A stretch of 64,000 nt of DNA from Mesorhizobium sp. Root554. GTDB lineage: Bacteria > Pseudomonadota > Alphaproteobacteria > Rhizobiales > Rhizobiaceae. The position numbers and the translations under genes are program-made. Below are positions 1 through 64,000 of this stretch, in pieces (positions within the stretch are counted from its first letter, which is position 1; the number at the start of each line of letters is the position of its first letter). The notes beneath the pieces are model-generated. The model worked only from the letters and a program-made list of their open reading frames with translations. It made no database searches and was not told the origin of the DNA. Location of the stretch: contig NZ_LMGA01000001.1 in NCBI RefSeq assembly GCF_001427025.1, forward strand, positions 2,498,722 to 2,562,721. Direction: 5' to 3'.

Positions 1-794
1 ACGATCCCGTCGATGATCTTGAGGTCGAACAGGTCCTGAGCGGTGATCTTCATGTTGGTCGCGGCGTCGCGCGAACGCGTCGTATCCCGCCACAGGATCG
101 AGGCGGCGCCCTCCGGCGAGATTACCGAATAGATCGCATGCTCCAGCATGTAGACGCGGTTGGCGGTGGCGATGGCGATGGCGCCACCCGAGCCGCCCTC
201 GCCGATGATGATCGATACCGAAGGCACCTTCAGGCCAAGGCAGGCGGAGGTCGAGCGGGCAATGGCTTCCGCCTGACCGCGCTCCTCGGCGCCGACGCCC
301 GGATAGGCGCCCGCCGTATCCACCAGGGTGATGAGCGGGATCTTGTACCGGTCGGCCAGTTCCATCAACCGGACCGCCTTGCGGTAGCCTTCCGGGCGCA
401 CGGAGCCGAAATTGTGCTTGAGGCGGCTGGCCGTGTCCGAGCCTTTTTCCTGGCCGAGGATTGCCACGGACTCGCCCCTGAAACGGGCAAAGCCGCCGAC
501 AAGCGCCTGGTCCTCGCCGAAATTGCGGTCGCCCGCCAGCGGCGTGAAATCGGTGAACAGGCCCTTGATGTAATCGAAGCAGTGGGGCCTGTCGGGATGG
601 CGCGCCACCTGCACCTTCTGCCACGGCGTCAGCGCCTTGTAGGCATCGCGCAAGGCATCCAGCGACCGCTTTTCCAGCCGCGCGATCTCGTCGGCCACAT
701 CGACCGCCTCGCCGCTCTCGGCCAGCTTCTTTAGCTCAATGATTTTGCCGTCGAGGTCTTGGACCGGCTTTTCGAAATCGAGATAGTTGTACAT
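1..794 (-). CDS. accA: Acetyl-CoA carboxylase carboxyltransferase subunit alpha (3' part outside window)
   Basis: AccA is the alpha half of the carboxyltransferase that moves carboxyl from biotin to acetyl-CoA to make malonyl-CoA, the first step of fatty acid synthesis in the cytoplasm. The minus-strand frame opens with [11 protein letters not shown] at the ATG ending at 794 and reads without a stop to the window edge, giving about 264 residues. Family hallmarks are visible: [17 protein letters not shown], the [10 protein letters not shown] segment and the glycine-rich [12 protein letters not shown] oxyanion region. Family members are near 317 residues, so roughly the last 50 lie left of position 1. 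It follows xerD on the same strand after a 97-base gap. No obvious Shine-Dalgarno sequence precedes the ATG. Confidence 0.96.
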
Positions 795-891
795 TCGTGA
801 GGGTACCGATGCGCCGGATGAAAAGACTGCGGAAACGTCAAAAAACCGTTTCCGACCGGAGAAACGTGGCTTTCACATAGCGGCAGTGCGG

Positions 892-1806
892 CTAGTCGGC
901 AAGCGGATGATGTTCGCTGACCAGCCGCATGAGCCGTTCTTCCAGCACATGCGTATAGATTTGCGTCGTCGATATGTCCGCGTGGCCGAGCAGTTGCTGC
1001 ACTGCCCGCAGGTCCGCTCCGTTCTGCAAGAGATGGCTGGCAAAGGCGTGACGCAGCACATGTGGGGAGATTTTGGCAGCGGAAATGCCGGCACGCGCGG
1101 CCAGGCCCTTGAGTTCGCGGGCGAACACCTGCCGGGGCAGGAAGCCGCTGTCCGAAGCTGCGGGAAAAAGGAAAGTGCTGCTGGAAAAAGCCGGCACGCG
1201 CTTGCGCGCCGCCAGCCACGCCTTCATCGCGGTGCGCGCCTTGGCCGAAAGCGGCACCATGCGTTCCTTGTCGCCCTTGCCGCGCACCATGAAGAAGCGG
1301 TCGTCGCGCTGCGCCACTGTCACCGGCAGGCCGACCAGCTCGGAAACGCGCAGGCCGGTCGCATAGAGCACTTCGACCAGCGCATGCAGCCGCAGGGCCG
1401 ACAAATCGTCGCCGGCGCCCTGGGATGGATCGCCAGCTTCCAGCGCTGCCCGGTCCAGCAGCCGGCCCGTCTCCGCCTCGCCCATGGTCTTGGGCAGCGG
1501 CCGTCCCTTGCGCGGGCTGTCCAGCGTTCCCGTCGGGTCGTCGGCGCGCAGACCCTCGGCGTAGAGGAACTTGAAGAACTGCCGCAGCGCCGAGAGTTTG
1601 CGCGCCTGCGAGGTCGGCGCGAAGCCCCGCGCGGCGATGCTGTCGAGATATGCGCGCAGATCGGCGGACGATGCATTCGCGAGATTGGCGATCTCCCCCG
1701 CCGCATCGTCGAGGTCGCGGCGATAGCTGGCCAGCGTGTTTTCCGCAGCGCCCCGCTCGGCGCTCATCATTTCGAGGAAAGCTTCGATGCGGGCGGCGTT
1801 GTTCAT
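892..1806 (-). CDS. xerD: Site-specific tyrosine recombinase XerD
   Basis: A 304-residue tyrosine recombinase of the XerC/XerD type, which resolves chromosome dimers at dif together with XerC and FtsK. An N-terminal SAM-like core-binding domain (about residues 1-90) is followed by the catalytic domain. The full active-site set is present: Arg153 in ATGLRVSEL, Lys177 in GKGDKER, His249 and Arg252 in HVLRHAFA, His275 in LLGHADIST and Tyr284 in TQIYTHV. Length is normal for XerD. Its ATG overlaps the stop of the preceding 49-codon gene by 4 bases (ATGA), so translation is probably coupled. Chosen over XerC because of its position next to aroK and accA, as in other rhizobial genomes; the XerC/XerD distinction is not absolute from sequence. 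Confidence 0.93.
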
Positions 1807-1952
1807 GGCTTGGGGTTGAGCTTTTCGGACGGAATGCGGACCGTCAGTTCCGCCTGCTTCGGCTGCACGAACATGACGAGCGCAAACATGGCGCCGTAGA
1901 CGACGCCGGCCAGAACTGCGAGCGTCACGACAAAGCGGAACAGTGTCGGCAT
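1803..1952 (-). CDS. Small single-pass membrane protein of unknown function
   Basis: A 49-codon gene starting [10 protein letters not shown] with one hydrophobic helix at about residues 5-28 and a polar tail ending KLNPKP. It overlaps the xerD start by 4 bases and is divergent from aroK. A short hypothetical membrane protein at this spot is familiar from rhizobial genomes, and the tight overlap with xerD supports it being real. I recognise no domain and give no function. Its upstream region, roughly 1953-2115, must also hold the aroK promoter. Confidence 0.7.
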
Positions 1953-2115
1953 GCTTTTTATGTGCCCGTCTTCGTTTTCAGACCCCGTCCCGTTATGAGA
2001 CGCCAAATCCGCCATTTCAAGGGCAATGCCGCGGCGCGACGGCCGGCCCGCGCTTGACGCAAACGGTCTTTTCATGTCGATACGCCCCGATGAGGCCCCC
2101 AAGGTCGATTTCGAA

Positions 2116-2721
2116 ATGAATGCGCAGACGGCAAACCAGTCGCATGATGAGCGCCCCGCTTTGGTTGGAAGGCTGGGCGTGCGTTCGGTCGTGTTCGTGG
2201 GCCTGATGGGCGCCGGCAAGACGGCGATCGGCCGCAAGGTCGCGGGAACGCTTTCGCTGCCCTTCATCGACAGCGACCACGAGATCGAAACCGTATCGCG
2301 CATGACCATTCCGGAACTGTTCGAGCGCTATGGCGAGCCCGAATTCCGCGCTCTCGAGCAGCGCGTCATCCTGCGGTTGCTGGAGACCGGACCGCAGGTG
2401 CTGTCGACCGGCGGCGGCGCCTTCATGAATGCGCAAACACGGGAAGCGATCGCCGCCCAGGGCATCTCGGTATGGCTCAAGGCCGATGTCGATCTGCTCA
2501 TGGAGCGGGTGTCGAAGAAGCAGAACCGGCCGCTGCTGAAGAGCGACAATCCGCGCGCCGTGCTGGAGCAGTTGATGAAGGACCGCTACCCGATCTATGC
2601 CCATGCCGACATCACCGTGCCGACGCGCGACGAACGCAAGGAAGTCATTGCCGCCGAGGTGATCGAAGCGCTTGAACGCCATCTGCCCGTCACCGATGCC
2701 GGAGTAGCTACCCATGAATGA
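2116..2721 (+). CDS. aroK: Shikimate kinase
   Basis: Phosphorylates shikimate at the 3-hydroxyl with ATP in the shikimate pathway to aromatic amino acids. The Walker A loop GLMGAGKT (residues 29-36 from this start), the substrate Asp in FIDSDHEIE (about residue 54), FRALE and STGGGAF are all present. With the ATG at 2116 the product is 201 residues. In-frame ATGs at 2074 and 2026 would add 14 or 30 residues. I prefer 2116 because an AAGG lies 11 bases upstream and the family core begins about 20 residues later, but the start is uncertain. The 3' end overlaps aroB by 8 bases, so the two are translationally linked. Confidence 0.95.
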
Positions 2722-3856
2722 TGCCGCTCGAAACAGGGCCATCGATGCCCCTGTCGTCGTCGAGGTCGGACTGGGGGATCGCGGCTACGATATCCTCATC
2801 GGCCCCGGCCTGCTGGATCGTGCCGGAGAGGAAATCGCCCAGCGTCTGCCGGGGACGCGCGCCGCCATCGTCACCGATGAAAATGTCGCTACCGCGCATC
2901 TCGCCACCTTGCAGGCTGGCCTGGATCGAGGCGGCGTCGCCTCCACCGTCATCACGCTGCCGCCGGGTGAAAAGACCAAGAGCTTTGCTCATCTTCAGGA
3001 TGTCGTCGATGGCATTCTGGCCGCGCGGCTGGAGCGTCGCGACAGCGTGGTCGCGCTGGGCGGCGGCGTTGTCGGCGATCTGGCGGGTTTCGCCGCCGGC
3101 ATTGTGCGACGTGGCATGAATTTCGTGCAGATGCCAACCTCGCTGCTGGCGCAGGTCGATTCCTCCGTCGGCGGCAAGACAGGGATCAACAGCCCGCGCG
3201 GCAAGAACCTTGTCGGCGTCTTCCACCAGCCGAAGCTGGTGCTGGCCGACACGGACGTCCTCGACACGCTGCCCTTGCGAGAATTCCGCGCCGGCTATGC
3301 CGAAGTCGCCAAATACGGCCTCATCGACCGGCCCGATTTCTTTGTATGGCTGGAGAAGAACTGGCGCGACGTTTTCGCTGGCGGCGCTGCGCGCATCGAG
3401 GCGATCGCGCAATCCTGCCGCGCCAAGGCCGACGTGGTGGCGCGCGACGAATTCGAGCTGGGTGATCGCGCGCTGCTCAATCTCGGCCATACCTTCGGAC
3501 ACGCCCTGGAAGGGGCCGTGCAATATGATGGCGCGCGGCTCGTCCATGGCGAAGGCGTCGCTATCGGCATGGCGCTGGCGCACCGCTTTTCGGCCCGCAT
3601 GAACCTCGCCAGCCCAGACGATGCGGCGCGCGTCGAGGCGCACCTGCAGGCAGTCGGGTTGCCCTGGCGCATGGCCGATATCCCCGGCGAGCTTCCCGGT
3701 GCGGAAGCACTGCTCGATTTCATCACGCAGGACAAGAAGGTCAGCCGCGGCACCCTCACCTTCATCCTCACTCACGGCGTCGGCCAAGCCTTCGTCGCCA
3801 AGGACGTACCGGCCTCCGAGGTGCTGGCCTTCCTGAAGGAAAGCCACCCCGCATGA
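2714..3856 (+). CDS. aroB: 3-dehydroquinate synthase
   Basis: Converts DAHP to 3-dehydroquinate, the second shikimate pathway step, using NAD and a divalent metal. The 380-residue product carries the nucleotide-binding [15 protein letters not shown] segment, the [11 protein letters not shown] substrate loop and the metal-binding [11 protein letters not shown] motif. Length is typical. It starts 8 bases before the end of aroK and overlaps the following CorC-like gene by 4 bases (ATGA), so the three genes form a tight operon. Confidence 0.97.
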
Positions 3857-4749
3857 GCGCTGCCGGCTGGTCCACCGCCGGCTGGCTCGTCGCCGGTATC
3901 CTGGCGGCTTTCGGCTTGCTGGCCGTTGTCCTGCACAGGAGACTGGCCGCAAGGGCGGGATACGTCCTGTTGCCGAATGCGTCATCGCATCAGGACACAC
4001 AGAGCGGCGAGGAGAACCGCGCCAATGGCCAGGTGACAGGGCCTGGCAGGGCGCGACTCGACGACTGGTTCGAACTGGCCGACCTGGAAGTGTCCGACGT
4101 CATGGTCCACCGCACCAATATGCGCTCGGTCAACGCTGACGATGCGCCGGAGGCGGTGGTGCGGGAAATCCTCCAAAGCCCGCACACGCGCATGCCGCTG
4201 TGGAAGGGTTCGCTCGACAACATTGTCGGTATTCTTCATGCCAAGGACTTGCTGCGCGCGCTGAACGAGGTCGGCAACGATTTTTCGCAGATCGACGTTA
4301 TGAAGATCGCCGCGAAACCGTGGTTCGTGCCCGACACGACGACCCTGCAGGAACAGCTCAACGCCTTCCTGCGCCGCAAGGCGCATTTCGCCATCGTCGT
4401 CGACGAATACGGCGAGGTTGAAGGGCTGGTGACGCTGGAGGACATCATCGAGGAAATCGTCGGCGACATCGCCGACGAGCACGATATCGACATGCAGGGC
4501 GTCAAGCAGGAGGCGGACGGGTCGGTCGTGGTCGATGGCGCCGTGTCGATCCGCGACCTCAACAGGGCCTTGGGCTGGAACCTGCCGGACGAGGAAGCGA
4601 CAACCATCGCCGGCCTCGTCATTCATGAGACCCAATCGATCCCGGAAGAGCGGCAGGCCTTCACCTTTCACGGAAAGCGTTTCGTGGTGATGAAACGCGA
4701 CAAGAACCGCATCGCCAGACTGCGGATCAGGCCGGTCGAGGCGACATGA
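3853..4749 (+). CDS. CBS-pair / CorC-HlyC domain protein lacking the DUF21 membrane domain
   Basis: A 298-residue member of the CorC/HlyC (CNNM) group. One hydrophobic helix (about residues 7-28) and a polar linker are followed by two CBS domains (about 80-135 and 150-205, with [22 protein letters not shown]) and a C-terminal CorC_HlyC domain (about 215-295). Canonical relatives in this gene position are about 430 residues and begin with a multi-helix DUF21 domain; that domain is absent here and no stop or frameshift is seen. Possible roles are divalent metal handling or a regulatory partner of a complete CNNM protein elsewhere; neither can be settled here. It is translationally coupled to aroB. 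Confidence 0.85.
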
Positions 4750-4757
4750 CGGCGGAT

Positions 4758-5036
4758 ATGACCCTGGTCATTGGCCATGGTCACCTCTCACCCATCTTCC
4801 GGACTGAGCGCAGGAGAAATGAGGCTCGGAAGGGCGAGTTTCTGGTATCGTCCATCTCGGTATGGGAAATTTTCAGATGGGTTTTACGAGGCCGAATCGC
4901 ACTCGGCTTGCAATTGTCCAGCTGGATCGCAGCGGTCGAGTCAGCCCCCTCGGTTCGCTTCATTCCCATCGACAATGCAGTCGTCATGGCAAGCGAACAA
5001 CTGATCCGCGACTATCCCCATGTGCAGATCATCTGA
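4758..5036 (+). pseudogene. Remnant of a type II toxin VapC (PIN domain), internally deleted
   Basis: The frame reads MTLVIGHGHLSP, then ARKGEFLVSSISVWEI, RGRIALGL, WIAAVESAP, RFIPIDNAV and finishes LIRDYPHVQII. Each block matches the order of a VapC-type PIN ribonuclease, but the 92 residues compare with about 130 in the family. The first catalytic Asp (usually DTH after the first strand) reads GHGH. The second acidic residue, Glu37 in VWE, remains. The C-terminal HADPADR-type block with the remaining acidic residues is missing, and the normal C-terminal end is joined directly to SEQ. No VapB-like antitoxin gene is adjacent. I read it as a dead toxin gene with in-frame deletions; a compact non-nuclease derivative is the less likely alternative. 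Confidence 0.7.
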
Positions 5037-5045
5037 TGAGTCTAG

Positions 5046-5348
5046 TCACCACCTCACCTTTTCGCCCGGCGCCGCCGGCTCGATCGCCAGGGCGTGCAGC
5101 CCGGCCTTCAATTCGCCGGCGAGCAGATCGTTGACGGCGCGATGGCGTTCCAGCCGGCTCATGCCGGCAAAGGCGGGCGCGACGATGCGGACGCGAAAAT
5201 GCGTTTCGCCGGTGCCGTCATAGACGGCGTGGTGGCCTGATTCCTCATGATGGTGCCCGGCGTGCAGGTGGCTTTCGTTGATGACAGCCAGCCGCTCCGG
5301 CGAAAATGTCTCTGTCAGTTTTTTTTCCATTGCCGCTTGTATGGACAT
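5046..5348 (-). CDS. bolA: BolA family protein
   Basis: A 100-residue BolA-like protein. BolA proteins partner with monothiol glutaredoxins in iron-sulfur handling and affect morphology and stress responses. The helix-turn segment SRLERHRAVNDLLAGEL with its conserved His, and the SHLHAGHHH metal-ligand-type loop, are characteristic. Length is typical. It is divergent from the J-domain gene, with the shared promoter region in 5349-5504. It sits next to the cobST cluster, an arrangement familiar from other Rhizobiales. Confidence 0.9.
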   Translation of the reverse strand: MSIQAAMEKKLTETFSPERLAVINESHLHAGHHHEESGHHAVYDGTGETHFRVRIVAPAFAGMSRLERHRAVNDLLAGELKAGLHALAIEPAAPGEKVRW

Positions 5349-5504
5349 TGCCGTTTTCCTTCACCAAATACACGGCGTCGCCGCCGGCCGATTTTCCGCC
5401 ACCGATTTTGCGCCGCATTCCTCCGCGATTCAGCGGTTAGGGCGATCAATGCAAAAATGTCAATTCTTGTTTCGCATCGGCGAACGTCCCATAGATGGGG
5501 TGCG

Positions 5505-6122
5505 ATGAAGGCCTATCCCAAATATTTCGAGAAAATCCGCATCCGTCCCGAGAAGGACGCGGAGCTGAAGTCGCGCGCGCCGGTCTGCCAATGGGATGGC
5601 TGCAAGGAGCCGGGCACCCACAAGGCGCCGGTCGGCCGGATGAAGGAAGGTGAGTATTTCCGCTTCTGCTTCGACCATGTGCGCGAATACAACAAGGGCT
5701 TCAACTATTTCTCCGGCGTCTCCGACAATGAGATCGCCCGCTTCCAGAAGGAGGCGATGACCGGACACCGCCCGACCTGGAAGATGGGCGCCAGCGCCAG
5801 CACGCGCTCGGCCCCCGATTTCGCCCAGCAACGATCCGGCCGCGCCGGCTACCACAACCGCATGCGCGATCCGTTCAACCTGTTCAACGAGGCGCGGGAC
5901 CGTAGCGCCCCGAAGGAGCGCAAGGCCAAGCCCCTTGAGGCCAAGGCGCTGGAAACGCTTGGCCTTGACGTAAAGGCGACTGGCAAGGACATCAAGGCGC
6001 GCTATAAAGAACTGGTGAAACGCCACCATCCCGACGCCAACGGTGGCGACAGAGGTTCGGAAGACCGGTTCCGCGACGTGCTTCAGGCCTACCGCGTGCT
6101 CAAGCAAGCGGGCCTGTGCTAG
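5505..6122 (+). CDS. J-domain (DnaJ-like) protein with N-terminal Cys/His cluster
   Basis: A 205-residue protein whose C-terminal 60 residues form a J-domain, with the HPD tripeptide at 175-177 inside KRHHPDANGG, so it should stimulate an Hsp70 ATPase. The N-terminal region has a spaced Cys/His set (Cys28, Cys33, His39, Cys55, His58) that could bind a metal; it lacks the glycine-rich and classical zinc-finger regions of DnaJ. The frame is open upstream to 5247, but the ATG at 5505 begins the conserved MKAYPKYFEK and gives the familiar length. It precedes cobS by 123 bases on the same strand. The client is unknown. Confidence 0.85.
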   Translation: MKAYPKYFEKIRIRPEKDAELKSRAPVCQWDGCKEPGTHKAPVGRMKEGEYFRFCFDHVREYNKGFNYFSGVSDNEIARFQKEAMTGHRPTWKMGASASTRSAPDFAQQRSGRAGYHNRMRDPFNLFNEARDRSAPKERKAKPLEAKALETLGLDVKATGKDIKARYKELVKRHHPDANGGDRGSEDRFRDVLQAYRVLKQAGLC

Positions 6123-6141
6123 GTCATAGGGACCGAGGCAT

Positions 6142-6168
6142 TTTTCCAACTATCATCGGGTTGGAAAA
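6142..6168 (+). other. Stem-loop between the J-domain gene and cobS
   Basis: TTTTCCAAC (6142-6150) and GTTGGAAAA (6160-6168) form a perfect 9-bp inverted repeat with a 9-base loop, 20 bases past the stop of the J-domain gene. The bases after it are GGTTTTAAG, so the U-run is short and displaced. It could be a weak terminator separating the J-domain gene from cobS, or an mRNA end-stabilising hairpin. Confidence 0.4.
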
Positions 6169-6245
6169 GGTTTTAAGACCGCCCCCGGACAAAAGTGGAT
6201 TGCCGGCGAAGCGCATCGCCTCGCCCGTGGAGACGTTGAGACGTT

Positions 6246-7232
6246 ATGAACAAGGTCGAACGTGACATCGCCAACCTGCCCGACACAACGGTGTCGGTGA
6301 AGGACAAATTCGGCTTCGATTCCAAGATGGTCGTACCTGCCTATTCGGTGGCGACCGAGCATGTGCCCGACATCGATCCGGATTATCTGTTCGACAAGCA
6401 CACGACCATGGCGATCCTCGCCGGGTTCGCCTTCAACCGCCGCGTCATGGTTTCCGGCTATCACGGCACCGGCAAATCGACCCATATCGAACAGGTAGCC
6501 GCCCGGCTGAACTGGCCGATGGTGCGCGTCAACCTCGACAGCCATGTCAGCCGTATCGACCTCGTCGGCAAGGACGCAATCGTCGTGCAGGAAGGCATGC
6601 AGGTCACGGAATTCCGCGACGGCATCCTGCCCTGGGCCTACCAGCACAATGTCGCGCTCTGCTTCGACGAGTATGACGCCGGCCGTCCCGACGTGATGTT
6701 CGTCATCCAGCGCGTGCTGGAATCATCGGGCCGCCTGACCCTGCTCGACCAGAGCCGCGTCATTCGCCCGCATCCGGCCTTCCGCCTGTTCGCCACCGCC
6801 AACACGGTCGGCCTCGGCGACACCACCGGTCTCTACCACGGCACCCAGCAGATCAACCAGGCGCAGATGGATCGCTGGTCGATCGTCACCACGCTGAACT
6901 ACCTGCCGCACGACAACGAGGTTGCCATCGTTCTTGCCAAGGCCAAGCATTACCGCGACGCCAAGGGCAAGGAGATCGTCAACAAGATGGTGCGCGTCGC
7001 CGACATGACGCGCTCGGCCTTCGTCAATGGCGACCTGTCGACGGTGATGAGCCCGCGCACCGTCATCACCTGGGCCGAGAACGCCGAGATCTTCGGCGAT
7101 GTCGGCATGGCCTTCCGGCTGACCTTCCTGAACAAGTGCGACGAGCTGGAGCGTTCGGTGGTGGCCGAGTTCTATCAGCGCGCCTTTGGCGAGGACCTGC
7201 CCGAGAGCGCCGCCAACGTGGTGCTGGGATAG
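6246..7232 (+). CDS. cobS: Cobaltochelatase subunit CobS (AAA+ ATPase)
   Basis: CobS is the AAA+ motor of the aerobic CobN-CobS-CobT complex that inserts cobalt into hydrogenobyrinic acid a,c-diamide during cobalamin synthesis. The 328-residue product has Walker [10 protein letters not shown] (residues 71-79) and Walker [11 protein letters not shown] (Asp141-Glu142). Length and the [12 protein letters not shown] opening fit the family. cobT follows after 10 bases, so the two are co-transcribed. cobN is not in the window. Confidence 0.96.
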
Positions 7233-7242
7233 CAAGAGCGCC

Positions 7243-9141
7243 ATGGCCGGAGCCGGCGACAACACGCGCAACAAATCGAAAACGGGGCAGGAAGCCGACA
7301 GCTTCAAGCGCTCGCTCACGGTCTGCATGCGCGCCATCTCCGGCGACAAGGAGATGGAGGTCGGTTTCGCCAAGGACCGGCCGGCGCTGGCCGGCAGCCG
7401 CGCGCGGCTGCCCGAACTGCCGAAGAAACCTTCCCGAACCGATATCGCCGTCACCCGCGGGCTCGGCGATTCCATGGCGCTCAAGCGCGCCTGCCATGAC
7501 GCCCGCATCCATCTGAAGCTGGCGCCGGAAGGCAAGCAGGCGCGCGCCGTTTATGACGCCGTCGAACAGGCGCGCGTCGAGGCAATCGGCTCGCGCATGA
7601 TGACGGGCATCGCCGACAACATCGGCTCGATGCTGGAAGACAAGTACACCAAGGCCAATCTCGTCGACATCCGCGACAGGGAAGACGCACCCGTCGAGGA
7701 AGCGCTGGCGCTGATGGTGCGCGAGAAGCTGACCGGTCGGCCCCCGCCGAAGAGCGGCGAACAACTGGTCGATCTGTGGCGTCCCTGGGTCGAGGACAAG
7801 GCCGGCGCCGATCTCGACGGGCTGGCCGACAAGCTCGACGATCAGCAGGCTTTTGCCCGCGTCGTACGCGACATGCTGGCGTCGATGGAGATGGCCGAGG
7901 AACTGGGCGACGACCAGGAAACCGAGGACAGCGAAGACAACGACGACAACCAGCCGCAGGGCGAGGAACAAAGTGAGGAAGGCGGCGAGGACGATTCGGG
8001 CGGAGAAGATTCTCAAGCCGACGACGCCGAGGCATCGGACGATGACCAGGACACGGCTGAATCCGAATCCGCCGACGCATCCTCGGAAGATTTGTCCGAT
8101 GAGGACGATGCGGATGCCGAGACGCCGGGCGAGGCCCGGCGCAACGACAATCCCTTCGCCAATCTGCCGAAGGAGATCGACTACAAGGTCTTCACCACCG
8201 CCTTCGACGAGACGGTCGGGGCCGAGGAACTGTGCGACGAGGAGGAGCTGGATCGCCTGCGCGCCTTCCTCGACAAGCAGCTCTCCAATCTGCAGGGCGT
8301 CGTCGGCCGCCTTGCCAACCGCCTGCAACGCCGCTTGATGGCGCAGCAGAACCGCTCCTGGGATTTCGATCTCGAGGAAGGTTACCTCGATCCGGCGCGG
8401 CTGGTGCGCGTCGTCATAGACCCGATGCAGCCGCTATCGTTCAAGCAGGAGCGCGACACCAAGTTCCGTGACACGGTGGTGACGCTGGTGCTCGACAATT
8501 CCGGCTCGATGCGCGGCCGGCCGATCACGGTCGCCGCAACCTGCGCCGACATATTGGCGCGCACGCTGGAGCGCTGCGGCGTCTCTGTGGAGATCCTTGG
8601 CTTCACCACCCGCGCCTGGAAGGGCGGACAGGCGCGCGAGAAGTGGCTGAAGGATGGCAAGCCGCCTAATCCGGGCCGGCTGAATGATTTGCGCCATATC
8701 ATCTATAAGTCCGCCGACCATCCGTGGCGACGCGCCCGCCGCAATCTCGGCCTGATGATGCGCGAGGGCCTGCTGAAGGAGAATATCGACGGCGAGGCGC
8801 TGATGTGGGCGCACCAGCGCCTCATGGGCAAGCCTGAACAACGCAAGATCCTGATGATGATCTCGGATGGCGCACCCGTCGATGATTCGACGCTGTCGGT
8901 AAACCCCGGCAACTACCTGGAGCGGCATCTGCGCGCCGTCATCGACCTGATCGAGACCCGTTCGCCGGTCGAACTGCTGGCCATCGGCATCGGCCACGAT
9001 GTTACGCGCTATTATCGCCGCGCCGTCACCATCGTCGATGCCGAGGAGCTTGCCGGCGCCATGACCGAGCAGCTTGCCTCGCTGTTCGGCGAGGAAAGCG
9101 TACGGGAGACGCGACGCGGCGGCTTCAGGCGGGCTGGATGA
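7243..9141 (+). CDS. cobT: Cobaltochelatase subunit CobT
   Basis: A 632-residue partner of CobS. The N-terminal half is helical. A very acidic low-complexity stretch (about residues 222-300, rich in Glu, Asp and Ser) leads into a C-terminal von Willebrand A domain with the MIDAS motif [11 protein letters not shown] near residue 417 and a [11 protein letters not shown] segment. CobS and CobT together form the chaperone-like ring that drives CobN. The frame is open upstream to 7186, but the ATG at 7243 lies 10 bases after the cobS stop and gives the expected start. Its end overlaps the next gene by 4 bases. Confidence 0.96.
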
Positions 9142-10190
9142 CCACACTGGCGGCTGTGCTGAATTCCGCCCGATTTCTATCCGTTCGATGTTCGATGGCG
9201 ATTTTTCTGGTGCTTTTCGCGCTACTGTTCGGCTTGCCTGCGCAGGCTGTCGAACGCAATTTTGTCGAACCCATCGAAATCGCCGCCCGCCCGATCGCCC
9301 AGTTCCATATCGGCCACGACGATACCCGGTTCGGGCCGCTGGAATTCGTCGGCGGACTGGAGATGACATCGACCGCGCGCGATCTGGGCGCACTGTCGGC
9401 CTTCCGTTTCCTCAAGCCGGGCAGCGATTTCATCGGCGTTGCCGACACCGGTTTCTGGTTCTTTGGCAGCATCGTCCATGATGCGCGGAAGCGTCCGTCT
9501 GGCGTGACGAACTTCACCATGCAGCAGATGGTCGGCAAGGATGGCCAGCTCATCGACCGCAAATGGGAAGTCGATGCGGAGGGGCTGGACGTCCGGGACG
9601 GCGTCGCCACGGTCGGCTTCGAGCGCAACCACCGCATCGCGCAGTTCAGGATCGACCCGAACGACATGAAGGCCCCTTTCCGGGAGCTCGATTTCCTCGT
9701 GCCGGCCAACGAACTGCGCCAGAACCGGGGTTTCGAGACCGTCACCCATTCGACGCCGGAAAGCCTGCACAACGGCAGTCTGGTCGTCGTGTCGGAAAAG
9801 AGCCTCGACAGGGCCGGCAATATTTTCGCGGCCATCATCGAGGGTCCGGGCAAGGGCATCTTCACCGTCAAGCGCAACGGCGAGTTCGACATCACCGACG
9901 GCGCCTTCCTGCCGGGCGGCGACCTGCTGCTGCTGGAACGTTCCTTCTCCATCGCCTCGGGCGTGCGGATGCGGCTCCGCCGCATTGATGGCGCCAGCAT
10001 CGCCAAGGGCAAGGTGGCCGACGGACCGGTGCTGCTGGAAGCCGACATGAGCTACCAGATCGACAATATGGAAGGCATGGACGTCTGGGCCCGCGACGAC
10101 GGAGCCTTGATGGTGTCGCTGATGTCCGACGACAACCATTCGATCCTGCAGCGCAACCTTTATCTCGAGTTCATCCTGCATCAGGATTGA
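9138..10190 (+). CDS. Secreted esterase-like / phytase-like domain protein
   Basis: A 350-residue protein with an N-terminal hydrophobic segment ending LPAQA (a likely signal peptide; mature start near residue 38) and a beta-propeller-type body with [23 protein letters not shown] and NMEGMDVW repeats, typical of the phytase-like family (PF13449). Related proteins are annotated as esterase-like activity of phytase; the substrate here is unknown. The ATG at 9138 overlaps the cobT stop (ATGA). An internal ATG at 9195 would put the signal peptide at the very N-terminus and is a fair alternative. Co-transcription with cobST is likely by overlap, but a functional link to cobalamin is not shown. Confidence 0.8.
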
Positions 10191-10342
10191 ACAGCCGGGG
10201 CCAAACGCCCTTTTCCTGCACATTCTGTTTCAACTGTCGGCATCGGGCCGGCCCAAACGTCCTTGGGACATGCTTCGGCTCAACCGGCAACCCGTTGCCG
10301 GCACGAGACGTTCCGCATCCGAACAGCCGGAAGGAGAAAACA

Positions 10343-10714
10343 ATGCTCAAGGACAAAACCTCGACCGCCATCGTCGCGGTCTCCGACATCGCCCGCGCGA
10401 CAGCGTTCTATCGCGACGTGCTCGGCCTCGAGATCACCGACGACAGCATGGGTGAAGTGGTGGTTTTCCGCACCGGCGACACCTCGCTCGTCGTCTATCG
10501 TTCGGAATACGCCGGTACCAACAAGGCCAATGCCGTGGTCTGGGACGTCGGTGACGAGATCGACACCATCGTCGCCGACCTCGCCGCGAAAGGCGTCACC
10601 TTCGAACACTATGACGGCATGGAATTGCAGGGCGACATCCATGTCGCCGGCAAGATGAAGATGGTCTGGTTCAAGGATCCCGACGGCAACATATTGCACC
10701 TGAACAATATGTGA
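10343..10714 (+). CDS. VOC (vicinal oxygen chelate) family protein
   Basis: A 123-residue glyoxalase/dioxygenase-fold protein. TAIVAVSDIARATAFYRDVLGLE begins the first beta-alpha-beta module, and MVWFKDPDGNILHL ends the domain with the usual metal-site Glu replaced by His/Asn-type residues, so the enzymatic activity is uncertain. A strong Shine-Dalgarno AAGGAGA (10331-10337) fixes the ATG at 10343, although the frame is open upstream. It stands alone, convergent with the SAM-fold gene that ends at 10726. VOC members include glyoxalase I and bleomycin- and fosfomycin-resistance proteins; none is specifically indicated. Confidence 0.85.
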   Translation: MLKDKTSTAIVAVSDIARATAFYRDVLGLEITDDSMGEVVVFRTGDTSLVVYRSEYAGTNKANAVVWDVGDEIDTIVADLAAKGVTFEHYDGMELQGDIHVAGKMKMVWFKDPDGNILHLNNM

Positions 10715-10725
10715 CGCTTGGCCTC

Positions 10726-11400
10726 TCAGCCTCCCTTGGTCGCCAGCCAGATGACATGACGCGCGCCACGTTTGCCGGTGGCGCGCACCTTGACCTCTTC
10801 GACCGAAAAGCCGGCGCGGATCAGCCGGCGGGTGAAGCCGGCATCGGGCGCCGAGGACCAGACGGCGAGAATACCGCCGCCGGTCAGCGCGGCGTGCGCC
10901 TTGCCCAGCCCGGCAAGGTCGTAAAGACGATCGTTCGCACGCCGGGTCAGCCCCTCGGGGCCATTGTCGACATCGAGGAGAATAGCGTCATAGCTCGCCT
11001 TTGCCTGCGCGATCACAGCGCCGACGTCGGCCTCAATGATCGAAACACGCGGATCGTCCAGGCAGCCGGCGAAGATTTCCGCCATCGGCCCACGCGCCCA
11101 TGACACCACCGCCAGCACCAGTTCGGCCACCGCAACGCGCGCATCGGCGGAAAGCCCGGTTAGCGCGGCGCGCAGCGTAAAACCCATGCCGAGACCACCA
11201 ATGAGGAAACTGGCCTGCTTGCGTGAGCCGACCCTCTGGCACGCCAGGCTGGCAAGCGCCTCCTCGGAGCCGCTCAGCCGGCTGTTCATCAGTTCGGTGG
11301 CGCCGAGCATGATGGAGAATTCGCTGCCGCGCCGCTTCAGCCGCAGATCGCCGCCGCCATCGGGCATTTCGGCCCTGTCGAGCTGGATCCAGGGGATCAA
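10726..11400 (-). CDS. Spermidine-synthase-like SAM-fold protein
   Basis: A 224-residue Rossmann-fold protein of the polyamine synthase/methyltransferase type: FLIGGLGMGFTLRAAL is the glycine-rich nucleotide loop, ARVAVAEL the acidic second strand, and YDAILLDVDNGPEGL the active-site Asp region. The N-terminal tetramerisation domain of true spermidine synthases is short, so the activity is uncertain. I place the start at a TTG (11400) that overlaps the stop of the queuosine precursor transporter gene (TTGA) and gives the family-like opening (L/M)IPWIQLD. The next ATG (11367) would remove 11 residues. It is probably translated by coupling with that gene. Confidence 0.78.
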   Translation of the reverse strand: MIPWIQLDRAEMPDGGGDLRLKRRGSEFSIMLGATELMNSRLSGSEEALASLACQRVGSRKQASFLIGGLGMGFTLRAALTGLSADARVAVAELVLAVVSWARGPMAEIFAGCLDDPRVSIIEADVGAVIAQAKASYDAILLDVDNGPEGLTRRANDRLYDLAGLGKAHAALTGGGILAVWSSAPDAGFTRRLIRAGFSVEEVKVRATGKRGARHVIWLATKGG

Positions 11401-12077
11401 GCGGCGACCGTCTTCTGGCTCCAGCGGGCGGCGATGAGCCGGTAGGGAATCAGCGCGAAGACGGCGATGATCAGCTTGACAGAAAGGTCGCCGAGCGCCC
11501 AGGACACCCAGCGCATCGTCTCGATCGGCAGCACACCCAGCAGCGGCGCGGTCTCCAGCGCGAAGGCATCGTTCGGGCCGGAAAAGGCGAAGGCGGCGGA
11601 AAAAGCCACCGAGAAGAACACCACGGTGTCGACGACCGAGCCGGCCAGCGTGCCGAAGATCGGCGCCCGCCACCAGCTCTGCCGGCGCAGCCAGTTGAAC
11701 ACCGTCACGTCAAGAAGCTGCGCGGTGAGAAACGCCGCGCCCGACGCAGCTGCGATGCGCACCAGCCGGTCGGCCGCCGTCTGGAATTCGATCAGGCCGG
11801 CGCGGAACAGCAGCGGCGGCATGACGATCGAACACACGACAGCCGTCATGAAGCCGACAAAGACGATCCGGCGCGCCACCGCGGGCCCGTAGCGGCGATT
11901 GGCGAGGTCGGTCACCAGGAAGGCGAAGGGATAGGTAAAGGCGCCCCATGTCAAAATGTCGGCGAGCGAAAGCCCGCCGACGGTTCCCTGCACGGGAAAC
12001 TGCACGAGGACGTTGGACGCCACCACGACAAGCGCCATGGCGGCCACGAAGGGCAGGTAACGGGAAAAGAAGTTCAT
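11397..12077 (-). CDS. Queuosine precursor transporter (VUT family, YhhQ-like)
   Basis: A 226-residue integral membrane protein with about six hydrophobic helices and the family blocks LADILTWGAFTYPFAFLVTDLANRRYG and FLTAQLLDVTVFNWLR. Members import 7-cyano-7-deazaguanine (preQ0) or preQ1 for the queuosine tRNA modification. The ATG at 12077 opens MNFFSRYLPFV. The stop overlaps the TTG start of the downstream SAM-fold gene, making a two-gene operon. Confidence 0.88.
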   Translation of the reverse strand: MNFFSRYLPFVAAMALVVVASNVLVQFPVQGTVGGLSLADILTWGAFTYPFAFLVTDLANRRYGPAVARRIVFVGFMTAVVCSIVMPPLLFRAGLIEFQTAADRLVRIAAASGAAFLTAQLLDVTVFNWLRRQSWWRAPIFGTLAGSVVDTVVFFSVAFSAAFAFSGPNDAFALETAPLLGVLPIETMRWVSWALGDLSVKLIIAVFALIPYRLIAARWSQKTVAA

Positions 12078-12154
12078 TTTTTTATCCTGGGTAATGGAAC
12101 CAGCGGAGCGAAATCATGCTCCAGGAAAGACGGTCGTCCCCCGCCTTGAACGGA

Positions 12155-12463
12155 TCAGGCTGCCGGCTGCTCGGCCGGCTGGTCAGCCTGCTTCTTGGCG
12201 ATCTGCTTCTTCAGCAGGCGCGCCTTCTGCGACAGCTCGGCCACGTCGGCCTTGGCCAGGAAAGCGTCGAGACCGCCGCGATGCTCGACCGAACGCAGCG
12301 CGTTGGCGGAGATACGCAGGCGCACATTCTGGTTCAGCGCTTCCGAGATCAGCGTCACATTGACGAGATTCGGCAGGAAGCGACGCTTGGTCTTGTTGTT
12401 GGCGTGGCTCACATTGTTGCCGGTCAGAACGGCTTTGCCGGTGAGTTCGCAGGCGCGTGACAT
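12155..12463 (-). CDS. rpmB: 50S ribosomal protein L28
   Basis: A 102-residue L28: the start [33 protein letters not shown] is diagnostic. The C-terminal extension rich in Lys, Gln and Ala (ending DQPAEQPAA) is typical of alphaproteobacterial L28. The frame continues upstream to 12568, but a GAAGGT Shine-Dalgarno sequence precedes the ATG at 12463, which gives the correct protein start. It is transcribed alone; 12464-12716 contains its promoter and that of the divergent DUF3108 gene. Confidence 0.97.
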
Positions 12464-12716
12464 GATGCTAACCTTCAATAACTGTCGAACCAAACTTCGT
12501 GCCCGCGCCGGTCGGCGCGCGGTCTTCCTGAAGCGGCCCATGGAAAAGTTGGCGTTCCATAGGGGCATTTGGCCAAGGCGTCAAGCCGGCGAATGCCGCG
12601 CGGCGCGCTGCAAAGGCCTGCGTATCCACATTAATGCCGGATTTGGCCGGTTGAAACAAGGCGATGGGACATATCGCAATCCCCTGCGGCTTGCGGAAAG
12701 ATAAGGAAATCCGGGC

Positions 12717-13499
12717 ATGGCAGGGCTGGCGAACCTCCTTCTCGCGGCGCTCGTGGTCACGGTGCCGGCGACAGGCAAGCAAGGCGACTATTCGTTCACC
12801 GGCGATTATTCGATCACCTTCCTCGGTCTGCCGGTGGCAAGCTCCACCTTCAACAGTACGTTCAAGGACGGCGCCTATTCGGTGAAGGGCGCCTTTTCGG
12901 CCTCCGGGCTGGCGCGCCTGTTCGACGATACCAAGGGTTCGATCAGCTCGTCCGGCCGCATCGAGGGCGACGATATCAGGCCGAGCCGGTTCCACAGCTC
13001 CTATACATCGGGCAAGAAGGCATCCACCATCGACGTCCGCTTCCAGGGCGGCAATGTCGTCAGTACCGAGGTGACGCCGAAGCCGAAGAAGCGCGGCAGC
13101 GACTGGCTGCCGATCGGCGCCGCGGACCTCAAGGGGGTGGTCGATCCGATTACCGCCACCGTCATCAGCGCCGAAAGCCTGGAAAAGGTCTGCGGCCGCA
13201 CGGTAAAGCTCTACGACAGCGAAATGCGCGCCAATTTGAAGCTGACGCATGATTCCACCGGCTCCATTTCCGTCCAGGGCTATGAGGGGCCGACCGTCAC
13301 CTGCTCCATGCGCTTCGAACCGGTGTCGGGTTACCGCAAGGGCCGCAAGGCGCTGGAATTCCTGCGCAACAAAAGCCGCATCATGGTGACGTTTGCGCCT
13401 CTGGGGCAAACCGGCGTATATGCGCCCATCTACGCCACCGTCGGAACCCAGATTGGCACCATCACCATCCGCGCAAGGCGTTTTGAAGTGACGAAATAG
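12717..13499 (+). CDS. DUF3108 domain periplasmic protein
   Basis: A 260-residue protein with a hydrophobic leader (residues 1-20) and a beta-rich body of the DUF3108 type: YSFTGDYSITFLGLPVASSTF near the start, VVDPITATV in the middle, and repeated short strands to the end. Such proteins are exported and of unknown biochemical function. It lies divergent from rpmB and upstream of an EamA transporter gene, separated from it by 49 bases. Confidence 0.82.
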   Translation: MAGLANLLLAALVVTVPATGKQGDYSFTGDYSITFLGLPVASSTFNSTFKDGAYSVKGAFSASGLARLFDDTKGSISSSGRIEGDDIRPSRFHSSYTSGKKASTIDVRFQGGNVVSTEVTPKPKKRGSDWLPIGAADLKGVVDPITATVISAESLEKVCGRTVKLYDSEMRANLKLTHDSTGSISVQGYEGPTVTCSMRFEPVSGYRKGRKALEFLRNKSRIMVTFAPLGQTGVYAPIYATVGTQIGTITIRARRFEVTK

Positions 13500-13548
13500 G
13501 CGCACTGCGGCGCCGTCGGGAAAGCCCGGCGAATATCTTGGGGGAGAT

Positions 13549-14442
13549 ATGGGGCGCGCGACATTGATCGGCTTCTCGGCAGTCGCCATGTGGGCGCTGC
13601 TGGCGCTTCTCACCGACGCGTCCGGTTCGGTGCCGCCCTTCCTGCTGTCGGCGATGACCTTCGCCATCGGCACCTGCGTCGGGCTGGCCGCGCGGCTGTT
13701 CATGGCTCGTCCTGACCGGCCGGTGAAAATCCCGCCTCAGGTCTGGCTGATCGGCATTGCCGGTCTGTTCGGCTATCATTTCTTCTACTTCACCGCTCTG
13801 CGGAACGCACCGGCGGTCGAAGCCAGTCTCATCGCCTATCTCTGGCCGCTGCTGATCGTTCTGGGATCGGCGCTGATGCCGGGCGAGCGGCTGGCCTGGA
13901 ACCATGTCGCCGGCGCGCTGCTGGGGCTGGCCGGCACTGTCCTGATCGTCACCAAGGGCAGTGGCCTTTCCTTCGAGGCCAACTACGCCTTTGGATATGC
14001 CATGGCCGCGGTATGCGCGCTTTTATGGTCCGCCTATTCGCTGCTGTCGCGCCGGTTTCCATCGGTGCCGACCACAATCGTCACCTGGTTCTGCGCCGCC
14101 ACGGCGATCCTGTCGCTGTTTTGCCATCTTGCGCTTGAGCAGACCGTGCTGCCGGCGACGCCGGGGCAATGGCTGGCCGTGCTTGGCCTCGGCCTGATGC
14201 CGGTCGGCGCCGCCTTCTATGCCTGGGATATCGGCGTCAAGCGCGGCAACATCCAGGTGCTCGGGGCGGCAAGCTATGCCGCGCCCTTGCTGTCGACGCT
14301 GGTGCTGATCGCCACCGGCTTCGCCGAGCCGTCCCTGCGCATTCTCGCTGCCTGCCTGCTCATCACCGGCGGCGCCGTGCTGGCGGCAAAATCGCTTCTG
14401 TTTCGCCACCGCGCCTCGGCTCAAACCGGAGCAAGCGCCTGA
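13549..14442 (+). CDS. EamA / DMT superfamily transporter (YddG-like exporter)
   Basis: A 297-residue protein with about ten membrane helices in two EamA repeats, opening MGRATLIGFSAVAMWALLALL. The second repeat contains LGLMPVGAAFYAWDIGVKRG. The YddG-like members export aromatic amino acids; that substrate is inferred only from overall likeness. A strong Shine-Dalgarno GGGGGAG lies just before the ATG. The stop codon overlaps the start of the YhhN gene by one base. Confidence 0.85.
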   Translation: MGRATLIGFSAVAMWALLALLTDASGSVPPFLLSAMTFAIGTCVGLAARLFMARPDRPVKIPPQVWLIGIAGLFGYHFFYFTALRNAPAVEASLIAYLWPLLIVLGSALMPGERLAWNHVAGALLGLAGTVLIVTKGSGLSFEANYAFGYAMAAVCALLWSAYSLLSRRFPSVPTTIVTWFCAATAILSLFCHLALEQTVLPATPGQWLAVLGLGLMPVGAAFYAWDIGVKRGNIQVLGAASYAAPLLSTLVLIATGFAEPSLRILAACLLITGGAVLAAKSLLFRHRASAQTGASA

Positions 14443-15110
14443 TGCTGTTCCCCGGAGGGATTGAGGCCACTCCCAACGCAACGCTGCTATTCTCGGTCGC
14501 GGCGGCCATAATCTACCTGCTCACGGTCGATATGGGACCGACATTGTCCCGCACCGCGGTGAAGACCCTGTCGATCCTGCTCCTGGCCGGCCTCGCCATC
14601 ACGCAGGACGCGCCGTGGCTGCTGCTCCTGGCGCTGCTGCTCAGCGCGGCGGGCGATGCATTCCTGTCGCGCGACGGCGAACTGCCCTTCATGGCCGGGC
14701 TGGTCAGCTTCCTGGCCGCCCATCTCGCCTATATCGTGCTGTTCCTCGGCAATGGCGAAGGCCTGGGGCTGCTTGCCGGCGAGCCCTGGCGGGCCGCGCT
14801 GGCATTGCTGCTCGTCCTTTTCGCCGTGGCCATGCTTTTCGTGCTATGGCGGCCGGTGGGCAGCGATCTGCGTCCGCCGGTGGCGACCTATATGGTTGCG
14901 CTTCTGGCGATGGCGCTGGCGGCGCTCACCATGCGCTTGCCGCTGGTCGTCTGCGGCGCGCTCCTGTTCATGGCGTCCGACGCCATGCTGGCATGGGAAA
15001 AGTTCGTCGCCCGCCCGCAGGCGTCCTACCGCCCGCTGATGCGCCGCGCCGTGTGGATCACCTACTATGGCGCCCAGTTGGCGATCGTTCTGGCTTTTGT
15101 CCTGGCTTAA
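14442..15110 (+). CDS. Lysoplasmalogenase (YhhN family) membrane protein
   Basis: A 222-residue multi-helix membrane protein of the YhhN/TMEM86 type. The family blocks LLLSAAGDAFLS, FMAGLVSFLAAHLAYIVLF and MASDAMLAWEKF carry the conserved Asp residues in membrane helices. Mammalian TMEM86 members cleave the vinyl-ether bond of lysoplasmalogens; the bacterial substrate is unclear. The frame is open upstream within the EamA gene, but the ATG at 14442 overlaps its stop by one base, so the two genes are coupled. Confidence 0.85.
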   Translation: MLFPGGIEATPNATLLFSVAAAIIYLLTVDMGPTLSRTAVKTLSILLLAGLAITQDAPWLLLLALLLSAAGDAFLSRDGELPFMAGLVSFLAAHLAYIVLFLGNGEGLGLLAGEPWRAALALLLVLFAVAMLFVLWRPVGSDLRPPVATYMVALLAMALAALTMRLPLVVCGALLFMASDAMLAWEKFVARPQASYRPLMRRAVWITYYGAQLAIVLAFVLA

Positions 15111-15119
15111 AGCCCGAAC

Positions 15120-15887
15120 TCAGAAATTGTCCTTGCGCTTTCGGATCTCAGCGAACACCTCGTCGTTCGAAGCATCTTCCATGCCGAGGTTCTTGCGGAT
15201 GGCCGGATCGGCCCAGCGCAGAAACGGATTGGTCGCCAGTTCTTCGCCGATCGTCGTCGGCAGCGTCGGCCGGTCCTCTGCCCGCAGCGCCTCGATCTTC
15301 TTGACGCGTTCCTGCAAAAGCACATTGCCGGGATCGATGGTGAGGGCAAAGCGCGCGTTGGCCAGCGTATATTCATGACCGCAATAGACGACGGTATCCG
15401 GCGGCAGTTCGGAGAGCTTCTTCAGCGATTCGTACATGACCTCGGGCGGCTTTTCGAAAAGCCTGCCGCAGCCCAGTGCAAACAGCGTGTCGGCGGTGAA
15501 AACCACCTTCGACTGCGGGAAATAATAGGATACGTGGCCGGCGGTGTGGCCCGGCGTCTCGATCACCTCGACCTCCTCATTGCCGAAGGCAAGTGTCGAT
15601 CCCTCGACGACCGTGTCGTCAATGCCGGGAATCTTCTCCTGCTCCGCCCGCGGCCCGATGATCTTGAGGCCAAAGCGATCCTTCAGCGCGAGATTGGCCT
15701 CGACATGGTCCGCATGGTGATGCGTCGTCAGGATCAGCCCCGGTGTCCAGCCGGTGCGCTCGATGGCCGCCAGGATCGGCGCCTCTTCCGGCGCATCGAT
15801 CAGCGCCGTCTCGCCGGTCTCGGAATCGTGCACAAGCACGCCGAAATTGTCGCTGCGGCACATGAACTGCTCGACCTGGATCGCCAT
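15120..15887 (-). CDS. gloB: Hydroxyacylglutathione hydrolase (glyoxalase II)
   Basis: Hydrolyses S-D-lactoylglutathione to lactate and glutathione in methylglyoxal detoxification. The 255-residue protein contains the metallo-beta-lactamase motif TTHHHADHVEAN that binds the binuclear metal centre, then GHTAGHVSYYF, and a C-terminal HAGH domain with YCGHEYTLANARFAL. Length is normal. It ends 9 bases from the convergent YhhN gene. Its promoter shares 15888-16007 with the methyltransferase gene, where a perfect palindrome GCCTTATAAGGC lies at 15952-15963. Confidence 0.95.
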   Translation of the reverse strand: MAIQVEQFMCRSDNFGVLVHDSETGETALIDAPEEAPILAAIERTGWTPGLILTTHHHADHVEANLALKDRFGLKIIGPRAEQEKIPGIDDTVVEGSTLAFGNEEVEVIETPGHTAGHVSYYFPQSKVVFTADTLFALGCGRLFEKPPEVMYESLKKLSELPPDTVVYCGHEYTLANARFALTIDPGNVLLQERVKKIEALRAEDRPTLPTTIGEELATNPFLRWADPAIRKNLGMEDASNDEVFAEIRKRKDNF

Positions 15888-16007
15888 CGTCTTTTTCTCC
15901 TTTTTCTGCCGCAGAGATAGGGCGCGCCACGCCCGCTGTCATCCCGTCTTCGCCTTATAAGGCCAAGGTCATTCAACTTTGCCGCATCATGGGTTAGCGT
16001 CCGCCGC

Positions 16008-16781
16008 ATGCATTCGGACATTGTCGATCTCCGTTCCTTCTATGCGAGCCCGCTCGGCAGTCTTGCCGAGCGCTCGATCACCATGGCGCTGTCCTCGATC
16101 TGGGCGAATGTGCCGAACGAGCGGCTGGTCGGTCTCGGCTACACCCTGCCCTGGCTCGAGCGCTTCGGCGCCGATGCCGAACGCGCGCTGGCCTTCATGC
16201 CGGCGACGCAGGGCGCCGTGGTATGGCCGGCGACCGGGCCGGTGGCGACCGCGCTGGTCTTCGACGAGGAACTGCCGCTGGTTGACGCCTCGATCGATCG
16301 AATGCTGCTCGTCCACTCCCTGGAGCACGCCGAAAACCCGCGTGAGACGCTCAACGAAATCTGGCGCGTGCTGTCGCCGGCCGGGCGCGTCGTCATCGTC
16401 GTGCCGAACCGACGCGGCGTCTGGGCGCGTTTCGAACACACGCCGTTCGGTACCGGCAGGCCGTTTTCACGCGGCCAGCTCACCGAACTGCTGCGCGACG
16501 CCAACTTCACGCCCGCCGCCTGGTCGGACGCGCTCTATTTCCCGCCGTCCCAACGCCGCTTCATGATGCGCTTCCAGGGCGTTCTGGAGCGCATGGGCCG
16601 CCGCGCCTGGCCGATCTTCTCCGGCGTCATCGTCGTCGAGGCTCAGAAACGGCTCTATCAGGGCGTGCCCGTGGCGCAGCGCGCCTCCCGGCGCGTCTTC
16701 GTACCGGTGTTGTCGCCGCAGGGCGCCACCGGCATGGGGCGTCAGGGCCGCAAGCACGCAGCATGCCGGAGCCAAGGCTGA
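16008..16781 (+). CDS. SAM-dependent methyltransferase (class I)
   Basis: A 257-residue Methyltransferase_11-type protein. The core reads LPLVDASIDRMLLVHSLEHAENPRETLNEIWRVLSPAGRVVIVVPN, which is the motif II-III region of SAM methyltransferases; the N-terminal nucleotide loop is degenerate (LGYTLPWLERFG). The C-terminal third has VFVPVLSPQGATGMGRQGRK. Such genes next to gloB are familiar in rhizobia, but the substrate is unknown. The BacA-like ABC gene starts one base after this stop, so they form one operon. Confidence 0.83.
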   Translation: MHSDIVDLRSFYASPLGSLAERSITMALSSIWANVPNERLVGLGYTLPWLERFGADAERALAFMPATQGAVVWPATGPVATALVFDEELPLVDASIDRMLLVHSLEHAENPRETLNEIWRVLSPAGRVVIVVPNRRGVWARFEHTPFGTGRPFSRGQLTELLRDANFTPAAWSDALYFPPSQRRFMMRFQGVLERMGRRAWPIFSGVIVVEAQKRLYQGVPVAQRASRRVFVPVLSPQGATGMGRQGRKHAACRSQG

Positions 16782-16782
16782 A

Positions 16783-18585
16783 ATGAGCGACGAAAACAGC
16801 GTGGCGGTCGAGGCCAGCAGCCTGCGCGAACAGGTTTCCGCCGTCCGGCAGGCGCTGGCGGCGTCACCGGTGCGCAAGCCGCTTTACTGGGCGGCGGCGG
16901 GCATCTTCGCCGTCATCATCGCCACGTCGTTCGGACAAATCCTGCTCAACCGCTGGAACCAGCCCTTCTACGACGCCATCCAGCGGCGCGACCTGCAGGG
17001 CTTCCTGCATCAGCTGATGGTCTTCGCCATGATCGCCGGCGGCCTTTTGCTGCTCAACATCGCCCAGCAATGGCTGAACCAGCGGCTGCGGCTTCGCTTG
17101 CGCGAAACGCTGACGCTCGACCTGATCGACCAATGGATGCGGCCGAACCGCGCCTTCCGCCTGACCCATGCGGGCGTCATCGGCGTCAATCCCGACCAGC
17201 GGATGCAGCAGGACGCCGGCCATCTTTCCGATCTGACCACCGATCTCGGCGTCGGCTTGCTGCAGGCCTGCATCCTGCTCGCCTCCTTCGTCGGCGTCCT
17301 GTGGACGCTGTCTTCCGGTTTCGCCTTCCACATCGGCGACCGCACGATCGCCATTCCCGGCTATATGGTCTGGGCAGCGTTCCTGTATGCCGGTCTCGCC
17401 TCGCTGATCAGCTGGCTGGTCGGGCGGCCGCTCATTCAGCTCAACAGCGACCGCTATGCGCGCGAGGCCGAACTGCGCCACTCCATGGTGCGGGTCAACG
17501 AACACATCGACGCCATCGCGCTCGCCCGCGGCGAGGCCGACGAGAAGCGGCGGCTGGAAACCGACCTTGGCGCGGTCCTGGCTGCGATGCTGCGCATCTA
17601 CGGCGCGCAGATCAATCTCGGCTGGGTCACCGACACCTATGGCTGGATCACCGTCGTGGCGCCGATACTGGTCGCCTCGCCGGTCTATTTCGCCGGCGAT
17701 CTGAGCTTCGGCGGGCTGATGATGGCGGTCGGCGCCTTCAACCAGGTGCATTCCTCGCTGCGCTGGTTCGTCAACAACATTGGCGGCATCGCCGACTGGC
17801 GCGCGACGCTGATGCGCGTCGCCGATTTCCGTATGGCGCTTACCGAGACAGACAGCCTGTATGGCGATGAAGAGCGCATCGAGATCGTGGCGAACAAGGA
17901 CGACGCGCTGACCTTCGACGGGCTCGAAATCGTCGCGCCGACCGGCTGCATCAGGCTGAACGAGCCGAAGACCCGCATCGAGGCCGGCGAGCGCGTGCTG
18001 GTCACCGGCGATCCCGGCTCGGGCAAGACGCTGCTGTTCCGCACCGTGGCCGGCCTGTGGCCATGGGGCAAGGGGCGCATCGGCCTGCCCGCCGGGGAAA
18101 CGCCGATGTTCATTTCCCGCACGCCCTATTTTTCACCCGGTACCCTGCGCGAAGTGCTGAACCGGTCCGGCAAGGCCGAAAAGATCGACGACGCGGCGAT
18201 GAAGAAGGCGCTGGCCGCGGTCGGTCTCGACCGGCTTTCCGCCTGGCTCGACCGCAGCGCCCGCTGGGAACACGAACTGAGCGACGACGAGCAACGCCTC
18301 CTCGCCTTCGCCCGGCTTGTCCTGCATAAACCGGCATGGGTCATCATTGACGAGGCGCTGGATACGTTCGACGGCACCCAGACGAAGCAGCTGCTCGCCG
18401 CCATCGACAGGAACCTGCCCAGATCGGCAGTCGTCAACATCGGGCGCAGCCAGCGCAACTACGAATTCTTTCCGAGAACGCTGGATATCGTCAGGGACAC
18501 GGCGGGTCCGGCGCTGAAACCGCCGCATGTCCGTCCGGGCGCCATCGAGCCGCCGCCCAAAACGGTCAAGAAGCGTAAAAGATAG
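16783..18585 (+). CDS. SbmA/BacA-like ABC transporter (permease-ATPase fusion, BclA/YddA type)
   Basis: A 600-residue half-transporter. Residues 1-350 form an SbmA/BacA-type membrane domain (ILLNRWNQPFYDAIQRRDLQGF; NPDQRMQQDA), and residues 370-600 an ABC ATPase. Walker A is GDPGSGKT near residue 408 and Walker B WVIIDEALD near 520. The signature LSDDEQ (about 498) deviates from LSGGQ, and the switch region reads NIGRSQ where an H-loop His is usual. BacA/BclA proteins import antimicrobial and nodule-specific cysteine-rich peptides and are needed for rhizobial survival in some legumes; YddA relatives are uncharacterised. It is co-transcribed with the methyltransferase. Confidence 0.85.
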   Translation: MSDENSVAVEASSLREQVSAVRQALAASPVRKPLYWAAAGIFAVIIATSFGQILLNRWNQPFYDAIQRRDLQGFLHQLMVFAMIAGGLLLLNIAQQWLNQRLRLRLRETLTLDLIDQWMRPNRAFRLTHAGVIGVNPDQRMQQDAGHLSDLTTDLGVGLLQACILLASFVGVLWTLSSGFAFHIGDRTIAIPGYMVWAAFLYAGLASLISWLVGRPLIQLNSDRYAREAELRHSMVRVNEHIDAIALARGEADEKRRLETDLGAVLAAMLRIYGAQINLGWVTDTYGWITVVAPILVASPVYFAGDLSFGGLMMAVGAFNQVHSSLRWFVNNIGGIADWRATLMRVADFRMALTETDSLYGDEERIEIVANKDDALTFDGLEIVAPTGCIRLNEPKTRIEAGERVLVTGDPGSGKTLLFRTVAGLWPWGKGRIGLPAGETPMFISRTPYFSPGTLREVLNRSGKAEKIDDAAMKKALAAVGLDRLSAWLDRSARWEHELSDDEQRLLAFARLVLHKPAWVIIDEALDTFDGTQTKQLLAAIDRNLPRSAVVNIGRSQRNYEFFPRTLDIVRDTAGPALKPPHVRPGAIEPPPKTVKKRKR

Positions 18586-18594
18586 AAAACACCC

Positions 18595-18617
18595 CCAATA
18601 CGGTTCGAGGGTATTGG
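18595..18617. terminator. Stem-loop between convergent ABC transporter and metA
   Basis: CCAATAC (18595-18601) and GTATTGG (18611-18617) form a 7-bp stem with a 9-base loop in the 32-base gap between two convergent genes, ending exactly at the metA stop codon. There is no long T-run on either side, so it is a weak candidate for a bidirectional terminator. Confidence 0.4.
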
Positions 18618-19556
18618 CTAGGCGACCGCCGAATCAGATTCAGCGCCAATATCGTCGATGTCGTACGGCGTCATCTGGTAAACCTGGTTGATCCAGTTGC
18701 CGAACAGAAGATGGGCATGCGAGCGCCAGCGGTTGAGCGGCGGGTTGGTCGGATTGTCACTTGGATAATACTCATGCGGCACCGCGATCTCGACACCGGC
18801 CGCCACGTCGCGGTCGTATTCCTCCTTGAGCGAGGTGGAGTCGTACTCGATGTGGTTGAACATATAGAGCCGGTTGCCTGCCTTCTCGGCGAGCATGCAG
18901 GGGCCGGTCTCCTCCGAATCCATCAAAAGATCGATGCCCCTTCCGGCTGGAAGGTCGGCGCCGCGCACTTCCGTCCAGCGCGAGACCGGAATGGCGAAAT
19001 CGTCGGAAAACCCGGCCAGATAAGGTGAGGCCGGCGCGTGGTTGTGATGCCGGTAAACACCGAAGGCCTTCTTTGCCAGCGTGTGCTTCGGGATACCGTG
19101 GAAATGCCAGGCGGCGGCCATGGCGCCCCAACAGATGAAGAACGACGAAAGGACGTTCGTTGTCGTCCAGTCGAAAATGCGCGTCAGCTCGTCCCAGTAG
19201 GTCACGTCCTCGAAGGGCAGCAGTTCGATCGGCGCGCCGGTGACGATGAAGCCGTCGAACTTGCGGTGCTTCACCTCGTCCCAGGTCTGGTAGAAGCTGA
19301 TGAGATGATCCGCCGAAGTGTTCCTGGCCTTGTGGTTGCCGATGCGCACCAGCGTCAGTTCCACCTGCAGCGGGCTGGCGCCGATCAGCCGGGCGATCTG
19401 CGTCTCGGTGCGAACCTTGTTGGGCATCAGGTTCAACAGGCCGATCTGCAGGGGCCTTATATCCTGACGCAGCGCCGTCTTCTCGTCCATGACGGAGACG
19501 CCTTCATGCGTCAACACTTCCCGGGCGGGAAGCTGATTGGGGATTTTGATCGGCAT
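18618..19556 (-). CDS. metA: Homoserine O-acyltransferase MetA, predicted acetyl-CoA specific (Glu111)
   Basis: Acylates homoserine in the first committed step of methionine synthesis. From the ATG at 19556 (MPIKIPNQ) the 312-residue numbering falls exactly on the family: catalytic Cys142 in FFICWGAM, His235 and Glu237 in FNHIEYD. Residue 111 is Glu ([10 protein letters not shown]). Glu at this position marks acetyl-CoA users, as in Bacillus cereus MetA, while Gly marks succinyl-CoA users, as in Escherichia coli. I therefore predict O-acetylhomoserine, despite the usual succinyltransferase label. The frame is open 6 codons further upstream, but those codons fall outside the alignment. It is controlled by an upstream SAM-II riboswitch and terminator. 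Confidence 0.95.
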
Positions 19557-19572
19557 GAGCGGGCACTCCAAC

Positions 19573-19603
19573 AAAAAGACCGGCGGCGAAATCGCGACCG
19601 GCC
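19573..19603 (-). terminator. Intrinsic terminator in the metA leader (riboswitch expression platform)
   Basis: On the minus strand a GGCCGGTCGCG arm pairs with CGCCGCCGGTC across an ATTT loop (10 of 11 positions pair, two as G-U), followed at once by TTTTT. It lies between the SAM-II aptamer and the metA start, 17 bases before the ATG. The position fits a transcriptional off-switch whose formation depends on the upstream aptamer. That coupling is inferred; the hairpin itself is directly visible. Confidence 0.75.
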
Positions 19604-19625
19604 CCAGAGGATTTTGTGCTCCACG

Positions 19626-19680
19626 GTCCTTTAGCGATTTTTTTTACGTGGCTGCAAGCCGACCGGCCAAATCACCACGG
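19626..19680 (-). promoter_or_regulatory. SAM-II riboswitch (SAM_alpha, metA leader)
   Basis: The minus strand reads GGTGATTTGGCCGGTCGGC, then TTGCAGCCACGT, an A-rich stretch and ATCGCTAAAGG. This matches the SAM-II consensus: stem P1 GGC/GCC closed by TTGCA, and GTGATTT pairing with AAATCGC to form P2 and the pseudoknot near the CTAAAGG end. SAM-II aptamers bind S-adenosylmethionine and precede metA, metX or metC in alphaproteobacteria. It sits about 70 bases before metA and is followed by an intrinsic terminator. The boundaries given are approximate. Confidence 0.92.
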
Positions 19681-19821
19681 GACTGCTCCTATTTAGAACC
19701 GGTGTGACTTGACGTCAATGATTCTCACCGGCCGCCGCAGGAGCCATCGCTCTCGACATTGAACCCGCCCGCCTGTATTCCCGCTGCGGCCCCGGCATGG
19801 AGCCCTGAACGGATACTTGCG

Positions 19822-20931
19822 ATGGATCAGGCACAGGAAAAGATACGCCCCACCCCGCGCGCGGGGATCATGGACATTGACGCCTATGTGCCGGGCAAGA
19901 GCACCGCGCCGACGGGCGTGAAGCTGCACAAACTGTCGTCGAACGAGAATCCGCTCGGCGCTTCCGAAAAAGCCATCGAGGCCGCCCGCGACGTGGCCGG
20001 ACGGCTTGAGCGCTATCCCGACGGCTCGTCCCTGAAACTCAGGCAGGCGATCGCCGACACGCATGGGCTGAACCTCGCCAACGTGCTCGCCTTCAATGGC
20101 TCCGACGAAATCCTCGCGCTTCTGGCCCGCATTTATCTCGAGCCCGGCGACGAGGGCATCTACAGCGAGCACGGTTTCCTCGCCTACCCGATTTACATCC
20201 GGAGCACCGGGGCGACGGCCGTAGTCGCCAAGGAGAAGGACGAGCGGACCGACGTCGACGCCATATTGGCGGCTGTCACCCCGCGCACCAGGATCATCTT
20301 CCTCGCCAATCCGAACAACCCGACCGGCACCTACCTGCCGTTCGAGGAAGTGCGCCGCCTGCACGCGGGACTTCCGAAGAACGTCCTTCTGGTGCTGGAC
20401 GCGGCCTACGCCGAATTTGTCCGTCGTAACGACTATGAGGCGGGCGTCGAACTGGTCGCCGGCAACGAGAATGTCGTCATGACCCGCACCTTCTCGAAGG
20501 TTCACGGCCTCGGCGGCGCTCGCATCGGCTGGTGCTACGCGCCTGCCTCCATCGTCGCCGCCGTCGAGCGGGTGCGTGATCCATTCAACGTCAACGCCAT
20601 GGCCATCGAGGCAGGCGCCGCCGCGATGCGAGACCGCGCTCATGTCGAGAAAAGCGTCGCGCATAACGGCGAATGGCTGGATTGGCTGACGGTGGAACTG
20701 ACGCAGATCGGCCTGCGCGTGACGCCCAGCGTCTGCAACTTCATCCTGATCCATTTTCCCGACGACGCGGCGCATTCGGCGGCAAAGGCCGACGATTATC
20801 TGACGGCACGCGGCTTCATCCTGCGCCGTGTCGCCGGCTACGGCTTCCCCAATGCGTTGCGCATGACCATCGGCACCGAAGAAGCGAACCGCGGCGTCGT
20901 GGCCGCGCTTTCCGCATTCCTGAAAAGCTGA
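19822..20931 (+). CDS. hisC: Histidinol-phosphate aminotransferase (paired with tyrC)
   Basis: A 369-residue PLP aminotransferase of class [28 protein letters not shown]-like [13 protein letters not shown], and the PLP lysine in [17 protein letters not shown] are typical of HisC. The frame is open upstream to 19759, but the ATG at 19822 starts the usual [16 protein letters not shown]. The gene lies 4 bases before tyrC. HisC-type enzymes in this context often transaminate aromatic keto acids as well as imidazole acetol phosphate, so a role in tyrosine and phenylalanine synthesis is plausible. It is divergent from the metA leader. Confidence 0.93.
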
Positions 20932-20935
20932 GACC

Positions 20936-21877
20936 ATGTCCGAACCGCTTTTTAACAAGATCGCGCTGGTCGGCATCGGCCTCATCGGCTCTTCGCTGGC
21001 GCGGGTCATCCGCCGCGAACATCTCGCCGGCCACCTCGCCATCTCGACGCGCAGCGAAGCCACGCTGAAGCGGGCCGAGGAGCTTGGCCTGGGCGACGGC
21101 TACACCACCGACGCACAACAGGCCGTGCGCGATGCCGATCTGGTGATCGTCTCGGTTCCGGTCGGCTCCTCCGGCCAGGTTGCGCAAGAGATTGCACCCA
21201 GCTTGAAAAGGGGAGCCATCCTCACCGATGTCGGCTCGACCAAGGGCTCGGTCATCGCCCAGATGCAGCCGCATGTGCCGCCGGGCGTGCATTTCATCCC
21301 CGGCCACCCGCTGGCGGGTACGGAAAAATCCGGCCCCGATGCCGGCTTCGCCGAGCTGTTCGAAAACCGCTGGTGCATCTTCACGCCGCTGCCCGATACC
21401 GATCCCGCCGCGCTGGAAAAACTGTCGGAATTCTGGCGCCGCTGCGGCTCCAACATCGACACGATGGACCCCCAGCACCACGACATGACGCTGGCGATCG
21501 TCTCGCATTTGCCGCACATCATCGCCTACAACATCGTCGGCACCGCCGACGATCTGGAATCGGTGACCAAATCCGAGGTCATCAAATATTCGGCGTCCGG
21601 CTTCCGCGACTTCACCCGCCTCGCCGCCTCCGACCCGACCATGTGGCGCGACGTCTGCCTGCATAACAAGGACGCGATCCTGGAGATGCTGGCGCGGTTT
21701 TCGGAAGACCTCGCCTCGCTGCAACGGGCGATCCGCTGGGGCGACGGCGAGAAGCTGTTCGACCTGTTCACCCGCACCCGCGCCGTCCGCCGTTCGATCA
21801 TCGAGGCCGGGCAGGACATCGATGCCCCTGATTTCGGCCGCCAGGCGGTGGAGCATCCAGGCGGCAGTCGGCAATAG
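20936..21877 (+). CDS. tyrC: Prephenate/arogenate (cyclohexadienyl) dehydrogenase
   Basis: Oxidatively decarboxylates prephenate or arogenate on the way to tyrosine. The 313-residue protein begins with a Rossmann loop, LVGIGLIGSSLARVIRRE, followed by ADLVIVSVPVGSSGQ, TDVGSTKGSV, HPLAGTEKSGPDAG and a C-terminal helical domain with FRDFTRLAASDPTMW. These are standard TyrA/TyrC motifs; no chorismate mutase or ACT domain is present. It begins 4 bases after hisC. Its stop codon lies inside a palindromic repeat shared with the convergent DUF2125 gene. Confidence 0.94.
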   Translation: MSEPLFNKIALVGIGLIGSSLARVIRREHLAGHLAISTRSEATLKRAEELGLGDGYTTDAQQAVRDADLVIVSVPVGSSGQVAQEIAPSLKRGAILTDVGSTKGSVIAQMQPHVPPGVHFIPGHPLAGTEKSGPDAGFAELFENRWCIFTPLPDTDPAALEKLSEFWRRCGSNIDTMDPQHHDMTLAIVSHLPHIIAYNIVGTADDLESVTKSEVIKYSASGFRDFTRLAASDPTMWRDVCLHNKDAILEMLARFSEDLASLQRAIRWGDGEKLFDLFTRTRAVRRSIIEAGQDIDAPDFGRQAVEHPGGSRQ

Positions 21878-21928
21878 GCAGTCGGCAATCGAAATCCGAC
21901 TGCCCACTGCCGATCTGCCGACTGCCTA
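21862..21928. repeat. Palindromic GGCAGTCGGCA-type intergenic repeat
   Basis: The short unit GGCAGTCGGCA occurs twice in direct orientation (21862 and 21877) and in inverted form (CCGACTGCC and TGCCGACTGCC, ending near 21926). The outer arms TAGGCAGTCGGCA and TGCCGACTGCCTA are complementary, so a long stem can form. The stops of both convergent genes, tyrC and the DUF2125 gene, are the TAG of the same unit. Similar text recurs between genes in rhizobial genomes, as far as I recall; only this copy is in the window. It may act as a bidirectional terminator. Confidence 0.75.
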
Positions 21929-22921
21929 CTCCACCGGCTTGATCCGTCCGAGCGGAATGAAGCCCAGCGAGGCCTTGCCCTTCACAACCTTGAGCGGCAT
22001 CGACGTCTGGTTGCCCAGCATGGCGAGCGCCGCGAACCCCTGCCGGATTTCGCTATCCCTTTCCGGCATCGCCCTGGCGATGATGTCCGCGACCGCGTTC
22101 GGATTGCTGAGCTTGATCGTCAGATTGGCGTCGATCAGCCCCTCGGCATCGATCGAAACCGGTCCGGCGACGGTGATCCGCGCTTCGCCAGAGGACAGTT
22201 CGAGGTTGCGGAACTCGGCCGACTGACCTCTGAGGCTGCGGACCTTGCTGCGCAGCGCGGCGAGCCCGTTCTTGATCGTGGCGTCGGCGCTGCCGTCGAG
22301 CGGCGGCAACTCACGGCCCTCGATGGCCGCGGGATCGATCTGCAGGCCGTTGAAGGAACCCATATAGTCGAGATCCTCTCCGTTCGGCTGCACCTGGGCT
22401 TCCGCCGCGGTGGCGCTGAACAGCGAGACAGGCTCTCCCTCCTCCGGGTCGGTCTGGCCAGACAAGCCCTCGGCTGATGCCGCCAGTTCACCGGTGAGCG
22501 GCCAGGACAGCTTCGACTTGACCTGTAACCTGTCCCAGTCGAGCCAAAGCGGCGGCATTCCAGGCGCCGTCGTCCGCAAAGGCCCGGCAAGCTCGACATT
22601 GGGGAGAAAGAAATTCGCCAGGCTGGCCGAAGCATTGAGTCCGCCGGCCGAGGCCGCCACATTTCTGCCGTCGTCCTGATAGGCGAGGCTGTCGCAGGTG
22701 ACAGAAAAGCGCAGCGGGAAGCCGCCGACCTGCAGGTTGACGCAATCGGCCTCGATGCCGTCCGCTTCCAGCGCGGCGATGGAACGCGCGGTTTCCGTCC
22801 TCACCTTGTCCGCCGCCCAGAACCAGCCGGCGCTGTAGAGGCCGAACAGGACGGCCAGCGCCAGCACCAGCCATACGAGGCCGCGGCGGCGTCTGGGCCG
22901 ATGCTCTTCACTTGACGTCAT
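21926..22921 (-). CDS. DUF2125 domain membrane-anchored protein
   Basis: A 331-residue protein from the ATG at 22921 (MTSSEEHRPRRRRG). A basic N-terminus and one hydrophobic helix (about residues 15-35) are followed by a periplasmic beta-rich body with CVNLQVGGFPLRFSVTCDSLAY and MPPLWLDWDRLQVKSKL, typical of DUF2125. Function unknown; related proteins resemble AsmA-like or lipid-handling envelope proteins only in general layout. The frame stays open to 22990, but the conserved start is the internal ATG. It converges on tyrC and shares its upstream region with the ChaC gene. Confidence 0.82.
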   Translation of the reverse strand: MTSSEEHRPRRRRGLVWLVLALAVLFGLYSAGWFWAADKVRTETARSIAALEADGIEADCVNLQVGGFPLRFSVTCDSLAYQDDGRNVAASAGGLNASASLANFFLPNVELAGPLRTTAPGMPPLWLDWDRLQVKSKLSWPLTGELAASAEGLSGQTDPEEGEPVSLFSATAAEAQVQPNGEDLDYMGSFNGLQIDPAAIEGRELPPLDGSADATIKNGLAALRSKVRSLRGQSAEFRNLELSSGEARITVAGPVSIDAEGLIDANLTIKLSNPNAVADIIARAMPERDSEIRQGFAALAMLGNQTSMPLKVVKGKASLGFIPLGRIKPVE

Positions 22922-23010
22922 GCTGCGGCTCTCTTTAACCCGTTGGCTTTCGGCTCCGCTCGGGCGATCTCCCGATTCGGTAACATCCATTCTGTCACAG
23001 GCTCGGGCAT

Positions 23011-23532
23011 ATGGGCGATTTTTGGGTTTTTGGCTACGGCTCGCTGATCTGGCGGCCCGGCTTTGCCCATGTCGAAACGCAGCGCGCCCGGCTCTTCGGC
23101 TACCGACGTTCGCTCTGCGTCTATTCCTATGTCCATCGCGGCACGCCGGAAAGGCCGGGGCTTGTCCTGGGGCTCGACCGCGGCGGGTCCTGCGTCGGGC
23201 TGGCCTTTCGCGTGCCCGGCGACCTGCACGGCGAAGTCATGGCGTATCTGCGCGAACGCGAACTGGTCACCAGCGTCTATCTCGAACGCCGGCTGGCCGT
23301 GCGGCTCGAGACGGGTGCAACGGTCGAGGCCACCGCCTATGTCGTCGACAGGGGTCACAAGCAATATGCAGGTGCTCTGGACGAGGCCGAGGCGGCATCC
23401 TTCGTCGGCGGGTCGGCCGGAAAATCCGGCCGCAACGAAGACTATCTTTTCTCGACCATCGAACATCTGCAAGCTTTGGGAATCCGCGACCACTGGCTGG
23501 AGGCCGTCGCCGCGCGGCTCGCCAAATCGTGA
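23011..23532 (+). CDS. Gamma-glutamylcyclotransferase, ChaC family
   Basis: A 173-residue ChaC-type enzyme that cleaves glutathione to 5-oxoproline and Cys-Gly. The substrate loop FGYGSLIWRPGF is diagnostic, and ERELVTSVYLERRLAVRL carries the catalytic Glu region. Length matches short bacterial ChaC proteins. It is divergent from the DUF2125 gene and read in the same direction as the aldo/keto reductase gene 97 bases downstream. Confidence 0.9.
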   Translation: MGDFWVFGYGSLIWRPGFAHVETQRARLFGYRRSLCVYSYVHRGTPERPGLVLGLDRGGSCVGLAFRVPGDLHGEVMAYLRERELVTSVYLERRLAVRLETGATVEATAYVVDRGHKQYAGALDEAEAASFVGGSAGKSGRNEDYLFSTIEHLQALGIRDHWLEAVAARLAKS

Positions 23533-23629
23533 TCGGTTCGGCGACGAAACCGGCTCGATGTCTTTGAACTTTCGTCGGCAGAACCTAGGTTCTGGCTGGG
23601 CGGAATGATTCCCCGACAGGAGATTTATC

Positions 23630-24577
23630 GTGCAGAAACGTCGACTCGGTCGCACGGACCTTGAAATCGCGCCGCTGGTTTTCGGCGGCAACGTCTTCGG
23701 CTGGACCGCCGACGAGAAAACGTCGTTCGAACTTCTGGATCGCTTCGTCGACGCCGGGCTCAACACTATCGATACCGCCGATGCCTATTCCCGCTGGGTA
23801 TCCGGCAACAAGGGCGGCGAATCCGAAGCCATCATCGGCAAATGGATGAAAAGCCGGGCCAACCGCGACAGCATCGTGGTCATCACAAAGGTTGGATCCG
23901 ACATGGGACAGGGCAAGAAGGACCTGTCCGCATCCTACATCGAAAAAGCCGTCGAGGCCTCGCTCAAGCGCCTGCAGACCGATGTCATCGACCTTTATCT
24001 TTCCCATTGGCCTGATCCTACCGTTCCCCATGAGGAAACGCTCGGGGCCTATCAGAAGCTCATCGAGAAGGGCAAGGTTCGCCACATCGGCGCCTCGAAC
24101 CTCGATGCCAGCCAGTTGAGGGCCGCGCTCGACGTGGCCAGATTGAGGGATTTACCGCGCTATGAGGTGCTGCAGCCCGAATACAACCTCTACGACCGCG
24201 CTTCGTATGACGGCGCGCTGCGCGACCTCTGCATGAAAGAGGACCTCGGCGTCATCACCTATTACAGCCTCGCCAGCGGCTTCCTCAGCGGCAAATACCG
24301 AACCGCCGCCGATCTCGGCAAGAGCGTGCGCGGCGGCGGCGTGAAGCGCTATCTCGACGCACGCGGCATGCGCATCCTGGCAGCCCTGGACGCCGTTGCG
24401 AAGCGCCGCAAGGCCGCACCCGCGGAAGTGGCGCTTGCCTGGATCATCGCACGGCCCGGCGTCACCGCCCCGATTGCCAGCGCCACCAGCGTCGAACAGG
24501 TGGAGAGCCTGGTGAAAGCCGCGTCTCTGGAACTTGATGCGGCCGATATCGAGGCGCTGGATTCGGCCAGCGCCTAA
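23630..24577 (+). CDS. Aldo/keto reductase
   Basis: A 315-residue NADPH-dependent TIM-barrel oxidoreductase. The catalytic tetrad is visible: Asp48 (NTIDTAD), Tyr53 (DAYSRW), Lys87 (VITKVGS) and His126 (YLSHWPDP). The start is a GTG at 23630 preceded by CAGGAG (23617-23622), which gives VQKRRLGRTDLE, the normal family opening. The physiological carbonyl substrate is unknown. Its stop overlaps the stop of the convergent acyltransferase gene by 4 bases. Confidence 0.92.
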   Translation: MQKRRLGRTDLEIAPLVFGGNVFGWTADEKTSFELLDRFVDAGLNTIDTADAYSRWVSGNKGGESEAIIGKWMKSRANRDSIVVITKVGSDMGQGKKDLSASYIEKAVEASLKRLQTDVIDLYLSHWPDPTVPHEETLGAYQKLIEKGKVRHIGASNLDASQLRAALDVARLRDLPRYEVLQPEYNLYDRASYDGALRDLCMKEDLGVITYYSLASGFLSGKYRTAADLGKSVRGGGVKRYLDARGMRILAALDAVAKRRKAAPAEVALAWIIARPGVTAPIASATSVEQVESLVKAASLELDAADIEALDSASA

Positions 24578-25377
24578 GCGTCTCGGCTTGCTTTGGCTCC
24601 ACGCAGTTCCGCCAGCCGCTTGAGTGCGGTTGGCGGCATTGGCGGTGCATTAGGCTCTTCGGCGGCCTCCAGAAGCAGCGCGTCGCAGGCGGCTTCCGTT
24701 TCGGAAATCAGCCGGTTCATGAATTCTTCCTTGTCCAGCCCGGCGGGGATGGCGGGCAGGAACCGCGCCTTGATGGTGCCCGGATAACGCAGGAACTTGC
24801 GGCGTGGCCAGTAGAGGCCGGCAACATGCGCAACCGGCACAACCGGCACGCCAAGCTGCGCATAAAGCTCGACGATGCCGTATTTGTAGGCCGCCTCGTC
24901 TCCCGGTGCGCGGCGCGTCCCCTCGGGATAGATGATGAGCTGACGCGGATTGCGCGCCATTTCTTGCCTCGTCGCCGAGACGACCGCCTTCAGCGCCCGC
25001 GAACGGCTGCCGCGATGGACCGGGATCATCCGCATCTTGAGAATGTACCAGCCGAAGAAAGGTATCCACGTCAGCTCGCGCTTGAGGATATAGAGCGGGT
25101 CGTCGAGATAGGGGAAGAAGGCGATCGCGTCCCAGAACGACTGGTGTTTTGGAGCCAGGATGAACGACCCTTCCGGCAGGTTCTCCATGCCGGTGATATC
25201 GCTTTTCGTCCTGGCGACCTTCTCGTAGAGCCACAGTGAGGTGCGCGACCAGAATTTCGGTACGAACCAGGCCCAGCTGCGCGGCGACAGGAAATAGTAC
25301 GGCGTCCAGACGATCATCTGAACGATCAGATTGACGTAGAAGACGAAGTTGAAGGCCAGGGAGCGAATTTGGAGCAT
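24574..25377 (-). CDS. Lysophospholipid acyltransferase family protein (PlsC-like)
   Basis: A 267-residue membrane acyltransferase. The first block reads ILAPKHQSFWDAIAF, a variant of HX4D with His and Asp retained; the second is MRMIPVHRGSRSRAL; the third LIIYPEGTRRAPGD is the PEGTR substrate motif. It probably makes phosphatidic acid from 1-acylglycerol-3-phosphate, or acylates another lysolipid. The frame is open to 25509. I chose the ATG at 25377 (MLQIRSLAFNFVFYV), where the first hydrophobic segment begins; an ATG 12 bases earlier is equally possible because neither has a clear ribosome-binding site. Confidence 0.86.
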   Translation of the reverse strand: MLQIRSLAFNFVFYVNLIVQMIVWTPYYFLSPRSWAWFVPKFWSRTSLWLYEKVARTKSDITGMENLPEGSFILAPKHQSFWDAIAFFPYLDDPLYILKRELTWIPFFGWYILKMRMIPVHRGSRSRALKAVVSATRQEMARNPRQLIIYPEGTRRAPGDEAAYKYGIVELYAQLGVPVVPVAHVAGLYWPRRKFLRYPGTIKARFLPAIPAGLDKEEFMNRLISETEAACDALLLEAAEEPNAPPMPPTALKRLAELRGAKASRDA

Positions 25378-25468
25378 GCCGGGTGCCATGGTGAGACTGT
25401 GGCGTCGTACACCAAGCGCATGGCAAATGGAAAGGCTCACACGACCGTAGGATGGCAAAGACGGCGGA

Positions 25469-26182
25469 TTAGTGAAGGTCAGTCTGCATCCCGGCGATGG
25501 CCACGCCATCCGCCGTCGGCTTGAGCGGCAGCACGCCCCGCGCCAGCGCGACGAGGTATTTGTTGTATTCGGTGAACAGCACCCGCAGCGCTTCCGGCTT
25601 GGTCAGCCATTCGCCGTTGTCGAGGTTGGAGTTGACCACCGGATACGGCTCCAGCTTGGCGTGGCGCAAGAGCCGTCCCATCTCCAGCAGAGTGCGCGGC
25701 ATGTGGTAGTTGTTGGTGACCAGGATGACGCTGCCATAGGCGTGGGTCTCGACCCATTTGGCGCTTTCCTCGGCATTGCCGATCGTGTCCAGCGCGGCGC
25801 GGTCGATGTCGACGCAGCAGGAGAACAACCGCCTGTCTCCGCCCGTCGCTTTCTGTAGCTGGCGGCGGCTTGCGGACGGGTGCACCCCTGAGATCAGCAG
25901 GCGTTCGCCCTTGCCCATGGCGAGCAGGTTCATGCCGGCATCAAGCCGCGATTGCCCGCCGGTCAGGACGATGATCGCATCCGCCTTCTGGGGATTGGCT
26001 GGAGTAACGAGGCGGCTGACATGGTTGGCGAACCAGCCGAAACCGATTGCAAACGCCAAAACCCCGGCCATGCATCCAAAAAGGACGGCGCGTACGACCG
26101 GCCATAACCGCAACGGCCGAGGCGTCGCCCTCGCCATTGAGGCCGCGTCAACCGTCCCGATCGATTCGCGCCCGTTCATCAT
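25469..26182 (-). CDS. YdcF family (DUF218, ElyC/SanA-like) membrane protein
   Basis: A 237-residue protein with one N-terminal transmembrane helix (about residues 28-50) and a DUF218 domain outside the membrane: ADAIIVLTGGQSRLDAGMNLL, ERLLISGV and VILVTNNYHMPRTLLEM are the family blocks. ElyC and SanA members affect envelope and peptidoglycan precursor metabolism in enterobacteria. It follows ftsEX on the same strand with a 92-base gap and might be cotranscribed with them, which fits a cell-envelope role. An alternative start is the internal ATG (MARATPRPL) 15 codons in. Confidence 0.87.
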   Translation of the reverse strand: MMNGRESIGTVDAASMARATPRPLRLWPVVRAVLFGCMAGVLAFAIGFGWFANHVSRLVTPANPQKADAIIVLTGGQSRLDAGMNLLAMGKGERLLISGVHPSASRRQLQKATGGDRRLFSCCVDIDRAALDTIGNAEESAKWVETHAYGSVILVTNNYHMPRTLLEMGRLLRHAKLEPYPVVNSNLDNGEWLTKPEALRVLFTEYNKYLVALARGVLPLKPTADGVAIAGMQTDLH

Positions 26183-26274
26183 CTCAAGATATGTCCTGGA
26201 ACACAGCCGTTGGTAGTGTCCACGCGCATTTTCCGTTAAATTGTCTTTCCGTTCGTGATCTCCACAGCATGGTG

Positions 26275-27264
26275 CTAGCCTCCGTCCGTCTGGCGGACAT
26301 CAAGGTCGCTCAGATAGGCGACGACAGTGACATGCGACGTCGCAGCCGTCAGCACGCCGATCAGACCGACCATGAGGATGACGCCGAGATACCCGGCCGA
26401 GCCGATGGCGAAATTTCCGAACAGCGCCGCGGCCTGGTCCGCCTGCGGCGTCGCCAGGTTGCGCGAGGCCCACCAGGAAAAGACCACGAACACCATGACG
26501 GCCGCGGCTCCGCCCGCGGCGGCGCCTTTCATGCCGGTGACGAGGAAATGGCGCCGGAACTGGCGCGCGATGAAACGCGCTTCGGCGCCGACGAAATGCA
26601 GCACTTCGATGATATGGCCGTTGCCGGCCATGGCGCCGCGCGTCGCGAAAACCACTGTCAGCACCGTGGCGACCAGCATCAGGGCAAGCACGGCCACGCC
26701 GATCGTTACCGTCGTGCGGGCCATGGCGACCAGACGATCCACCCAGGTGCGGTGATCGTCGAGCGCCGCGCCGGGAATCTTGCTGGCAAGGGCCGTGCGC
26801 AGCGCATCGAAGTTCGGTGGATTTGCCTGGTCGATGGTGACGATCACCAATCGCGGAACGGGCAGTTCGTCGATGTTCAGCCCGGTTCCCAGCCACGGTT
26901 CGAGCAGCCGGGCAGTCGCCTCGCGGTCGATGATCCGTGTTCCAGTCACGCCCGGCATACGGCTGGCCAGTTGCGCCGCTTCGCCGAGCGCCTTGTCCAT
27001 GTCCAGCCCGTCCGCCGGCTTTATCTGGATCGTCGCCTCGCGGGAAATCTGGTTTTCCCACACCGAGGCCGTGTCGCGCACCAGCGTCACTGCGCCGAAA
27101 GCCAGGCACGACAGAAATGTCATGATGGCGATGACGCTGACCAGCGCCCGCCCGGCAATGTTCTGCTCCGGTACGATGGGCGCCGTACGGCGCTGCATAC
27201 GGGGCTGCGGCTCGGCATTGCCGGCGGCTTCATCTTCAAGCGGTTCGGTAAAAAGCTCAGTCAT
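26275..27264 (-). CDS. ftsX: Cell division ABC transporter permease FtsX
   Basis: A 329-residue protein with four membrane helices (one near residue 50, three in the C-terminal half) and a periplasmic domain between the first and second. FtsX with FtsE transmits ATP hydrolysis across the inner membrane to activate peptidoglycan hydrolases at the division site. The sequence has the weak FtsX similarity pattern (VGAEARFIARQFRRHFLVTGMKGAAAGG). Its start overlaps the ftsE stop by 8 bases. Confidence 0.92.
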   Translation of the reverse strand: MTELFTEPLEDEAAGNAEPQPRMQRRTAPIVPEQNIAGRALVSVIAIMTFLSCLAFGAVTLVRDTASVWENQISREATIQIKPADGLDMDKALGEAAQLASRMPGVTGTRIIDREATARLLEPWLGTGLNIDELPVPRLVIVTIDQANPPNFDALRTALASKIPGAALDDHRTWVDRLVAMARTTVTIGVAVLALMLVATVLTVVFATRGAMAGNGHIIEVLHFVGAEARFIARQFRRHFLVTGMKGAAAGGAAAVMVFVVFSWWASRNLATPQADQAAALFGNFAIGSAGYLGVILMVGLIGVLTAATSHVTVVAYLSDLDVRQTDGG

Positions 27265-27916
27265 AGATGTCGAGCCTGCCGTCAGCGAGGATGAGGCGGC
27301 GCGCGTCCACCTGCTCCATCAGGCCGAGATCGTGGGTGGCGATCACCACCGCCGTTCCCAGCCGGTTCAATTCTATGAACAGCCGCAGCAGCCGGCGGGC
27401 GAGCTGTGGATCGACATTGCCGGTCGGTTCGTCGGCCAGCAGGATTTCCGGCTGCTCGATCAGGGCGCGGGCTATTGCCGTGCGCTGCTTTTCGCCGCCG
27501 GAAAGAACCGGCGGCAGCACATGCATGCGCTCGCCCAGCCCCACCCATTTCAGCAGTTCGGTCACGTCCGTGCGGTAGCTGGATTCCTCGCGCCCGCGCA
27601 CCCGCAGCGGCAGGGCGACATTTTCGTATGTCGTCATGTGGTCGAGCAGGCGGAAATCCTGGAACACGACGCCGATGCGCCGCCTGAGATAGGGCAGTTC
27701 GGCCCGTGTGATGCGCGACCTGTCCTTGCCGAATACGGTGATCAGGCCGCGCGTCGGCTTCAGCGACATGAACAGAAGGCGCAGCAATGTCGTCTTGCCG
27801 GCGCCGGAGGGACCGCTGAGGAACTGGAATGAGCGCTCCGGTATCTGCAGGGAGATGTCGCGGAGGATTTCCGGACCCATGCCATAACGGAGGCCGACAT
27901 TTTCGAAGCGGATCAC
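27257..27916 (-). CDS. ftsE: Cell division ATP-binding protein FtsE
   Basis: A 219-residue ABC ATPase of the FtsE type. Walker A is [15 protein letters not shown], the signature LSGGEKQRTAIARAL, and Walker B ILLADEPTGNVD, followed by VVIATHDLGL with the switch His. The opening MIRFENVGLRYG is standard. It forms an overlapping pair with ftsX. Two CtrA-type boxes lie in the 192-base region shared with the divergent gene at 28109. Confidence 0.95.
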   Translation of the reverse strand: MIRFENVGLRYGMGPEILRDISLQIPERSFQFLSGPSGAGKTTLLRLLFMSLKPTRGLITVFGKDRSRITRAELPYLRRRIGVVFQDFRLLDHMTTYENVALPLRVRGREESSYRTDVTELLKWVGLGERMHVLPPVLSGGEKQRTAIARALIEQPEILLADEPTGNVDPQLARRLLRLFIELNRLGTAVVIATHDLGLMEQVDARRLILADGRLDIYD

Positions 27917-27994
27917 GTTCGGCGGCCTGAAATTCTAGGATCAATTCTAAAGAGCAGAAAGCTGCCCATTTCTTCGAAACGACCATCGGCCGCC

Positions 27995-28013
27995 ATGGTT
28001 AACGAACGATTAA
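27995..28013. promoter_or_regulatory. CtrA-type full site (TTAA-N7-TTAA) upstream of ftsE
   Basis: TTAA (27999-28002), seven bases, and TTAA (28010-28013) match exactly the CtrA consensus known from Caulobacter and Sinorhizobium. The left part is ATGGTTAA, the reverse complement of TTAACCAT, the other common CtrA form. It is 83 bases upstream of the ftsE start and 96 bases before the divergent gene. Confidence 0.6.
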
Positions 28014-28059
28014 GGGTATCCGGTTTTCGGGTCGTCAAACAGGCCTCGGTGGTGAAGCG

Positions 28060-28067
28060 TTAACCAT
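28060..28067. promoter_or_regulatory. Second CtrA-type half site TTAACCAT
   Basis: TTAACCAT lies 42 bases before the start of the divergent gene at 28109, and it is an inverted copy of the ATGGTTAA at 27995-28002. Two oppositely oriented CtrA-type boxes in one divergent promoter region suggest control of both directions. Confidence 0.5.
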
Positions 28068-28108
28068 TACGGTTTACGCAAAAGAAACGGAGAACGAAAA
28101 GGGCCAGC

Positions 28109-28771
28109 ATGGCTGACAGGCAGAGCGCACGCCCGGTTTCCGGCGAAATCATGACGGCGTTGAAGGATCCGCCTGCGGCAGCGGCATATGTTCCACCGGC
28201 CGCGGCAGGGGACGTCGTCGATGCGGACTACGAAGTGCTGCCGCGCTTCGGCCGCCGCGATAATCCGCGAAACGGACCCGATGGCCTTTCCGCGTCCGCT
28301 GACAATATTGCCGCCGCGCAGGGAATGGACATGCTGCGCAAACCCGATGCGGCATCCGCGCCACCCACACCGGGCCGACGCGGCGGACCGATCTTCTGGA
28401 CGGCCGGCGCCTGCGCCGTCTTCGCCGCTTTCTGGATTTCCGGCGGCCATGTGCTGTTGCGCGGCGCGGCCGCCTCGCTGGCGCAGGACCCGCCAGCGGT
28501 CCTCAACCTCACCTCGATCACGTCACGGGTGGATACATCCGGCGCAAACCCCGTGCTTTTCGTCGATGGCGAGGCCGGAAACGACGGTGCGGAGGCCTCG
28601 GCCCTGCCGCCGCTCGAAATCCACGTCACCGGAAAGGACGGCACCATCACCCGTTACCGTCTGGGCACATCGGGCCGCTTGCTCGCATCGGGGGAAAGAT
28701 TCGCCTTTTCCAGCCGGCTGGAGGTGCCTAAGAATGGAGTAAAGAACGTCTCCGTGGCGTTCGCACGATAA
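28109..28771 (+). CDS. Single-pass membrane protein of unknown function
   Basis: A 220-residue protein starting MADRQSARPVSGE. The first 90 residues are rich in Pro, Ala and Asp and look disordered; a hydrophobic helix follows (about residues 93-113, FWTAGACAVFAAFWISGG); the C-terminal part is beta-rich (PLEIHVTGKDGTITRYRLG). Comparable proteins in other Rhizobiales near ftsEX carry an N-terminal zinc ribbon, as I recall; no Cys pairs are present here. Its divergence from ftsEX with shared CtrA-type boxes suggests a cell-cycle or envelope role, but I recognise no domain. hpt follows 20 bases downstream. Confidence 0.72.
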   Translation: MADRQSARPVSGEIMTALKDPPAAAAYVPPAAAGDVVDADYEVLPRFGRRDNPRNGPDGLSASADNIAAAQGMDMLRKPDAASAPPTPGRRGGPIFWTAGACAVFAAFWISGGHVLLRGAAASLAQDPPAVLNLTSITSRVDTSGANPVLFVDGEAGNDGAEASALPPLEIHVTGKDGTITRYRLGTSGRLLASGERFAFSSRLEVPKNGVKNVSVAFAR

Positions 28772-28791
28772 ACGGATTGTCGGGAGCCCGA

Positions 28792-29340
28792 ATGCCAGTC
28801 GTCCGCGACAAGGATATCGAAGTGCTTTTTTCGGCGTCGGCGATAGCCCGGCGCAATCTGGAACTGGCCAAGGACATCGCCGGCCACGATTATCACGACC
28901 TGCTCGTCATCTCTGTGCTGAAGGGTTCGTTCGTCTTCGCAGCCGATCTCATCCGCGCCATGCACGATGTCGGCCTGTCGCCGGAGGTCGAGTTCATCTT
29001 CATTTCAAGCTATGGCGCCGGCACCACGTCAGGTGAGGTGAAGGTCCTGCGCGACATCGACAATGATGTCGCCGGACGCGACGTGCTTTTGATCGACGAC
29101 ATTCTGGAATCGGGCAAGACGCTGACCTTCGCGCAGGACCTGATGCTTTCACGCGGCGCAAAAAGTTGCTCCATCGCCGTGCTGCTGGACAAGCGCATGC
29201 GCCGTCAGACAGCGCTCAACGCCGATTATGTCGGCTTCGACTGCCCCGATTATTTCGTCGTTGGCTACGGCATGGACGTCGCGCACGCCTTTCGCGAGCT
29301 TCCGTTTGTCGGGGTTGTGCGGGGCGATGCCCAACCCTGA
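28792..29340 (+). CDS. hpt: Hypoxanthine phosphoribosyltransferase
   Basis: A 182-residue PRTase that makes IMP (and GMP) from hypoxanthine (and guanine) and PRPP. The signature VLLIDDILESGKTLTFA holds the PRPP-binding acidic pair; LVISVLKGSFVFAADLI and YGMD-containing VGYGMDVAHAFRELP complete the active site. A TTG five codons upstream extends the frame, but the ATG at 28792, preceded by CGGGAG, gives the normal length. It follows the membrane protein gene closely and precedes the response regulator by 59 bases. Confidence 0.94.
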   Translation: MPVVRDKDIEVLFSASAIARRNLELAKDIAGHDYHDLLVISVLKGSFVFAADLIRAMHDVGLSPEVEFIFISSYGAGTTSGEVKVLRDIDNDVAGRDVLLIDDILESGKTLTFAQDLMLSRGAKSCSIAVLLDKRMRRQTALNADYVGFDCPDYFVVGYGMDVAHAFRELPFVGVVRGDAQP

Positions 29341-29399
29341 ACCGCTTTCATTGCCGCCTCTCAGTAAAAGTTTAACGACTCGCCGCGAATATCCGCGCC

Positions 29400-29762
29400 A
29401 TGGCAAAATTGTTGATCGTCGAGGACGATGAATCCGTCCGTATTCTCGCAGCCCGCGCGCTCGAACGCGCCGGGCACTCCATCGATGTGGCCGCAGACGG
29501 CGCGCAAGGACTGGCTTCTATCCGCGCCGCCAATGGCGGATACGATCTCGTCGTCTCGGATATCCGTATGCCGGAAATGGACGGCATCGAGATGGCGATG
29601 ACAGCCGCGCAGGCTTTCCCCGCGATGAAGATGATGCTGATGACCGGCTATGCCGACCAGCGCGAGCGCGCCGAGGAGCTGAACGGCATCATTCTCGACG
29701 TCGTGCAGAAGCCCTTCACCCTCGCCGAAATCCGCGACCGGGTCAGCCGCGTTCTGAGCTGA
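29400..29762 (+). CDS. cpdR: Stand-alone response regulator, CpdR-like
   Basis: A 120-residue single receiver domain with no output domain. The acidic pocket (Asp9, Asp10), phospho-acceptor Asp54 in VVSDIRMPEMDG, the MTGYAD segment and the VVQKPF lysine are present. CpdR proteins, when unphosphorylated, direct ClpXP to degrade CtrA at the cell pole. The DQRERAEELNG region resembles the second CpdR type of rhizobia, so the assignment to CpdR is reasonable but made without a search. It may be read through from the hpt unit, whose promoter carries CtrA-type boxes. Confidence 0.75.
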   Translation: MAKLLIVEDDESVRILAARALERAGHSIDVAADGAQGLASIRAANGGYDLVVSDIRMPEMDGIEMAMTAAQAFPAMKMMLMTGYADQRERAEELNGIILDVVQKPFTLAEIRDRVSRVLS

Positions 29763-29776
29763 CAAGCAGCCTGCGG

Positions 29777-30160
29777 TCACGCCTCGGGCGGACTGCCGGC
29801 TTCCTCGTAGAAATGCAGGCGGTTGCCGAAGGGGTCACCCACGGAAACCTCCTTCGTCCCCCAGGGCGGGCTTTCGAGGCCGGGGCGGGCGAAGCGGTAT
29901 TTCTTGTCGGTCAGTTCACGATGAAACGCGGCGATGTTTTCCACCCGGATGCGCACGGCCGATCCGGGCGATGCGTCGCCGTGATGCTCGCTCAGATGCA
30001 GAACGCAATCGTCGCGGGAAACCGCCATGTAGAGCGGCGCGTTGTCGTCGAAGCGATGCTCCCACTGCACCTCGAAGCCAAGAAAATCGAGATAGAACTC
30101 GCGCGCCTTCGCGATGTCGAACATGCGCAGGATAGGGGTGACGGCTCCTAATTTCGGCAT
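29777..30160 (-). CDS. Glyoxalase/bleomycin-resistance-like (VOC) protein
   Basis: A 127-residue VOC-superfamily protein, from the ATG at 30160 (MPKLGAVTPILRMFDIAKAREFYLDFLGF). It contains CVLHLSEHHGDASPGSAVRI and ends KEVSVGDPFGNRLHFYEE, the usual Bleo_resist/glyoxalase ending with a metal-type Glu. The frame is open upstream to 30319, but the ATG chosen begins the domain. It converges on the CpdR-like gene with a 14-base gap. Glyoxalase-superfamily proteins of this length bind or inactivate bleomycin-type antibiotics in some cases; no specific activity is shown. Confidence 0.83.
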   Translation of the reverse strand: MPKLGAVTPILRMFDIAKAREFYLDFLGFEVQWEHRFDDNAPLYMAVSRDDCVLHLSEHHGDASPGSAVRIRVENIAAFHRELTDKKYRFARPGLESPPWGTKEVSVGDPFGNRLHFYEEAGSPPEA

Positions 30161-30200
30161 CGTGTCCGTGCTCAGAATTTTCGTGCGCGTTTGGCGCCGG

Positions 30201-32774
30201 TTATTTGAGTTCCAGCAGGCGCTCGAGATAGCTGCGCTCGACATCGGGGCTGAGCGCATTGCCGAGCCGCTTGCGGATGGCTTCCAGAATCTGGCGCGCC
30301 CGCTGCGCGTCGATTTCATCCGGCACCTTCACCGAATCGCCACGGTCCGGACCGTCTGTGGTGCGCGGCCGGCCAAGCGGATCGCGGTCGGCGTTCTGCT
30401 GACGCCCGCCCTGCTCGCTGCCGCCTTCGTCGCCCTGCATGGCCTGAAGCTGCTGCATCATGTCCTTGGCGCCCTGGCGCAGCGCTTCCAGCGCCCGGCC
30501 CTGATGGCCGACGGCGCCCTCGCCTTCGCCCTGGCCGAGCGACTGCTCTGCCTCGCCCATGGACCGGCCCGCCTGGCCAAACCCTTCATTCGGCTCGATG
30601 CCCAGCCCCTGAAGGCCTTTCTTGAGCTGCTCCAGCTCGCTCTGCAGTTGCCCTTGGCCCTGCTGCAGCTGCTTCAAGGCCTCGGCGAATTCCTCCGGCG
30701 TCATTGGTTGGCCATTTTGGGGCTTGCCGTTCTGCCCCTGCTGGCCTTGGCCCTGCTGCTGCTCGCCGTCGCCGTCCATCTGCTGCTCGCCGTTCTGGCC
30801 GCGCTGCATCTGGTCCATGCGAAACGTCTCGTTCATCATCTCCTGCTGGCGCCGCATGATCTCGCCCAGCTTGTCCATCTGCTGGCGCATCTCGCTGTTC
30901 TGCTGGCCCTGCTGTTGCTGACGGCCGGCCTGCAGATTGTTCATCATGTTCTCGAGCTGCGAGAGCAGCTCCTGCGCTTGGTCGCGATCGCCGGATTTGG
31001 CCAGGTTCTCGATCTGGTCCATCATCCGTTCGAGATCGTTCTGGGTAAGCTCCTGCGCATCCTGCGGCGGCTGGGCCGCGTTCTTGTTGTTGCGGTTCTT
31101 CTCCGCGAACTCACGCAGGAAATCGTTCATCGCCTGACGCAGTTCCTGCATCAGTTTGCTGATTTCCTCTTCGCTGGCGCCGTTCTTCAACGCATCTTTC
31201 AACGCCTGCTGCGCCTGCCGGAGCTTCTTTTCCGCTGCCGAGAAATCGCCTTCCTCGATACCCAGCGCTACTTCCCAAAGATAGGAGACGACATCGCGGA
31301 GCTGGTCGTCGCTCTCGGCCTGCTTGAGGCGGCTGCGCGCGCTCATGATGGCAAGATAGTGCGCCAGGTTGCTGAACGTGTCTTCCGGCCGCAGCGTGAT
31401 CGCGTCCATCAGGTCGATCACGCGCGGCTTGGCGTTGGCGTCAAGCGCCAGCAGCCGGCGATCCTCGATCACGGCGCGAGCCAGCGGATTGGTGAACGGC
31501 CGTTCCGGCATCACCAGCGTCTTGGTTTCGCTGCGGGCCACCTGGCCGGCGGCATCGACCGCTTGCAGCGTTATCTTGACCGGCGCGCCGGCCCAGACAT
31601 GCTCCATCATGTCCTTGGTGGTCTTGGCGGCGTTGTTCTTGGCGTTGCGGCGCGGCAGCGACAGCGGCATTTCCGGCGGGCCGTAGAGCGGGCGCGCATT
31701 CGGCGCCTGCGGCTCGGCCAGCGCGAAATCCGTCTTGGCCGACGCCGCGCCGTAATCGTCCTCGATCTGGTAATTGAGTTCCAGCGAGCCGTTGACGGCG
31801 CGTTTCGGCTCGCCGACGAAGCGGATTGTCGGCCCGGTGTCCGCCTGCACGGCGAAGCTCCAGCGCTTCAGCTCATCCTCGCCGGATTTCAGAACCAGCA
31901 TGCCGTCCTTCGACAGCTTGCCGGAGAACAGCAGCGGAGCAGCCATTGGCGAACCGGCGCTGTCGGTCTTCTGGTCATCCTTCGGCGCTTCGGCGGCGAT
32001 GGCCCGGACATTGCCGTCGGCTTCCGTATAGCTCAGCCCCTCGTCACCATTGCCGCCAGTCACGCGCAGCGAGACGTCGCTGCCCTGCGGCACCGTGAAA
32101 GCCTGAGCAGCCTGGTTGGCTTCGGCGGTCAGGAAGATCGGGGCCTTGCCGGTGTAGGGCGGCGGCGTAACCCAGGCGTCGATCCGCGCCGGCACGGCAT
32201 CCACGGAGGCGCGTTGCACGAAGGGATCGCTAATGCTGCCGCCGAGCGGGCCAAACGAAAAGGCGAAGGCGGCGACCAGCACCAGCGCGACGAGCGCGCG
32301 CAGCCCCCAAGGGTCGCGCTCCGGTATGCTGGTGCGTGGCAGATCCGCTCCGACCGACCCTAGGCGGGCGGCCATGCGTTTCTGGTGTTCGCGCCAAAGG
32401 GCTTGTGAGAAACCGGTATCGCGGCCGCTCGGACGGTCGCTCTGCACCAGCACCGGGCTGTGCAGCAGCGCGTTCGCGGCCTCGATGCGGCGGTCTACTT
32501 CGACCGCCAACGGCCAGCGGAAGAACCGCAAGGGATAAAGCGCGGTCAGCGCGGCCAGCACGAAAATCCCGGCAAGCGCGAGGCGCGCCAGGTCCGGCAG
32601 CAGTGCGAACAGCCCCAGCCATGCAGCGCTCAGGAACAATGCCACGACGAGCAGCAGCGGCAGGACGAGCGGCCAGACGCGTTCGACCACCATGGCGGCG
32701 CGCGTGAACAACCGGCTGGCGGCCAGCCGTGCCGAAAGGCTTCCGTCGGGATTTGTCGCGGGTCGCTCTGTCAT
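30201..32774 (-). CDS. TIGR02302 / DUF4175 family large membrane protein
   Basis: An 857-residue protein typical of Rhizobiales. Membrane helices lie near residues 30-80 and 160-180, then a long outside region. Residues about 480-720 form a Gln/Asn/Met/Gly-rich low-complexity and coiled-coil segment (clusters of QQQGQ, QNGKPQNGQ), ending in a conserved C-terminal helix (DPLGRPRTTDGPDRGDSVKVPDEIDAQRARQILEAIRKRLG, shown here in part by its first motif only in this class). Function unknown; it is the last gene of the argH-lptM-lysA group, 134 bases after lysA, which suggests an envelope role. Confidence 0.82.
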   Translation of the reverse strand: MTERPATNPDGSLSARLAASRLFTRAAMVVERVWPLVLPLLLVVALFLSAAWLGLFALLPDLARLALAGIFVLAALTALYPLRFFRWPLAVEVDRRIEAANALLHSPVLVQSDRPSGRDTGFSQALWREHQKRMAARLGSVGADLPRTSIPERDPWGLRALVALVLVAAFAFSFGPLGGSISDPFVQRASVDAVPARIDAWVTPPPYTGKAPIFLTAEANQAAQAFTVPQGSDVSLRVTGGNGDEGLSYTEADGNVRAIAAEAPKDDQKTDSAGSPMAAPLLFSGKLSKDGMLVLKSGEDELKRWSFAVQADTGPTIRFVGEPKRAVNGSLELNYQIEDDYGAASAKTDFALAEPQAPNARPLYGPPEMPLSLPRRNAKNNAAKTTKDMMEHVWAGAPVKITLQAVDAAGQVARSETKTLVMPERPFTNPLARAVIEDRRLLALDANAKPRVIDLMDAITLRPEDTFSNLAHYLAIMSARSRLKQAESDDQLRDVVSYLWEVALGIEEGDFSAAEKKLRQAQQALKDALKNGASEEEISKLMQELRQAMNDFLREFAEKNRNNKNAAQPPQDAQELTQNDLERMMDQIENLAKSGDRDQAQELLSQLENMMNNLQAGRQQQQGQQNSEMRQQMDKLGEIMRRQQEMMNETFRMDQMQRGQNGEQQMDGDGEQQQGQGQQGQNGKPQNGQPMTPEEFAEALKQLQQGQGQLQSELEQLKKGLQGLGIEPNEGFGQAGRSMGEAEQSLGQGEGEGAVGHQGRALEALRQGAKDMMQQLQAMQGDEGGSEQGGRQQNADRDPLGRPRTTDGPDRGDSVKVPDEIDAQRARQILEAIRKRLGNALSPDVERSYLERLLELK

Positions 32775-32908
32775 CGGCCCTTCCGGGGCCGGCCGGAATG
32801 GCGCGGCCTCACAGTCCCAAGAATAGCAGCAAACACGGCAAAGGCGAGGCAGGCTCCCGAAAACGTGAACTTGCTGCTCGGAGATCGTTTGGAAAAGCGT
32901 CGGAGCGC

Positions 32909-34174
32909 TCAGAGCCAGTCGGGAATGATGTCCAGCCCGATCAGTTCGTCATAGGTCGGACGCGCCCGCACCACGGCGAAGCGGTCGCCGTCGACCAGCA
33001 CTTCCGGCACGATCTGCCGGGAATTGTAGGCGCTGGACTGCACCGCGCCATAGGCGCCTGCGGTGCCGACCGCGATAAGGTCGCCGGCCTTCATCCGCGG
33101 CAGGTCACGGTCATGGCCGAGGAAATCGCCCGTCTCGCAAACCTGGCCGACCACGTCGACGCGCAGGCGCGGCGAAGTATCCGCAGCCTGGACCACCGGG
33201 AAGATGTCGTGGAACGCGTCGTAAAGCGTCGGCCGGATGAGGTCGTTCATCGCCGCGTCGACGATCAGGAAGTTTTTTGCCTCGCCTTCCTTCACATAGA
33301 TGACTTCGGAAACCAGAATGCCGGCATTGCCGACGATCAGTCGGCCCGGTTCGAACAGCACCTTCACGCCCAGCCTGGCGAAGTGCTTGTGCACGATGGC
33401 TGCATAGGCGTCCGGCAGCGGCGGCGGATTGTTGTCGCTTCTGTAGGGAATGCCGAGACCGCCGCCCAGATCGACATGCTCGACCGTATGGCCGTCGGCC
33501 CGCAGCGAGCCGACCAACTCCGCCATCAGCGCGAAGGCGTCGTCGAATGGCTGCAGATCGACGATCTGGCTGCCGATATGGGTATCGATGCCGACCGGCC
33601 GCACGCCCGGCAGTTCGGCGGCGCGGGCAAAGACGTGGCGCGCTCGCTGCCACGGAATACCGAACTTGTTCTCGGCCTTGCCGGTGGAAATCTTCTTGTG
33701 CGTCTTGGCGTCGACGTCGGGGTTGATGCGGATCGACACCCGGGCGAGCTTGCCCGCCGCCGTCGCGCGCGCCGAAAGCAGATCAAGCTCCGGTTCGGAT
33801 TCGACGTTGAAGCACAATATGCCGGCGGCCAGCGCGAAATCCATCTCGCCGGCAGTCTTGCCGACGCCGGAAAAGACGATCCTGTCAGCCGGAATTCCGG
33901 CGGCCAGCGCGCGCCGCAACTCGCCTTCGGAAACCACGTCGGCGCCGGCGCCGAGCTTCGCCAGCGTCTTCAGCACCGCCTGGTTCGAATTGGCCTTCAG
34001 CGCGTAGCAAACCAGTGAATCGAGCCCGGCTAACGCTTCAGAAAACACGCGGAAATGCCGGGTCAGCGTCGCCGTCGAATAGCAGTAGAACGGCGTACCG
34101 ACCTGCGCGGCGATGGCCGGTATGGCGACATCTTCGGCGTGCAGGACGCCGTCGCGGTACTCGAAATGGTTCAC
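32909..34174 (-). CDS. lysA: Diaminopimelate decarboxylase
   Basis: Makes L-lysine from meso-diaminopimelate, the last lysine step; its substrate also feeds peptidoglycan. The 421-residue protein has the PLP lysine at residue 60 (CYALKANSN), the glycine-rich [13 protein letters not shown] phosphate loop, [11 protein letters not shown], and the active-site CETGDFLG with the cross-subunit Cys. Length is normal. It lies 18 bases after the lptM-like gene on the same strand. Confidence 0.97.
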
Positions 34175-34192
34175 TGTAGGGCGGTCCGGAGC

Positions 34193-34402
34193 TTACTGGA
34201 TGAGCTTGTCGAGGAAGAACGGCTTGTTGGTGTCCGGTTTTTCTGGCTCCGGCGGCAGCGGTTGCTTGGCCTTCTCCGCTGCCTTGCGCGCATCGACCGC
34301 CGCCTCGTAGGGCGTGTCGAGCCCCGCCTTGCGGCCGCAGGCGGCCACGGTGGCCATCACGGCGACAAGCGCCAAGGTCGTCAACATCCTGCCTGCGGTC
34401 AT
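34193..34402 (-). CDS. lptM: Small lipoprotein, LptM (YifL)-like
   Basis: A 69-residue lipoprotein from the ATG at 34402 (MTAGRMLTTLALVAVMATVAAC). The hydrophobic leader ends in a lipobox before Cys22, followed by the family motif GRKAGLDTPYEA. LptM in Escherichia coli assists maturation of the LptD/LptE LPS translocon; the rhizobial protein is shorter on evidence and assigned by the CGRKAGL start and by location before lysA, as in other proteobacteria. An ATG five codons in is also possible. argH lies immediately upstream. Confidence 0.8.
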   Translation of the reverse strand: MTAGRMLTTLALVAVMATVAACGRKAGLDTPYEAAVDARKAAEKAKQPLPPEPEKPDTNKPFFLDKLIQ

Positions 34403-34469
34403 CTGATCATCCGTCCGAGCTGATTGCCTGCCGCTTTTAACCGAGTTTTTTCCGGTTTGCACCCCGGCA

Positions 34470-35870
34470 TCATGCCTTCGGCAAGCGCTTCTTCCAATAG
34501 CGTATCTGCCGCCTGACCTCGGCCGGCGCGGTGCCGCCGAAAGAGGTCCGGCTCTTCACCGAATTCTGTACCGAAAGCACTGTAAATACGTCATCGGTGA
34601 TGCCGTGATGGATTGAGCGCAGATCGTCCAGCGACAGCTTCTCCAGCCCGACCTTCTTCTCCTCGGCCAGCGCCACCGCCCTGCCGGTGACGTGGTGCGC
34701 CTCGCGAAACGGCATGTTCAGAGTCCGCACCAGCCAGTCGGCCAGATCGGTGGCCGTGGAATAACCGGAGCCGGCGGCCTTCTTCATCGCCGCCACATTG
34801 ACAGTAAGGTCGCCGATCATGCCCGTCATCGCCGCCAGCATCAGGTCGAGCGTCTCGGCGGCGTCGAAGACTGCTTCCTTGTCTTCCTGCATGTCCTTTG
34901 AATAGGTCAGCGGCAGCCCCTTCATCACCGTCAGCAGTCCGACCAGATGGCCGTTGACGCGACCGGTCTTGGCGCGCACCAGTTCGGCGGCGTCCGGGTT
35001 CTTCTTCTGCGGCATGATCGACGAGCCGGTCGAATAGCTATCGGACAACCTGACGAAGCCGAATTGCGGCGTCGACCAGATGACGATCTCCTCCGCAAGC
35101 CGCGAAAGATGCGTCGCGGTTATCGCCGCGACCGACAGGAATTCCAGCGCGTAGTCGCGGTCGGAAACGCTGTCGAGAGAATTGCGCGTCGGTTCGCGGA
35201 AGCCCAGCGCCTTGGCGGTCTGGTGCCGGTCAACCGGGAATCCGGTGCCGGCCAGAGCCGCCGCGCCAAGCGGGCTTTCGTCCATGCGCTCCAGCGCGTC
35301 GCGCACCCTGGAAAGGTCGCGCGCAAACATTTCGACATAGGCCATGCAGTGATGGCCGAAGGTGACCGGCTGAGCCGTCTGCAGATGGGTGAAACCCGGC
35401 ATCACGGTCGCGGCGTGCTCTTCGGCTCTGGTCAGCAGCGTCTCGATCAACCCCTTGAGGGCCACGGCCACCCGGTTGAACTCGTCCTTCACCCACAGCC
35501 GGAAATCGACCGCAACCTGATCGTTGCGCGAGCGCGCCGTGTGCAGCCGCCCCGCCGCCGGACCGATCAGCTCGGCCAGCCGCGCCTCGACATTCATGTG
35601 GATGTCTTCAAGCCGGGTCGAAAAAGCGAATTTTCCGGACTCGATCTCTGCCAAAATCGTGTTCAGCCCGTGAGCGATTTTCTGTTGATCGTCCGCCGAA
35701 ACAATGCCCGTCTGCGCCAGCATTTCGCTATGGGCGATGGAGCCGCGTATGTCCTGCGCATAGAGCTTGCGGTCGAAGCCGATTGAGGCGTTGATCGCCT
35801 CCATGATCGCGGCCGGACCCGAGGCAAAACGTCCGCCCCACATCTGGTTGCTGGCCTTCTTGTCGCTCAT
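34470..35870 (-). CDS. argH: Argininosuccinate lyase
   Basis: Cleaves argininosuccinate to arginine and fumarate, the last arginine step. The 466-residue protein has the fumarase-superfamily signature [15 protein letters not shown], the [11 protein letters not shown] and [17 protein letters not shown] blocks. The frame is open upstream to 36086, but [15 protein letters not shown] at 35870 is the family start. It is the first gene of the argH-lptM-lysA group and divergent from tlpA, with 31 bases between the two starts. Confidence 0.97.
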
Positions 35871-35901
35871 CGCTATAACCCGTTTCCCGGAGCATTCGAA
35901 A

Positions 35902-36594
35902 ATGGCAGACGGTAATCGTTTCTTCCCGGCGTCACGCCTCATCCTTGTCGCCCTGGTGGCGGGCGTACTGGCCGGTGCGGTCGCGGTATATGTCAGGGAG
36001 AGCGGCTCTGGCAACAATGCTCCTGGAAATGCAGCCACACAGGTGGCTGTCGGCGATAGCGCTGACGACAAGGTCTGTGCCGCCAAGGCCGACGAATCCA
36101 GGAAAATATCGGATGCCGCGACCGGTCACGTCGCGGCGCTTCTGCCGGCATCGCCGCAGCAATCGCTGAAAACGCTGGCTTTCAACGATCCCGACGGCAA
36201 GCCGATGAGCTTGGCCGACCGCGCCGGCAAAATACTGCTGGTCAATTTGTGGGCGACATGGTGCGCGCCCTGCCGCGCCGAGATGCCGGCGCTCGATGCC
36301 CTGCAGAAGGACAAGGGCGGTGACAGGTTCGAAGTCGTCGCAGTCAATGTCGACACCGGCGACGATGCGAAGCCGAAGAAATTCCTGTCCGACATCGCAG
36401 TATCCAACCTCGCTTTTTACCGCGACCCGACGCTGAAGCTGTTCAACGACGTCAAGACGCGAGGGCTGGCGCTGGGCTTGCCGGTCACCATGCTGGTCGA
36501 CTCCGAAGGCTGTCTGATCGCTTATATGAACGGTCCAGCGGAGTGGGCGGGACAGGATGCACGCGCGCTGGTGGATGCCGCGACCGGTCTCTGA
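35902..36594 (+). CDS. tlpA: Thiol:disulfide interchange protein TlpA
   Basis: A 230-residue membrane-anchored thioredoxin. An N-terminal helix (about residues 10-30) anchors a periplasmic thioredoxin domain with WATWCAPC (Cys121, Cys124) and the cis-proline loop GLPVTML (Pro194). Extra cysteines Cys59 and Cys204 match the second, structural disulfide known in Bradyrhizobium TlpA. TlpA reduces copper-delivery proteins and subunit II for cytochrome oxidase assembly. The start at 35902 is within 31 bases of the divergent argH start, so the two promoters overlap or lie in each other's coding region. The upstream open frame to 35767 runs into argH and is ignored. Confidence 0.9.
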
Positions 36595-36732
36595 GAACCG
36601 TTTTCCGTCGCTCTCATCTTCATGGACAGGGTCTCATCGATAGCCAGCGAAGCAATTCGCTGTTACCGCGCATCGTTTACAACCCGAAAGATCAGGCCAT
36701 TTTTGGCAATTCAAACGAAACCGATATGAAAA

Positions 36733-36752
36733 AGGTGTGAAAATTCACACCT
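36733..36752. promoter_or_regulatory. Perfect 9-2-9 inverted repeat upstream of ugpB (operator candidate)
   Basis: AGGTGTGAA, a two-base spacer AA and TTCACACCT form a perfect inverted repeat 88 bases before the ugpB start. The core TGTGA-N4-TCACA resembles a CRP-type site but has 4 instead of 6 central bases, so it is not a standard CRP box. Its place just upstream of a possible promoter suggests an activator or repressor site for the ugp operon. The cognate protein is unknown. Confidence 0.6.
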
Positions 36753-36766
36753 GTGCAACAAAACCG

Positions 36767-36795
36767 TTGTCGGGCTGTCATATTCGACCCATACT
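36767..36795 (+). promoter_or_regulatory. Possible ugp promoter overlapping a degenerate Pho-box half
   Basis: TTGTCG (36767-36772) and CATACT (36790-36795), 17 bases apart, could be a sigma-70 promoter. A CTGTCAT (36775-36781), a perfect half of the PhoB box, lies between them, but the partner copy 11 bases on reads GACCCAT and is poor. ugp operons are commonly PhoB-controlled in other bacteria; here that remains tentative. Confidence 0.35.
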
Positions 36796-36839
36796 CCCTG
36801 CCGCGGTCCCTTTCCGCCAACGACATATGGGAGTGAAAC

Positions 36840-38147
36840 ATGAAATTTCATGGCTTTGCGGCCTCACTGGCCGCGCTGACCCTTTTTTCAACGACATCGG
36901 CTTTCGCCGCCACCCAGATCAGCTGGTGGCACGCCATGACAGGCGCCAACGCCGAGGTCGTCAACAAGATCGCCAAGGACTTCAACGCCAGCCAGAGCGA
37001 ATACGAGCTCATGCCGGTTTTCAAGGGAACTTACCCCGAGACGCTGAACGCCGGCATCGCCGCGTTCCGCGCCGGCCAGGCGCCTGAGATCATGCAGGTT
37101 TTCGACGTCGGCACCGGCGTCATGATGGCCGCTGAAGGCGCGGTGAAGCCGGTTGCCGATGTGCTCACCGAAGCCGGCGCCAAGTTCGACAAGGCCGCGT
37201 ATCTGCCCGGCATCGTTGCTTACTATTCGAAGCCCGACGGCACGATGCTGTCCTTCCCCTACAACTCATCCTCGCCGATCCTCTACTACAACAAGGATAT
37301 CTTTCAGAAGGCCGGGCTCGACGTGAACAACCCGCCCAAGACCTGGAACGAGGTCTGGGACGCGGCCAAGAAAATCAAAACGAGCGGCGCCGCTCCCTGC
37401 GGTTATACCTCGACCTGGCTCACATGGATTCATCTCGAGAACTTCGCCGCCTGGAACAACGTTCCTTGGGCGACCCAGGAAAACGGTCTCGCCGGCGGTG
37501 ACGTCGAGCTCAAGATCAACGCGCCGCTCTATGTGAACCACTTCCAGGCCTTGGCCGATCTCGCCAAGGACGGCACCTTCAAATATGGCGGCCGCACTTC
37601 GGAAGCCAAGCAGATCTTCCTCGCCGGCGAATGCGGCATCTTCACCGAATCGTCCGGCGGCCTCGGCGACATCGTCAAGTCGGGCATGAACTACGGCATC
37701 GGCCAGCTGCCCTACGACAGCGATGCGCCCGGCGCCCCGCAGAACACCACGCCTGGCGGCGCCAGCCTCTGGGTCTTCGGCAACAAGACGCCCGAACAGT
37801 ACAAGGGCGTCGCGGCCTTCTTCACCTATTTGTCGCAGACCGACGTGCAGCAGTATCTGCACGAGAAGTCGGGCTATCTGCCAGTCACGCTGGCGGCTTA
37901 CGAAGCCACCAAGAAGTCGGGTTTCTACGAGAAGAACCCCGGCCGTGAAACGCCGATCCTGCAGATGATGGGCAAGGCGCCGACCGAAAACTCGAAGGGC
38001 GTTCGTTTGCCGAACCTGCCGCAGGTGCGCGACATCCAGAACGAGGAGTTCGAGAACATGCTGGCCGGCAAGCAGACCGCCCAGCAGGCGCTCGACAACG
38101 CCGTCAAGCGCGGCAATGCGGCCATCAAGGAAGCGTTGGGGAATTGA
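36840..38147 (+). CDS. ugpB: sn-Glycerol-3-phosphate ABC transporter substrate-binding protein
   Basis: A 435-residue periplasmic binding protein with a signal peptide (residues 1-23, ending AFA). ISWWHAMTGANAEVVNKIAKDFN and FPYNSSSPILYYNKD, followed by SSGGLGDIV and TPGGASLWVFG, are UgpB blocks. It delivers glycerol-3-phosphate, and glycerophosphodiesters in some species, to the UgpAEC importer as a phosphorus and carbon source. A GGGAG ribosome-binding site lies 8 bases before the ATG. A palindromic repeat follows before ugpA. Confidence 0.95.
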   Translation: MKFHGFAASLAALTLFSTTSAFAATQISWWHAMTGANAEVVNKIAKDFNASQSEYELMPVFKGTYPETLNAGIAAFRAGQAPEIMQVFDVGTGVMMAAEGAVKPVADVLTEAGAKFDKAAYLPGIVAYYSKPDGTMLSFPYNSSSPILYYNKDIFQKAGLDVNNPPKTWNEVWDAAKKIKTSGAAPCGYTSTWLTWIHLENFAAWNNVPWATQENGLAGGDVELKINAPLYVNHFQALADLAKDGTFKYGGRTSEAKQIFLAGECGIFTESSGGLGDIVKSGMNYGIGQLPYDSDAPGAPQNTTPGGASLWVFGNKTPEQYKGVAAFFTYLSQTDVQQYLHEKSGYLPVTLAAYEATKKSGFYEKNPGRETPILQMMGKAPTENSKGVRLPNLPQVRDIQNEEFENMLAGKQTAQQALDNAVKRGNAAIKEALGN

Positions 38148-38154
38148 GCGCATT

Positions 38155-38331
38155 GACCCTCCCCCTTGCGGGAAGGGTCGGTGAGATGCTTTGCAACGCA
38201 AGGCGATCGAGACGGGTGGGGGCCAGAACATGATCTGCCGGAAGATGGATTTGACCTGTTCACCCCCACCCCGCTTCGCAATTTCCGCTCCGCTTCAATT
38301 GCTCATCGACCCTCCCCACACGGGGGAGGGT
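38155..38331 (+). repeat. Composite palindromic repeat between ugpB and ugpA
   Basis: Three paired elements fill this 195-base gap: hairpin GACCCTCCCCC/GGGAAGGGTC (38155-38179), an inner pair GGGTGGGGG (38214-38222) with CCCCCACCC (from 38262), and hairpin ACCCTCCCC/GGGGGAGGGT (38309-38331). The GACCCTCCCC unit occurs at both ends. This looks like an interspersed repeat of the kind found between genes in Mesorhizobium genomes. As mRNA it would protect the ugpB transcript or attenuate read-through to ugpAEC. Confidence 0.7.
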
Positions 38332-38342
38332 AAGGCGCCAGC

Positions 38343-39227
38343 ATGACCCCCCGCGTCGTCTTTCCGAACAAGTTCCTGCCTTACCTTCTGGTGGCGCCGC
38401 AGCTCGCCATCACGCTGATCTTTTTCTACTGGCCGGCGGGGCAGGCGCTTTACCAATCCATGTTGAAGGAAGACCCCTTCGGCCTCAGATCGAAATTCGT
38501 CTGGTTCGACAATTTCAAGCGCGTCCTCTCCGACCCCAGCTATCTCAACTCCATCAAGGTCACGATCGTCTTTTCCGTGGCGACGGCGGCGGTGGCAATG
38601 TGCGTTGCGCTGCTGCTGGCGGTCATGGCCGACAAGGTCGTGCGCGGCAAAGGCTTCTACCGCACCCTGATGATCTGGCCCTATGCGGTGGCCCCCGCCA
38701 TCGCCGGCATGCTGTTCCTGTTCCTGTTCAACCCCTCCATCGGCAGCCTGGCGGTTCTCCTGCGCCGGGCCGGCATTCCGTGGGACCCGGTGCTGAACGG
38801 CAACCATGCGATGATCCTTCTGGTAATCGCCGCGGCCTGGAAACAGATCAGCTACAATTTCCTCTTTTTCGTCGCCGGTCTGCAGGCGATCCCGAAAACG
38901 CTTATCGAGGCGGCCGCCATAGATGGCGCCGGCGAAACCAAGCGCTTCTGGACTATCGTCTTCCCGCTGCTCGCGCCGACGACGTTCTTCCTGCTCGTCA
39001 TCAACACGACCTACGCCTTCTTCGACACGTTCGGCATCGTTCACGCCGTCACCGGCGGTGGCCCCGGCAAGTCGACCGAAACGCTGGTCTACAAGGTCTA
39101 CAATGACGGCTTCGTCAACCTGATCCTCGGCTCGTCCGCAGCCCAGTCGGTCATCCTGATGGTCATCGTCATCGCCCTCACCGCCATCCAGTTCCGCTAT
39201 GTGGAGAAGAAGGTGCATTATGGTTGA
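38343..39227 (+). CDS. ugpA: Glycerol-3-phosphate ABC transporter permease UgpA
   Basis: A 294-residue inner-membrane permease with six helices. The EAA loop ATPase-contact region reads [29 protein letters not shown], preceded by [12 protein letters not shown]. It pairs with UgpE. It starts 12 bases after the composite repeat; the ATG lies behind an AAGG. ugpE follows 9 bases after the stop. Confidence 0.94.
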
Positions 39228-39236
39228 GGCTGCACG

Positions 39237-40085
39237 ATGATCGGCCAATCTCCCGTCCGCACCTTGATCGCTCATGCCGTGCTGATCGTCGGCATATTGA
39301 TCGTGGCGTTCCCGATCTACTACACCTTCGTCGCCTCGACCCACACGCTGCAGACGATCCTGCGGCCACCGCTGCCGCTGCTGCCCGGTGGCGAGTTCCT
39401 GCGCAACTACACGGAAGCGCTGTTCGGGGGCATCGGCCGCATCGGCGGTGTCGGCGTCGGCACGCTGCTGCTCAATACCACGATCGTCGCGGTGGGCATC
39501 GCGGTCGGCAAGATCATCATTTCCATCCTGTCGGCCTACGCGATCGTCTTCTTCCGCTTTCCGTTCCGGATGACGTTTTTCTGGCTGATCTTCATCACGC
39601 TGATGCTGCCGGTTGAGGTCCGCATCCTGCCGACCTACAAGGTCATGGTCGACTTCGGCCTGATCGACACCTATGCCGGGCTCATCATCCCGCTCATCGC
39701 CTCGGCGACCGCGACGCTGCTGTTCCGGCAGTTCTTCATGACCATTCCGGGTGAACTGGTCGAGGCGGCCCGCGTCGATGGCGCTGGTCCGTGGCGGTTC
39801 TTCTTCGATATCCTTTTGCCGCTGTCGCGCACCAACATCGCCGCGCTCTTCGTCATCCTCTTCATCTATGGCTGGACGCAGTATCTGTGGCCGCTTCTGG
39901 TCACCAACCGCAACGATATGAACACCATCGTCATCGCGCTGAGGAAGATGGTGTCCTTCGCCGACGCCGACACCCAGTGGCACCTCGTCATGGTCACCGC
40001 CATGCTCGCCATCGTGCCGCCGATCCTCGTGGTGGTGCTGATGCAGCGCTGGTTCGTGCGCGGCCTCGTCGATTCCGAAAAGTGA
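39237..40085 (+). CDS. ugpE: Glycerol-3-phosphate ABC transporter permease UgpE
   Basis: A 282-residue permease with six helices and the EAA motif [60 protein letters not shown] at the N-terminus is typical of UgpE. The last C-terminal helix ends in [16 protein letters not shown]. The ATPase gene ugpC starts 7 bases later. Confidence 0.94.
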
Positions 40086-40092
40086 GAACCTG

Positions 40093-41154
40093 ATGGCGAC
40101 TGTCGATCTCAAGGATGTGGAAAAGGTCTATGGCGGAGCGGTCAAGGCCGTCAAAGGCGTCACCATCGCCATCCCCGACAAGGCGCTGTGCGTGCTGGTC
40201 GGTCCCTCCGGTTGTGGCAAGTCCACCCTCTTGCGGATGATCGCCGGGCTGGAGACCATCTCCTCCGGCACCGTTTCGATCGACGGCAAGGTGGTCAACG
40301 AAATCGGCCCGACCGAGCGCGACATCGCCATGGTGTTCCAGAATTACGCGCTTTATCCGCACATGAAGGTCTACGACAACATGGCCTACGGCTTGCGCAA
40401 CCGCGGCATGCCGAAGGACGAAATCGACAGGCGCGTCAAGGACGTGGCCGCGACGCTGGAGCTTGCGCATCTGCTCGACCGCCGTCCGCGCGAGCTTTCC
40501 GGCGGCCAGCGCCAGCGCGTCGCCATGGGCCGCGCCATCGTCCGCAATCCCAAGGTCTTCCTGTTCGACGAGCCGCTTTCCAACCTCGACGCAAAGCTGC
40601 GTGGCCAGATGCGCGTCGAAATCAAGAATTTGCAGCGGTCGCTTGGCGTCACCTCGGTATACGTCACCCATGACCAGCTCGAGGCGATGACGCTGGCCGA
40701 CATACTGGTGGTCATGAACGCCGGCCTGGTCGAGCAGATGGGCGCGCCGCTCGACATCTATGAAAAGCCGGCCTCGACCTTCGTCGCCTCCTTCATCGGC
40801 GCACCGCCGATGAACCTTTTGCCGATCGTTGCCAGCGGCAACGGCGCTACACTGGCCGACGGAACTGATATCGGCATGGCAGCGCCGGCGAACGCCGTCA
40901 CCCTCGGCTTCCGGCCGGAAGATGTCGATGTCGTCATGAACGCAGACAGGCCGGAGGGGGCGGTCGCGCTTCCCGCGCGGGTCGAAGCGGTCGAGCCTGT
41001 CGGCGCGGAAAGCTTTCTCTACTGCGCCGCCGCCGGAAACCGCATCGTCGTGCGCGTCTCGGGCCGCGCCACGGCCAAGCCCGACGACGACCTGCGCATC
41101 GTCGCCAAAAGCGAAAAGCTGCACTGGTTCGATCAGGCGGGGAAGCGCGTCTAA
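40093..41154 (+). CDS. ugpC: Glycerol-3-phosphate ABC transporter ATPase UgpC
   Basis: A 353-residue MalK-type ATPase. Walker A is [16 protein letters not shown], the signature [14 protein letters not shown], Walker [17 protein letters not shown] and the switch His in [10 protein letters not shown]. The C-terminal third is a regulatory TOBE/OB domain ([18 protein letters not shown]). It completes ugpBAEC, all on one strand. It is convergent with the iron-transport genes, with a perfect 12-base palindrome at the stop. Confidence 0.95.
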
Positions 41155-41165
41155 CCCGATCGGGT
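41154..41165. terminator. Palindrome between ugpC and the iron ATPase gene
   Basis: ACCCGATCGGGT is a perfect 12-base palindrome in the 17 bases between two convergent operons, starting on the last base of ugpC. A short hairpin could form, but no T-run follows, so termination is uncertain. Confidence 0.3.
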
Positions 41166-41171
41166 CAACCC

Positions 41172-42254
41172 TTACCCGAACACATGCGCCTTGCCGGCAA
41201 CGCTGATGCGGACGATCTCGCCGACCGCCGGCGCGTCAGTGCCGGGCTTTTTCAACACCAGCGGAGTGTTGCCGATAGCCGCTGCGTCGGGCGGATTGGA
41301 ATTGTTCATGAGCCGCACCGCCACCGTGCAGGTCGCGCCGGCGAACTCCGATTCCACCACCTCGCCGAACAGCATATCCGGCGTGCCTGACATGCCCTGC
41401 CGCGTCGTCCGCTTGATCAGCAACTGCTCCGGCCTTAGCATGATGCGGGCGACCTCGCGGCGTCCGTTTTCATCGACCGGAATACGGCCGAGCTGGCATT
41501 CGGCAAAACCATCGGCAACGCGCGCCGGCAGCACGATGGCGTCGCCGAGAAATTCGGCCACCATGCGGTTCACCGGTTTCAGATAGAGATCGCGCGGCGT
41601 TCCCACTTGCGAGAACTTGCCGTCGCGCATGACCGCCACCTGGTCGGCGAAGGAAAGCGCCTCCGCCTGATCGTGCGTGACCAGAATGGTCGTGATGCCG
41701 GCGCCTTCCAGAAGCTCCGCCACAGCCTTGCGCATCGAGGCGCGCAGGCCGGTATCGAGCGCCGAGAACGGCTCGTCGAGCAACATCAGGCGCGGCTTCA
41801 TCGCCATGGCGCGCGCCAGCGCGACGCGCTGCTGCTGGCCGCCGGAAAGCTGGTGGGGACGGCGCTTCAGGATCGCCTTGTCGAGGCCAACGATGTAGGC
41901 CAGTTCGCTGATGCGCTCGGCCCGCTTGTCCTCGTCCTTGCGCATGCCAAAGCCGATATTGTCCGCGATCGTCAGGTGCGGGAACAGCGCCCCGTCCTGC
42001 GCCACCACGCCGATGCCACGCAGGTGCGCCGGCACCACGCCGGCCTCGTCCGCCAGCGTATGCCCGTCGAGCGCGATCCGGCCATTGTCCGGCGCCTCGA
42101 AGCCGGCGATCAATCGCAAAAGCGTGGTCTTGCCGCAACCGGACGGGCCAACGATCGCAGTCCGGCTGCCGGCCTGCACGGCAAGATCGATGCCGTTGAG
42201 CGCGGCGACCGGCCCGTAACGTTTTGTCAGCCCGGAAAGCTCGAGAAGGCTCAT
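41172..42254 (-). CDS. fbpC: Ferric iron ABC transporter ATPase
   Basis: A 360-residue ATPase. Walker A is [16 protein letters not shown], the signature [15 protein letters not shown], Walker [15 protein letters not shown], and the switch [12 protein letters not shown]; a TOBE-like C-terminal domain follows. The long open frame continuing upstream to 43301 is a G+C artefact; the ATG at 42254 ([14 protein letters not shown]) overlaps the permease stop by 4 bases. Specificity for Fe(III) follows from the neighbouring binding protein and permease. Confidence 0.92.
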
Positions 42255-43825
42255 CGCCCGGCCATCCTTTTCGACTGCACATAAAGCAACCAGGTGAGCG
42301 GCAGCGAGACCGCCACCATAATCGCCGCATAGGGCGCAGCCGACGCGTAGTCGATTTCGCCGCTGTAGTTCCAGAACGCCATCGCCAGCGTGCGCGTGCC
42401 GTTTGGCGCCAGCATCTGGGTTGCGGTCAGCTCGTTCATGATGCCGAGCGCCACAAGCGCGATGCCGGCGGCGGCGCCCGGCGCCGAGAGCCGGATCGTC
42501 GTCGCCCACAGCGCCTTGGCCGGCGAGCGCCCAAGGCTTCCGGCCGCACGCTCCAGCTCGACCGGAGCCTGCGCAATGGAAGCGCGCAGGCTGATGATGG
42601 CGCGCGGCAGGAACATCAGCGCATACGCGACCAGGATCGTCACCATGGTCTGATAGAAGAACGGCAAGGTACGCACGGTGACCGTCACCAGCGCCAGCGC
42701 CACCACCACGCCGGGCAGCGAACCGACGACATAGTTGCAGCCTTCGAGCATGCGCTGCAGCCGGCCGGGCGAGCGGATCGATAGCCAGGCGATGGGTATG
42801 GCGGCGGCGGTCGCCAGCAAGCCGCCCACGACCGCCAGGAAAAGCGTCTGGCCAAGCGCGAGGCCGATCTCGTCGAGCCGCCAGATTTCCGAGCCGCCGG
42901 CGACAAGCCAGCGGCCTATGGTCCAGAAGGGCACCCCGAGCGACAGGCACGTCACGGCGGCCAGCAGCAGGCTGCATGGCAATGCAAGCCAACCCAGCCG
43001 CGCGCGCTGCAATGGCCGCGCCGCGCCCGATCCGACGCGGGCATAGCGCTCCTCGCCGCGCACCAGCACCTCGACCGCCAGCAGCGCCAGGCAGCAGGCA
43101 ACCAGGACACCTGCCAGCATGTTCGCCGCCGGTCCGTTGAAGGTCGACTGGAACTGGTCGACGATGGCCGTGGTGAAGGTGTCGAAGCGGACGAAAACAT
43201 AGAGACCGTACTCGGCCAGCAGATGCAGGCCGACGAGCAGCGCGCCGCCGCATATCGCCAGCCTCAGCTGCGGCAGCACCACCCGGAAGAACACCCGCCA
43301 CGGCCCCAGCCCCAGCGACGCTGCACTGTCTTCGAGTGCGGGGTCAAGCCGGCGCATCGCTGCCGACAACGGCAGATAGAGGAACGGAAAATACGCGATG
43401 ATCGAAATCAGCACGCCGGCGAACAGTCCGTGCAGCCCCGGCACCATCGTCACCCAGGCGTAGCTATGGACGAAGGCCGGAATGGCCAGCGGCGCGACCG
43501 AAAGCCAGGACCATAACCGCGCCCCCGGCAGGTCGCTGCGCTCGGTCAGCCACGCCAGCGCTATCGAGAGCAACGCCGATATCGGCACGGCAAAAATCAC
43601 CAGCAGCAGCGTGTTGACCAGCAGATCGCCGACGCGCGGCCTGAAGACCAGCGCCGCGACTGTCGACCACCCCGCCTGGATCGCGGCGACGGCGACGAAC
43701 ACGATCGGCAGAAGCGCGAAGGCCGAGACCAGTACGGCGCAGGCGGCAATCCAGCGCACTGGATACCGGCGGCGATGCAGGGTTCTCCCCCGATAAGCCC
43801 CGCCTGAGGCTGCCGCGGATGTCAT
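42251..43825 (-). CDS. fbpB: Ferric iron ABC transporter permease (fused double domain)
   Basis: A 524-residue permease with about 12 helices, two permease domains in one chain as usual for FbpB. EAA-type loops are [24 protein letters not shown] and [25 protein letters not shown]. It starts with an arginine-rich cytoplasmic tail ([14 protein letters not shown]). The gene lies 163 bases after fbpA, with a strong hairpin in between, and overlaps fbpC by 4 bases. Confidence 0.92.
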
Positions 43826-43933
43826 GACTGCGTCGCCGCGTGCAGACCGCCCCAGCGACGGACCTCAATGCGTCGGACACGGCTGGGGGTAAAGCTGCTC
43901 GAAAACATCGTCAGACGCCATGTGGCAAACGAA

Positions 43934-43958
43934 GGCTCCCGCGGACACCGCGGGAGCC
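43934..43958 (-). terminator. Intercistronic stem-loop after fbpA
   Basis: GGCTCCCGCGG and CCGCGGGAGCC form a perfect 11-bp G+C-rich stem with a 3-base loop, 31 bases after the fbpA stop on the minus strand; TTCGTTTG follows. The U-run is poor. A stem here fits partial termination or protection of the binding-protein mRNA, which raises fbpA over the permease genes. Confidence 0.55.
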
Positions 43959-43988
43959 GGATCGCTGCCCTTTTAGAACCTGCGCCAA

Positions 43989-44999
43989 CTAAAGCAAGCC
44001 GGCCGCCGTCATCAGATCGGTGACCTTCTTGGAATTGAGCGCCGAAGCCTCGACTTTTGGCGCCTGCAGATCGGCCAAGGGCACCAGCTTGGCGTTGGAC
44101 TGCGCGTCCTTGCCAACCACATACTCATAGGACGTGCCATTCTGGAGGATGTCCTGCCCGCCCTTGCCGGCGATCCACTTGAGGAAAGCCTGCGCTTCCT
44201 TGGGATGCTTGCTCGACGCCAGCACACCGCCGCCGGAGACCGAAACGAACGCTCCCGGATCCTGGTTCTTGAAGTAGTGCAGGTCGACGTTCTTGCTGTT
44301 CTCGCCGGTCTTCGCCTGATCGCCGAAATAGTAATAATGATAGATGATGCCGCCTTCGATCTCGCCGGCATTGACCGCCTTCATCACCGTGCCGTTGCCG
44401 CGATAGGCGGTGAAGTTTTCCTTCATGCCCTTCAGCCAGTTCGCCGTCGCCTCTTCGCCTCTCAGCTCAAGCAGCGCGCTGACGATCGCCTGGAAGTCGG
44501 CGCCCGAAGGCGATGCCGCCCAGCGCCCCTTCCAGCTCGGATCCGCAAGCTCCAGCATCGACTTCGGCAGCTTGTCGGCCGGCAGCTTTTCCTTGTTGTA
44601 GACAAAGACGGTGCTGCGGGCGGCGATACCGGTCCACTTGCCGCTGGACGGACGATATTCGTCGGGGATCAGCGCCAGCGTGTCGGCGTCGACCGGCGCG
44701 AACAGTCCGGCGGTCTCCACCAGCACCATGGCGGGCGAGTTCTCCGTCAGGAAGACATCGGCGGGCGAGGACGCGCCCTCGGCGACGATCTGGTTCGAGA
44801 ATTCGCTGTCGGACCCGTTGCGCAGCGTCACCTTGATACCGGTTTCCCTGGTAAAGCCTTCAGCCCATTCCTTGGCCAGGCTTTCGTGCTGGGCGTTGTA
44901 GACGACGATCTCGCCGGCATCCTGCGCAACAGCAGGTCCCGTGAGCGAACTCACGGCAAGCGCCGCCGCCGCTGCCCAGGTGGAAAATGCAAATCTCAT
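43989..44999 (-). CDS. fbpA: Ferric iron ABC transporter substrate-binding protein
   Basis: A 336-residue periplasmic protein with a signal peptide (residues 1-25, AVAQDAG cleavage). IVVYNAQHESLAKEWAEGFTRETGIKV is the FbpA/AfuA opening, and GGIIYHYYYFGDQ carries the adjacent tyrosines that coordinate Fe(III). AAGGAG precedes the ATG. The group fbpA-fbpB-fbpC forms one importer. The upstream region (45000-45241) has an inverted TCGTT/AACGA repeat (45070-45084), but no clear iron-responsive box. Confidence 0.93.
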   Translation of the reverse strand: MRFAFSTWAAAAALAVSSLTGPAVAQDAGEIVVYNAQHESLAKEWAEGFTRETGIKVTLRNGSDSEFSNQIVAEGASSPADVFLTENSPAMVLVETAGLFAPVDADTLALIPDEYRPSSGKWTGIAARSTVFVYNKEKLPADKLPKSMLELADPSWKGRWAASPSGADFQAIVSALLELRGEEATANWLKGMKENFTAYRGNGTVMKAVNAGEIEGGIIYHYYYFGDQAKTGENSKNVDLHYFKNQDPGAFVSVSGGGVLASSKHPKEAQAFLKWIAGKGGQDILQNGTSYEYVVGKDAQSNAKLVPLADLQAPKVEASALNSKKVTDLMTAAGLL

Positions 45000-45241
45000 G
45001 GTCGTCTCCTTGCTTGTCCGGCTTGTCGCAATGGCCGTAGCAATACATGAACGTCCAGATCAAGTTTTTTCGTTCCGGAAACGACGATTCGACGATTCGG
45101 CGGCACGATCGCGTGATCCCGAACCCTGCCTTCGTCGGTAGCGCACTTTCCCCAGCGTCACGTTTCGCGCTATTTGTCTCGTCGTCAACCCGCCATATAT
45201 TGCACTGCAACATCGCTCGGCCCTCATCCTGGAACCCCGTC

Positions 45242-46033
45242 ATGACAGACCCGACACCGCGCAAGACAGCAATCGTCACCGGCTCCACCTCCGGCATAGG
45301 CAAGGCGATTGCCGAGGCGTTGGCGGCCGCGGGCTGCAATGTCGTCGTCAATTCCTTTTCCGACACGCCTGCCGACCACAAGGTCGCCGCGACAATTGCG
45401 GCAAAACACGGTGTCAGGGCGCTCTATGTGAAGGCGGATATGTCGAAGGGTGCGGAATGCCGCGCGCTCGTCGAAAAGACGGCGCAGGCCTTCGGATCGG
45501 TCGACATTCTCGTCAACAATGCCGGCATCCAGCATGTTGCGCCGGTCCAGGACTTCCCGGCTGAAAAGTGGGACGCCATCATCGCCATCAACCTGTCCTC
45601 GGCCTTCCACACGATCGCCGCCGCCATACCGCTGATGAAGAACGCCGGCGGCGGCCGCATCGTCAACATCGCCTCGGCGCACGGGTTGGTCGCATCGCCG
45701 TTCAAGTCCGCTTATGTGGCGGCCAAGCATGGCATCATGGGCCTGACCAAGACGGTGGCGCTGGAATTGGCGCGGGAGAAGATCACCTGCAACGCCATCT
45801 GCCCCGGCTACGTGCTGACGCCGCTGGTCGAAGCGCAGATTCCCGACCAGATGAAGGCGCACAACATGGATCGTGAGACGGTCATCCGCGAAGTGATGCT
45901 GGAAAAGCAGCCGACGCGCGAATTCGTCAGCGTCGAGCAGGTCGCGGCGACCACTGTCTTCCTGTGTTCAGACGCCGCCGCGCAGATAAACGGCGCGCAT
46001 ATCTCGGTCGATGGCGGCTGGGTGGCGCAATAG
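45242..46033 (+). CDS. bdhA: D-3-hydroxybutyrate dehydrogenase (SDR)
   Basis: A 263-residue short-chain dehydrogenase that interconverts 3-hydroxybutyrate and acetoacetate in polyhydroxybutyrate turnover. TGSTSGIGKAIAEAL is the nucleotide loop, LVNNAGIQHVAPV follows, and the catalytic set is Ser (NIASAHGLVAS), Tyr and Lys (YVAAKHG). The HVAPVQDFP segment and VALELAREKITCNAICPGYVLTPLVEAQI are typical of this enzyme group. The frame is open to 45047, but the ATG at 45242 is the family start. A patatin phospholipase gene follows 47 bases later. Confidence 0.91.
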   Translation: MTDPTPRKTAIVTGSTSGIGKAIAEALAAAGCNVVVNSFSDTPADHKVAATIAAKHGVRALYVKADMSKGAECRALVEKTAQAFGSVDILVNNAGIQHVAPVQDFPAEKWDAIIAINLSSAFHTIAAAIPLMKNAGGGRIVNIASAHGLVASPFKSAYVAAKHGIMGLTKTVALELAREKITCNAICPGYVLTPLVEAQIPDQMKAHNMDRETVIREVMLEKQPTREFVSVEQVAATTVFLCSDAAAQINGAHISVDGGWVAQ

Positions 46034-46080
46034 GCAAGCCACCCAGTCCACATCTGAAAACCAATCGAAAGGACGACGCC

Positions 46081-47223
46081 ATGGCCGACAACGGCAAGGC
46101 GGAGGAGAAAAAGAAGATCAACGTCGCCCTGCAGGGCGGCGGCTCGCACGGCGCCTTTTCCTGGGGCGTGCTCGACCGGCTGCTGGAGGATGGCAGGTTG
46201 GAGATCGCCGCGATTTCCGGCACCAGCGCCGGCGCCATGAATGCTGTGGCGCTCGCCGACGGCTTCGTGCGCGGTGGAACCGAAGGCGCTCGCGAAAGGC
46301 TGGAAGCGCTGTGGCGCTCCGTGGCGCGCAAGGGCCGCTTCAGCCCTGTGCAGCGCGCGCCCTGGGATGTTCTGTGGGGCAACTGGTCGATCGAGAACAC
46401 GCCGGGTTATGTCTGGTTCGACACCATGTCGCGGGTATTCTCACCCTATGTCGCGAACCCGCTCGGCCTTAATCCACTGGCGGAAGCGGTGGCGCACGAG
46501 ATCGACTTCCGCAATGTGCGCGCCTGCAAATCGATGCAGCTCTTTATCTCGGCGACCAATGTCGAGACCGGCCAGCTGCGCGTCTTTTCCGATGGCGAGA
46601 TCGACCTCGATACGGTAATGGCCTCGGCCTGCCTGCCGCAGATATTCCGCGCCGTCGAGATCGACGGCGTGCCCTATTGGGATGGCGGCTATGGCGGAAA
46701 TCCGGCGTTGTTTCCGTTTTTCAAGGCAGCCGAGAGCGACGACGTCCTGCTGGTCCAGATCAACCCTGTCGTGCGCGAAGGCACGCCGAAGACCGCCAAC
46801 GAAATCCAGAATCGCGTCGATGAGATCACCTTCAACGCCGGCCTGCTGCGCGAATTCCGCTCCATAGCCTTTGTCAAGGAACTGATCGCCGCGGACCGCC
46901 TGCCGCACGGCGAATACAGAGACATCCGCATGCACCGCATCGATGCCGATGACGCCTTCAAGGATTTGTCGGCGTCGTCCAAGGTCAACGCCGAATGGGC
47001 GTTCCTCGAATATCTGTGCGACCTCGGCCGCACCGCCGCCAGCGACTGGCTGGAAACGAACTACGAAGCGGTTGGCAAAAGCGCCACGCTCGATCTCTCC
47101 GGTGAACTCGACGACGGATACAAGCCCGTGCAAGGCCCGGTGCGCACACCGAAGGCCGGCAACCGCGTCCGCGAATTTTTGGCGACCCGGCGCAAGCCCG
47201 CGGCGGTGCGCCGTCAGGCGTGA
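46081..47223 (+). CDS. Patatin-like phospholipase
   Basis: A 380-residue patatin-domain hydrolase. The oxyanion loop is LQGGGSHGAFSWG, the catalytic Ser lies in AISGTSAGAMNAV (GxSxG) and the dyad Asp in WDGGYGGNP. The C-terminal 130 residues resemble DUF3734. The ATG at 46081 (MADNGKAEEKKKINV) lies behind AAAGGAC; the frame extends upstream inside bdhA. Its place after bdhA fits polyhydroxybutyrate or lipid metabolism, but the substrate is unknown. The 3' end overlaps the convergent TetR gene by 10 bases. Confidence 0.88.
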   Translation: MADNGKAEEKKKINVALQGGGSHGAFSWGVLDRLLEDGRLEIAAISGTSAGAMNAVALADGFVRGGTEGARERLEALWRSVARKGRFSPVQRAPWDVLWGNWSIENTPGYVWFDTMSRVFSPYVANPLGLNPLAEAVAHEIDFRNVRACKSMQLFISATNVETGQLRVFSDGEIDLDTVMASACLPQIFRAVEIDGVPYWDGGYGGNPALFPFFKAAESDDVLLVQINPVVREGTPKTANEIQNRVDEITFNAGLLREFRSIAFVKELIAADRLPHGEYRDIRMHRIDADDAFKDLSASSKVNAEWAFLEYLCDLGRTAASDWLETNYEAVGKSATLDLSGELDDGYKPVQGPVRTPKAGNRVREFLATRRKPAAVRRQA

Positions 47224-47807
47224 AGCGCGAGGTCGATGACCTTGACCAAAGCGGCGACCGCCTGACGCTTCTCTTCCACATTGCTGATGCGCGACTTCAT
47301 GCCTTCCAGCCCATCGAGCAGGATGTCGGCGAGCTGAGGCGCGGAAAAGCTCTTGGCCGCCAGATCGATACGGCTGCGGGCGGCTTCCTCGTCTATGGCG
47401 TCCGCGATATGGCCGGCCAGCTGGTCGCGCCAGCACAGGGCGATATCGGCGACGATCGATTTCATGTCCAGGAGTTCAGCGCCGTGTGGAGAATCGCCGA
47501 TTTCCTGCATCATGCCGATCAGCCCCACTTCGATCGCATTCATCGCCCGTTGCGCGAAGGTGCCCTCGCGCTGAAGCGCCGCCTTTGCCGACTCGGCCGA
47601 ACGTCCGAGCAGCATCATGGCGGTGGCGCGGTAGATGTCGGTCTTGTTCTTGAACAGCAGATAGAGCGCCGGCCGCGACATGTCCGCCGCCTTGGCGATG
47701 TCGTCCATCGTGGTCCTGGCGAAGCCATAGGTCAGGAAGGTCTTGAACGCCCCATCCAGCACACGGGCGCGTTTCGGGTCTCCTGCAATGTCTTCGATTG
47801 CGGTCAC
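47214..47807 (-). CDS. TetR/AcrR family regulator
   Basis: A 197-residue repressor with an N-terminal helix-turn-helix (about residues 10-60, DPKRARVLDGAFKTFLTYGFARTTMDDIAKAADMSRPALYLLF by motif) and a divergent ligand-binding domain. The start is a GTG at 47807, preceded by AAGGAAGAG; the upstream frame to 47855 lies inside the operator and is unlikely. The inverted repeat at 47831-47855 lies just upstream of the start, between this gene and the divergent hydroxylase operon, so autoregulation and control of that operon are likely. Confidence 0.88.
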   Translation of the reverse strand: MTAIEDIAGDPKRARVLDGAFKTFLTYGFARTTMDDIAKAADMSRPALYLLFKNKTDIYRATAMMLLGRSAESAKAALQREGTFAQRAMNAIEVGLIGMMQEIGDSPHGAELLDMKSIVADIALCWRDQLAGHIADAIDEEAARSRIDLAAKSFSAPQLADILLDGLEGMKSRISNVEEKRQAVAALVKVIDLALHA

Positions 47808-47830
47808 GGCTCTTCCTTCAAAACAGCTTG

Positions 47831-47855
47831 TTGACAAAATGACGAACTTTGTCAA
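47831..47855. promoter_or_regulatory. TetR operator candidate (TTGACAAA-N9-TTTGTCAA)
   Basis: A perfect 8-bp inverted repeat with a 9-base spacer lies in the 66-base gap between the TetR gene and the divergent [2Fe-2S] gene. Each arm holds a TTGACA -35-like hexamer, one reading each way, so a bound repressor would block both promoters. This is the expected layout of a TetR autoregulatory operator. Confidence 0.68.
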
Positions 47856-47873
47856 GATGTCCAGAAGTTGGCG

Positions 47874-48383
47874 ATGAGCCGGCGGCTTCCGAACTGCATG
47901 GACGACAACGAGGGTATCCCCGTGCGCCTAACCGTCGACGGACAATCGATCGATATCGACGCAGATCCCGAAATGCCGTTGCTGTGGGCATTGCGCGACC
48001 TTGCCGGCAAGACCGGTCCCAAGTTCGGCTGCGGCATCGCCGCCTGCGGCGCCTGCACCGTGCATGTCGATGGTTCGCCCGTCCGGTCCTGTGTGTTGAA
48101 GGTGGGCGAGGTCCATGGGCCCGTCACCACCATCGAAGGCATCGGCAGCGCCGAAAAGCTGCATCCGGTCCAGCAGGCCTGGCTGGAGGAGCAGGTGGCG
48201 CAATGCGGCTACTGCCAGGCCGGACAGATCATGAGCGCCGTGGCGCTGCTGGACGAGGTCCCGAGCCCGACGGATGCCGACATCGACAACGCCATGGGCG
48301 GCAATCTGTGCCGTTGCGGCACCTACCCGAAGATCCGCGCCGCCATCAAGCGGGCAGCCGCGCTGAAGACGGCGGGGGCCTGA
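47874..48383 (+). CDS. [2Fe-2S] small subunit of a xanthine-oxidase-family molybdenum hydroxylase
   Basis: A 169-residue iron-sulfur protein of the IorA/CoxS type. The first cluster is bound by Cys53, Cys58, Cys61 and Cys73 in [17 protein letters not shown]; the second by Cys111, Cys114, Cys146 and Cys148 in [12 protein letters not shown] and LCRCGTYPK. It transfers electrons between the molybdenum centre and the outer acceptor. The start is uncertain: TTG 47868, ATG 47874 (AGAAG upstream) and ATG 47898 are all possible. The large subunit gene starts one base after the stop. Confidence 0.9.
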
Positions 48384-48384
48384 G

Positions 48385-50661
48385 ATGGCCAGCATCGGCA
48401 AGATCGCCCGCCGCGCCTTCCTGATTGGCGCTGCCGCCGTCGCCGGCGGCGTGGCCGTCGGCTACTACTATTACCGCAAGCCCTACGCCAATCCGCTTGA
48501 CGACCAGCTCGCGGCCGGCGAGGCGACCTTCAATCCCTATGTGAAGATCGCACCGGACAACACCATCACCATCATCGCGCCCCGCGAGGAAATGGGACAA
48601 GGCGTCTCGACCACCCTCGCCGCCCTTGTCGCCGAGGAACTGGACGTGACGCTGGAACAGGTGCGGGTGGAGCACGGCCCGACTTCGAAAGCCTATTACA
48701 ACGCCGCCATCCTGGAAGAGGGCGGTCCGTTCGCCTTCTTCGACGAGAGCACGCTGGCGGAAGCCACGCGCAACGGCATGGGCGTGGTGGGCAAGTTCCT
48801 CGGCCTGCAGGGCACCGGCGGTTCCTCGTCCATACGCGACGGGTGGGACAAGATGCGCCAGGCGGGCGCCGCAGCCCGCTTCATGCTCGTCGCCGCCGCC
48901 GCGCAACGGCTTGGCGTGCCGGCCGGCGAGCTTGAAACAGCGGACGGCAAGGTCCTGCACCGGCAGTCAGGCCGCACATTGACCTATGGCGAACTGGCTG
49001 CCGAGGCTGCTGCGAGGTCGCCGCCGTCCGAAGTCGCCTTGAAGGAGAAAAAGGACTGGAAGTTGCTCGGCAAACCGCAAAAGCGCGTCGACATGCTGGC
49101 CAAGGTCACCGGCGCGCCGGTCTTCGGCATCGATGTGAGGCTGCCGGAGATGCTGTACGGCACCGTCAAGTTCAGCCCGCGCTTCGGCGCGGCGCCTATA
49201 AGGACTGACCTCTCCAAAGCCGAAAAAATGCCGGGCGTGGTCAAGATCGTGCCGCTGGAGACGACATACGGCCACGGCTTCGGCGTCATCGCGCAAAATA
49301 CCTGGGCCGCCTTCAAGGCGGCTGAAGCGATCGAGGTCGAGTGGGGCAAGGCCGCCTATCCAGCCGATAGCGCCGCGATCGCGAAAACCCTGGCCGATGC
49401 CCTCGCCTCGAACGGCGGTTCGGCCATGCGCGACGACGGCGATGTCGATACCGCTTTCGCCGATGCGCCGCGCGAGAAGATCGTCGAGGCCGACTATTTC
49501 GTGCCGTATCTCGCCCACGCCACCATGGAGCCGATGAACGCGACGGCGCAGCTGAGGGACGGCGCGCTGGAAATCTGGTGCGGCAACCAGTCGCCAACGC
49601 TGGTGCGCGAGCAATGCGCCGCGGCTGTCGGCGTCGATCAGGACAGGGTCGTCGTCCACACCGCCTATCTCGGCGGCGGCTTCGGGCGGCGCATCGAGAT
49701 GGACTACGCGCTCTGCGCCGCGCTGATGGCCAGGGAAACGGAAGGACGACCCGTCAAGGTCACATGGACGCGCGAGGAGGACACGCGCCACGACACTTAT
49801 CGGCCGGCTGCGCTCGGCAAATTCCAGGCGCGCCTCGGCGATGACGGCCTGCCGGTGGCGATCGACATGAAGATCGCCTCGCCGTCGATCATGGCCAGCG
49901 TTCTGCGGCGTCTGTACCCGTCCATCCCGGCGCTCGGCCCGGACAAGACCATTGTCGACGGCGCCTACAACCAGCCCTATACCGTGCCGGATTACCGCGT
50001 CACCGCCATTGCCGCGCCCATCGATATTCCAATCGGCTTCTGGCGCTCGGTCGGCAATTCCGTCAACGGCTTCTTCCACGAGGGTTTCCTCGACGAGATC
50101 GCCATCGCCGGCAAGACCGACCCTGTCGAGTTGCGCCGCAAGCTGATGGCCGCCTACCCCGCCGCCGTGAAGGTCATCGAGAAGGTCGCCGAAATTTCGA
50201 AATGGAGTGAACCGCTGCCGGCCGGCAGAGCCAAGGGCGTCGCCTTCACGCAATCCTTCGGCAGCTGGGTGGCGGAGGTCGTGCAGGTCGCCGACACGCC
50301 CGCCGGCATCCGCATCGAGAAGGTCTGGATCGCCGCCGATGTCGGCACTGCGCTCGATCCCGGCATCATCGAGGCGCAGCTCGTCTCGGCCGCGGTCTAT
50401 GGCCTGTCCGCCGCCGTCAATCAGGAAATCACTTTCACCGACGGCGCGGTTGAACAATCGAATTTCCATGATTTCGACTGCATGCGCATCTTCCAGTGCC
50501 CGCAATTCGAAGTTGCGATCCTGGAGAACTATCACCGCATGGGCGGCGTCGGCGAAATCGCCACGCCGCCGGCAGCGCCGGCGCTCGCAAACGCCATTTT
50601 TGCACTGACCGGAAAGCGCCTGAGAAGTCTGCCCCTGTCCAGGGAGGTGCGCTTCGCATGA
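48385..50661 (+). CDS. Molybdopterin-binding large subunit, xanthine oxidase family, Tat-exported
   Basis: A 758-residue protein of the IorB/aldehyde-dehydrogenase type. MASIGKIARRAFLIGAAAVAGG is a twin-arginine signal, so the enzyme acts in the periplasm. The two aldehyde oxidase domains follow, and the catalytic Glu is retained in MGGVGEIATPPAAP near the C-terminus. Together with the small subunit it should hydroxylate an aldehyde or N-heterocycle, such as isoquinoline, quinoline or nicotinate types; the substrate cannot be named. There is no FAD subunit; instead a diheme cytochrome gene overlaps the 3' end by 4 bases. Confidence 0.9.
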   Translation: MASIGKIARRAFLIGAAAVAGGVAVGYYYYRKPYANPLDDQLAAGEATFNPYVKIAPDNTITIIAPREEMGQGVSTTLAALVAEELDVTLEQVRVEHGPTSKAYYNAAILEEGGPFAFFDESTLAEATRNGMGVVGKFLGLQGTGGSSSIRDGWDKMRQAGAAARFMLVAAAAQRLGVPAGELETADGKVLHRQSGRTLTYGELAAEAAARSPPSEVALKEKKDWKLLGKPQKRVDMLAKVTGAPVFGIDVRLPEMLYGTVKFSPRFGAAPIRTDLSKAEKMPGVVKIVPLETTYGHGFGVIAQNTWAAFKAAEAIEVEWGKAAYPADSAAIAKTLADALASNGGSAMRDDGDVDTAFADAPREKIVEADYFVPYLAHATMEPMNATAQLRDGALEIWCGNQSPTLVREQCAAAVGVDQDRVVVHTAYLGGGFGRRIEMDYALCAALMARETEGRPVKVTWTREEDTRHDTYRPAALGKFQARLGDDGLPVAIDMKIASPSIMASVLRRLYPSIPALGPDKTIVDGAYNQPYTVPDYRVTAIAAPIDIPIGFWRSVGNSVNGFFHEGFLDEIAIAGKTDPVELRRKLMAAYPAAVKVIEKVAEISKWSEPLPAGRAKGVAFTQSFGSWVAEVVQVADTPAGIRIEKVWIAADVGTALDPGIIEAQLVSAAVYGLSAAVNQEITFTDGAVEQSNFHDFDCMRIFQCPQFEVAILENYHRMGGVGEIATPPAAPALANAIFALTGKRLRSLPLSREVRFA

Positions 50662-51266
50662 GACGGTTTCTCATCATCCTGACGCCTGCTGCCATGTTGG
50701 CTGCGAGCGTTCATCTCGCACCTGCACAAGAGGCCGCGCCGCCGCCTGCCCTGGCGGTGGACACGGCCGCCGGACTGCCGCAATGGCAAAAGGTCTACGA
50801 GGTTTTTTCGCATCCGCGCTGCGCCAATTGCCATGTCGAGGACGACCGTCCGCGCTGGTCCGGCGCGCATTATGGCGCAACCCGCGTTCATGCCTTCAAT
50901 GTCCAACGCGGCACCGATGGTTCCGGCTTCGGCAATCCGGGCCTGCGCTGCACGACATGCCATTTCTCCAGCAATTCCAACATCTTGCATGGCCCTCCGG
51001 GGGCGCCAAACTGGCATCTGGCGCCGGCTGAAATGGTCTGGTTTGACAAATCGTCCGCCGAGATTTGCGCCCAGGTCAAGGACCCGGCCCGCAATGGCGG
51101 CCGCACATTGGCCGAAATCGCGGTGCATGTGCGCGACGACAAGCTGGTCGGCTGGGGATGGGCGCCCGGCCCCGGTCGGGAGCCCGCGCCAGGCTCCGCC
51201 GAAGAGACCTACCAGGCAATAGAGGCATGGTCGAAAGCCGGCGCTCCATGTCCGGCAATTGATTAG
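50658..51266 (+). CDS. Periplasmic diheme cytochrome c-like protein
   Basis: A 202-residue secreted protein with a signal peptide (residues 1-24, ending APAQ) and two CxxCH heme sites: Cys55-Ala-Asn-Cys58-His59 and Cys98-Thr-Thr-Cys101-His102. Its ATG overlaps the large-subunit stop (ATGA). It probably takes electrons from the molybdenum enzyme and passes them to the respiratory chain, replacing the FAD subunit of related enzymes. The C-terminal half has no further hemes; axial ligands cannot be assigned from sequence. 154 bases without a gene follow before the RND adaptor. Confidence 0.85.
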   Translation: MRRFLIILTPAAMLAASVHLAPAQEAAPPPALAVDTAAGLPQWQKVYEVFSHPRCANCHVEDDRPRWSGAHYGATRVHAFNVQRGTDGSGFGNPGLRCTTCHFSSNSNILHGPPGAPNWHLAPAEMVWFDKSSAEICAQVKDPARNGGRTLAEIAVHVRDDKLVGWGWAPGPGREPAPGSAEETYQAIEAWSKAGAPCPAID

Positions 51267-51420
51267 CCTTATCAACTTTTCTGACTGTTTTGCAGTGCAA
51301 CTATCGCGTAGAAGAACCCCGCCGATCACGGCAATTTGAACAAGGCCCAGCCGAACCCCATATGCGGCGGCGCCAGACCTTAACGGTGCTGACCGGTCAT
51401 CGCACGCTGGATTAGAGAAC

Positions 51421-52584
51421 ATGCGGAATTTCAAGTTTCACAAGCTCGCAGCTATTGTCGTGCTCATCGCCTTCGCGGCCTGGGTCGCCACCGGAGAATT
51501 CTCTTCGGTCGGCAGCGCCACCAACAGCGATGCCGAAAAGACGGACAATGCTGTCAAGCCGGCCGCGCAGCAGAACGCCGCCGAGCCGGAGAAGGCGCCG
51601 TTGCGCAAGGTCGGCGTCGTCGTGCCGCCGCGCAGCGAACATGCCCGCGCCATTCGCATCTCGGGCCTGACGGAAGCAGACAAGCGCGCGGTGCTTGCCA
51701 CGCGTGTCGGCGGCGTCATCGAGAAACTGCCGGTCAAGCAGGGCCAGCGCATCAAGGCCGGCGACCTGATCCTTGCGCTTGCCGCCGAGGAAAAGCAGTC
51801 CGCCGTGGCCAATGCCCAGCAGGTGCTGGTGCAGCGCCGCGCCGAGCTCAAGGCCGCCGAACGGCTGGCGCAGACGGGCAATATTCCAAAGCTCCAGCTC
51901 GATACGGCGCGCTCGGCCATGGCCGCGGCTGAATCACAGCTCGACGCCACCGAACAGGACCTCGCCCGCAACGAAGTGAAAGCGCCCTTCGATGGCATCG
52001 TCGATCGTGTTCCCGTGGAACTCGGCAGCGCCGTCATGCAGGGCGGCGAAGTCGCCACCGTGCTCAGCCTCGATCCTGTCATCGCGCGCGGCGAGGTCAG
52101 CGAACGCGACCTCCGCTATCTCAAGACCGGTGACAAGGCGAATGTCCGGCTGGTCAGCGGCAACAATGTCGAGGGCACGGTGCGCTACATCAGCCGCGAT
52201 GCGTCGTCGGCTACACGCACCTTCCGCATCGAGATCGCCATTCCGAATGCCGACGGCGCCATTCCAGCCGGCATGACCGCCGAGATAACGCTGGCCGCCC
52301 AGCCGACCGACGCGGTCGTTCTGCCGCGCTCCGTCGTCACCCTCGGTGACAAGGGCGATCTCGGCATCCGCGCCGTCGATAAGGACAACAAGGTCGTCTT
52401 CTATCCGATCGATCTGGTCGACGACACGCCGCAGGGCCTGGTGCTGGCCGGCATTCCCGCCGGTGCGAAGGTAATCGTACAGGGGCAGGATCTGGTCACG
52501 GAAGGCATTCAGGTCGACGCCGTCGATGCTGATCCTGCCGCGCTCAAGAAGCTGTTGGAAGACGCCGGGGCATCGACAAACTAG
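51421..52584 (+). CDS. RND efflux periplasmic adaptor (membrane fusion protein)
   Basis: A 387-residue adaptor. An N-terminal anchor (about residues 9-27) is followed by the lipoyl half-motif GVIEKLPVKQGQRIKAGDLILAL, a helical hairpin (VANAQQVLVQRRAELKAAERLAQTGNI), the second half ARNEVKAPFDGIVDRVPVELGSAV, and beta-barrel and membrane-proximal domains. It connects the inner-membrane pump to an outer-membrane channel, which is not encoded here. The ATG at 51421 is the first in the frame. The permease gene follows after 35 bases. Confidence 0.92.
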   Translation: MRNFKFHKLAAIVVLIAFAAWVATGEFSSVGSATNSDAEKTDNAVKPAAQQNAAEPEKAPLRKVGVVVPPRSEHARAIRISGLTEADKRAVLATRVGGVIEKLPVKQGQRIKAGDLILALAAEEKQSAVANAQQVLVQRRAELKAAERLAQTGNIPKLQLDTARSAMAAAESQLDATEQDLARNEVKAPFDGIVDRVPVELGSAVMQGGEVATVLSLDPVIARGEVSERDLRYLKTGDKANVRLVSGNNVEGTVRYISRDASSATRTFRIEIAIPNADGAIPAGMTAEITLAAQPTDAVVLPRSVVTLGDKGDLGIRAVDKDNKVVFYPIDLVDDTPQGLVLAGIPAGAKVIVQGQDLVTEGIQVDAVDADPAALKKLLEDAGASTN

Positions 52585-52619
52585 TCCTCCGGGACGCCGA
52601 ACGAACTGCAGGTCAAACC

Positions 52620-55600
52620 ATGGATATCGTCAAGCTTGCGATCAACAATGCGCGATTGACATTGTCGGTCCTCGTCTTCCTGATCATTGCCGGCGCTGTC
52701 GCTTACAAGAGCGTGCCGAAGGAAGCCGAACCCGACGTCGCCATTCCGATCATGTATGTGAGCCTCGTCTATCAGGGCATCTCGCCGGAAGACGCCGAAC
52801 GTCTTTTGTTGCGACCGGTCGAATCGCAGCTCAAGAGCCTCAAGGGGCTCAAGGAGATGAAGTCCAACGCCTATCAGGGCGGCGCCAATGTCATCGTCGA
52901 GTTCGACCCGTCGATCGATCTCGGCGACGCGCTGATCGACACCCGCAACAAGGTGCAGGACGCCAAGCGCGATCTGCCGAGCGGCGTCGAGGAGCCGACC
53001 GTCAACGAGGTCAATCTGTCCGAATTCCCGGTGATCTTCATCTCGCTGTCGGGCGACATGCCGGAGCGCGCGCTCACCACCGCGGCCAAGACGCTGCGCG
53101 ACCGCATCGAGGAAGTTCCGGGCGTCCTGGAAGGCGAAATCCAGGGCTCACGCGACGAACTGGTCGAGGCCATCATCGACCCGATGCGGCTTGCCTCATA
53201 CGGGCTGCGCCTCGACCAGATGATCCAGGGCATCGGCCAGTCGAACAGCCTCGTCGCAGCTGGCGCCATCGAAGGCGCGGAAGGCAAGTACGCGGTCAAG
53301 GTGCCGGCTTTGATCGAGACCCCGGAAGATGTCGCCAACCTGCCCGTCGTGGCTGGACCCAATGCCGTCGTCAAGGTGCGCGACCTCGCAACCGTCCGCT
53401 CGACCTTCAAGGATGCGGAAACGATCTCGCGCATCGACGGCAAGACCGCCATCACCATCGCGGTGAAAAAGCGCATCGGCGCCAATGTGGTCGAGACGAT
53501 CGAAGGTGCGAAGAAGGTGGCGGAGGAATTCGTCGCCCAGAACAAGGCGACCCTTCCCGATCTGAAACTGACCTACACCCAGGACAAGTCGACCTTCGTC
53601 AACCAGCTTCTCAACGACCTGCAGAACCATGTGATGATCGCGGTCATCCTGGTTTTCATCGTCATCCTGTACGCCTTGTCGGGCCGCGCTTCCCTGCTGA
53701 TCGGCCTCGCCATCCCGTCGTCGTTCCTGATGGGCATCCTGCTGCTGGCGCTGATGGGCTACACGATCAACATGATCGTGCTTTTCTCGCTGATCCTCGC
53801 GGTCGGCATGCTGGTCGATGACGCGATCATCGTGACCGAATATGCCGAGCGCCGCATGGCGGAAGGCATGAACAAGGTCCAGGCCTTCGAGGAGGCGGCC
53901 AAGCGCATGGCCGGCCCGGTGATCGCGGCGACGCTTACCCGTATCGCGGCCTTTTCGCCGCTGCTGTTCTGGCCGGGGATCGTCGGCGACTTCATGAAGT
54001 ATCTGCCGATCACGCTCATCGTCACGCTCGCGGCGTCGATGGCTTATGCGTTGATCTTCGCGCCGTCGATCGGCGCGATCATCGGCAAGGCGCCGAAGCA
54101 TGAAGAAAAGCATCGCGACGGACTGTACATGGGTATCGTCAAAAAGGCGGTGCATTTCCCGATTACCGCCGTGGTGCTGACCATCGCCCTGCTTGGCGGC
54201 GGCATGTTCGCCTATGTGAAATTCGGCAATGGCGTCGAGTTCTTCCCGGCGGTCGAGCCTGACTACGGCCTTCTCTACGTCCATGCGCGCGGCAACCTGT
54301 CGCTGAAGGAGATGGATACCGCCACCACCATCGCCGAACAGAGGATGCTCGGCTGGCCCGGCCTCAAATCCGTGCTGACCAAGGTCGGCAAGACGCGCGG
54401 CGGCCAGGACATTCCCGAAGACGTCATCGGTGTCATCAACTACGAGTTCGTCGATTGGCGTCAGCGTAAGCCGGCGCACGCCATCCTCGACGATCTGCGC
54501 AAGGCGATGGCCGGCATTCCCGGCGTCGACGTCGAGGTCCGCGTACCGGATGCGGGACCGCCGACAGGCAAGGCAATCCAGGTCGAGCTTTCGGCGACGG
54601 ATCCCACCGGCCTTAACGATTACGCGAAAAAGGTCGCCGGGGCGGTCGCCAAGGTTCCGGGAGTCATCGACATGACCGACGGCTTGCCGCCACCGGGCGT
54701 CGACTGGAACCTCGTCGTCGATCGCGCCAAGGCCGCCCAGTACAATGTGTCGCCGACGGCGGTCGGCACGGTCGTGCAGCTGGTCACGACGGGCCTGAAG
54801 CTGACCGACTATCGTCCGCCGGGCGCCGACGACGCCGTCGATATCAGGCTGCGCCTGCCAGAGGATCGCCGCACGCTGTCGTCGCTTGACGAGCTTCGCG
54901 TCGAAACCGCCGAAGGCTCGGTGCCGATCTCGAACTTCGTCACGCGGAGTCCCGAACAGACGGTCGGCATCCTCAACCGCATCGACGGCAAGCGTACCAT
55001 CACCATCCAGGCGAATGTCGCCAGCGGCTTTCAGGTCGCCGAGGTCCAGGCCGCCGTCACCAAGGTCGTCGGCGAGATGGCGCAGCCGGGCATCGACTGG
55101 AAACTGGCCGGCTCCAACGAGGACAGCGCCGAGGCGGGCGCGTTCCTGGCCAAGGCCTTCGGCGCGGCGATGTTCCTGATCTGCATCGTGCTGCTGGCGC
55201 AGTTCAACAAGTTCACCAGCGTGTTCCTGGTGCTGACCTGCGTCGTCATGGCCATCGTCGGCGCCCTGCTCGGCATGCTGCTGACGGGCCAGACCTTCGT
55301 CATCGTCATGTCCGGCATCGGCTTCATCGCGCTGGCCGGCGTCGTGGTGAACAACAACATCGTGCTGATCGATACCTACGACCGGTTGCGCGAGGAAGGC
55401 TGGGACAAGCTCGAAGCCGTGCTGCAGACCTGCCGCGAACGTGCGCGGCCGGTGGTGCTGACGGCGTTGTCGGCCATTCTCGGCGTGCTGCCGATCGCCT
55501 TCGGACTGGGCCTGGAAATCTTCCACCGCGAGACGACGATCAACGCGCCGTCGACGCAGTGGTGGATCGCGTTGTCCTCGGCGATCGTCTTCGGCCTGTC

Positions 55601-55787
55601 CTTCGCCACCGTTCTGACGCTGATCGTGACGCCGTCCATGCTGATGATCTTCACGCGCAGCAACGACAGCAAGGTCCACGCTTTCTTCCGCCGCCTGTTC
55701 AAGCGCGGCAAGGGCAAGGTGTCGAGCGAAGCCGAGCCTCAGCTCTCAACCGAAACGGATGTGGCCTACCCCAAGGCCGCCGAATAG
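52620..55787 (+). CDS. RND efflux permease (AcrB/MexF-like superfamily)
   Basis: A 1055-residue inner-membrane proton-driven pump. MDIVKLAINNARLTLSVLVFLI opens the first helix; TM4 has VGMLVDDAIIVTEYAERR with the adjacent proton-relay Asp pair; GIGFIALAGVVVNNNIVLIDTYDRLREEG marks the second half. It belongs to the broad drug/lipid/organic substrate RND group; substrate not assignable. Downstream is a strong terminator (55811-55839). Same strand and 154 bases after the cytochrome gene, it could belong to the TetR-controlled unit or stand alone. Confidence 0.93.
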   Translation: MDIVKLAINNARLTLSVLVFLIIAGAVAYKSVPKEAEPDVAIPIMYVSLVYQGISPEDAERLLLRPVESQLKSLKGLKEMKSNAYQGGANVIVEFDPSIDLGDALIDTRNKVQDAKRDLPSGVEEPTVNEVNLSEFPVIFISLSGDMPERALTTAAKTLRDRIEEVPGVLEGEIQGSRDELVEAIIDPMRLASYGLRLDQMIQGIGQSNSLVAAGAIEGAEGKYAVKVPALIETPEDVANLPVVAGPNAVVKVRDLATVRSTFKDAETISRIDGKTAITIAVKKRIGANVVETIEGAKKVAEEFVAQNKATLPDLKLTYTQDKSTFVNQLLNDLQNHVMIAVILVFIVILYALSGRASLLIGLAIPSSFLMGILLLALMGYTINMIVLFSLILAVGMLVDDAIIVTEYAERRMAEGMNKVQAFEEAAKRMAGPVIAATLTRIAAFSPLLFWPGIVGDFMKYLPITLIVTLAASMAYALIFAPSIGAIIGKAPKHEEKHRDGLYMGIVKKAVHFPITAVVLTIALLGGGMFAYVKFGNGVEFFPAVEPDYGLLYVHARGNLSLKEMDTATTIAEQRMLGWPGLKSVLTKVGKTRGGQDIPEDVIGVINYEFVDWRQRKPAHAILDDLRKAMAGIPGVDVEVRVPDAGPPTGKAIQVELSATDPTGLNDYAKKVAGAVAKVPGVIDMTDGLPPPGVDWNLVVDRAKAAQYNVSPTAVGTVVQLVTTGLKLTDYRPPGADDAVDIRLRLPEDRRTLSSLDELRVETAEGSVPISNFVTRSPEQTVGILNRIDGKRTITIQANVASGFQVAEVQAAVTKVVGEMAQPGIDWKLAGSNEDSAEAGAFLAKAFGAAMFLICIVLLAQFNKFTSVFLVLTCVVMAIVGALLGMLLTGQTFVIVMSGIGFIALAGVVVNNNIVLIDTYDRLREEGWDKLEAVLQTCRERARPVVLTALSAILGVLPIAFGLGLEIFHRETTINAPSTQWWIALSSAIVFGLSFATVLTLIVTPSMLMIFTRSNDSKVHAFFRRLFKRGKGKVSSEAEPQLSTETDVAYPKAAE

Positions 55788-55810
55788 GGATCTGGCTAAC
55801 AACGCAAAAA

Positions 55811-55839
55811 GGCCGTCCGGGAACCCCGGACGGCCTTTT
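55811..55839 (+). terminator. Intrinsic terminator after the RND operon
   Basis: GGCCGTCCGGG and CCCGGACGGCC form a perfect 11-bp stem with an AAC loop, followed by TTTT. It begins 24 bases after the RND permease stop. A-run AAAAA upstream makes the element able to act in both directions. Confidence 0.92.
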
Positions 55840-55882
55840 CGCATTGTTGTGTCATTGCAACATTCCCAAGCGAGGGCTTGTC

Positions 55883-56041
55883 ATGACGCTTAGTACACTT
55901 CTCATCATTATTTTGGTTCTTATCCTCATTGGCGCCGTTCCAAGCTGGCCTTATTCGCGCAGCTGGGGCTATGGCCCGTCCGGTATCGTCGGCGTGATTC
56001 TGGTCGTGGTGCTGATCCTGCTTCTCATGGGCCGGATCTGA
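55883..56041 (+). CDS. DUF3309 family small membrane protein
   Basis: A 52-residue peptide with two hydrophobic helices flanking the family motif SWPYSRSWGYGPSGIVG, ending LLLMGRI. DUF3309 proteins are common in alphaproteobacteria and Burkholderia; function unknown. It lies between two strong terminators (55811-55839 and 56064-56095), so it is its own transcription unit. The frame is open upstream inside the RND gene, but the ATG at 55883 begins the family motif. Confidence 0.9.
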   Translation: MTLSTLLIIILVLILIGAVPSWPYSRSWGYGPSGIVGVILVVVLILLLMGRI

Positions 56042-56063
56042 CCCATTTCCCGAGTACTCGAGC

Positions 56064-56095
56064 GGCGGATGCTTGCCGGCATCCGCCACTTTTTT
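56064..56095 (+). terminator. Intrinsic terminator after the DUF3309 gene
   Basis: GGCGGATGC (56064-56072) and GCATCCGCC (56079-56087) form a 9-bp stem with a 6-base loop, followed by ACTTTTTT. It lies 23 bases past the DUF3309 stop and just before the stop of the convergent epimerase gene. Confidence 0.9.
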
Positions 56096-56099
56096 GCTG

Positions 56100-57053
56100 T
56101 CAGGCTGCCTGCGATTCCACCGGCAACAGCGCAAGATCACGCAGCGCTTCCCGCGCCGCCTGATCCAGGGGTGTTCGGGGGATTTCGCCGATGAGGCTTG
56201 CCAGGCGGTCCGACGCAAGCCGGTGCGCCTCGAACCGCAGATAGGACATCGACACGATGGCGCGCCACATCGGCACGAACGGGCTGCCGGCGCGGAGCAC
56301 CCACCATGGCATCGAGGCCAACTTGAGCGGCCGGACCATCGTCTTCTCGACCGCCGCCTTCATCTCCAGTTCGGTCACGGCATGGCCGGGTAGATGCAGC
56401 GCCTCATAGGCACCCATCCTGTCCAGGTTCTGCGCCAGCATCACGAACCCGCGGGCGAAATCCGGCAGATAGACCCACTCATGGACAAGGTCCACCGGTC
56501 CGGCGGCGGTGTAGACGCCCTTTTCAACTTTCGAGGCCGTCACCAGGTCGAACCATGAACCGGTCCCCTTGCCGCCGAAGAAATCGCCGGCCCGCAGCAG
56601 CACGGTGCGGACGCGGCCGGCTTCGGCTTCGCTGCGGAAAAGCGTTTCCATGGCGACGCGGATGCGCCCCTTCTCCGTCGTCGGATGCTGCGGCGTCTCT
56701 TCGGTCAGTACGGCGGGGATGGGCGAGCCGTAATTATAGACGGTGCCCGGAAACAGATGCACCGCACCGTTGACCGCGCAGGCCGCCATGACGTTTTCCG
56801 CCATCGGCAGCACGCTGCTCCAGTCCGAATAAACCGGGCTGAGCCCGTTGAAGACGATGTCGAACCCTTGCGTTGTCTGGGTCAGCGCCTCCCGATCCAG
56901 CGCGTCGGCCGTGATGGCAGTCACGCCTGCGAGTTCAGCCGGAAGCTTGCCGCTCCGGGTCACGCCGCCGACATCGTAGCCGGCGTCGAGAAAGGCCTTT
57001 GCCACGGCGCGGCCAAGCCGTCCGCTCGCGCCGAGAACTGCAATGCTGGTCAT
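56100..57053 (-). CDS. NAD-dependent epimerase/dehydratase family protein
   Basis: A 317-residue extended SDR with the nucleotide loop VLGASGRLGRAVAKAFLD at the start, VTAITADALDR and a FGGKGTGSWFDL segment. The usual YxxxK catalytic pair is not obvious (VYNYGSPIP takes the Tyr position), so it may be an atypical or NmrA-like sensor member. It is divergent from a LysR regulator, and the 98-base gap carries the shared promoter, which suggests LysR control. Substrate unknown. Confidence 0.82.
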   Translation of the reverse strand: MTSIAVLGASGRLGRAVAKAFLDAGYDVGGVTRSGKLPAELAGVTAITADALDREALTQTTQGFDIVFNGLSPVYSDWSSVLPMAENVMAACAVNGAVHLFPGTVYNYGSPIPAVLTEETPQHPTTEKGRIRVAMETLFRSEAEAGRVRTVLLRAGDFFGGKGTGSWFDLVTASKVEKGVYTAAGPVDLVHEWVYLPDFARGFVMLAQNLDRMGAYEALHLPGHAVTELEMKAAVEKTMVRPLKLASMPWWVLRAGSPFVPMWRAIVSMSYLRFEAHRLASDRLASLIGEIPRTPLDQAAREALRDLALLPVESQAA

Positions 57054-57134
57054 GTCTTTGCTCCATGTTGCGTTGGGAGCACAGATATGGTCGTATCGAA
57101 TGCGAATGGATATTCTCCAAAACCGTCTTCTTGT

Positions 57135-57150
57135 TATTCATATTTGAATA
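57135..57150. promoter_or_regulatory. AT-rich palindrome at the lysR start (operator or leaderless promoter candidate)
   Basis: TATTCA, TATT and TGAATA form a perfect 6-4-6 inverted repeat ending two bases before the lysR ATG. No Shine-Dalgarno sequence fits between it and the ATG. A LysR-type T-N11-A box and an overlapping -10 element would both match such a sequence, giving autoregulation and possibly a leaderless transcript. Confidence 0.5.
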
Positions 57151-57151
57151 T

Positions 57152-58039
57152 ATGGCTGATTTCGACTGGAACCTGATCCGAAGCTTTGTCGCCGTAGCCG
57201 AGACCGGCAGCCTGTCGGCGGCGGCGCGCCGTGTGGCCCTGAGCCAGCCGACGCTCGGCCGCCATGTCGCCGATCTCGAGCAGGCGCTGGGCGTGACGCT
57301 GTTCCGGCGCGGCCGGCGCGGCTACGCCCTGACCGAGGCCGGTCTCGCTCTTTATGAACGCGGCAAGGCCGTGAACGAGCACGCCACGGCATTTTCGCTT
57401 TTGGCGCTGGGCTCGGTCGAGGCGATCGAAGGCACGGTCCGCATCGCCGCATCGGAAGTCGTGGCAGCCTATGTGCTGCCGCCGATCATGGCGCGGCTCG
57501 GCGTCGAGGAACCGGGCATCGCGGTCGAGATCGTCGCCTCCAACCAGATCGAGAACCTGCTGCGCCGCGATGCCGACATCGCCATCCGCATGGTGCGGCC
57601 TGCGCAGAACGAACTGGTGGCGCGCAAGGTCACCGACATCGAACTGCGGGCCTGCGCTGCCACATCATATCTGGAACGCCACGGCCGGCCGCTCCAGCCC
57701 GCCGACCTCCTCGGCCACCATCTCATCGGCTTCGACCGTGGCGACGATATCATCCGTGGCTTGAACCAGATCGGCGTGGCGGTGACGCGCGATTCCTTCC
57801 GCTTTCGCACCGACAACCAGATCGTGCTGTGGGAGGCGGTGCGCGCCGGCAACGGCGTCGGCATCGGGCAGGAGCCGCTCGCCCGCCGCGACCCGCTGAT
57901 CGAAATCGTGCTGCCGGATATGCCGCTGCCGGTCCTGCCGGTCTGGCTCGCCATGCACCGCGACGTGCGCACCAGTGTGCGCCTGCGCCGCGTCGCCGAT
58001 TTCCTCTTCGAGGAACTGAAGCTTTATGCGGCCGGTTGA
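57152..58039 (+). CDS. LysR family transcriptional regulator
   Basis: A 295-residue LysR protein. The winged helix-turn-helix is at residues 5-62 (FVAVAETGSLSAAARRVALSQPTLGRHVADLEQALGVTLFRR by motif); the effector domain follows with IAASEVVAAYVLPPIMARL. The conserved MADFDWNLIRSF start fixes the ATG at 57152 although the frame is open to 56999. Divergent from the epimerase gene it probably regulates. Its end overlaps the stop of the convergent MFS gene by 16 bases. Confidence 0.92.
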   Translation: MADFDWNLIRSFVAVAETGSLSAAARRVALSQPTLGRHVADLEQALGVTLFRRGRRGYALTEAGLALYERGKAVNEHATAFSLLALGSVEAIEGTVRIAASEVVAAYVLPPIMARLGVEEPGIAVEIVASNQIENLLRRDADIAIRMVRPAQNELVARKVTDIELRACAATSYLERHGRPLQPADLLGHHLIGFDRGDDIIRGLNQIGVAVTRDSFRFRTDNQIVLWEAVRAGNGVGIGQEPLARRDPLIEIVLPDMPLPVLPVWLAMHRDVRTSVRLRRVADFLFEELKLYAAG

Positions 58040-59214
58040 GGTGCGAAATCGGCGGAGCGGGCCAGTTCCGACATCAGGCAGACGATCACCAGCAGGCCGG
58101 ACAGCGCGACGAAAACCGGCGAGAAGCCGGTATGTTCCGCGACGAAACCGATGGCGGAGGGCGCCATCAGGATGCCGCAGTAACCTATTGTCGTCACCAC
58201 GCTCATGCCGGTGCCCGACGCCATGCCCGGCTGGTTGCCGCCGGCCGAAAAGGCGATCGGCACCATGTTGGCGATGCCGAGACCGGTGATGGCGAAGGCG
58301 GCGATGACCAGCCAAGGCCAGGGTGATAGCCCGGCAACCAGCATGCCGCCGGCGGCGATCAGGCTGGACACCCGCAAGGTGCGCACCGCGCCGAAGCGGT
58401 TGCGGACACCGTCGCCGGCAAAGCGCATCAGCGCCATCGCCCCGGAGAAAAGCGCAAACGCGAGGCCCGCCGTGGCGAGATTGCTGCCGAGCTCCTGCTG
58501 CAGGTAGAGCGCCGCCCAGTCGAGCACCGCCCCTTCCGGCACCATCGAGAACAGCGCCATGATGCCGACCAGATAGACCGCCGGGTTTCTCGGCAGGGTG
58601 AATTTGTGATGTTCCTGCGCCTGCGGCGTCGGGTCGGTGACCAAGTAGCGCGCCGCCGCCACCAGGATCACCGCGGCGACGATTGTGACGGTGCCCGCAT
58701 GGGCGAGGTGGCCGAACTTCTGGATGAAGAAACCGCCGATACCGCCGCCGGCAAAGCCGCCAAGGCTCCAGAAACCGTGCGAGGAGGACATGACCGCCCT
58801 GGAGAGCCGGCGTTCGACGGCGACCGCATTGGCGTTCATGGCCACGTCCATGCCGCCGATCAGCCCGCCGAACAGGAACATCGCCGCCGCCGCCAGCGGC
58901 ACGTTGGACGCCAGCGCCACCAGAAGCAGGCCGAAGACGCAGACCGCCGCGAAGCCGCGCAGGACGGCGCGCGACCCGTGCTTCGACATCAGGTAGCCCG
59001 ACAGTGGCATGAAGGTCAGCGCTCCGATGCCGAAGACCAGGATCAGCAGGCCGAGGGTGAATTTGCTGATCTCGAGCCGCGCCAAAAACACCGGAATCTG
59101 CGGCGCCCAGCTGCCGGTCAGGAAGCCGTTGATGAAGAACATCGCCGCCACGGCCCAACGGCCGCGAAAAGCGGATTGCTGGGCTGCGGATTGCAGGGGG
59201 GTTGATGCAGGCAT
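58024..59214 (-). CDS. MFS transporter
   Basis: A 396-residue major facilitator with about 12 helices. The first loop signature reads LMSKHGSRAVLRG, and FFINGFLTGSWAPQIPVFL starts helix 1. The general shape recalls sugar or drug MFS proteins; no substrate is evident. Its minus-strand stop overlaps the lysR end. Possible regulation by the neighbouring LysR is speculative because lysR is convergent with it. Confidence 0.88.
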   Translation of the reverse strand: MPASTPLQSAAQQSAFRGRWAVAAMFFINGFLTGSWAPQIPVFLARLEISKFTLGLLILVFGIGALTFMPLSGYLMSKHGSRAVLRGFAAVCVFGLLLVALASNVPLAAAAMFLFGGLIGGMDVAMNANAVAVERRLSRAVMSSSHGFWSLGGFAGGGIGGFFIQKFGHLAHAGTVTIVAAVILVAAARYLVTDPTPQAQEHHKFTLPRNPAVYLVGIMALFSMVPEGAVLDWAALYLQQELGSNLATAGLAFALFSGAMALMRFAGDGVRNRFGAVRTLRVSSLIAAGGMLVAGLSPWPWLVIAAFAITGLGIANMVPIAFSAGGNQPGMASGTGMSVVTTIGYCGILMAPSAIGFVAEHTGFSPVFVALSGLLVIVCLMSELARSADFAPQPAA

Positions 59215-59323
59215 GAGGGATCCGGCGGTTAAATCGAATTGGTCGGCAAATTAGATCGATTCAATTGCCAGTCAAGACGACGGATGTCACAACTCTTGGA
59301 CCAGATCGAGGGTCGTCCGTTAT

Positions 59324-59632
59324 TCAGGGATCCTTCGGGCGATTGGTCTCGAAACCGGCTTTCTGCGCCTCAGACGCCTCCGTCTGATACCGCGCCTGCC
59401 ATTCGGCATAGGGCATGCCGTAGACGATTTCGCGCGTGTCCTCCTTCGAAAGATCGATGCCTTGCGCCGCCGCCGCTTCGCCGTACCAGGTCGACAGGCA
59501 GTTGCGGCAGAAGCCGGCGAGGTTCATCAGGTCGATATTCTGCACATCGGTGCGCTGGCGCAGATGCTCGACCAGCCGGCGGAAAGCAGCCGCTTCCAGA
59601 TCGCGTTTCTGCTCTTCGCTCAAACTGGTCAT
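59324..59632 (-). CDS. DUF1244 domain protein
   Basis: A 102-residue protein of the DUF1244 family, a small helical fold seen in proteobacteria. The CxxC-like NLAGFCRNCLSTWYGEAA and EIVYGMPYAEWQ are diagnostic. Function unknown. The N-formylglutamate amidohydrolase gene is 13 bases upstream on the same strand, so they form one operon. Confidence 0.92.
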   Translation of the reverse strand: MTSLSEEQKRDLEAAAFRRLVEHLRQRTDVQNIDLMNLAGFCRNCLSTWYGEAAAAQGIDLSKEDTREIVYGMPYAEWQARYQTEASEAQKAGFETNRPKDP

Positions 59633-59645
59633 GAACCTTGCTCCG

Positions 59646-60443
59646 TCACAGCGGGCCGGTGCGCGAACCGAACCGTCTCACCTCATGTATATCGGAACGG
59701 CGATTCACCGCGTCAACGATCGGCGCCAATCTCCGCGCCCAGGCGAGCGCGCTCTGCTGGGTGGCGATCAGGTCCTGCCGGATTTCGATGAGCGCGTGCG
59801 CGTAACCATTGACGACGGCGTGCCGGAACATCGTGTCGCCGCGCAGCGCACCGTCATAGGGCTCATTGTCCCCGACCGTCAGGCTGCCGTCCGCCGCCAG
59901 CCCATCGATCAGCGGCCGCGCCGCCCGGTCGTCAAGGTCCCACAACAGGCCGACATGCCACGGACGGATATGACCCTGCATGGTCGGGGTGAAGGAATGA
60001 ACCGAAAAGACGAAGGGCGCCGCCCCGCTCGCCCCCGCGACCGAGGCCACCATGGCGCCGACGGCGTCATGATAGGGGCGGTAGAACAGGTCGAGCCGCC
60101 TCTCCCGCTCCTCGTCCGACATCGGATAGTTCGCCGGCACGATGGTGCCGTCATAAAGCTGGCGAATGAGCGTCGGGTCGTCCTCGCCGCGGTTGGGGTC
60201 GATCAGCAGCCGCGAGAACGTCGCGAACACGGCAGGCGCATCGAGCAGCGCGGCAAGCTCGCGCAGGACCATCTCCACGCCGATGTCGTAGGCGATATGG
60301 CGGTCGAACTCCGAAGCCGGCAGACCGAGATCGCCATACTCCTCGGGAAGATTGCGGCGCGCGTGGTCGGCGACCAGAACCAGACCCCGCTTGCGGTCGC
60401 CTTCGATGGTCTCGAACGGCGCAAAAACTGTGGATCGGGTCAT
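59646..60443 (-). CDS. N-formylglutamate amidohydrolase
   Basis: A 265-residue hydrolase (PF05013) that releases formate from N-formyl-L-glutamate in histidine degradation, or acts on related N-formyl amides. LVLVADHARRNLPEEYG and FVFSVHSFTP carry the metal-site residues; DPNRGEDD is family-typical. The histidine operon is absent here; a non-canonical role is possible. It lies at the head of the DUF1244 unit. Confidence 0.9.
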   Translation of the reverse strand: MTRSTVFAPFETIEGDRKRGLVLVADHARRNLPEEYGDLGLPASEFDRHIAYDIGVEMVLRELAALLDAPAVFATFSRLLIDPNRGEDDPTLIRQLYDGTIVPANYPMSDEERERRLDLFYRPYHDAVGAMVASVAGASGAAPFVFSVHSFTPTMQGHIRPWHVGLLWDLDDRAARPLIDGLAADGSLTVGDNEPYDGALRGDTMFRHAVVNGYAHALIEIRQDLIATQQSALAWARRLAPIVDAVNRRSDIHEVRRFGSRTGPL

Positions 60444-60656
60444 CGGCGGGAAAAATCGGTCGGGTTCGTTGCGCGATTGCTGCTAACCTCATTCCACGAA
60501 GCGGACAGACGCGCAACGCCGTTGTTTGGCCAAGGTTTTTGCAGAATCTGTCTGTGGGTTTGCCGGGCTGATGTCTGCTTGCGACTAAATCGATTGATTT
60601 TACGCAAATCGCCGCGTTGACATGCGCCCGGACATTTCCGAAAAGGGCGTCTGAAC

Positions 60657-61175
60657 ATGCTTACATCGTTCTTCAAGGGCTTGAGAATGACCATCGCCGG
60701 CAGGCCGCGCGCGGGTAGAACCTTCGCTGGACATCTGGCGTTTTTCGCCATTCTGCTGGCGCCGCTTGCCGTCGCGACACCTGCCAGGGCCGATTTTCGC
60801 GTCTGCAACGCGACGCAGAACCTCGTCGGCGTCGGCATCGGCTATCGCGCCAAGGCCGGCTGGATCACCGAAGGCTGGTGGCGCATCGAAGGTTCAAGCT
60901 GCAAGACGCTGATCGAGGGACCGTTGTCATCGCGGTTTTATTATCTTTATGCAGAAGACGCCGAACGCGGTGGCCGCTGGGATGGGCCGATTTCGATGTG
61001 CGTGGCGGAAAAGGAATTCAAGATCGCGGGCGTGACCGATTGCGTCGCCAGAGGCTTTCAGCGCGCCGGATTTCAGGAATACGACACGGGTGAGCAGGCG
61101 AGCTGGATGGTCCAGCTGACCGATCAGCCCGCAACGGACGGCGACAGCGCCGCCCCCGGAAGCAATGGTCAATGA
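60657..61175 (+). CDS. DUF1036 domain secreted protein
   Basis: A 172-residue protein with an N-terminal signal peptide (about residues 1-42, ending ATPARA) and a DUF1036 domain: FRVCNATQNLVGVGIGYRAKAGWITEGWW and CKTLIEGPLSSRFYYLYAED are characteristic. It is exported with unknown function. Its stop overlaps the pyruvate kinase start by 4 bases. 60444-60656 holds no gene I can see, only the promoter region. Confidence 0.88.
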   Translation: MLTSFFKGLRMTIAGRPRAGRTFAGHLAFFAILLAPLAVATPARADFRVCNATQNLVGVGIGYRAKAGWITEGWWRIEGSSCKTLIEGPLSSRFYYLYAEDAERGGRWDGPISMCVAEKEFKIAGVTDCVARGFQRAGFQEYDTGEQASWMVQLTDQPATDGDSAAPGSNGQ

Positions 61176-62605
61176 GACGTAGCCGCAAGGTCAAGATACT
61201 CGCGACGGTAGGTCCGGTCTCCTCCGACGAGGCCATGCTGAAAAAACTCTTCGAAGCGGGCGCCGACGTTTTCCGCATCAATATGAGCCATACCGACCAC
61301 GATTTGATGCGCACGCTGGTCGCTCGCATCCGCTCGGTCGAGGAGGCTGTCGGCCGACCGATCGGCATTCTGGCGGATTTGCAGGGCCCCAAACTGCGTG
61401 TCGGCAAATTCGCCAACGGCAAGGAAGCGCTGAGCGCTGGCCAGACCTTCACGCTGGACAACAATCCTGAACCCGGCGATGGCAGTCGCGTTTTCCTGCC
61501 GCATCCCGAAATCCTCGCTTCGGTTGAAGCCGGTCACCGCCTGCTGATCGATGACGGCAAGGTCGAGTTGAAGGCGATCAGGACCGATGGCACCTCCATC
61601 GTTTGCACGGTGATTTCCGGAACGGCGATTTCCGACAAGAAGGGCGTCTCGCTTCCCGACACCGAACTGCCTGTCGGCGCCCTTACGCCGAAGGACCGCA
61701 CCGATCTGGACGCCGTGCTCGCGGCGGGTGTCGACTGGGTGGCGCTCTCCTTCATCCAGCGTCCCGAGGACCTTGCCGAGGCCCGCAAGATCGCGCGCGG
61801 CCGCGCCCTGCTGATGTCGAAGATCGAGAAGCCGCAGGCTGTCGCCAGGCTGGCCGAGATCATCGAATTGTCTGATGCGCTGATGGTCGCCCGCGGCGAT
61901 CTTGGCGTCGAGATGCCGCTGGAAGCGGTTCCCGGCATCCAGAAACAGATTACCCGCGCCGCGCGCCGCGCCGGCAAGCCGGTGGTCGTCGCCACCCAGA
62001 TGCTGGAATCGATGATCTCGGCGCCGGTTCCGACGCGTGCCGAGGTTTCGGACGTTTCGATCGCCGTCTTCGAAGGCGCCGACGCCATCATGCTTTCAGC
62101 CGAATCCGCCGCCGGCGCCTATCCGGTTGAAGCTGTGGCCACCATGAACCGCATAGCCGAGAAGGTCGAGCAGGACCCGCTTTACGCCGGCATCATCAAC
62201 GCCCAGCGCTCGCAGCCGGAAGCCACCGGCGCCGATGCCATTTCGCTCGCCGCGCGTGAGATCGCCGAGACGCTGAAACTGTCCGCCATCATCACCTATA
62301 CGGCCTCGGGCGCCACCGGCCTTCGCGCCGCGCGCGAAAGGCCACAGGTGCCGATCATCGCGCTCTCCCCCATCCTGAACACCGCGCGGCGGCTGTCGCT
62401 GCTGTGGGGAACGCATTGCGTCGTCTCCCCGGACGCGACCGACCTCGACGACATGGTCGAGCGCGCCTGCCGCATCGCGGCGGAGGAGAATTTCGGCAAA
62501 ACCGGCGACCGCGTCATCATCACCGCCGGTGTTCCGCTGCGCACGCCCGGCTCCACCAACATGCTGCGCATCGCCTATATCGGATCGCAGATCCCCGGCC
62601 GGTAG
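61172..62605 (+). CDS. pyk: Pyruvate kinase
   Basis: Converts phosphoenolpyruvate and ADP to pyruvate and ATP, the last step of glycolysis. The 477-residue protein has KILATVGPVSSDEAM, the MSKIEKPQAVA catalytic lysine, MVARGDLGVEMPLEAVPGIQKQ and the KPVVVATQMLESMI segment, then allosteric-type C-terminal domain. Its start overlaps the DUF1036 gene (ATGA), so the two are translated together. Confidence 0.96.
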   Translation: MRRSRKVKILATVGPVSSDEAMLKKLFEAGADVFRINMSHTDHDLMRTLVARIRSVEEAVGRPIGILADLQGPKLRVGKFANGKEALSAGQTFTLDNNPEPGDGSRVFLPHPEILASVEAGHRLLIDDGKVELKAIRTDGTSIVCTVISGTAISDKKGVSLPDTELPVGALTPKDRTDLDAVLAAGVDWVALSFIQRPEDLAEARKIARGRALLMSKIEKPQAVARLAEIIELSDALMVARGDLGVEMPLEAVPGIQKQITRAARRAGKPVVVATQMLESMISAPVPTRAEVSDVSIAVFEGADAIMLSAESAAGAYPVEAVATMNRIAEKVEQDPLYAGIINAQRSQPEATGADAISLAAREIAETLKLSAIITYTASGATGLRAARERPQVPIIALSPILNTARRLSLLWGTHCVVSPDATDLDDMVERACRIAAEENFGKTGDRVIITAGVPLRTPGSTNMLRIAYIGSQIPGR

Positions 62606-62618
62606 CTGGTGCCCTGAC

Positions 62619-63680
62619 TCAGGTCGGCGCCAGTTCACCGTCCGTTGCGGGCATATCGGCGCACCTGCCCCGGCCAAAAGAATCACCGGCGATGCGGGCT
62701 TCTACCACCTGCGCAACCGCTTCCAGGTCGCGGTCCTTGCCGGCAAGCTTCTCTATCGAGGCGACCACCAAGTCGGGAGCGATCCAGTCCGGCTTGTGGC
62801 CGAGATTGCGCACCCACACCAGTTCCGATCCCGGTATGTCACGGGCCAGCCCGCCCGAATGCAGTTCCTCATAGACGACGCTGTCGCGATCGCCGGAGAG
62901 GATCACTGTCGGCGCCTTGATATCACGATAGCGCGGCTGCAGGGCCAGCACGCTGTCATACAGCCCGGCGACATCGGTGGCGTTGGCGCGGAAGGCCGCC
63001 GGCCGCAGAACGAGCGGTATCGATGCCAACTCGCCGTAGTTGTCGGGCGCGTTGTTGGGCGCGAAGACGCAGCGCATGGCGGCGTCGAGTTGGAACAGCC
63101 CGGCCGGATAGGTCAGGGTTTCGGTGAACAGGCGTCCAATGACCGGCAATTTCGCCACGTCATAGTACCATGACGTCGCGCCGCCCGGCCACGGATGGGT
63201 GGCGGCCGCGGCGAAGACGAGGCCGAGCGTCTTGTCGCCATGTTCGACGCCGAACGCGGCCGTCACCGCCCCGCCGAACGAATGCCCGACGACAATCGCC
63301 TTTTCGATGCCGAGCCTATCCATCAACTTCGCCAGCGTATTCGCCTGGGCCAATGGATTGTCGTTGTTTCCGCGCTCCGACCAGCCGAAGCCCGGCCTGT
63401 CGAAGAACAGCATCTCCGCCCTGCCCTCAAGCAGTGGTCGCAGCGGGAGCATCTGGTCCTTCAGGTTGGCGCTGGCGCCGTGAATGAAAACGACTGGCGG
63501 CAGGTCGGGATTCGCAGGTCCGTTCACATGCACATAGTGGATGCGCACGCCATCGATGTCGGCAAAGGCGCCGATCGGCGGATTGCGCCGCTCGATCAGC
63601 CACGTGCCGACACGCGTGGTGCCGACGAGAACGAAAACGATTGCTGCGAGAAAGGCCAAGGCCGCATAGACGAGATTCAT
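62619..63680 (-). CDS. Membrane-anchored alpha/beta hydrolase
   Basis: A 353-residue hydrolase. An N-terminal hydrophobic helix (about residues 3-22) anchors an alpha/beta hydrolase domain: VVFIHGASANLKDQM (HG oxyanion), VVGHSFGGAVTAAF (catalytic Ser) and, near the end, the Asp (LSGDRDSVV) and His (NLGHKPDW). The ATG at 63680 begins MNLVYAALAF; the frame extends upstream to 63803 only by chance. The substrate is unknown. It converges on pyk; the 13-base gap holds an 8-bp CTGGTGCC/GGCGCCAG stem (62606-62633). Confidence 0.87.
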   Translation of the reverse strand: MNLVYAALAFLAAIVFVLVGTTRVGTWLIERRNPPIGAFADIDGVRIHYVHVNGPANPDLPPVVFIHGASANLKDQMLPLRPLLEGRAEMLFFDRPGFGWSERGNNDNPLAQANTLAKLMDRLGIEKAIVVGHSFGGAVTAAFGVEHGDKTLGLVFAAAATHPWPGGATSWYYDVAKLPVIGRLFTETLTYPAGLFQLDAAMRCVFAPNNAPDNYGELASIPLVLRPAAFRANATDVAGLYDSVLALQPRYRDIKAPTVILSGDRDSVVYEELHSGGLARDIPGSELVWVRNLGHKPDWIAPDLVVASIEKLAGKDRDLEAVAQVVEARIAGDSFGRGRCADMPATDGELAPT

Positions 63681-63747
63681 GACGAGGAGATACGGCGCCG
63701 ACGCTGAGAAGTTTGCAACCAAATAAGTTTTTGCCGGAGCACGATGA

Positions 63748-64000
63748 TCAAATGCCTTCGCCGGCCAGTTCCTCGGACAGAATGGCAACCTGGTTCTGCG
63801 CATTGCGCATCATCGGATAGACGTCGAGCGCCCGCTGCCAGGCCCGGAGCGCCTGCTCCTTGCGGCCGGTGTCGCTGAAAATCTGGGCCATGCCCGAGAT
63901 CGCGCCGAAATGGCGCGGCTCGAGCTCGAGCGTTTGCTCGATGTCGGCCATCGCCTTCTGATAGTTCTTCATCATGAAATGTACGGTGGCGCGGCGGTTC
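63748..64000 (-). CDS. Tetratricopeptide repeat protein (5' part outside window)
   Basis: The last 83 codons of a minus-strand gene. Two TPR units are visible: MMKNYQKAMADIEQTLELEPRHFGAISGMAQIFSDTG and the next (RKEQALRAWQRALDVYPMM). The product ends SEELAGEGI. TPRs mediate protein-protein contact; without the N-terminal part the class cannot be named. The frame is open to the right edge. Confidence 0.75.
   Translation of the reverse strand, partial: NRRATVHFMMKNYQKAMADIEQTLELEPRHFGAISGMAQIFSDTGRKEQALRAWQRALDVYPMMRNAQNQVAILSEELAGEGI

Follow-up and report, generated by a model that had tools for sequence, protein, structure and literature searches.

Isoquinoline 1-oxidoreductase (IorAB) of Brevundimonas (Pseudomonas) diminuta is a two-subunit enzyme without FAD, and the aldehyde dehydrogenase of Gluconobacter has a cytochrome subunit that is triheme, membrane-bound and larger than the one described here. 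Among RND efflux systems, TriABC-type pumps have two adaptor genes. Cytochrome-linked IorAB-like enzymes have been tied to the oxidation of vanillin or deoxyribose (PMC6365646). In the passages of that paper describing them, the vanillin dehydrogenase of P. putida (PP_3621-3623) and the deoxyribose dehydrogenase of P. simiae (PS417_10890-10880) each consist of an FeS subunit, a molybdenum (Mo) subunit with a Tat signal and a cytochrome c with a membrane anchor, encoded in a putative operon, and the authors suspect that oxidation takes place in the periplasm. These passages mention neither a TetR operator nor a pump for the two systems, and they place no cytochrome gene near iorB of B. diminuta (PMC6365646).

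The locus analyzed here lies in a window of 64,000 nucleotides from the 3.75-Mb genome of the soil bacterium Mesorhizobium sp. Root554 (Table 1). It has the same three kinds of gene as the P. putida and P. simiae systems, whose cytochrome is described as membrane-anchored, whereas the cytochrome here has an apparent signal peptide. The TetR gene, palindrome, FeS, Mo and cytochrome genes, adaptor and permease that an initial annotation had described were all found where it had placed them. We refer to the TetR gene, the candidate operator and the FeS and Mo genes, usually together with the cytochrome gene, as the cassette. Two features absent from the initial annotation were also seen, a 154-base non-coding gap that precedes the adaptor gene and a hairpin (55798-55848) 3′ of the permease. 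An Rfam scan of positions 47000-56500 (E ≤ 1) gave five matches, every one under its gathering score, four of them on this hairpin and one within the permease gene.

Table 1. Features of the locus, with positions counted from the first letter of the window.
Feature	Position	Strand	Evidence or remark
Patatin-like phospholipase gene	46081..47223	+	Patatin E = 2.9e-19; left border marker, outside the module
TetR-family regulator	47214..47807	-	TetR_N E = 9.6e-14; divergent from the enzyme genes
25-bp palindrome TTGACAAA-N9-TTTGTCAA, candidate operator	47831..47855	.	Divergent intergenic region
[2Fe-2S] small subunit, IorA/CoxS-like	47898..48383	+	Fer2 and Fer2_2
Molybdopterin large subunit, IorB-like, twin-arginine signal	48385..50661	+	MoCoBD_1 and MoCoBD_2
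Small diheme c-type cytochrome, apparent signal peptide	50658..51266	+	Two CXXCH
Pump upstream block, probable separate promoter/leader (putative function)	51267..51420	+	Sequence conservation
RND periplasmic adaptor	51421..52584	+	TIGR01730, 178.7 bits against a cut-off of 94.9
RND permease	52620..55787	+	ACR_tran E = 1.1e-162
Terminator-like hairpin 3′ of the pump	55798..55848	.	24-nt arms, 92% complementary, loop of 3, T-run

The full gene order together with exact palindrome arms was present in 17 of 20 relatives' loci, which had been picked by a cytochrome match, and chance can thus be excluded as the origin of the arrangement. Of the remaining three, L032 has no cassette, and L033 and L034 are paralogous clusters. 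Conservation of gene order in relatives had been set beforehand as a test of the initial annotation, and among 99 genomes, an even draw from the larger genus Mesorhizobium, the pump adjoins the enzyme in 26 of the 27 that carry the enzyme; in the 27th, G014, a contig end cuts off the view of the downstream pump. For each genome, the protein searches scored only the best first-look candidates (8 to 32).

The enzyme is of a kind already known. The FeS gene is followed directly by the Mo gene and then by the cytochrome gene, and the operon holds no gene for an FAD-binding subunit. Membership in the IorAB-like group is indicated by this absence, by the Fer2 and Fer2_2 domains and by molybdopterin-binding domains with the Glu motif; the likeness to IorAB of B. 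diminuta is one of two-subunit, FAD-less architecture. The N-terminal region of the Mo subunit contains ARRAFLIG, a Tat-type signal, and the sequence agrees with the initial proposal of an exported molybdenum hydroxylase that is linked to a TetR gene and paired with a cytochrome. Among solved structures, the Mo subunit was closest, over nearly its full length, to an aldehyde dehydrogenase large subunit (8gy3_C, E = 4.1e-81) from what we take to be the membrane-bound enzyme of Gluconobacter. GVGE of the Mo subunit aligns with GLGE of 8gy3, and the Glu of this motif has a catalytic role. Any substrate put forward for the enzyme is a guess, because every NCBIfam equivalog score was far under its cut-off; the best for the FeS subunit, glyceraldehyde dehydrogenase gamma, reached 143.8 bits against a cut-off of 290. 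We weighed the possibility of a catabolic enzyme that hydroxylates N-heterocycles, of the true isoquinoline/quinoline type, in place of an aldehyde oxidizer. Such an enzyme would account for the IorAB-like architecture without an FAD subunit, and the original iorAB, in the passages of PMC6365646, has no nearby cytochrome gene, just as the cytochrome is dispensable here. The quinoline enzyme, however, matched the Mo subunit at only E = 2.7e-12, a contrast with the aldehyde dehydrogenase that is indirect because the isoquinoline enzyme itself was not among the matches. We consider the N-heterocycle reading unlikely and favor aldehydes over other substrates as what the enzyme probably oxidizes. 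Near enzyme loci of distant genera, XdhC-type maturation factors were found at L114 (by Pfam and NCBIfam) and at L176 (by eye only), and no common catabolic pathway was recognized among the distant-genus neighbors, a minority of which were compared with a library.

The start of the cytochrome gene overlaps the stop of the Mo gene by 4 bases (ATGA). With only two CXXCH motifs (CANCH and CTTCH) in 202 residues, the protein differs from the triheme subunit of the Gluconobacter-type three-subunit enzyme, and all six C and H residues of its heme motifs are invariant in 27 aligned sequences. It had no NCBIfam match, no Pfam match at E ≤ 0.001 and nothing significant in the PDB (best E = 2.2), and its predicted structure has a mean pLDDT of 61.2, with residues 57-123 below 50. 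Across the class, 9 of 12 relatives adjoin genes for such enzymes. It belongs to a diheme family that neither Pfam nor NCBIfam covers, and that is the likely electron acceptor of such enzymes. A cytochrome c gene in the enzyme operon is also a mark of the vanillin and deoxyribose dehydrogenase type, though here it is broken in 8 of the 27 enzyme-bearing genomes. The enzyme gene is open in these eight, and the cytochrome is therefore not obligatory; three comparisons among four broken-cytochrome lineages gave dN/dS values of 0.145, 0.152 and 0.163 for the Mo subunit. The partnership suggested in the initial annotation is a frequent one.

The coordinates of the TetR gene assume a GTG start, which is an assigned choice. 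The regulator is predicted to adopt the TetR fold (pLDDT 91.7), and a fold search returned 3f0c and EthR as the closest solved folds (Z 16-17), with many other TetR proteins within 3 Z units of them. Because these matches are general TetR proteins, the search points to no ligand; the top two solved TetR families share only 15-17% identity with the regulator, and the Pfam TetR C-terminal domain was absent from all 47 relatives examined. The locus shares with EthR and other TetR repressors the common fold, a divergent gene and a palindrome in between. This palindrome, TTGACAAAATGACGAACTTTGTCAA, gave one match in the window at up to 3 mismatches against a shuffle mean of 0.04 (4 of 100 shuffles contained one). 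The exact sequence occurs once in the whole genome, where a tolerance of 3 mismatches added seven sites, compared with two for a backward control pattern.

The TetR orthologue (E ≤ 1e-25), the exact palindrome and the Mo subunit occur in an identical set of 27 of the 99 genomes, a count in which G069 has only a 41% paralogue, and the exact palindrome is present as one copy in each of the 27 and absent from the other 72. TetR, operator and enzyme accordingly behave as one co-inherited unit, which is probably self-regulated. Among the named loci that lack exact arms, 15 carry a site of the form NTGACA-N13-TGTCAN, and each of these sites beat all 200 shuffles. In 20 Ruegeria-type loci with this TetR the site was weak or absent; 9 of them beat all 200 shuffles and the other 11 were equaled by 1 to 46 of 200. 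TTGACA opens both arms, and the palindrome might consist of two facing -35 boxes of divergent promoters, one on each strand, with no role as a TetR operator. We regard this as very unlikely, since the arms run beyond hexamers to 8 bp, several spacer columns are near-invariant across 28 loci, the left arm reads CTGACA in 9 of the 15 related sites of diverged loci, and among the 99 genomes the site is confined to those with the TetR gene. A scan of positions 47700-52700 for sigma-70 promoters likewise gave no hit, with 1.2 expected by chance, although alphaproteobacterial promoters may escape such scans. The TetR_N domain, the fold and a conserved divergent intergenic palindrome that co-occurs with the regulator are the features of a TetR repressor, and the palindrome appears to be its operator. 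Part of it could serve as -35 hexamers as well.

The divergent order of TetR and FeS-Mo genes extends from Mesorhizobium to Ruegeria and was present in 59 of the best 80 of 581 confirmed loci; in the other 21, nothing next to the FeS gene matched TetR (L085 is cut by a contig end). Strains with the cassette include M. ciceri WSM4083 (L063) and M. jarvisii LMG 28313 (L072). Some of these named loci and the 99 genomes are the same strains, for example L073 and G040, and the two sets are therefore not independent. The pump has a different distribution. Its permease and periplasmic adaptor are features of an RND tripartite pump, and no outer-membrane channel gene was noticed beside them. The permease belongs to the same family as the TriC/AcrB-type permeases, and its closest solved match, marginally above other RND pumps, is 6vej, presumably TriC; a single adaptor gene precedes it, in contrast to the two of TriABC. 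At E ≤ 1e-200 the permease was matched in 95 of the 99 genomes, with two of the matches being fragments (G007 and G024). About 150 bp 5′ of the adaptor gene are kept in all 17 cassette loci and in 16 of 19 cassette-less loci, the three exceptions being second pump copies (L157, L158 and L159). The block was tried in eight loci of other lineages, where it was recognizable in five (z 4.6 to 12), absent from L076 and L086, and without a result for L092.

These observations bear on the suggestion of the initial annotation that pump and enzyme form one unit, that is, a single TetR-controlled detoxification operon in which enzyme, cytochrome and RND pump handle the same toxic compound. The adjacency of pump and enzyme in the genus is what such an operon predicts, and the pump also lies directly 3′ of the enzyme in 28 of the best 80 named loci. 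No plus-strand terminator-like site was found between cytochrome and adaptor (51267..51420), and it is only beyond the permease that the strong hairpin lies. Yet 51 of the same 80 loci have no match to the pump within 6 kb 3′ of the enzyme (L067 is cut by a contig end), and at L107 the pump match is only 24%. The pump is found in 95 of 99 genomes against 27 for TetR, operator and enzyme, and the block before it is kept whether or not the cassette is present. The patatin gene on the opposite side also stays in place, and for this reason linkage alone is weak evidence for joint function. We consider a single operon improbable, and the evidence does not support the claim of one unit. The conservation of the upstream block suggests instead that the pump is probably driven from a promoter of its own and adjoins the cassette without being part of it. 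Because several genera preserve the order with the pump and nothing terminator-like was seen between the two, co-transcription by read-through from the cassette is possible.

The history of the cassette could be followed at the pump. On a quick pump tree without bootstrap, the cassette label changes 10 times, at least 9 of them forced by starred branches; the no-cassette label includes second copies in cassette genomes (L157 and L158) and in a cassette-less genome (L159). At four pump loci without the cassette (L032, L144, L147 and L160) remnants of the cytochrome persist, which together with the tree changes indicates that cassette loss has happened. L076, the closest relative of the pump on the tree, has an 88% identical permease but only a 53% identical TetR and a 76% identical Mo subunit, and the history is thus not simply vertical. 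In 9 of 19 cassette-less loci the patatin gene lies upstream of the pump with no TetR, FeS or Mo gene between them. An NAD-type aldehyde dehydrogenase fills the same slot in 32 of the 99 genomes, which argues against N-heterocycle chemistry and may be one event. The slot holds either this gene or the cassette (27 of 99 genomes, 26 of them shown adjacent to the pump) and never both. Pump adjacency was compared for 45 of 75 aldehyde dehydrogenase entries, in all pump-matched genomes except G024, and not one of the other 30 has the pump within 10 kb; G007 and G043 carry the gene and fall outside the slot assessment, as their pump is on another contig or unmatched. All five aldehyde dehydrogenase loci included in the pump tree group as a single clade, and relatives of this gene are present elsewhere in other genomes, which makes the slot gene weak evidence for aldehyde chemistry. 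A bolder and rather doubtful reading would make the stretch from patatin gene to pump block an exchangeable aldehyde-handling slot, where two unrelated oxidizing enzymes were recruited to one job beside a pump that is expressed constitutively, with the diheme cytochrome belonging to a dedicated but optional acceptor family.

The explanation that we favor, with somewhat better than even confidence, is a TetR-operator-controlled, Tat-exported FeS-Mo aldehyde oxidizer, usually with a cytochrome, next to an independently retained RND pump. TetR bound to the 25-bp palindrome would repress transcription both ways, toward its own gene as well as toward the enzyme genes, until a ligand, probably the substrate of the enzyme or a related compound, frees it. 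The FeS and Mo subunits would assemble into an FAD-less IorAB-like hydroxylase that leaves the cytoplasm folded via Tat, directed by the signal that the Mo subunit carries. In the periplasm it would oxidize some small compound, an aldehyde most likely, and hand the electrons to the small diheme cytochrome, or to a different periplasmic acceptor in genomes whose cytochrome gene is broken. The pump, with its own conserved upstream region, would receive read-through from the cassette at most.

A literature search found no paper that combines TetR, a molybdenum hydroxylase and RND efflux, and no described precedent for the arrangement was recognized in the titles, abstract beginnings and passages of PMC6365646 and PMC9774640 that were covered, the latter paper being pertinent only for its TetR structures. 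The locus cautions that conserved gene order is not the same as joint function, as the adjacent pump appears to be kept for its own reasons. The exported molybdenum hydroxylases to which the enzyme belongs form a branch that is widespread but unassigned in plant-associated and marine Alphaproteobacteria, and a testable regulator-operator pair, whose exact site occurs once per genome, could reveal what this branch acts on.

All of the elements that the initial annotation had listed for this segment, including the palindrome and the 4-base overlap, are present (see the table). We found a TetR orthologue (E ≤ 1e-25) in 27 of the 99 Mesorhizobium genomes drawn and the Mo subunit (at least 76% identity) also in 27, with a 28th genome, G069, carrying a 41% paralogue. 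The TetR gene, the exact palindrome and the Mo subunit gene occurred in an identical set of 27 genomes. A homologous divergent TetR gene lies 5′ of the FeS gene in 59 of 80 named loci (the best 80 of 581 confirmed for the Mo subunit), from Mesorhizobium to Ruegeria, and one Pseudovibrio locus examined (L096) has an unrelated TetR of the TetR_C_34 type at the equivalent position. The TetR, the putative operator and both enzyme subunits (FeS and Mo) act as a single unit of inheritance, a well-conserved regulator-operator-enzyme cassette whose enzyme is of a known kind. In M. loti DSM 2626, the Mo subunit gene is split near residue 283 by an apparent frameshift, either a sequencing error or real (L021 and L104, by length the same contig).

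Features of the cassette, the pump and their surroundings (window coordinates unless a locus is named)
Feature	Position	Strand	Remarks
Whole segment	47214-55787		genes in the order of the initial annotation
TetR gene		minus	first gene of the segment; Pfam and NCBIfam domain support
Palindrome	47831-47855		perfect 8-bp arms; after TetR gene, before plus-strand genes
[2Fe-2S] subunit gene		plus	Pfam and NCBIfam domain support
Molybdopterin (Mo) subunit gene		plus	twin-arginine signal; Pfam and NCBIfam domain support
Cytochrome gene		plus	202 residues; two CXXCH motifs; start overlaps Mo gene stop by 4 bases
Gap of 154 bases	51267-51420		between cytochrome and RND adaptor genes
RND adaptor, then RND permease		plus	Pfam and NCBIfam domain support
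Terminator-like hairpin	55798-55848		3′ of pump; strong, long, near-perfect; A-run before, T-run after; possibly a bidirectional terminator
Short-chain dehydrogenase gene, then patatin-like gene	45257-47223		resembles a 3-hydroxybutyrate dehydrogenase/patatin pair
Slot aldehyde dehydrogenase, example (genome G071)	L149:5507-6937		just upstream of pump, no Mo cassette

A whole-genome pattern search found the exact palindrome once in the 3.75-Mb genome, and 27 of the 99 genus genomes each carried one copy of its exact arms spaced by 9 bp, with a backward control pattern found in none of the 99. Identity to the window's TetR falls to only 64-70% in the core Mesorhizobium loci, yet the 8-bp arms are exact. 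Fifteen named loci that lack the exact arms (Notoacmeibacter, Ahrensia, Rhizobium, Rhizobiales, Rhizobiaceae, Mesorhizobium LHD-90 and others) carry a 25-bp NTGACA-N13-TGTCAN site between the TetR and FeS genes, and, with a matrix built from the exact sites, each scored above all 200 shuffles. Ruegeria-type loci have a weak site or none: of the 20, nine beat all 200 shuffles and the others were matched by 1 to 46. The arms look like -35 hexamers, and conservation of the palindrome may partly reflect a promoter; however, a sigma-70 scan returned no scoring promoter in the region, several spacer columns are near-invariant across 28 loci, and the palindrome was never found without the TetR gene in the 99 genomes.

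The initial annotation had also linked the pump to the enzyme, as expelling a compound that the enzyme could detoxify. Gene order in relatives, run as a check, agreed with this in that the Mo gene lies directly upstream of the pump in 26 of the 27 cassette genomes, the remaining one stopping at a contig edge. However, whereas the sequence supports the part of the proposal on a TetR-linked enzyme, it does not support pump membership in the unit, because 95 of the 99 genomes match the pump (E ≤ 1e-200) and the block upstream of it is kept with or without the cassette. The pump is retained in 68 cassette-less genomes, two of them with fragments. Among 19 cassette-less pump loci fetched, nine have the patatin gene, the left border of the cassette slot, followed by the pump and uninterrupted by a TetR, FeS or Mo gene, and the other 10 have no patatin match in the stretch. 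All 17 cassette loci and 16 of 19 cassette-less loci have a matching region that aligns with the 154 bases 5′ of the adaptor gene (66-80% identity, z ≥ 8); the three without one are second pump copies. By eye, these copies (L157, L158 and L159) sit beside ABC-transporter-like genes. Of eight further loci tried, five have a recognisable block, L076 and L086 lack it and L092 gave no result. The simplest explanation is that the block is the pump's own promoter or leader with the cassette sitting upstream of it; the element itself may be a promoter, a regulator site or a leader RNA. Two points speak against this explanation and make read-through from the cassette into the pump possible: no plus-strand terminator-like site was found between them, and the cassette-pump order is retained in 28 of the best 80 of 581 loci, in several genera. 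We consider the pump most likely an independent neighbour of the cassette.

On a quick pump tree of 50 sequences, whose no-cassette rows include some second pump copies, the cassette label requires 10 changes, with at least 9 of them forced by well-supported branches, and lineages outside the genus carry the cassette. Four cassette-less loci retain remnants of the cytochrome gene on the upstream side of the pump, clear at L032 and L160 and weaker at L144 and L147, where they still exceed all 60 shuffles, which shows that the cassette was lost at some loci. Besides loss, the cassette may have been exchanged, since L076, which is closest to the window on the pump tree, carries a TetR that is far more divergent (53%). 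The window's genome (G000; completeness 100) retains the cassette at 3.75 Mb, against 6-8 Mb in most genus members drawn, and G006 and G051, pump relatives of it that likewise have small genomes, are without the cassette.

The window's cytochrome had no NCBIfam match and no Pfam match at E ≤ 0.001; across 27 members of its family the commonest Pfam matches were weak and c7/MtrC-like (best E 0.0006 to 0.0009). It represents a cytochrome family unassigned in Pfam and NCBIfam that accompanies the cassette. Of the 27 genomes that have the enzyme, 18 carry an intact cytochrome gene and one has it truncated at a contig edge, and in the other eight there is no open frame with both CXXCH motifs between the Mo gene and the pump. 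All eight have an uninterrupted Mo gene, and the Mo subunit's dN/dS of 0.145 to 0.163 in four broken-cytochrome lineages (L156, L061, L069 and L106) is what would be expected of an enzyme that remains functional despite the broken cytochrome. Breakage probably occurred more than once, since broken and intact genes interleave on the pump tree (L156 and L061 broken and L018 intact in one clade; L073 broken beside L031 intact). Among 289 genomes of the class, the cytochrome has 12 relatives in 11 genomes besides the window's own, nine directly adjoining FeS-Mo genes and three not. We infer that the cytochrome is a usual but optional partner of the FeS-Mo enzyme, because it is broken in 8 of 27 genomes and 9 of 12 class relatives adjoin FeS-Mo genes.

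Among solved structures, the Mo subunit has its best match in the large subunit of an aldehyde dehydrogenase (8gy3, E = 4.1e-81), with the quinoline enzyme far weaker (E = 2.7e-12). One study (PMC6365646) ties IorAB-like enzymes that have a cytochrome gene to the oxidation of vanillin, on genetic evidence, and of deoxyribose, on genetic evidence and assays of lysates; it describes both oxidations as probably periplasmic and reports no cytochrome gene found near the original iorB. In 32 of the 99 genus genomes, none of which has the cassette, the slot immediately 5′ of the pump holds an aldehyde dehydrogenase gene (PF00171; its top NCBIfam model, with a score under the cut-off, is benzaldehyde dehydrogenase MdlD), and its presence there hints at aldehyde chemistry. 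The five such loci placed on the pump tree form one clade, so occupation of the slot was maybe a single event. Based on the 8gy3 match, the IorAB-like precedents and the aldehyde dehydrogenase in the same slot, we favour an aldehyde as the substrate of the Mo enzyme. We likewise favour a TetR that would sense this substrate or a related compound.
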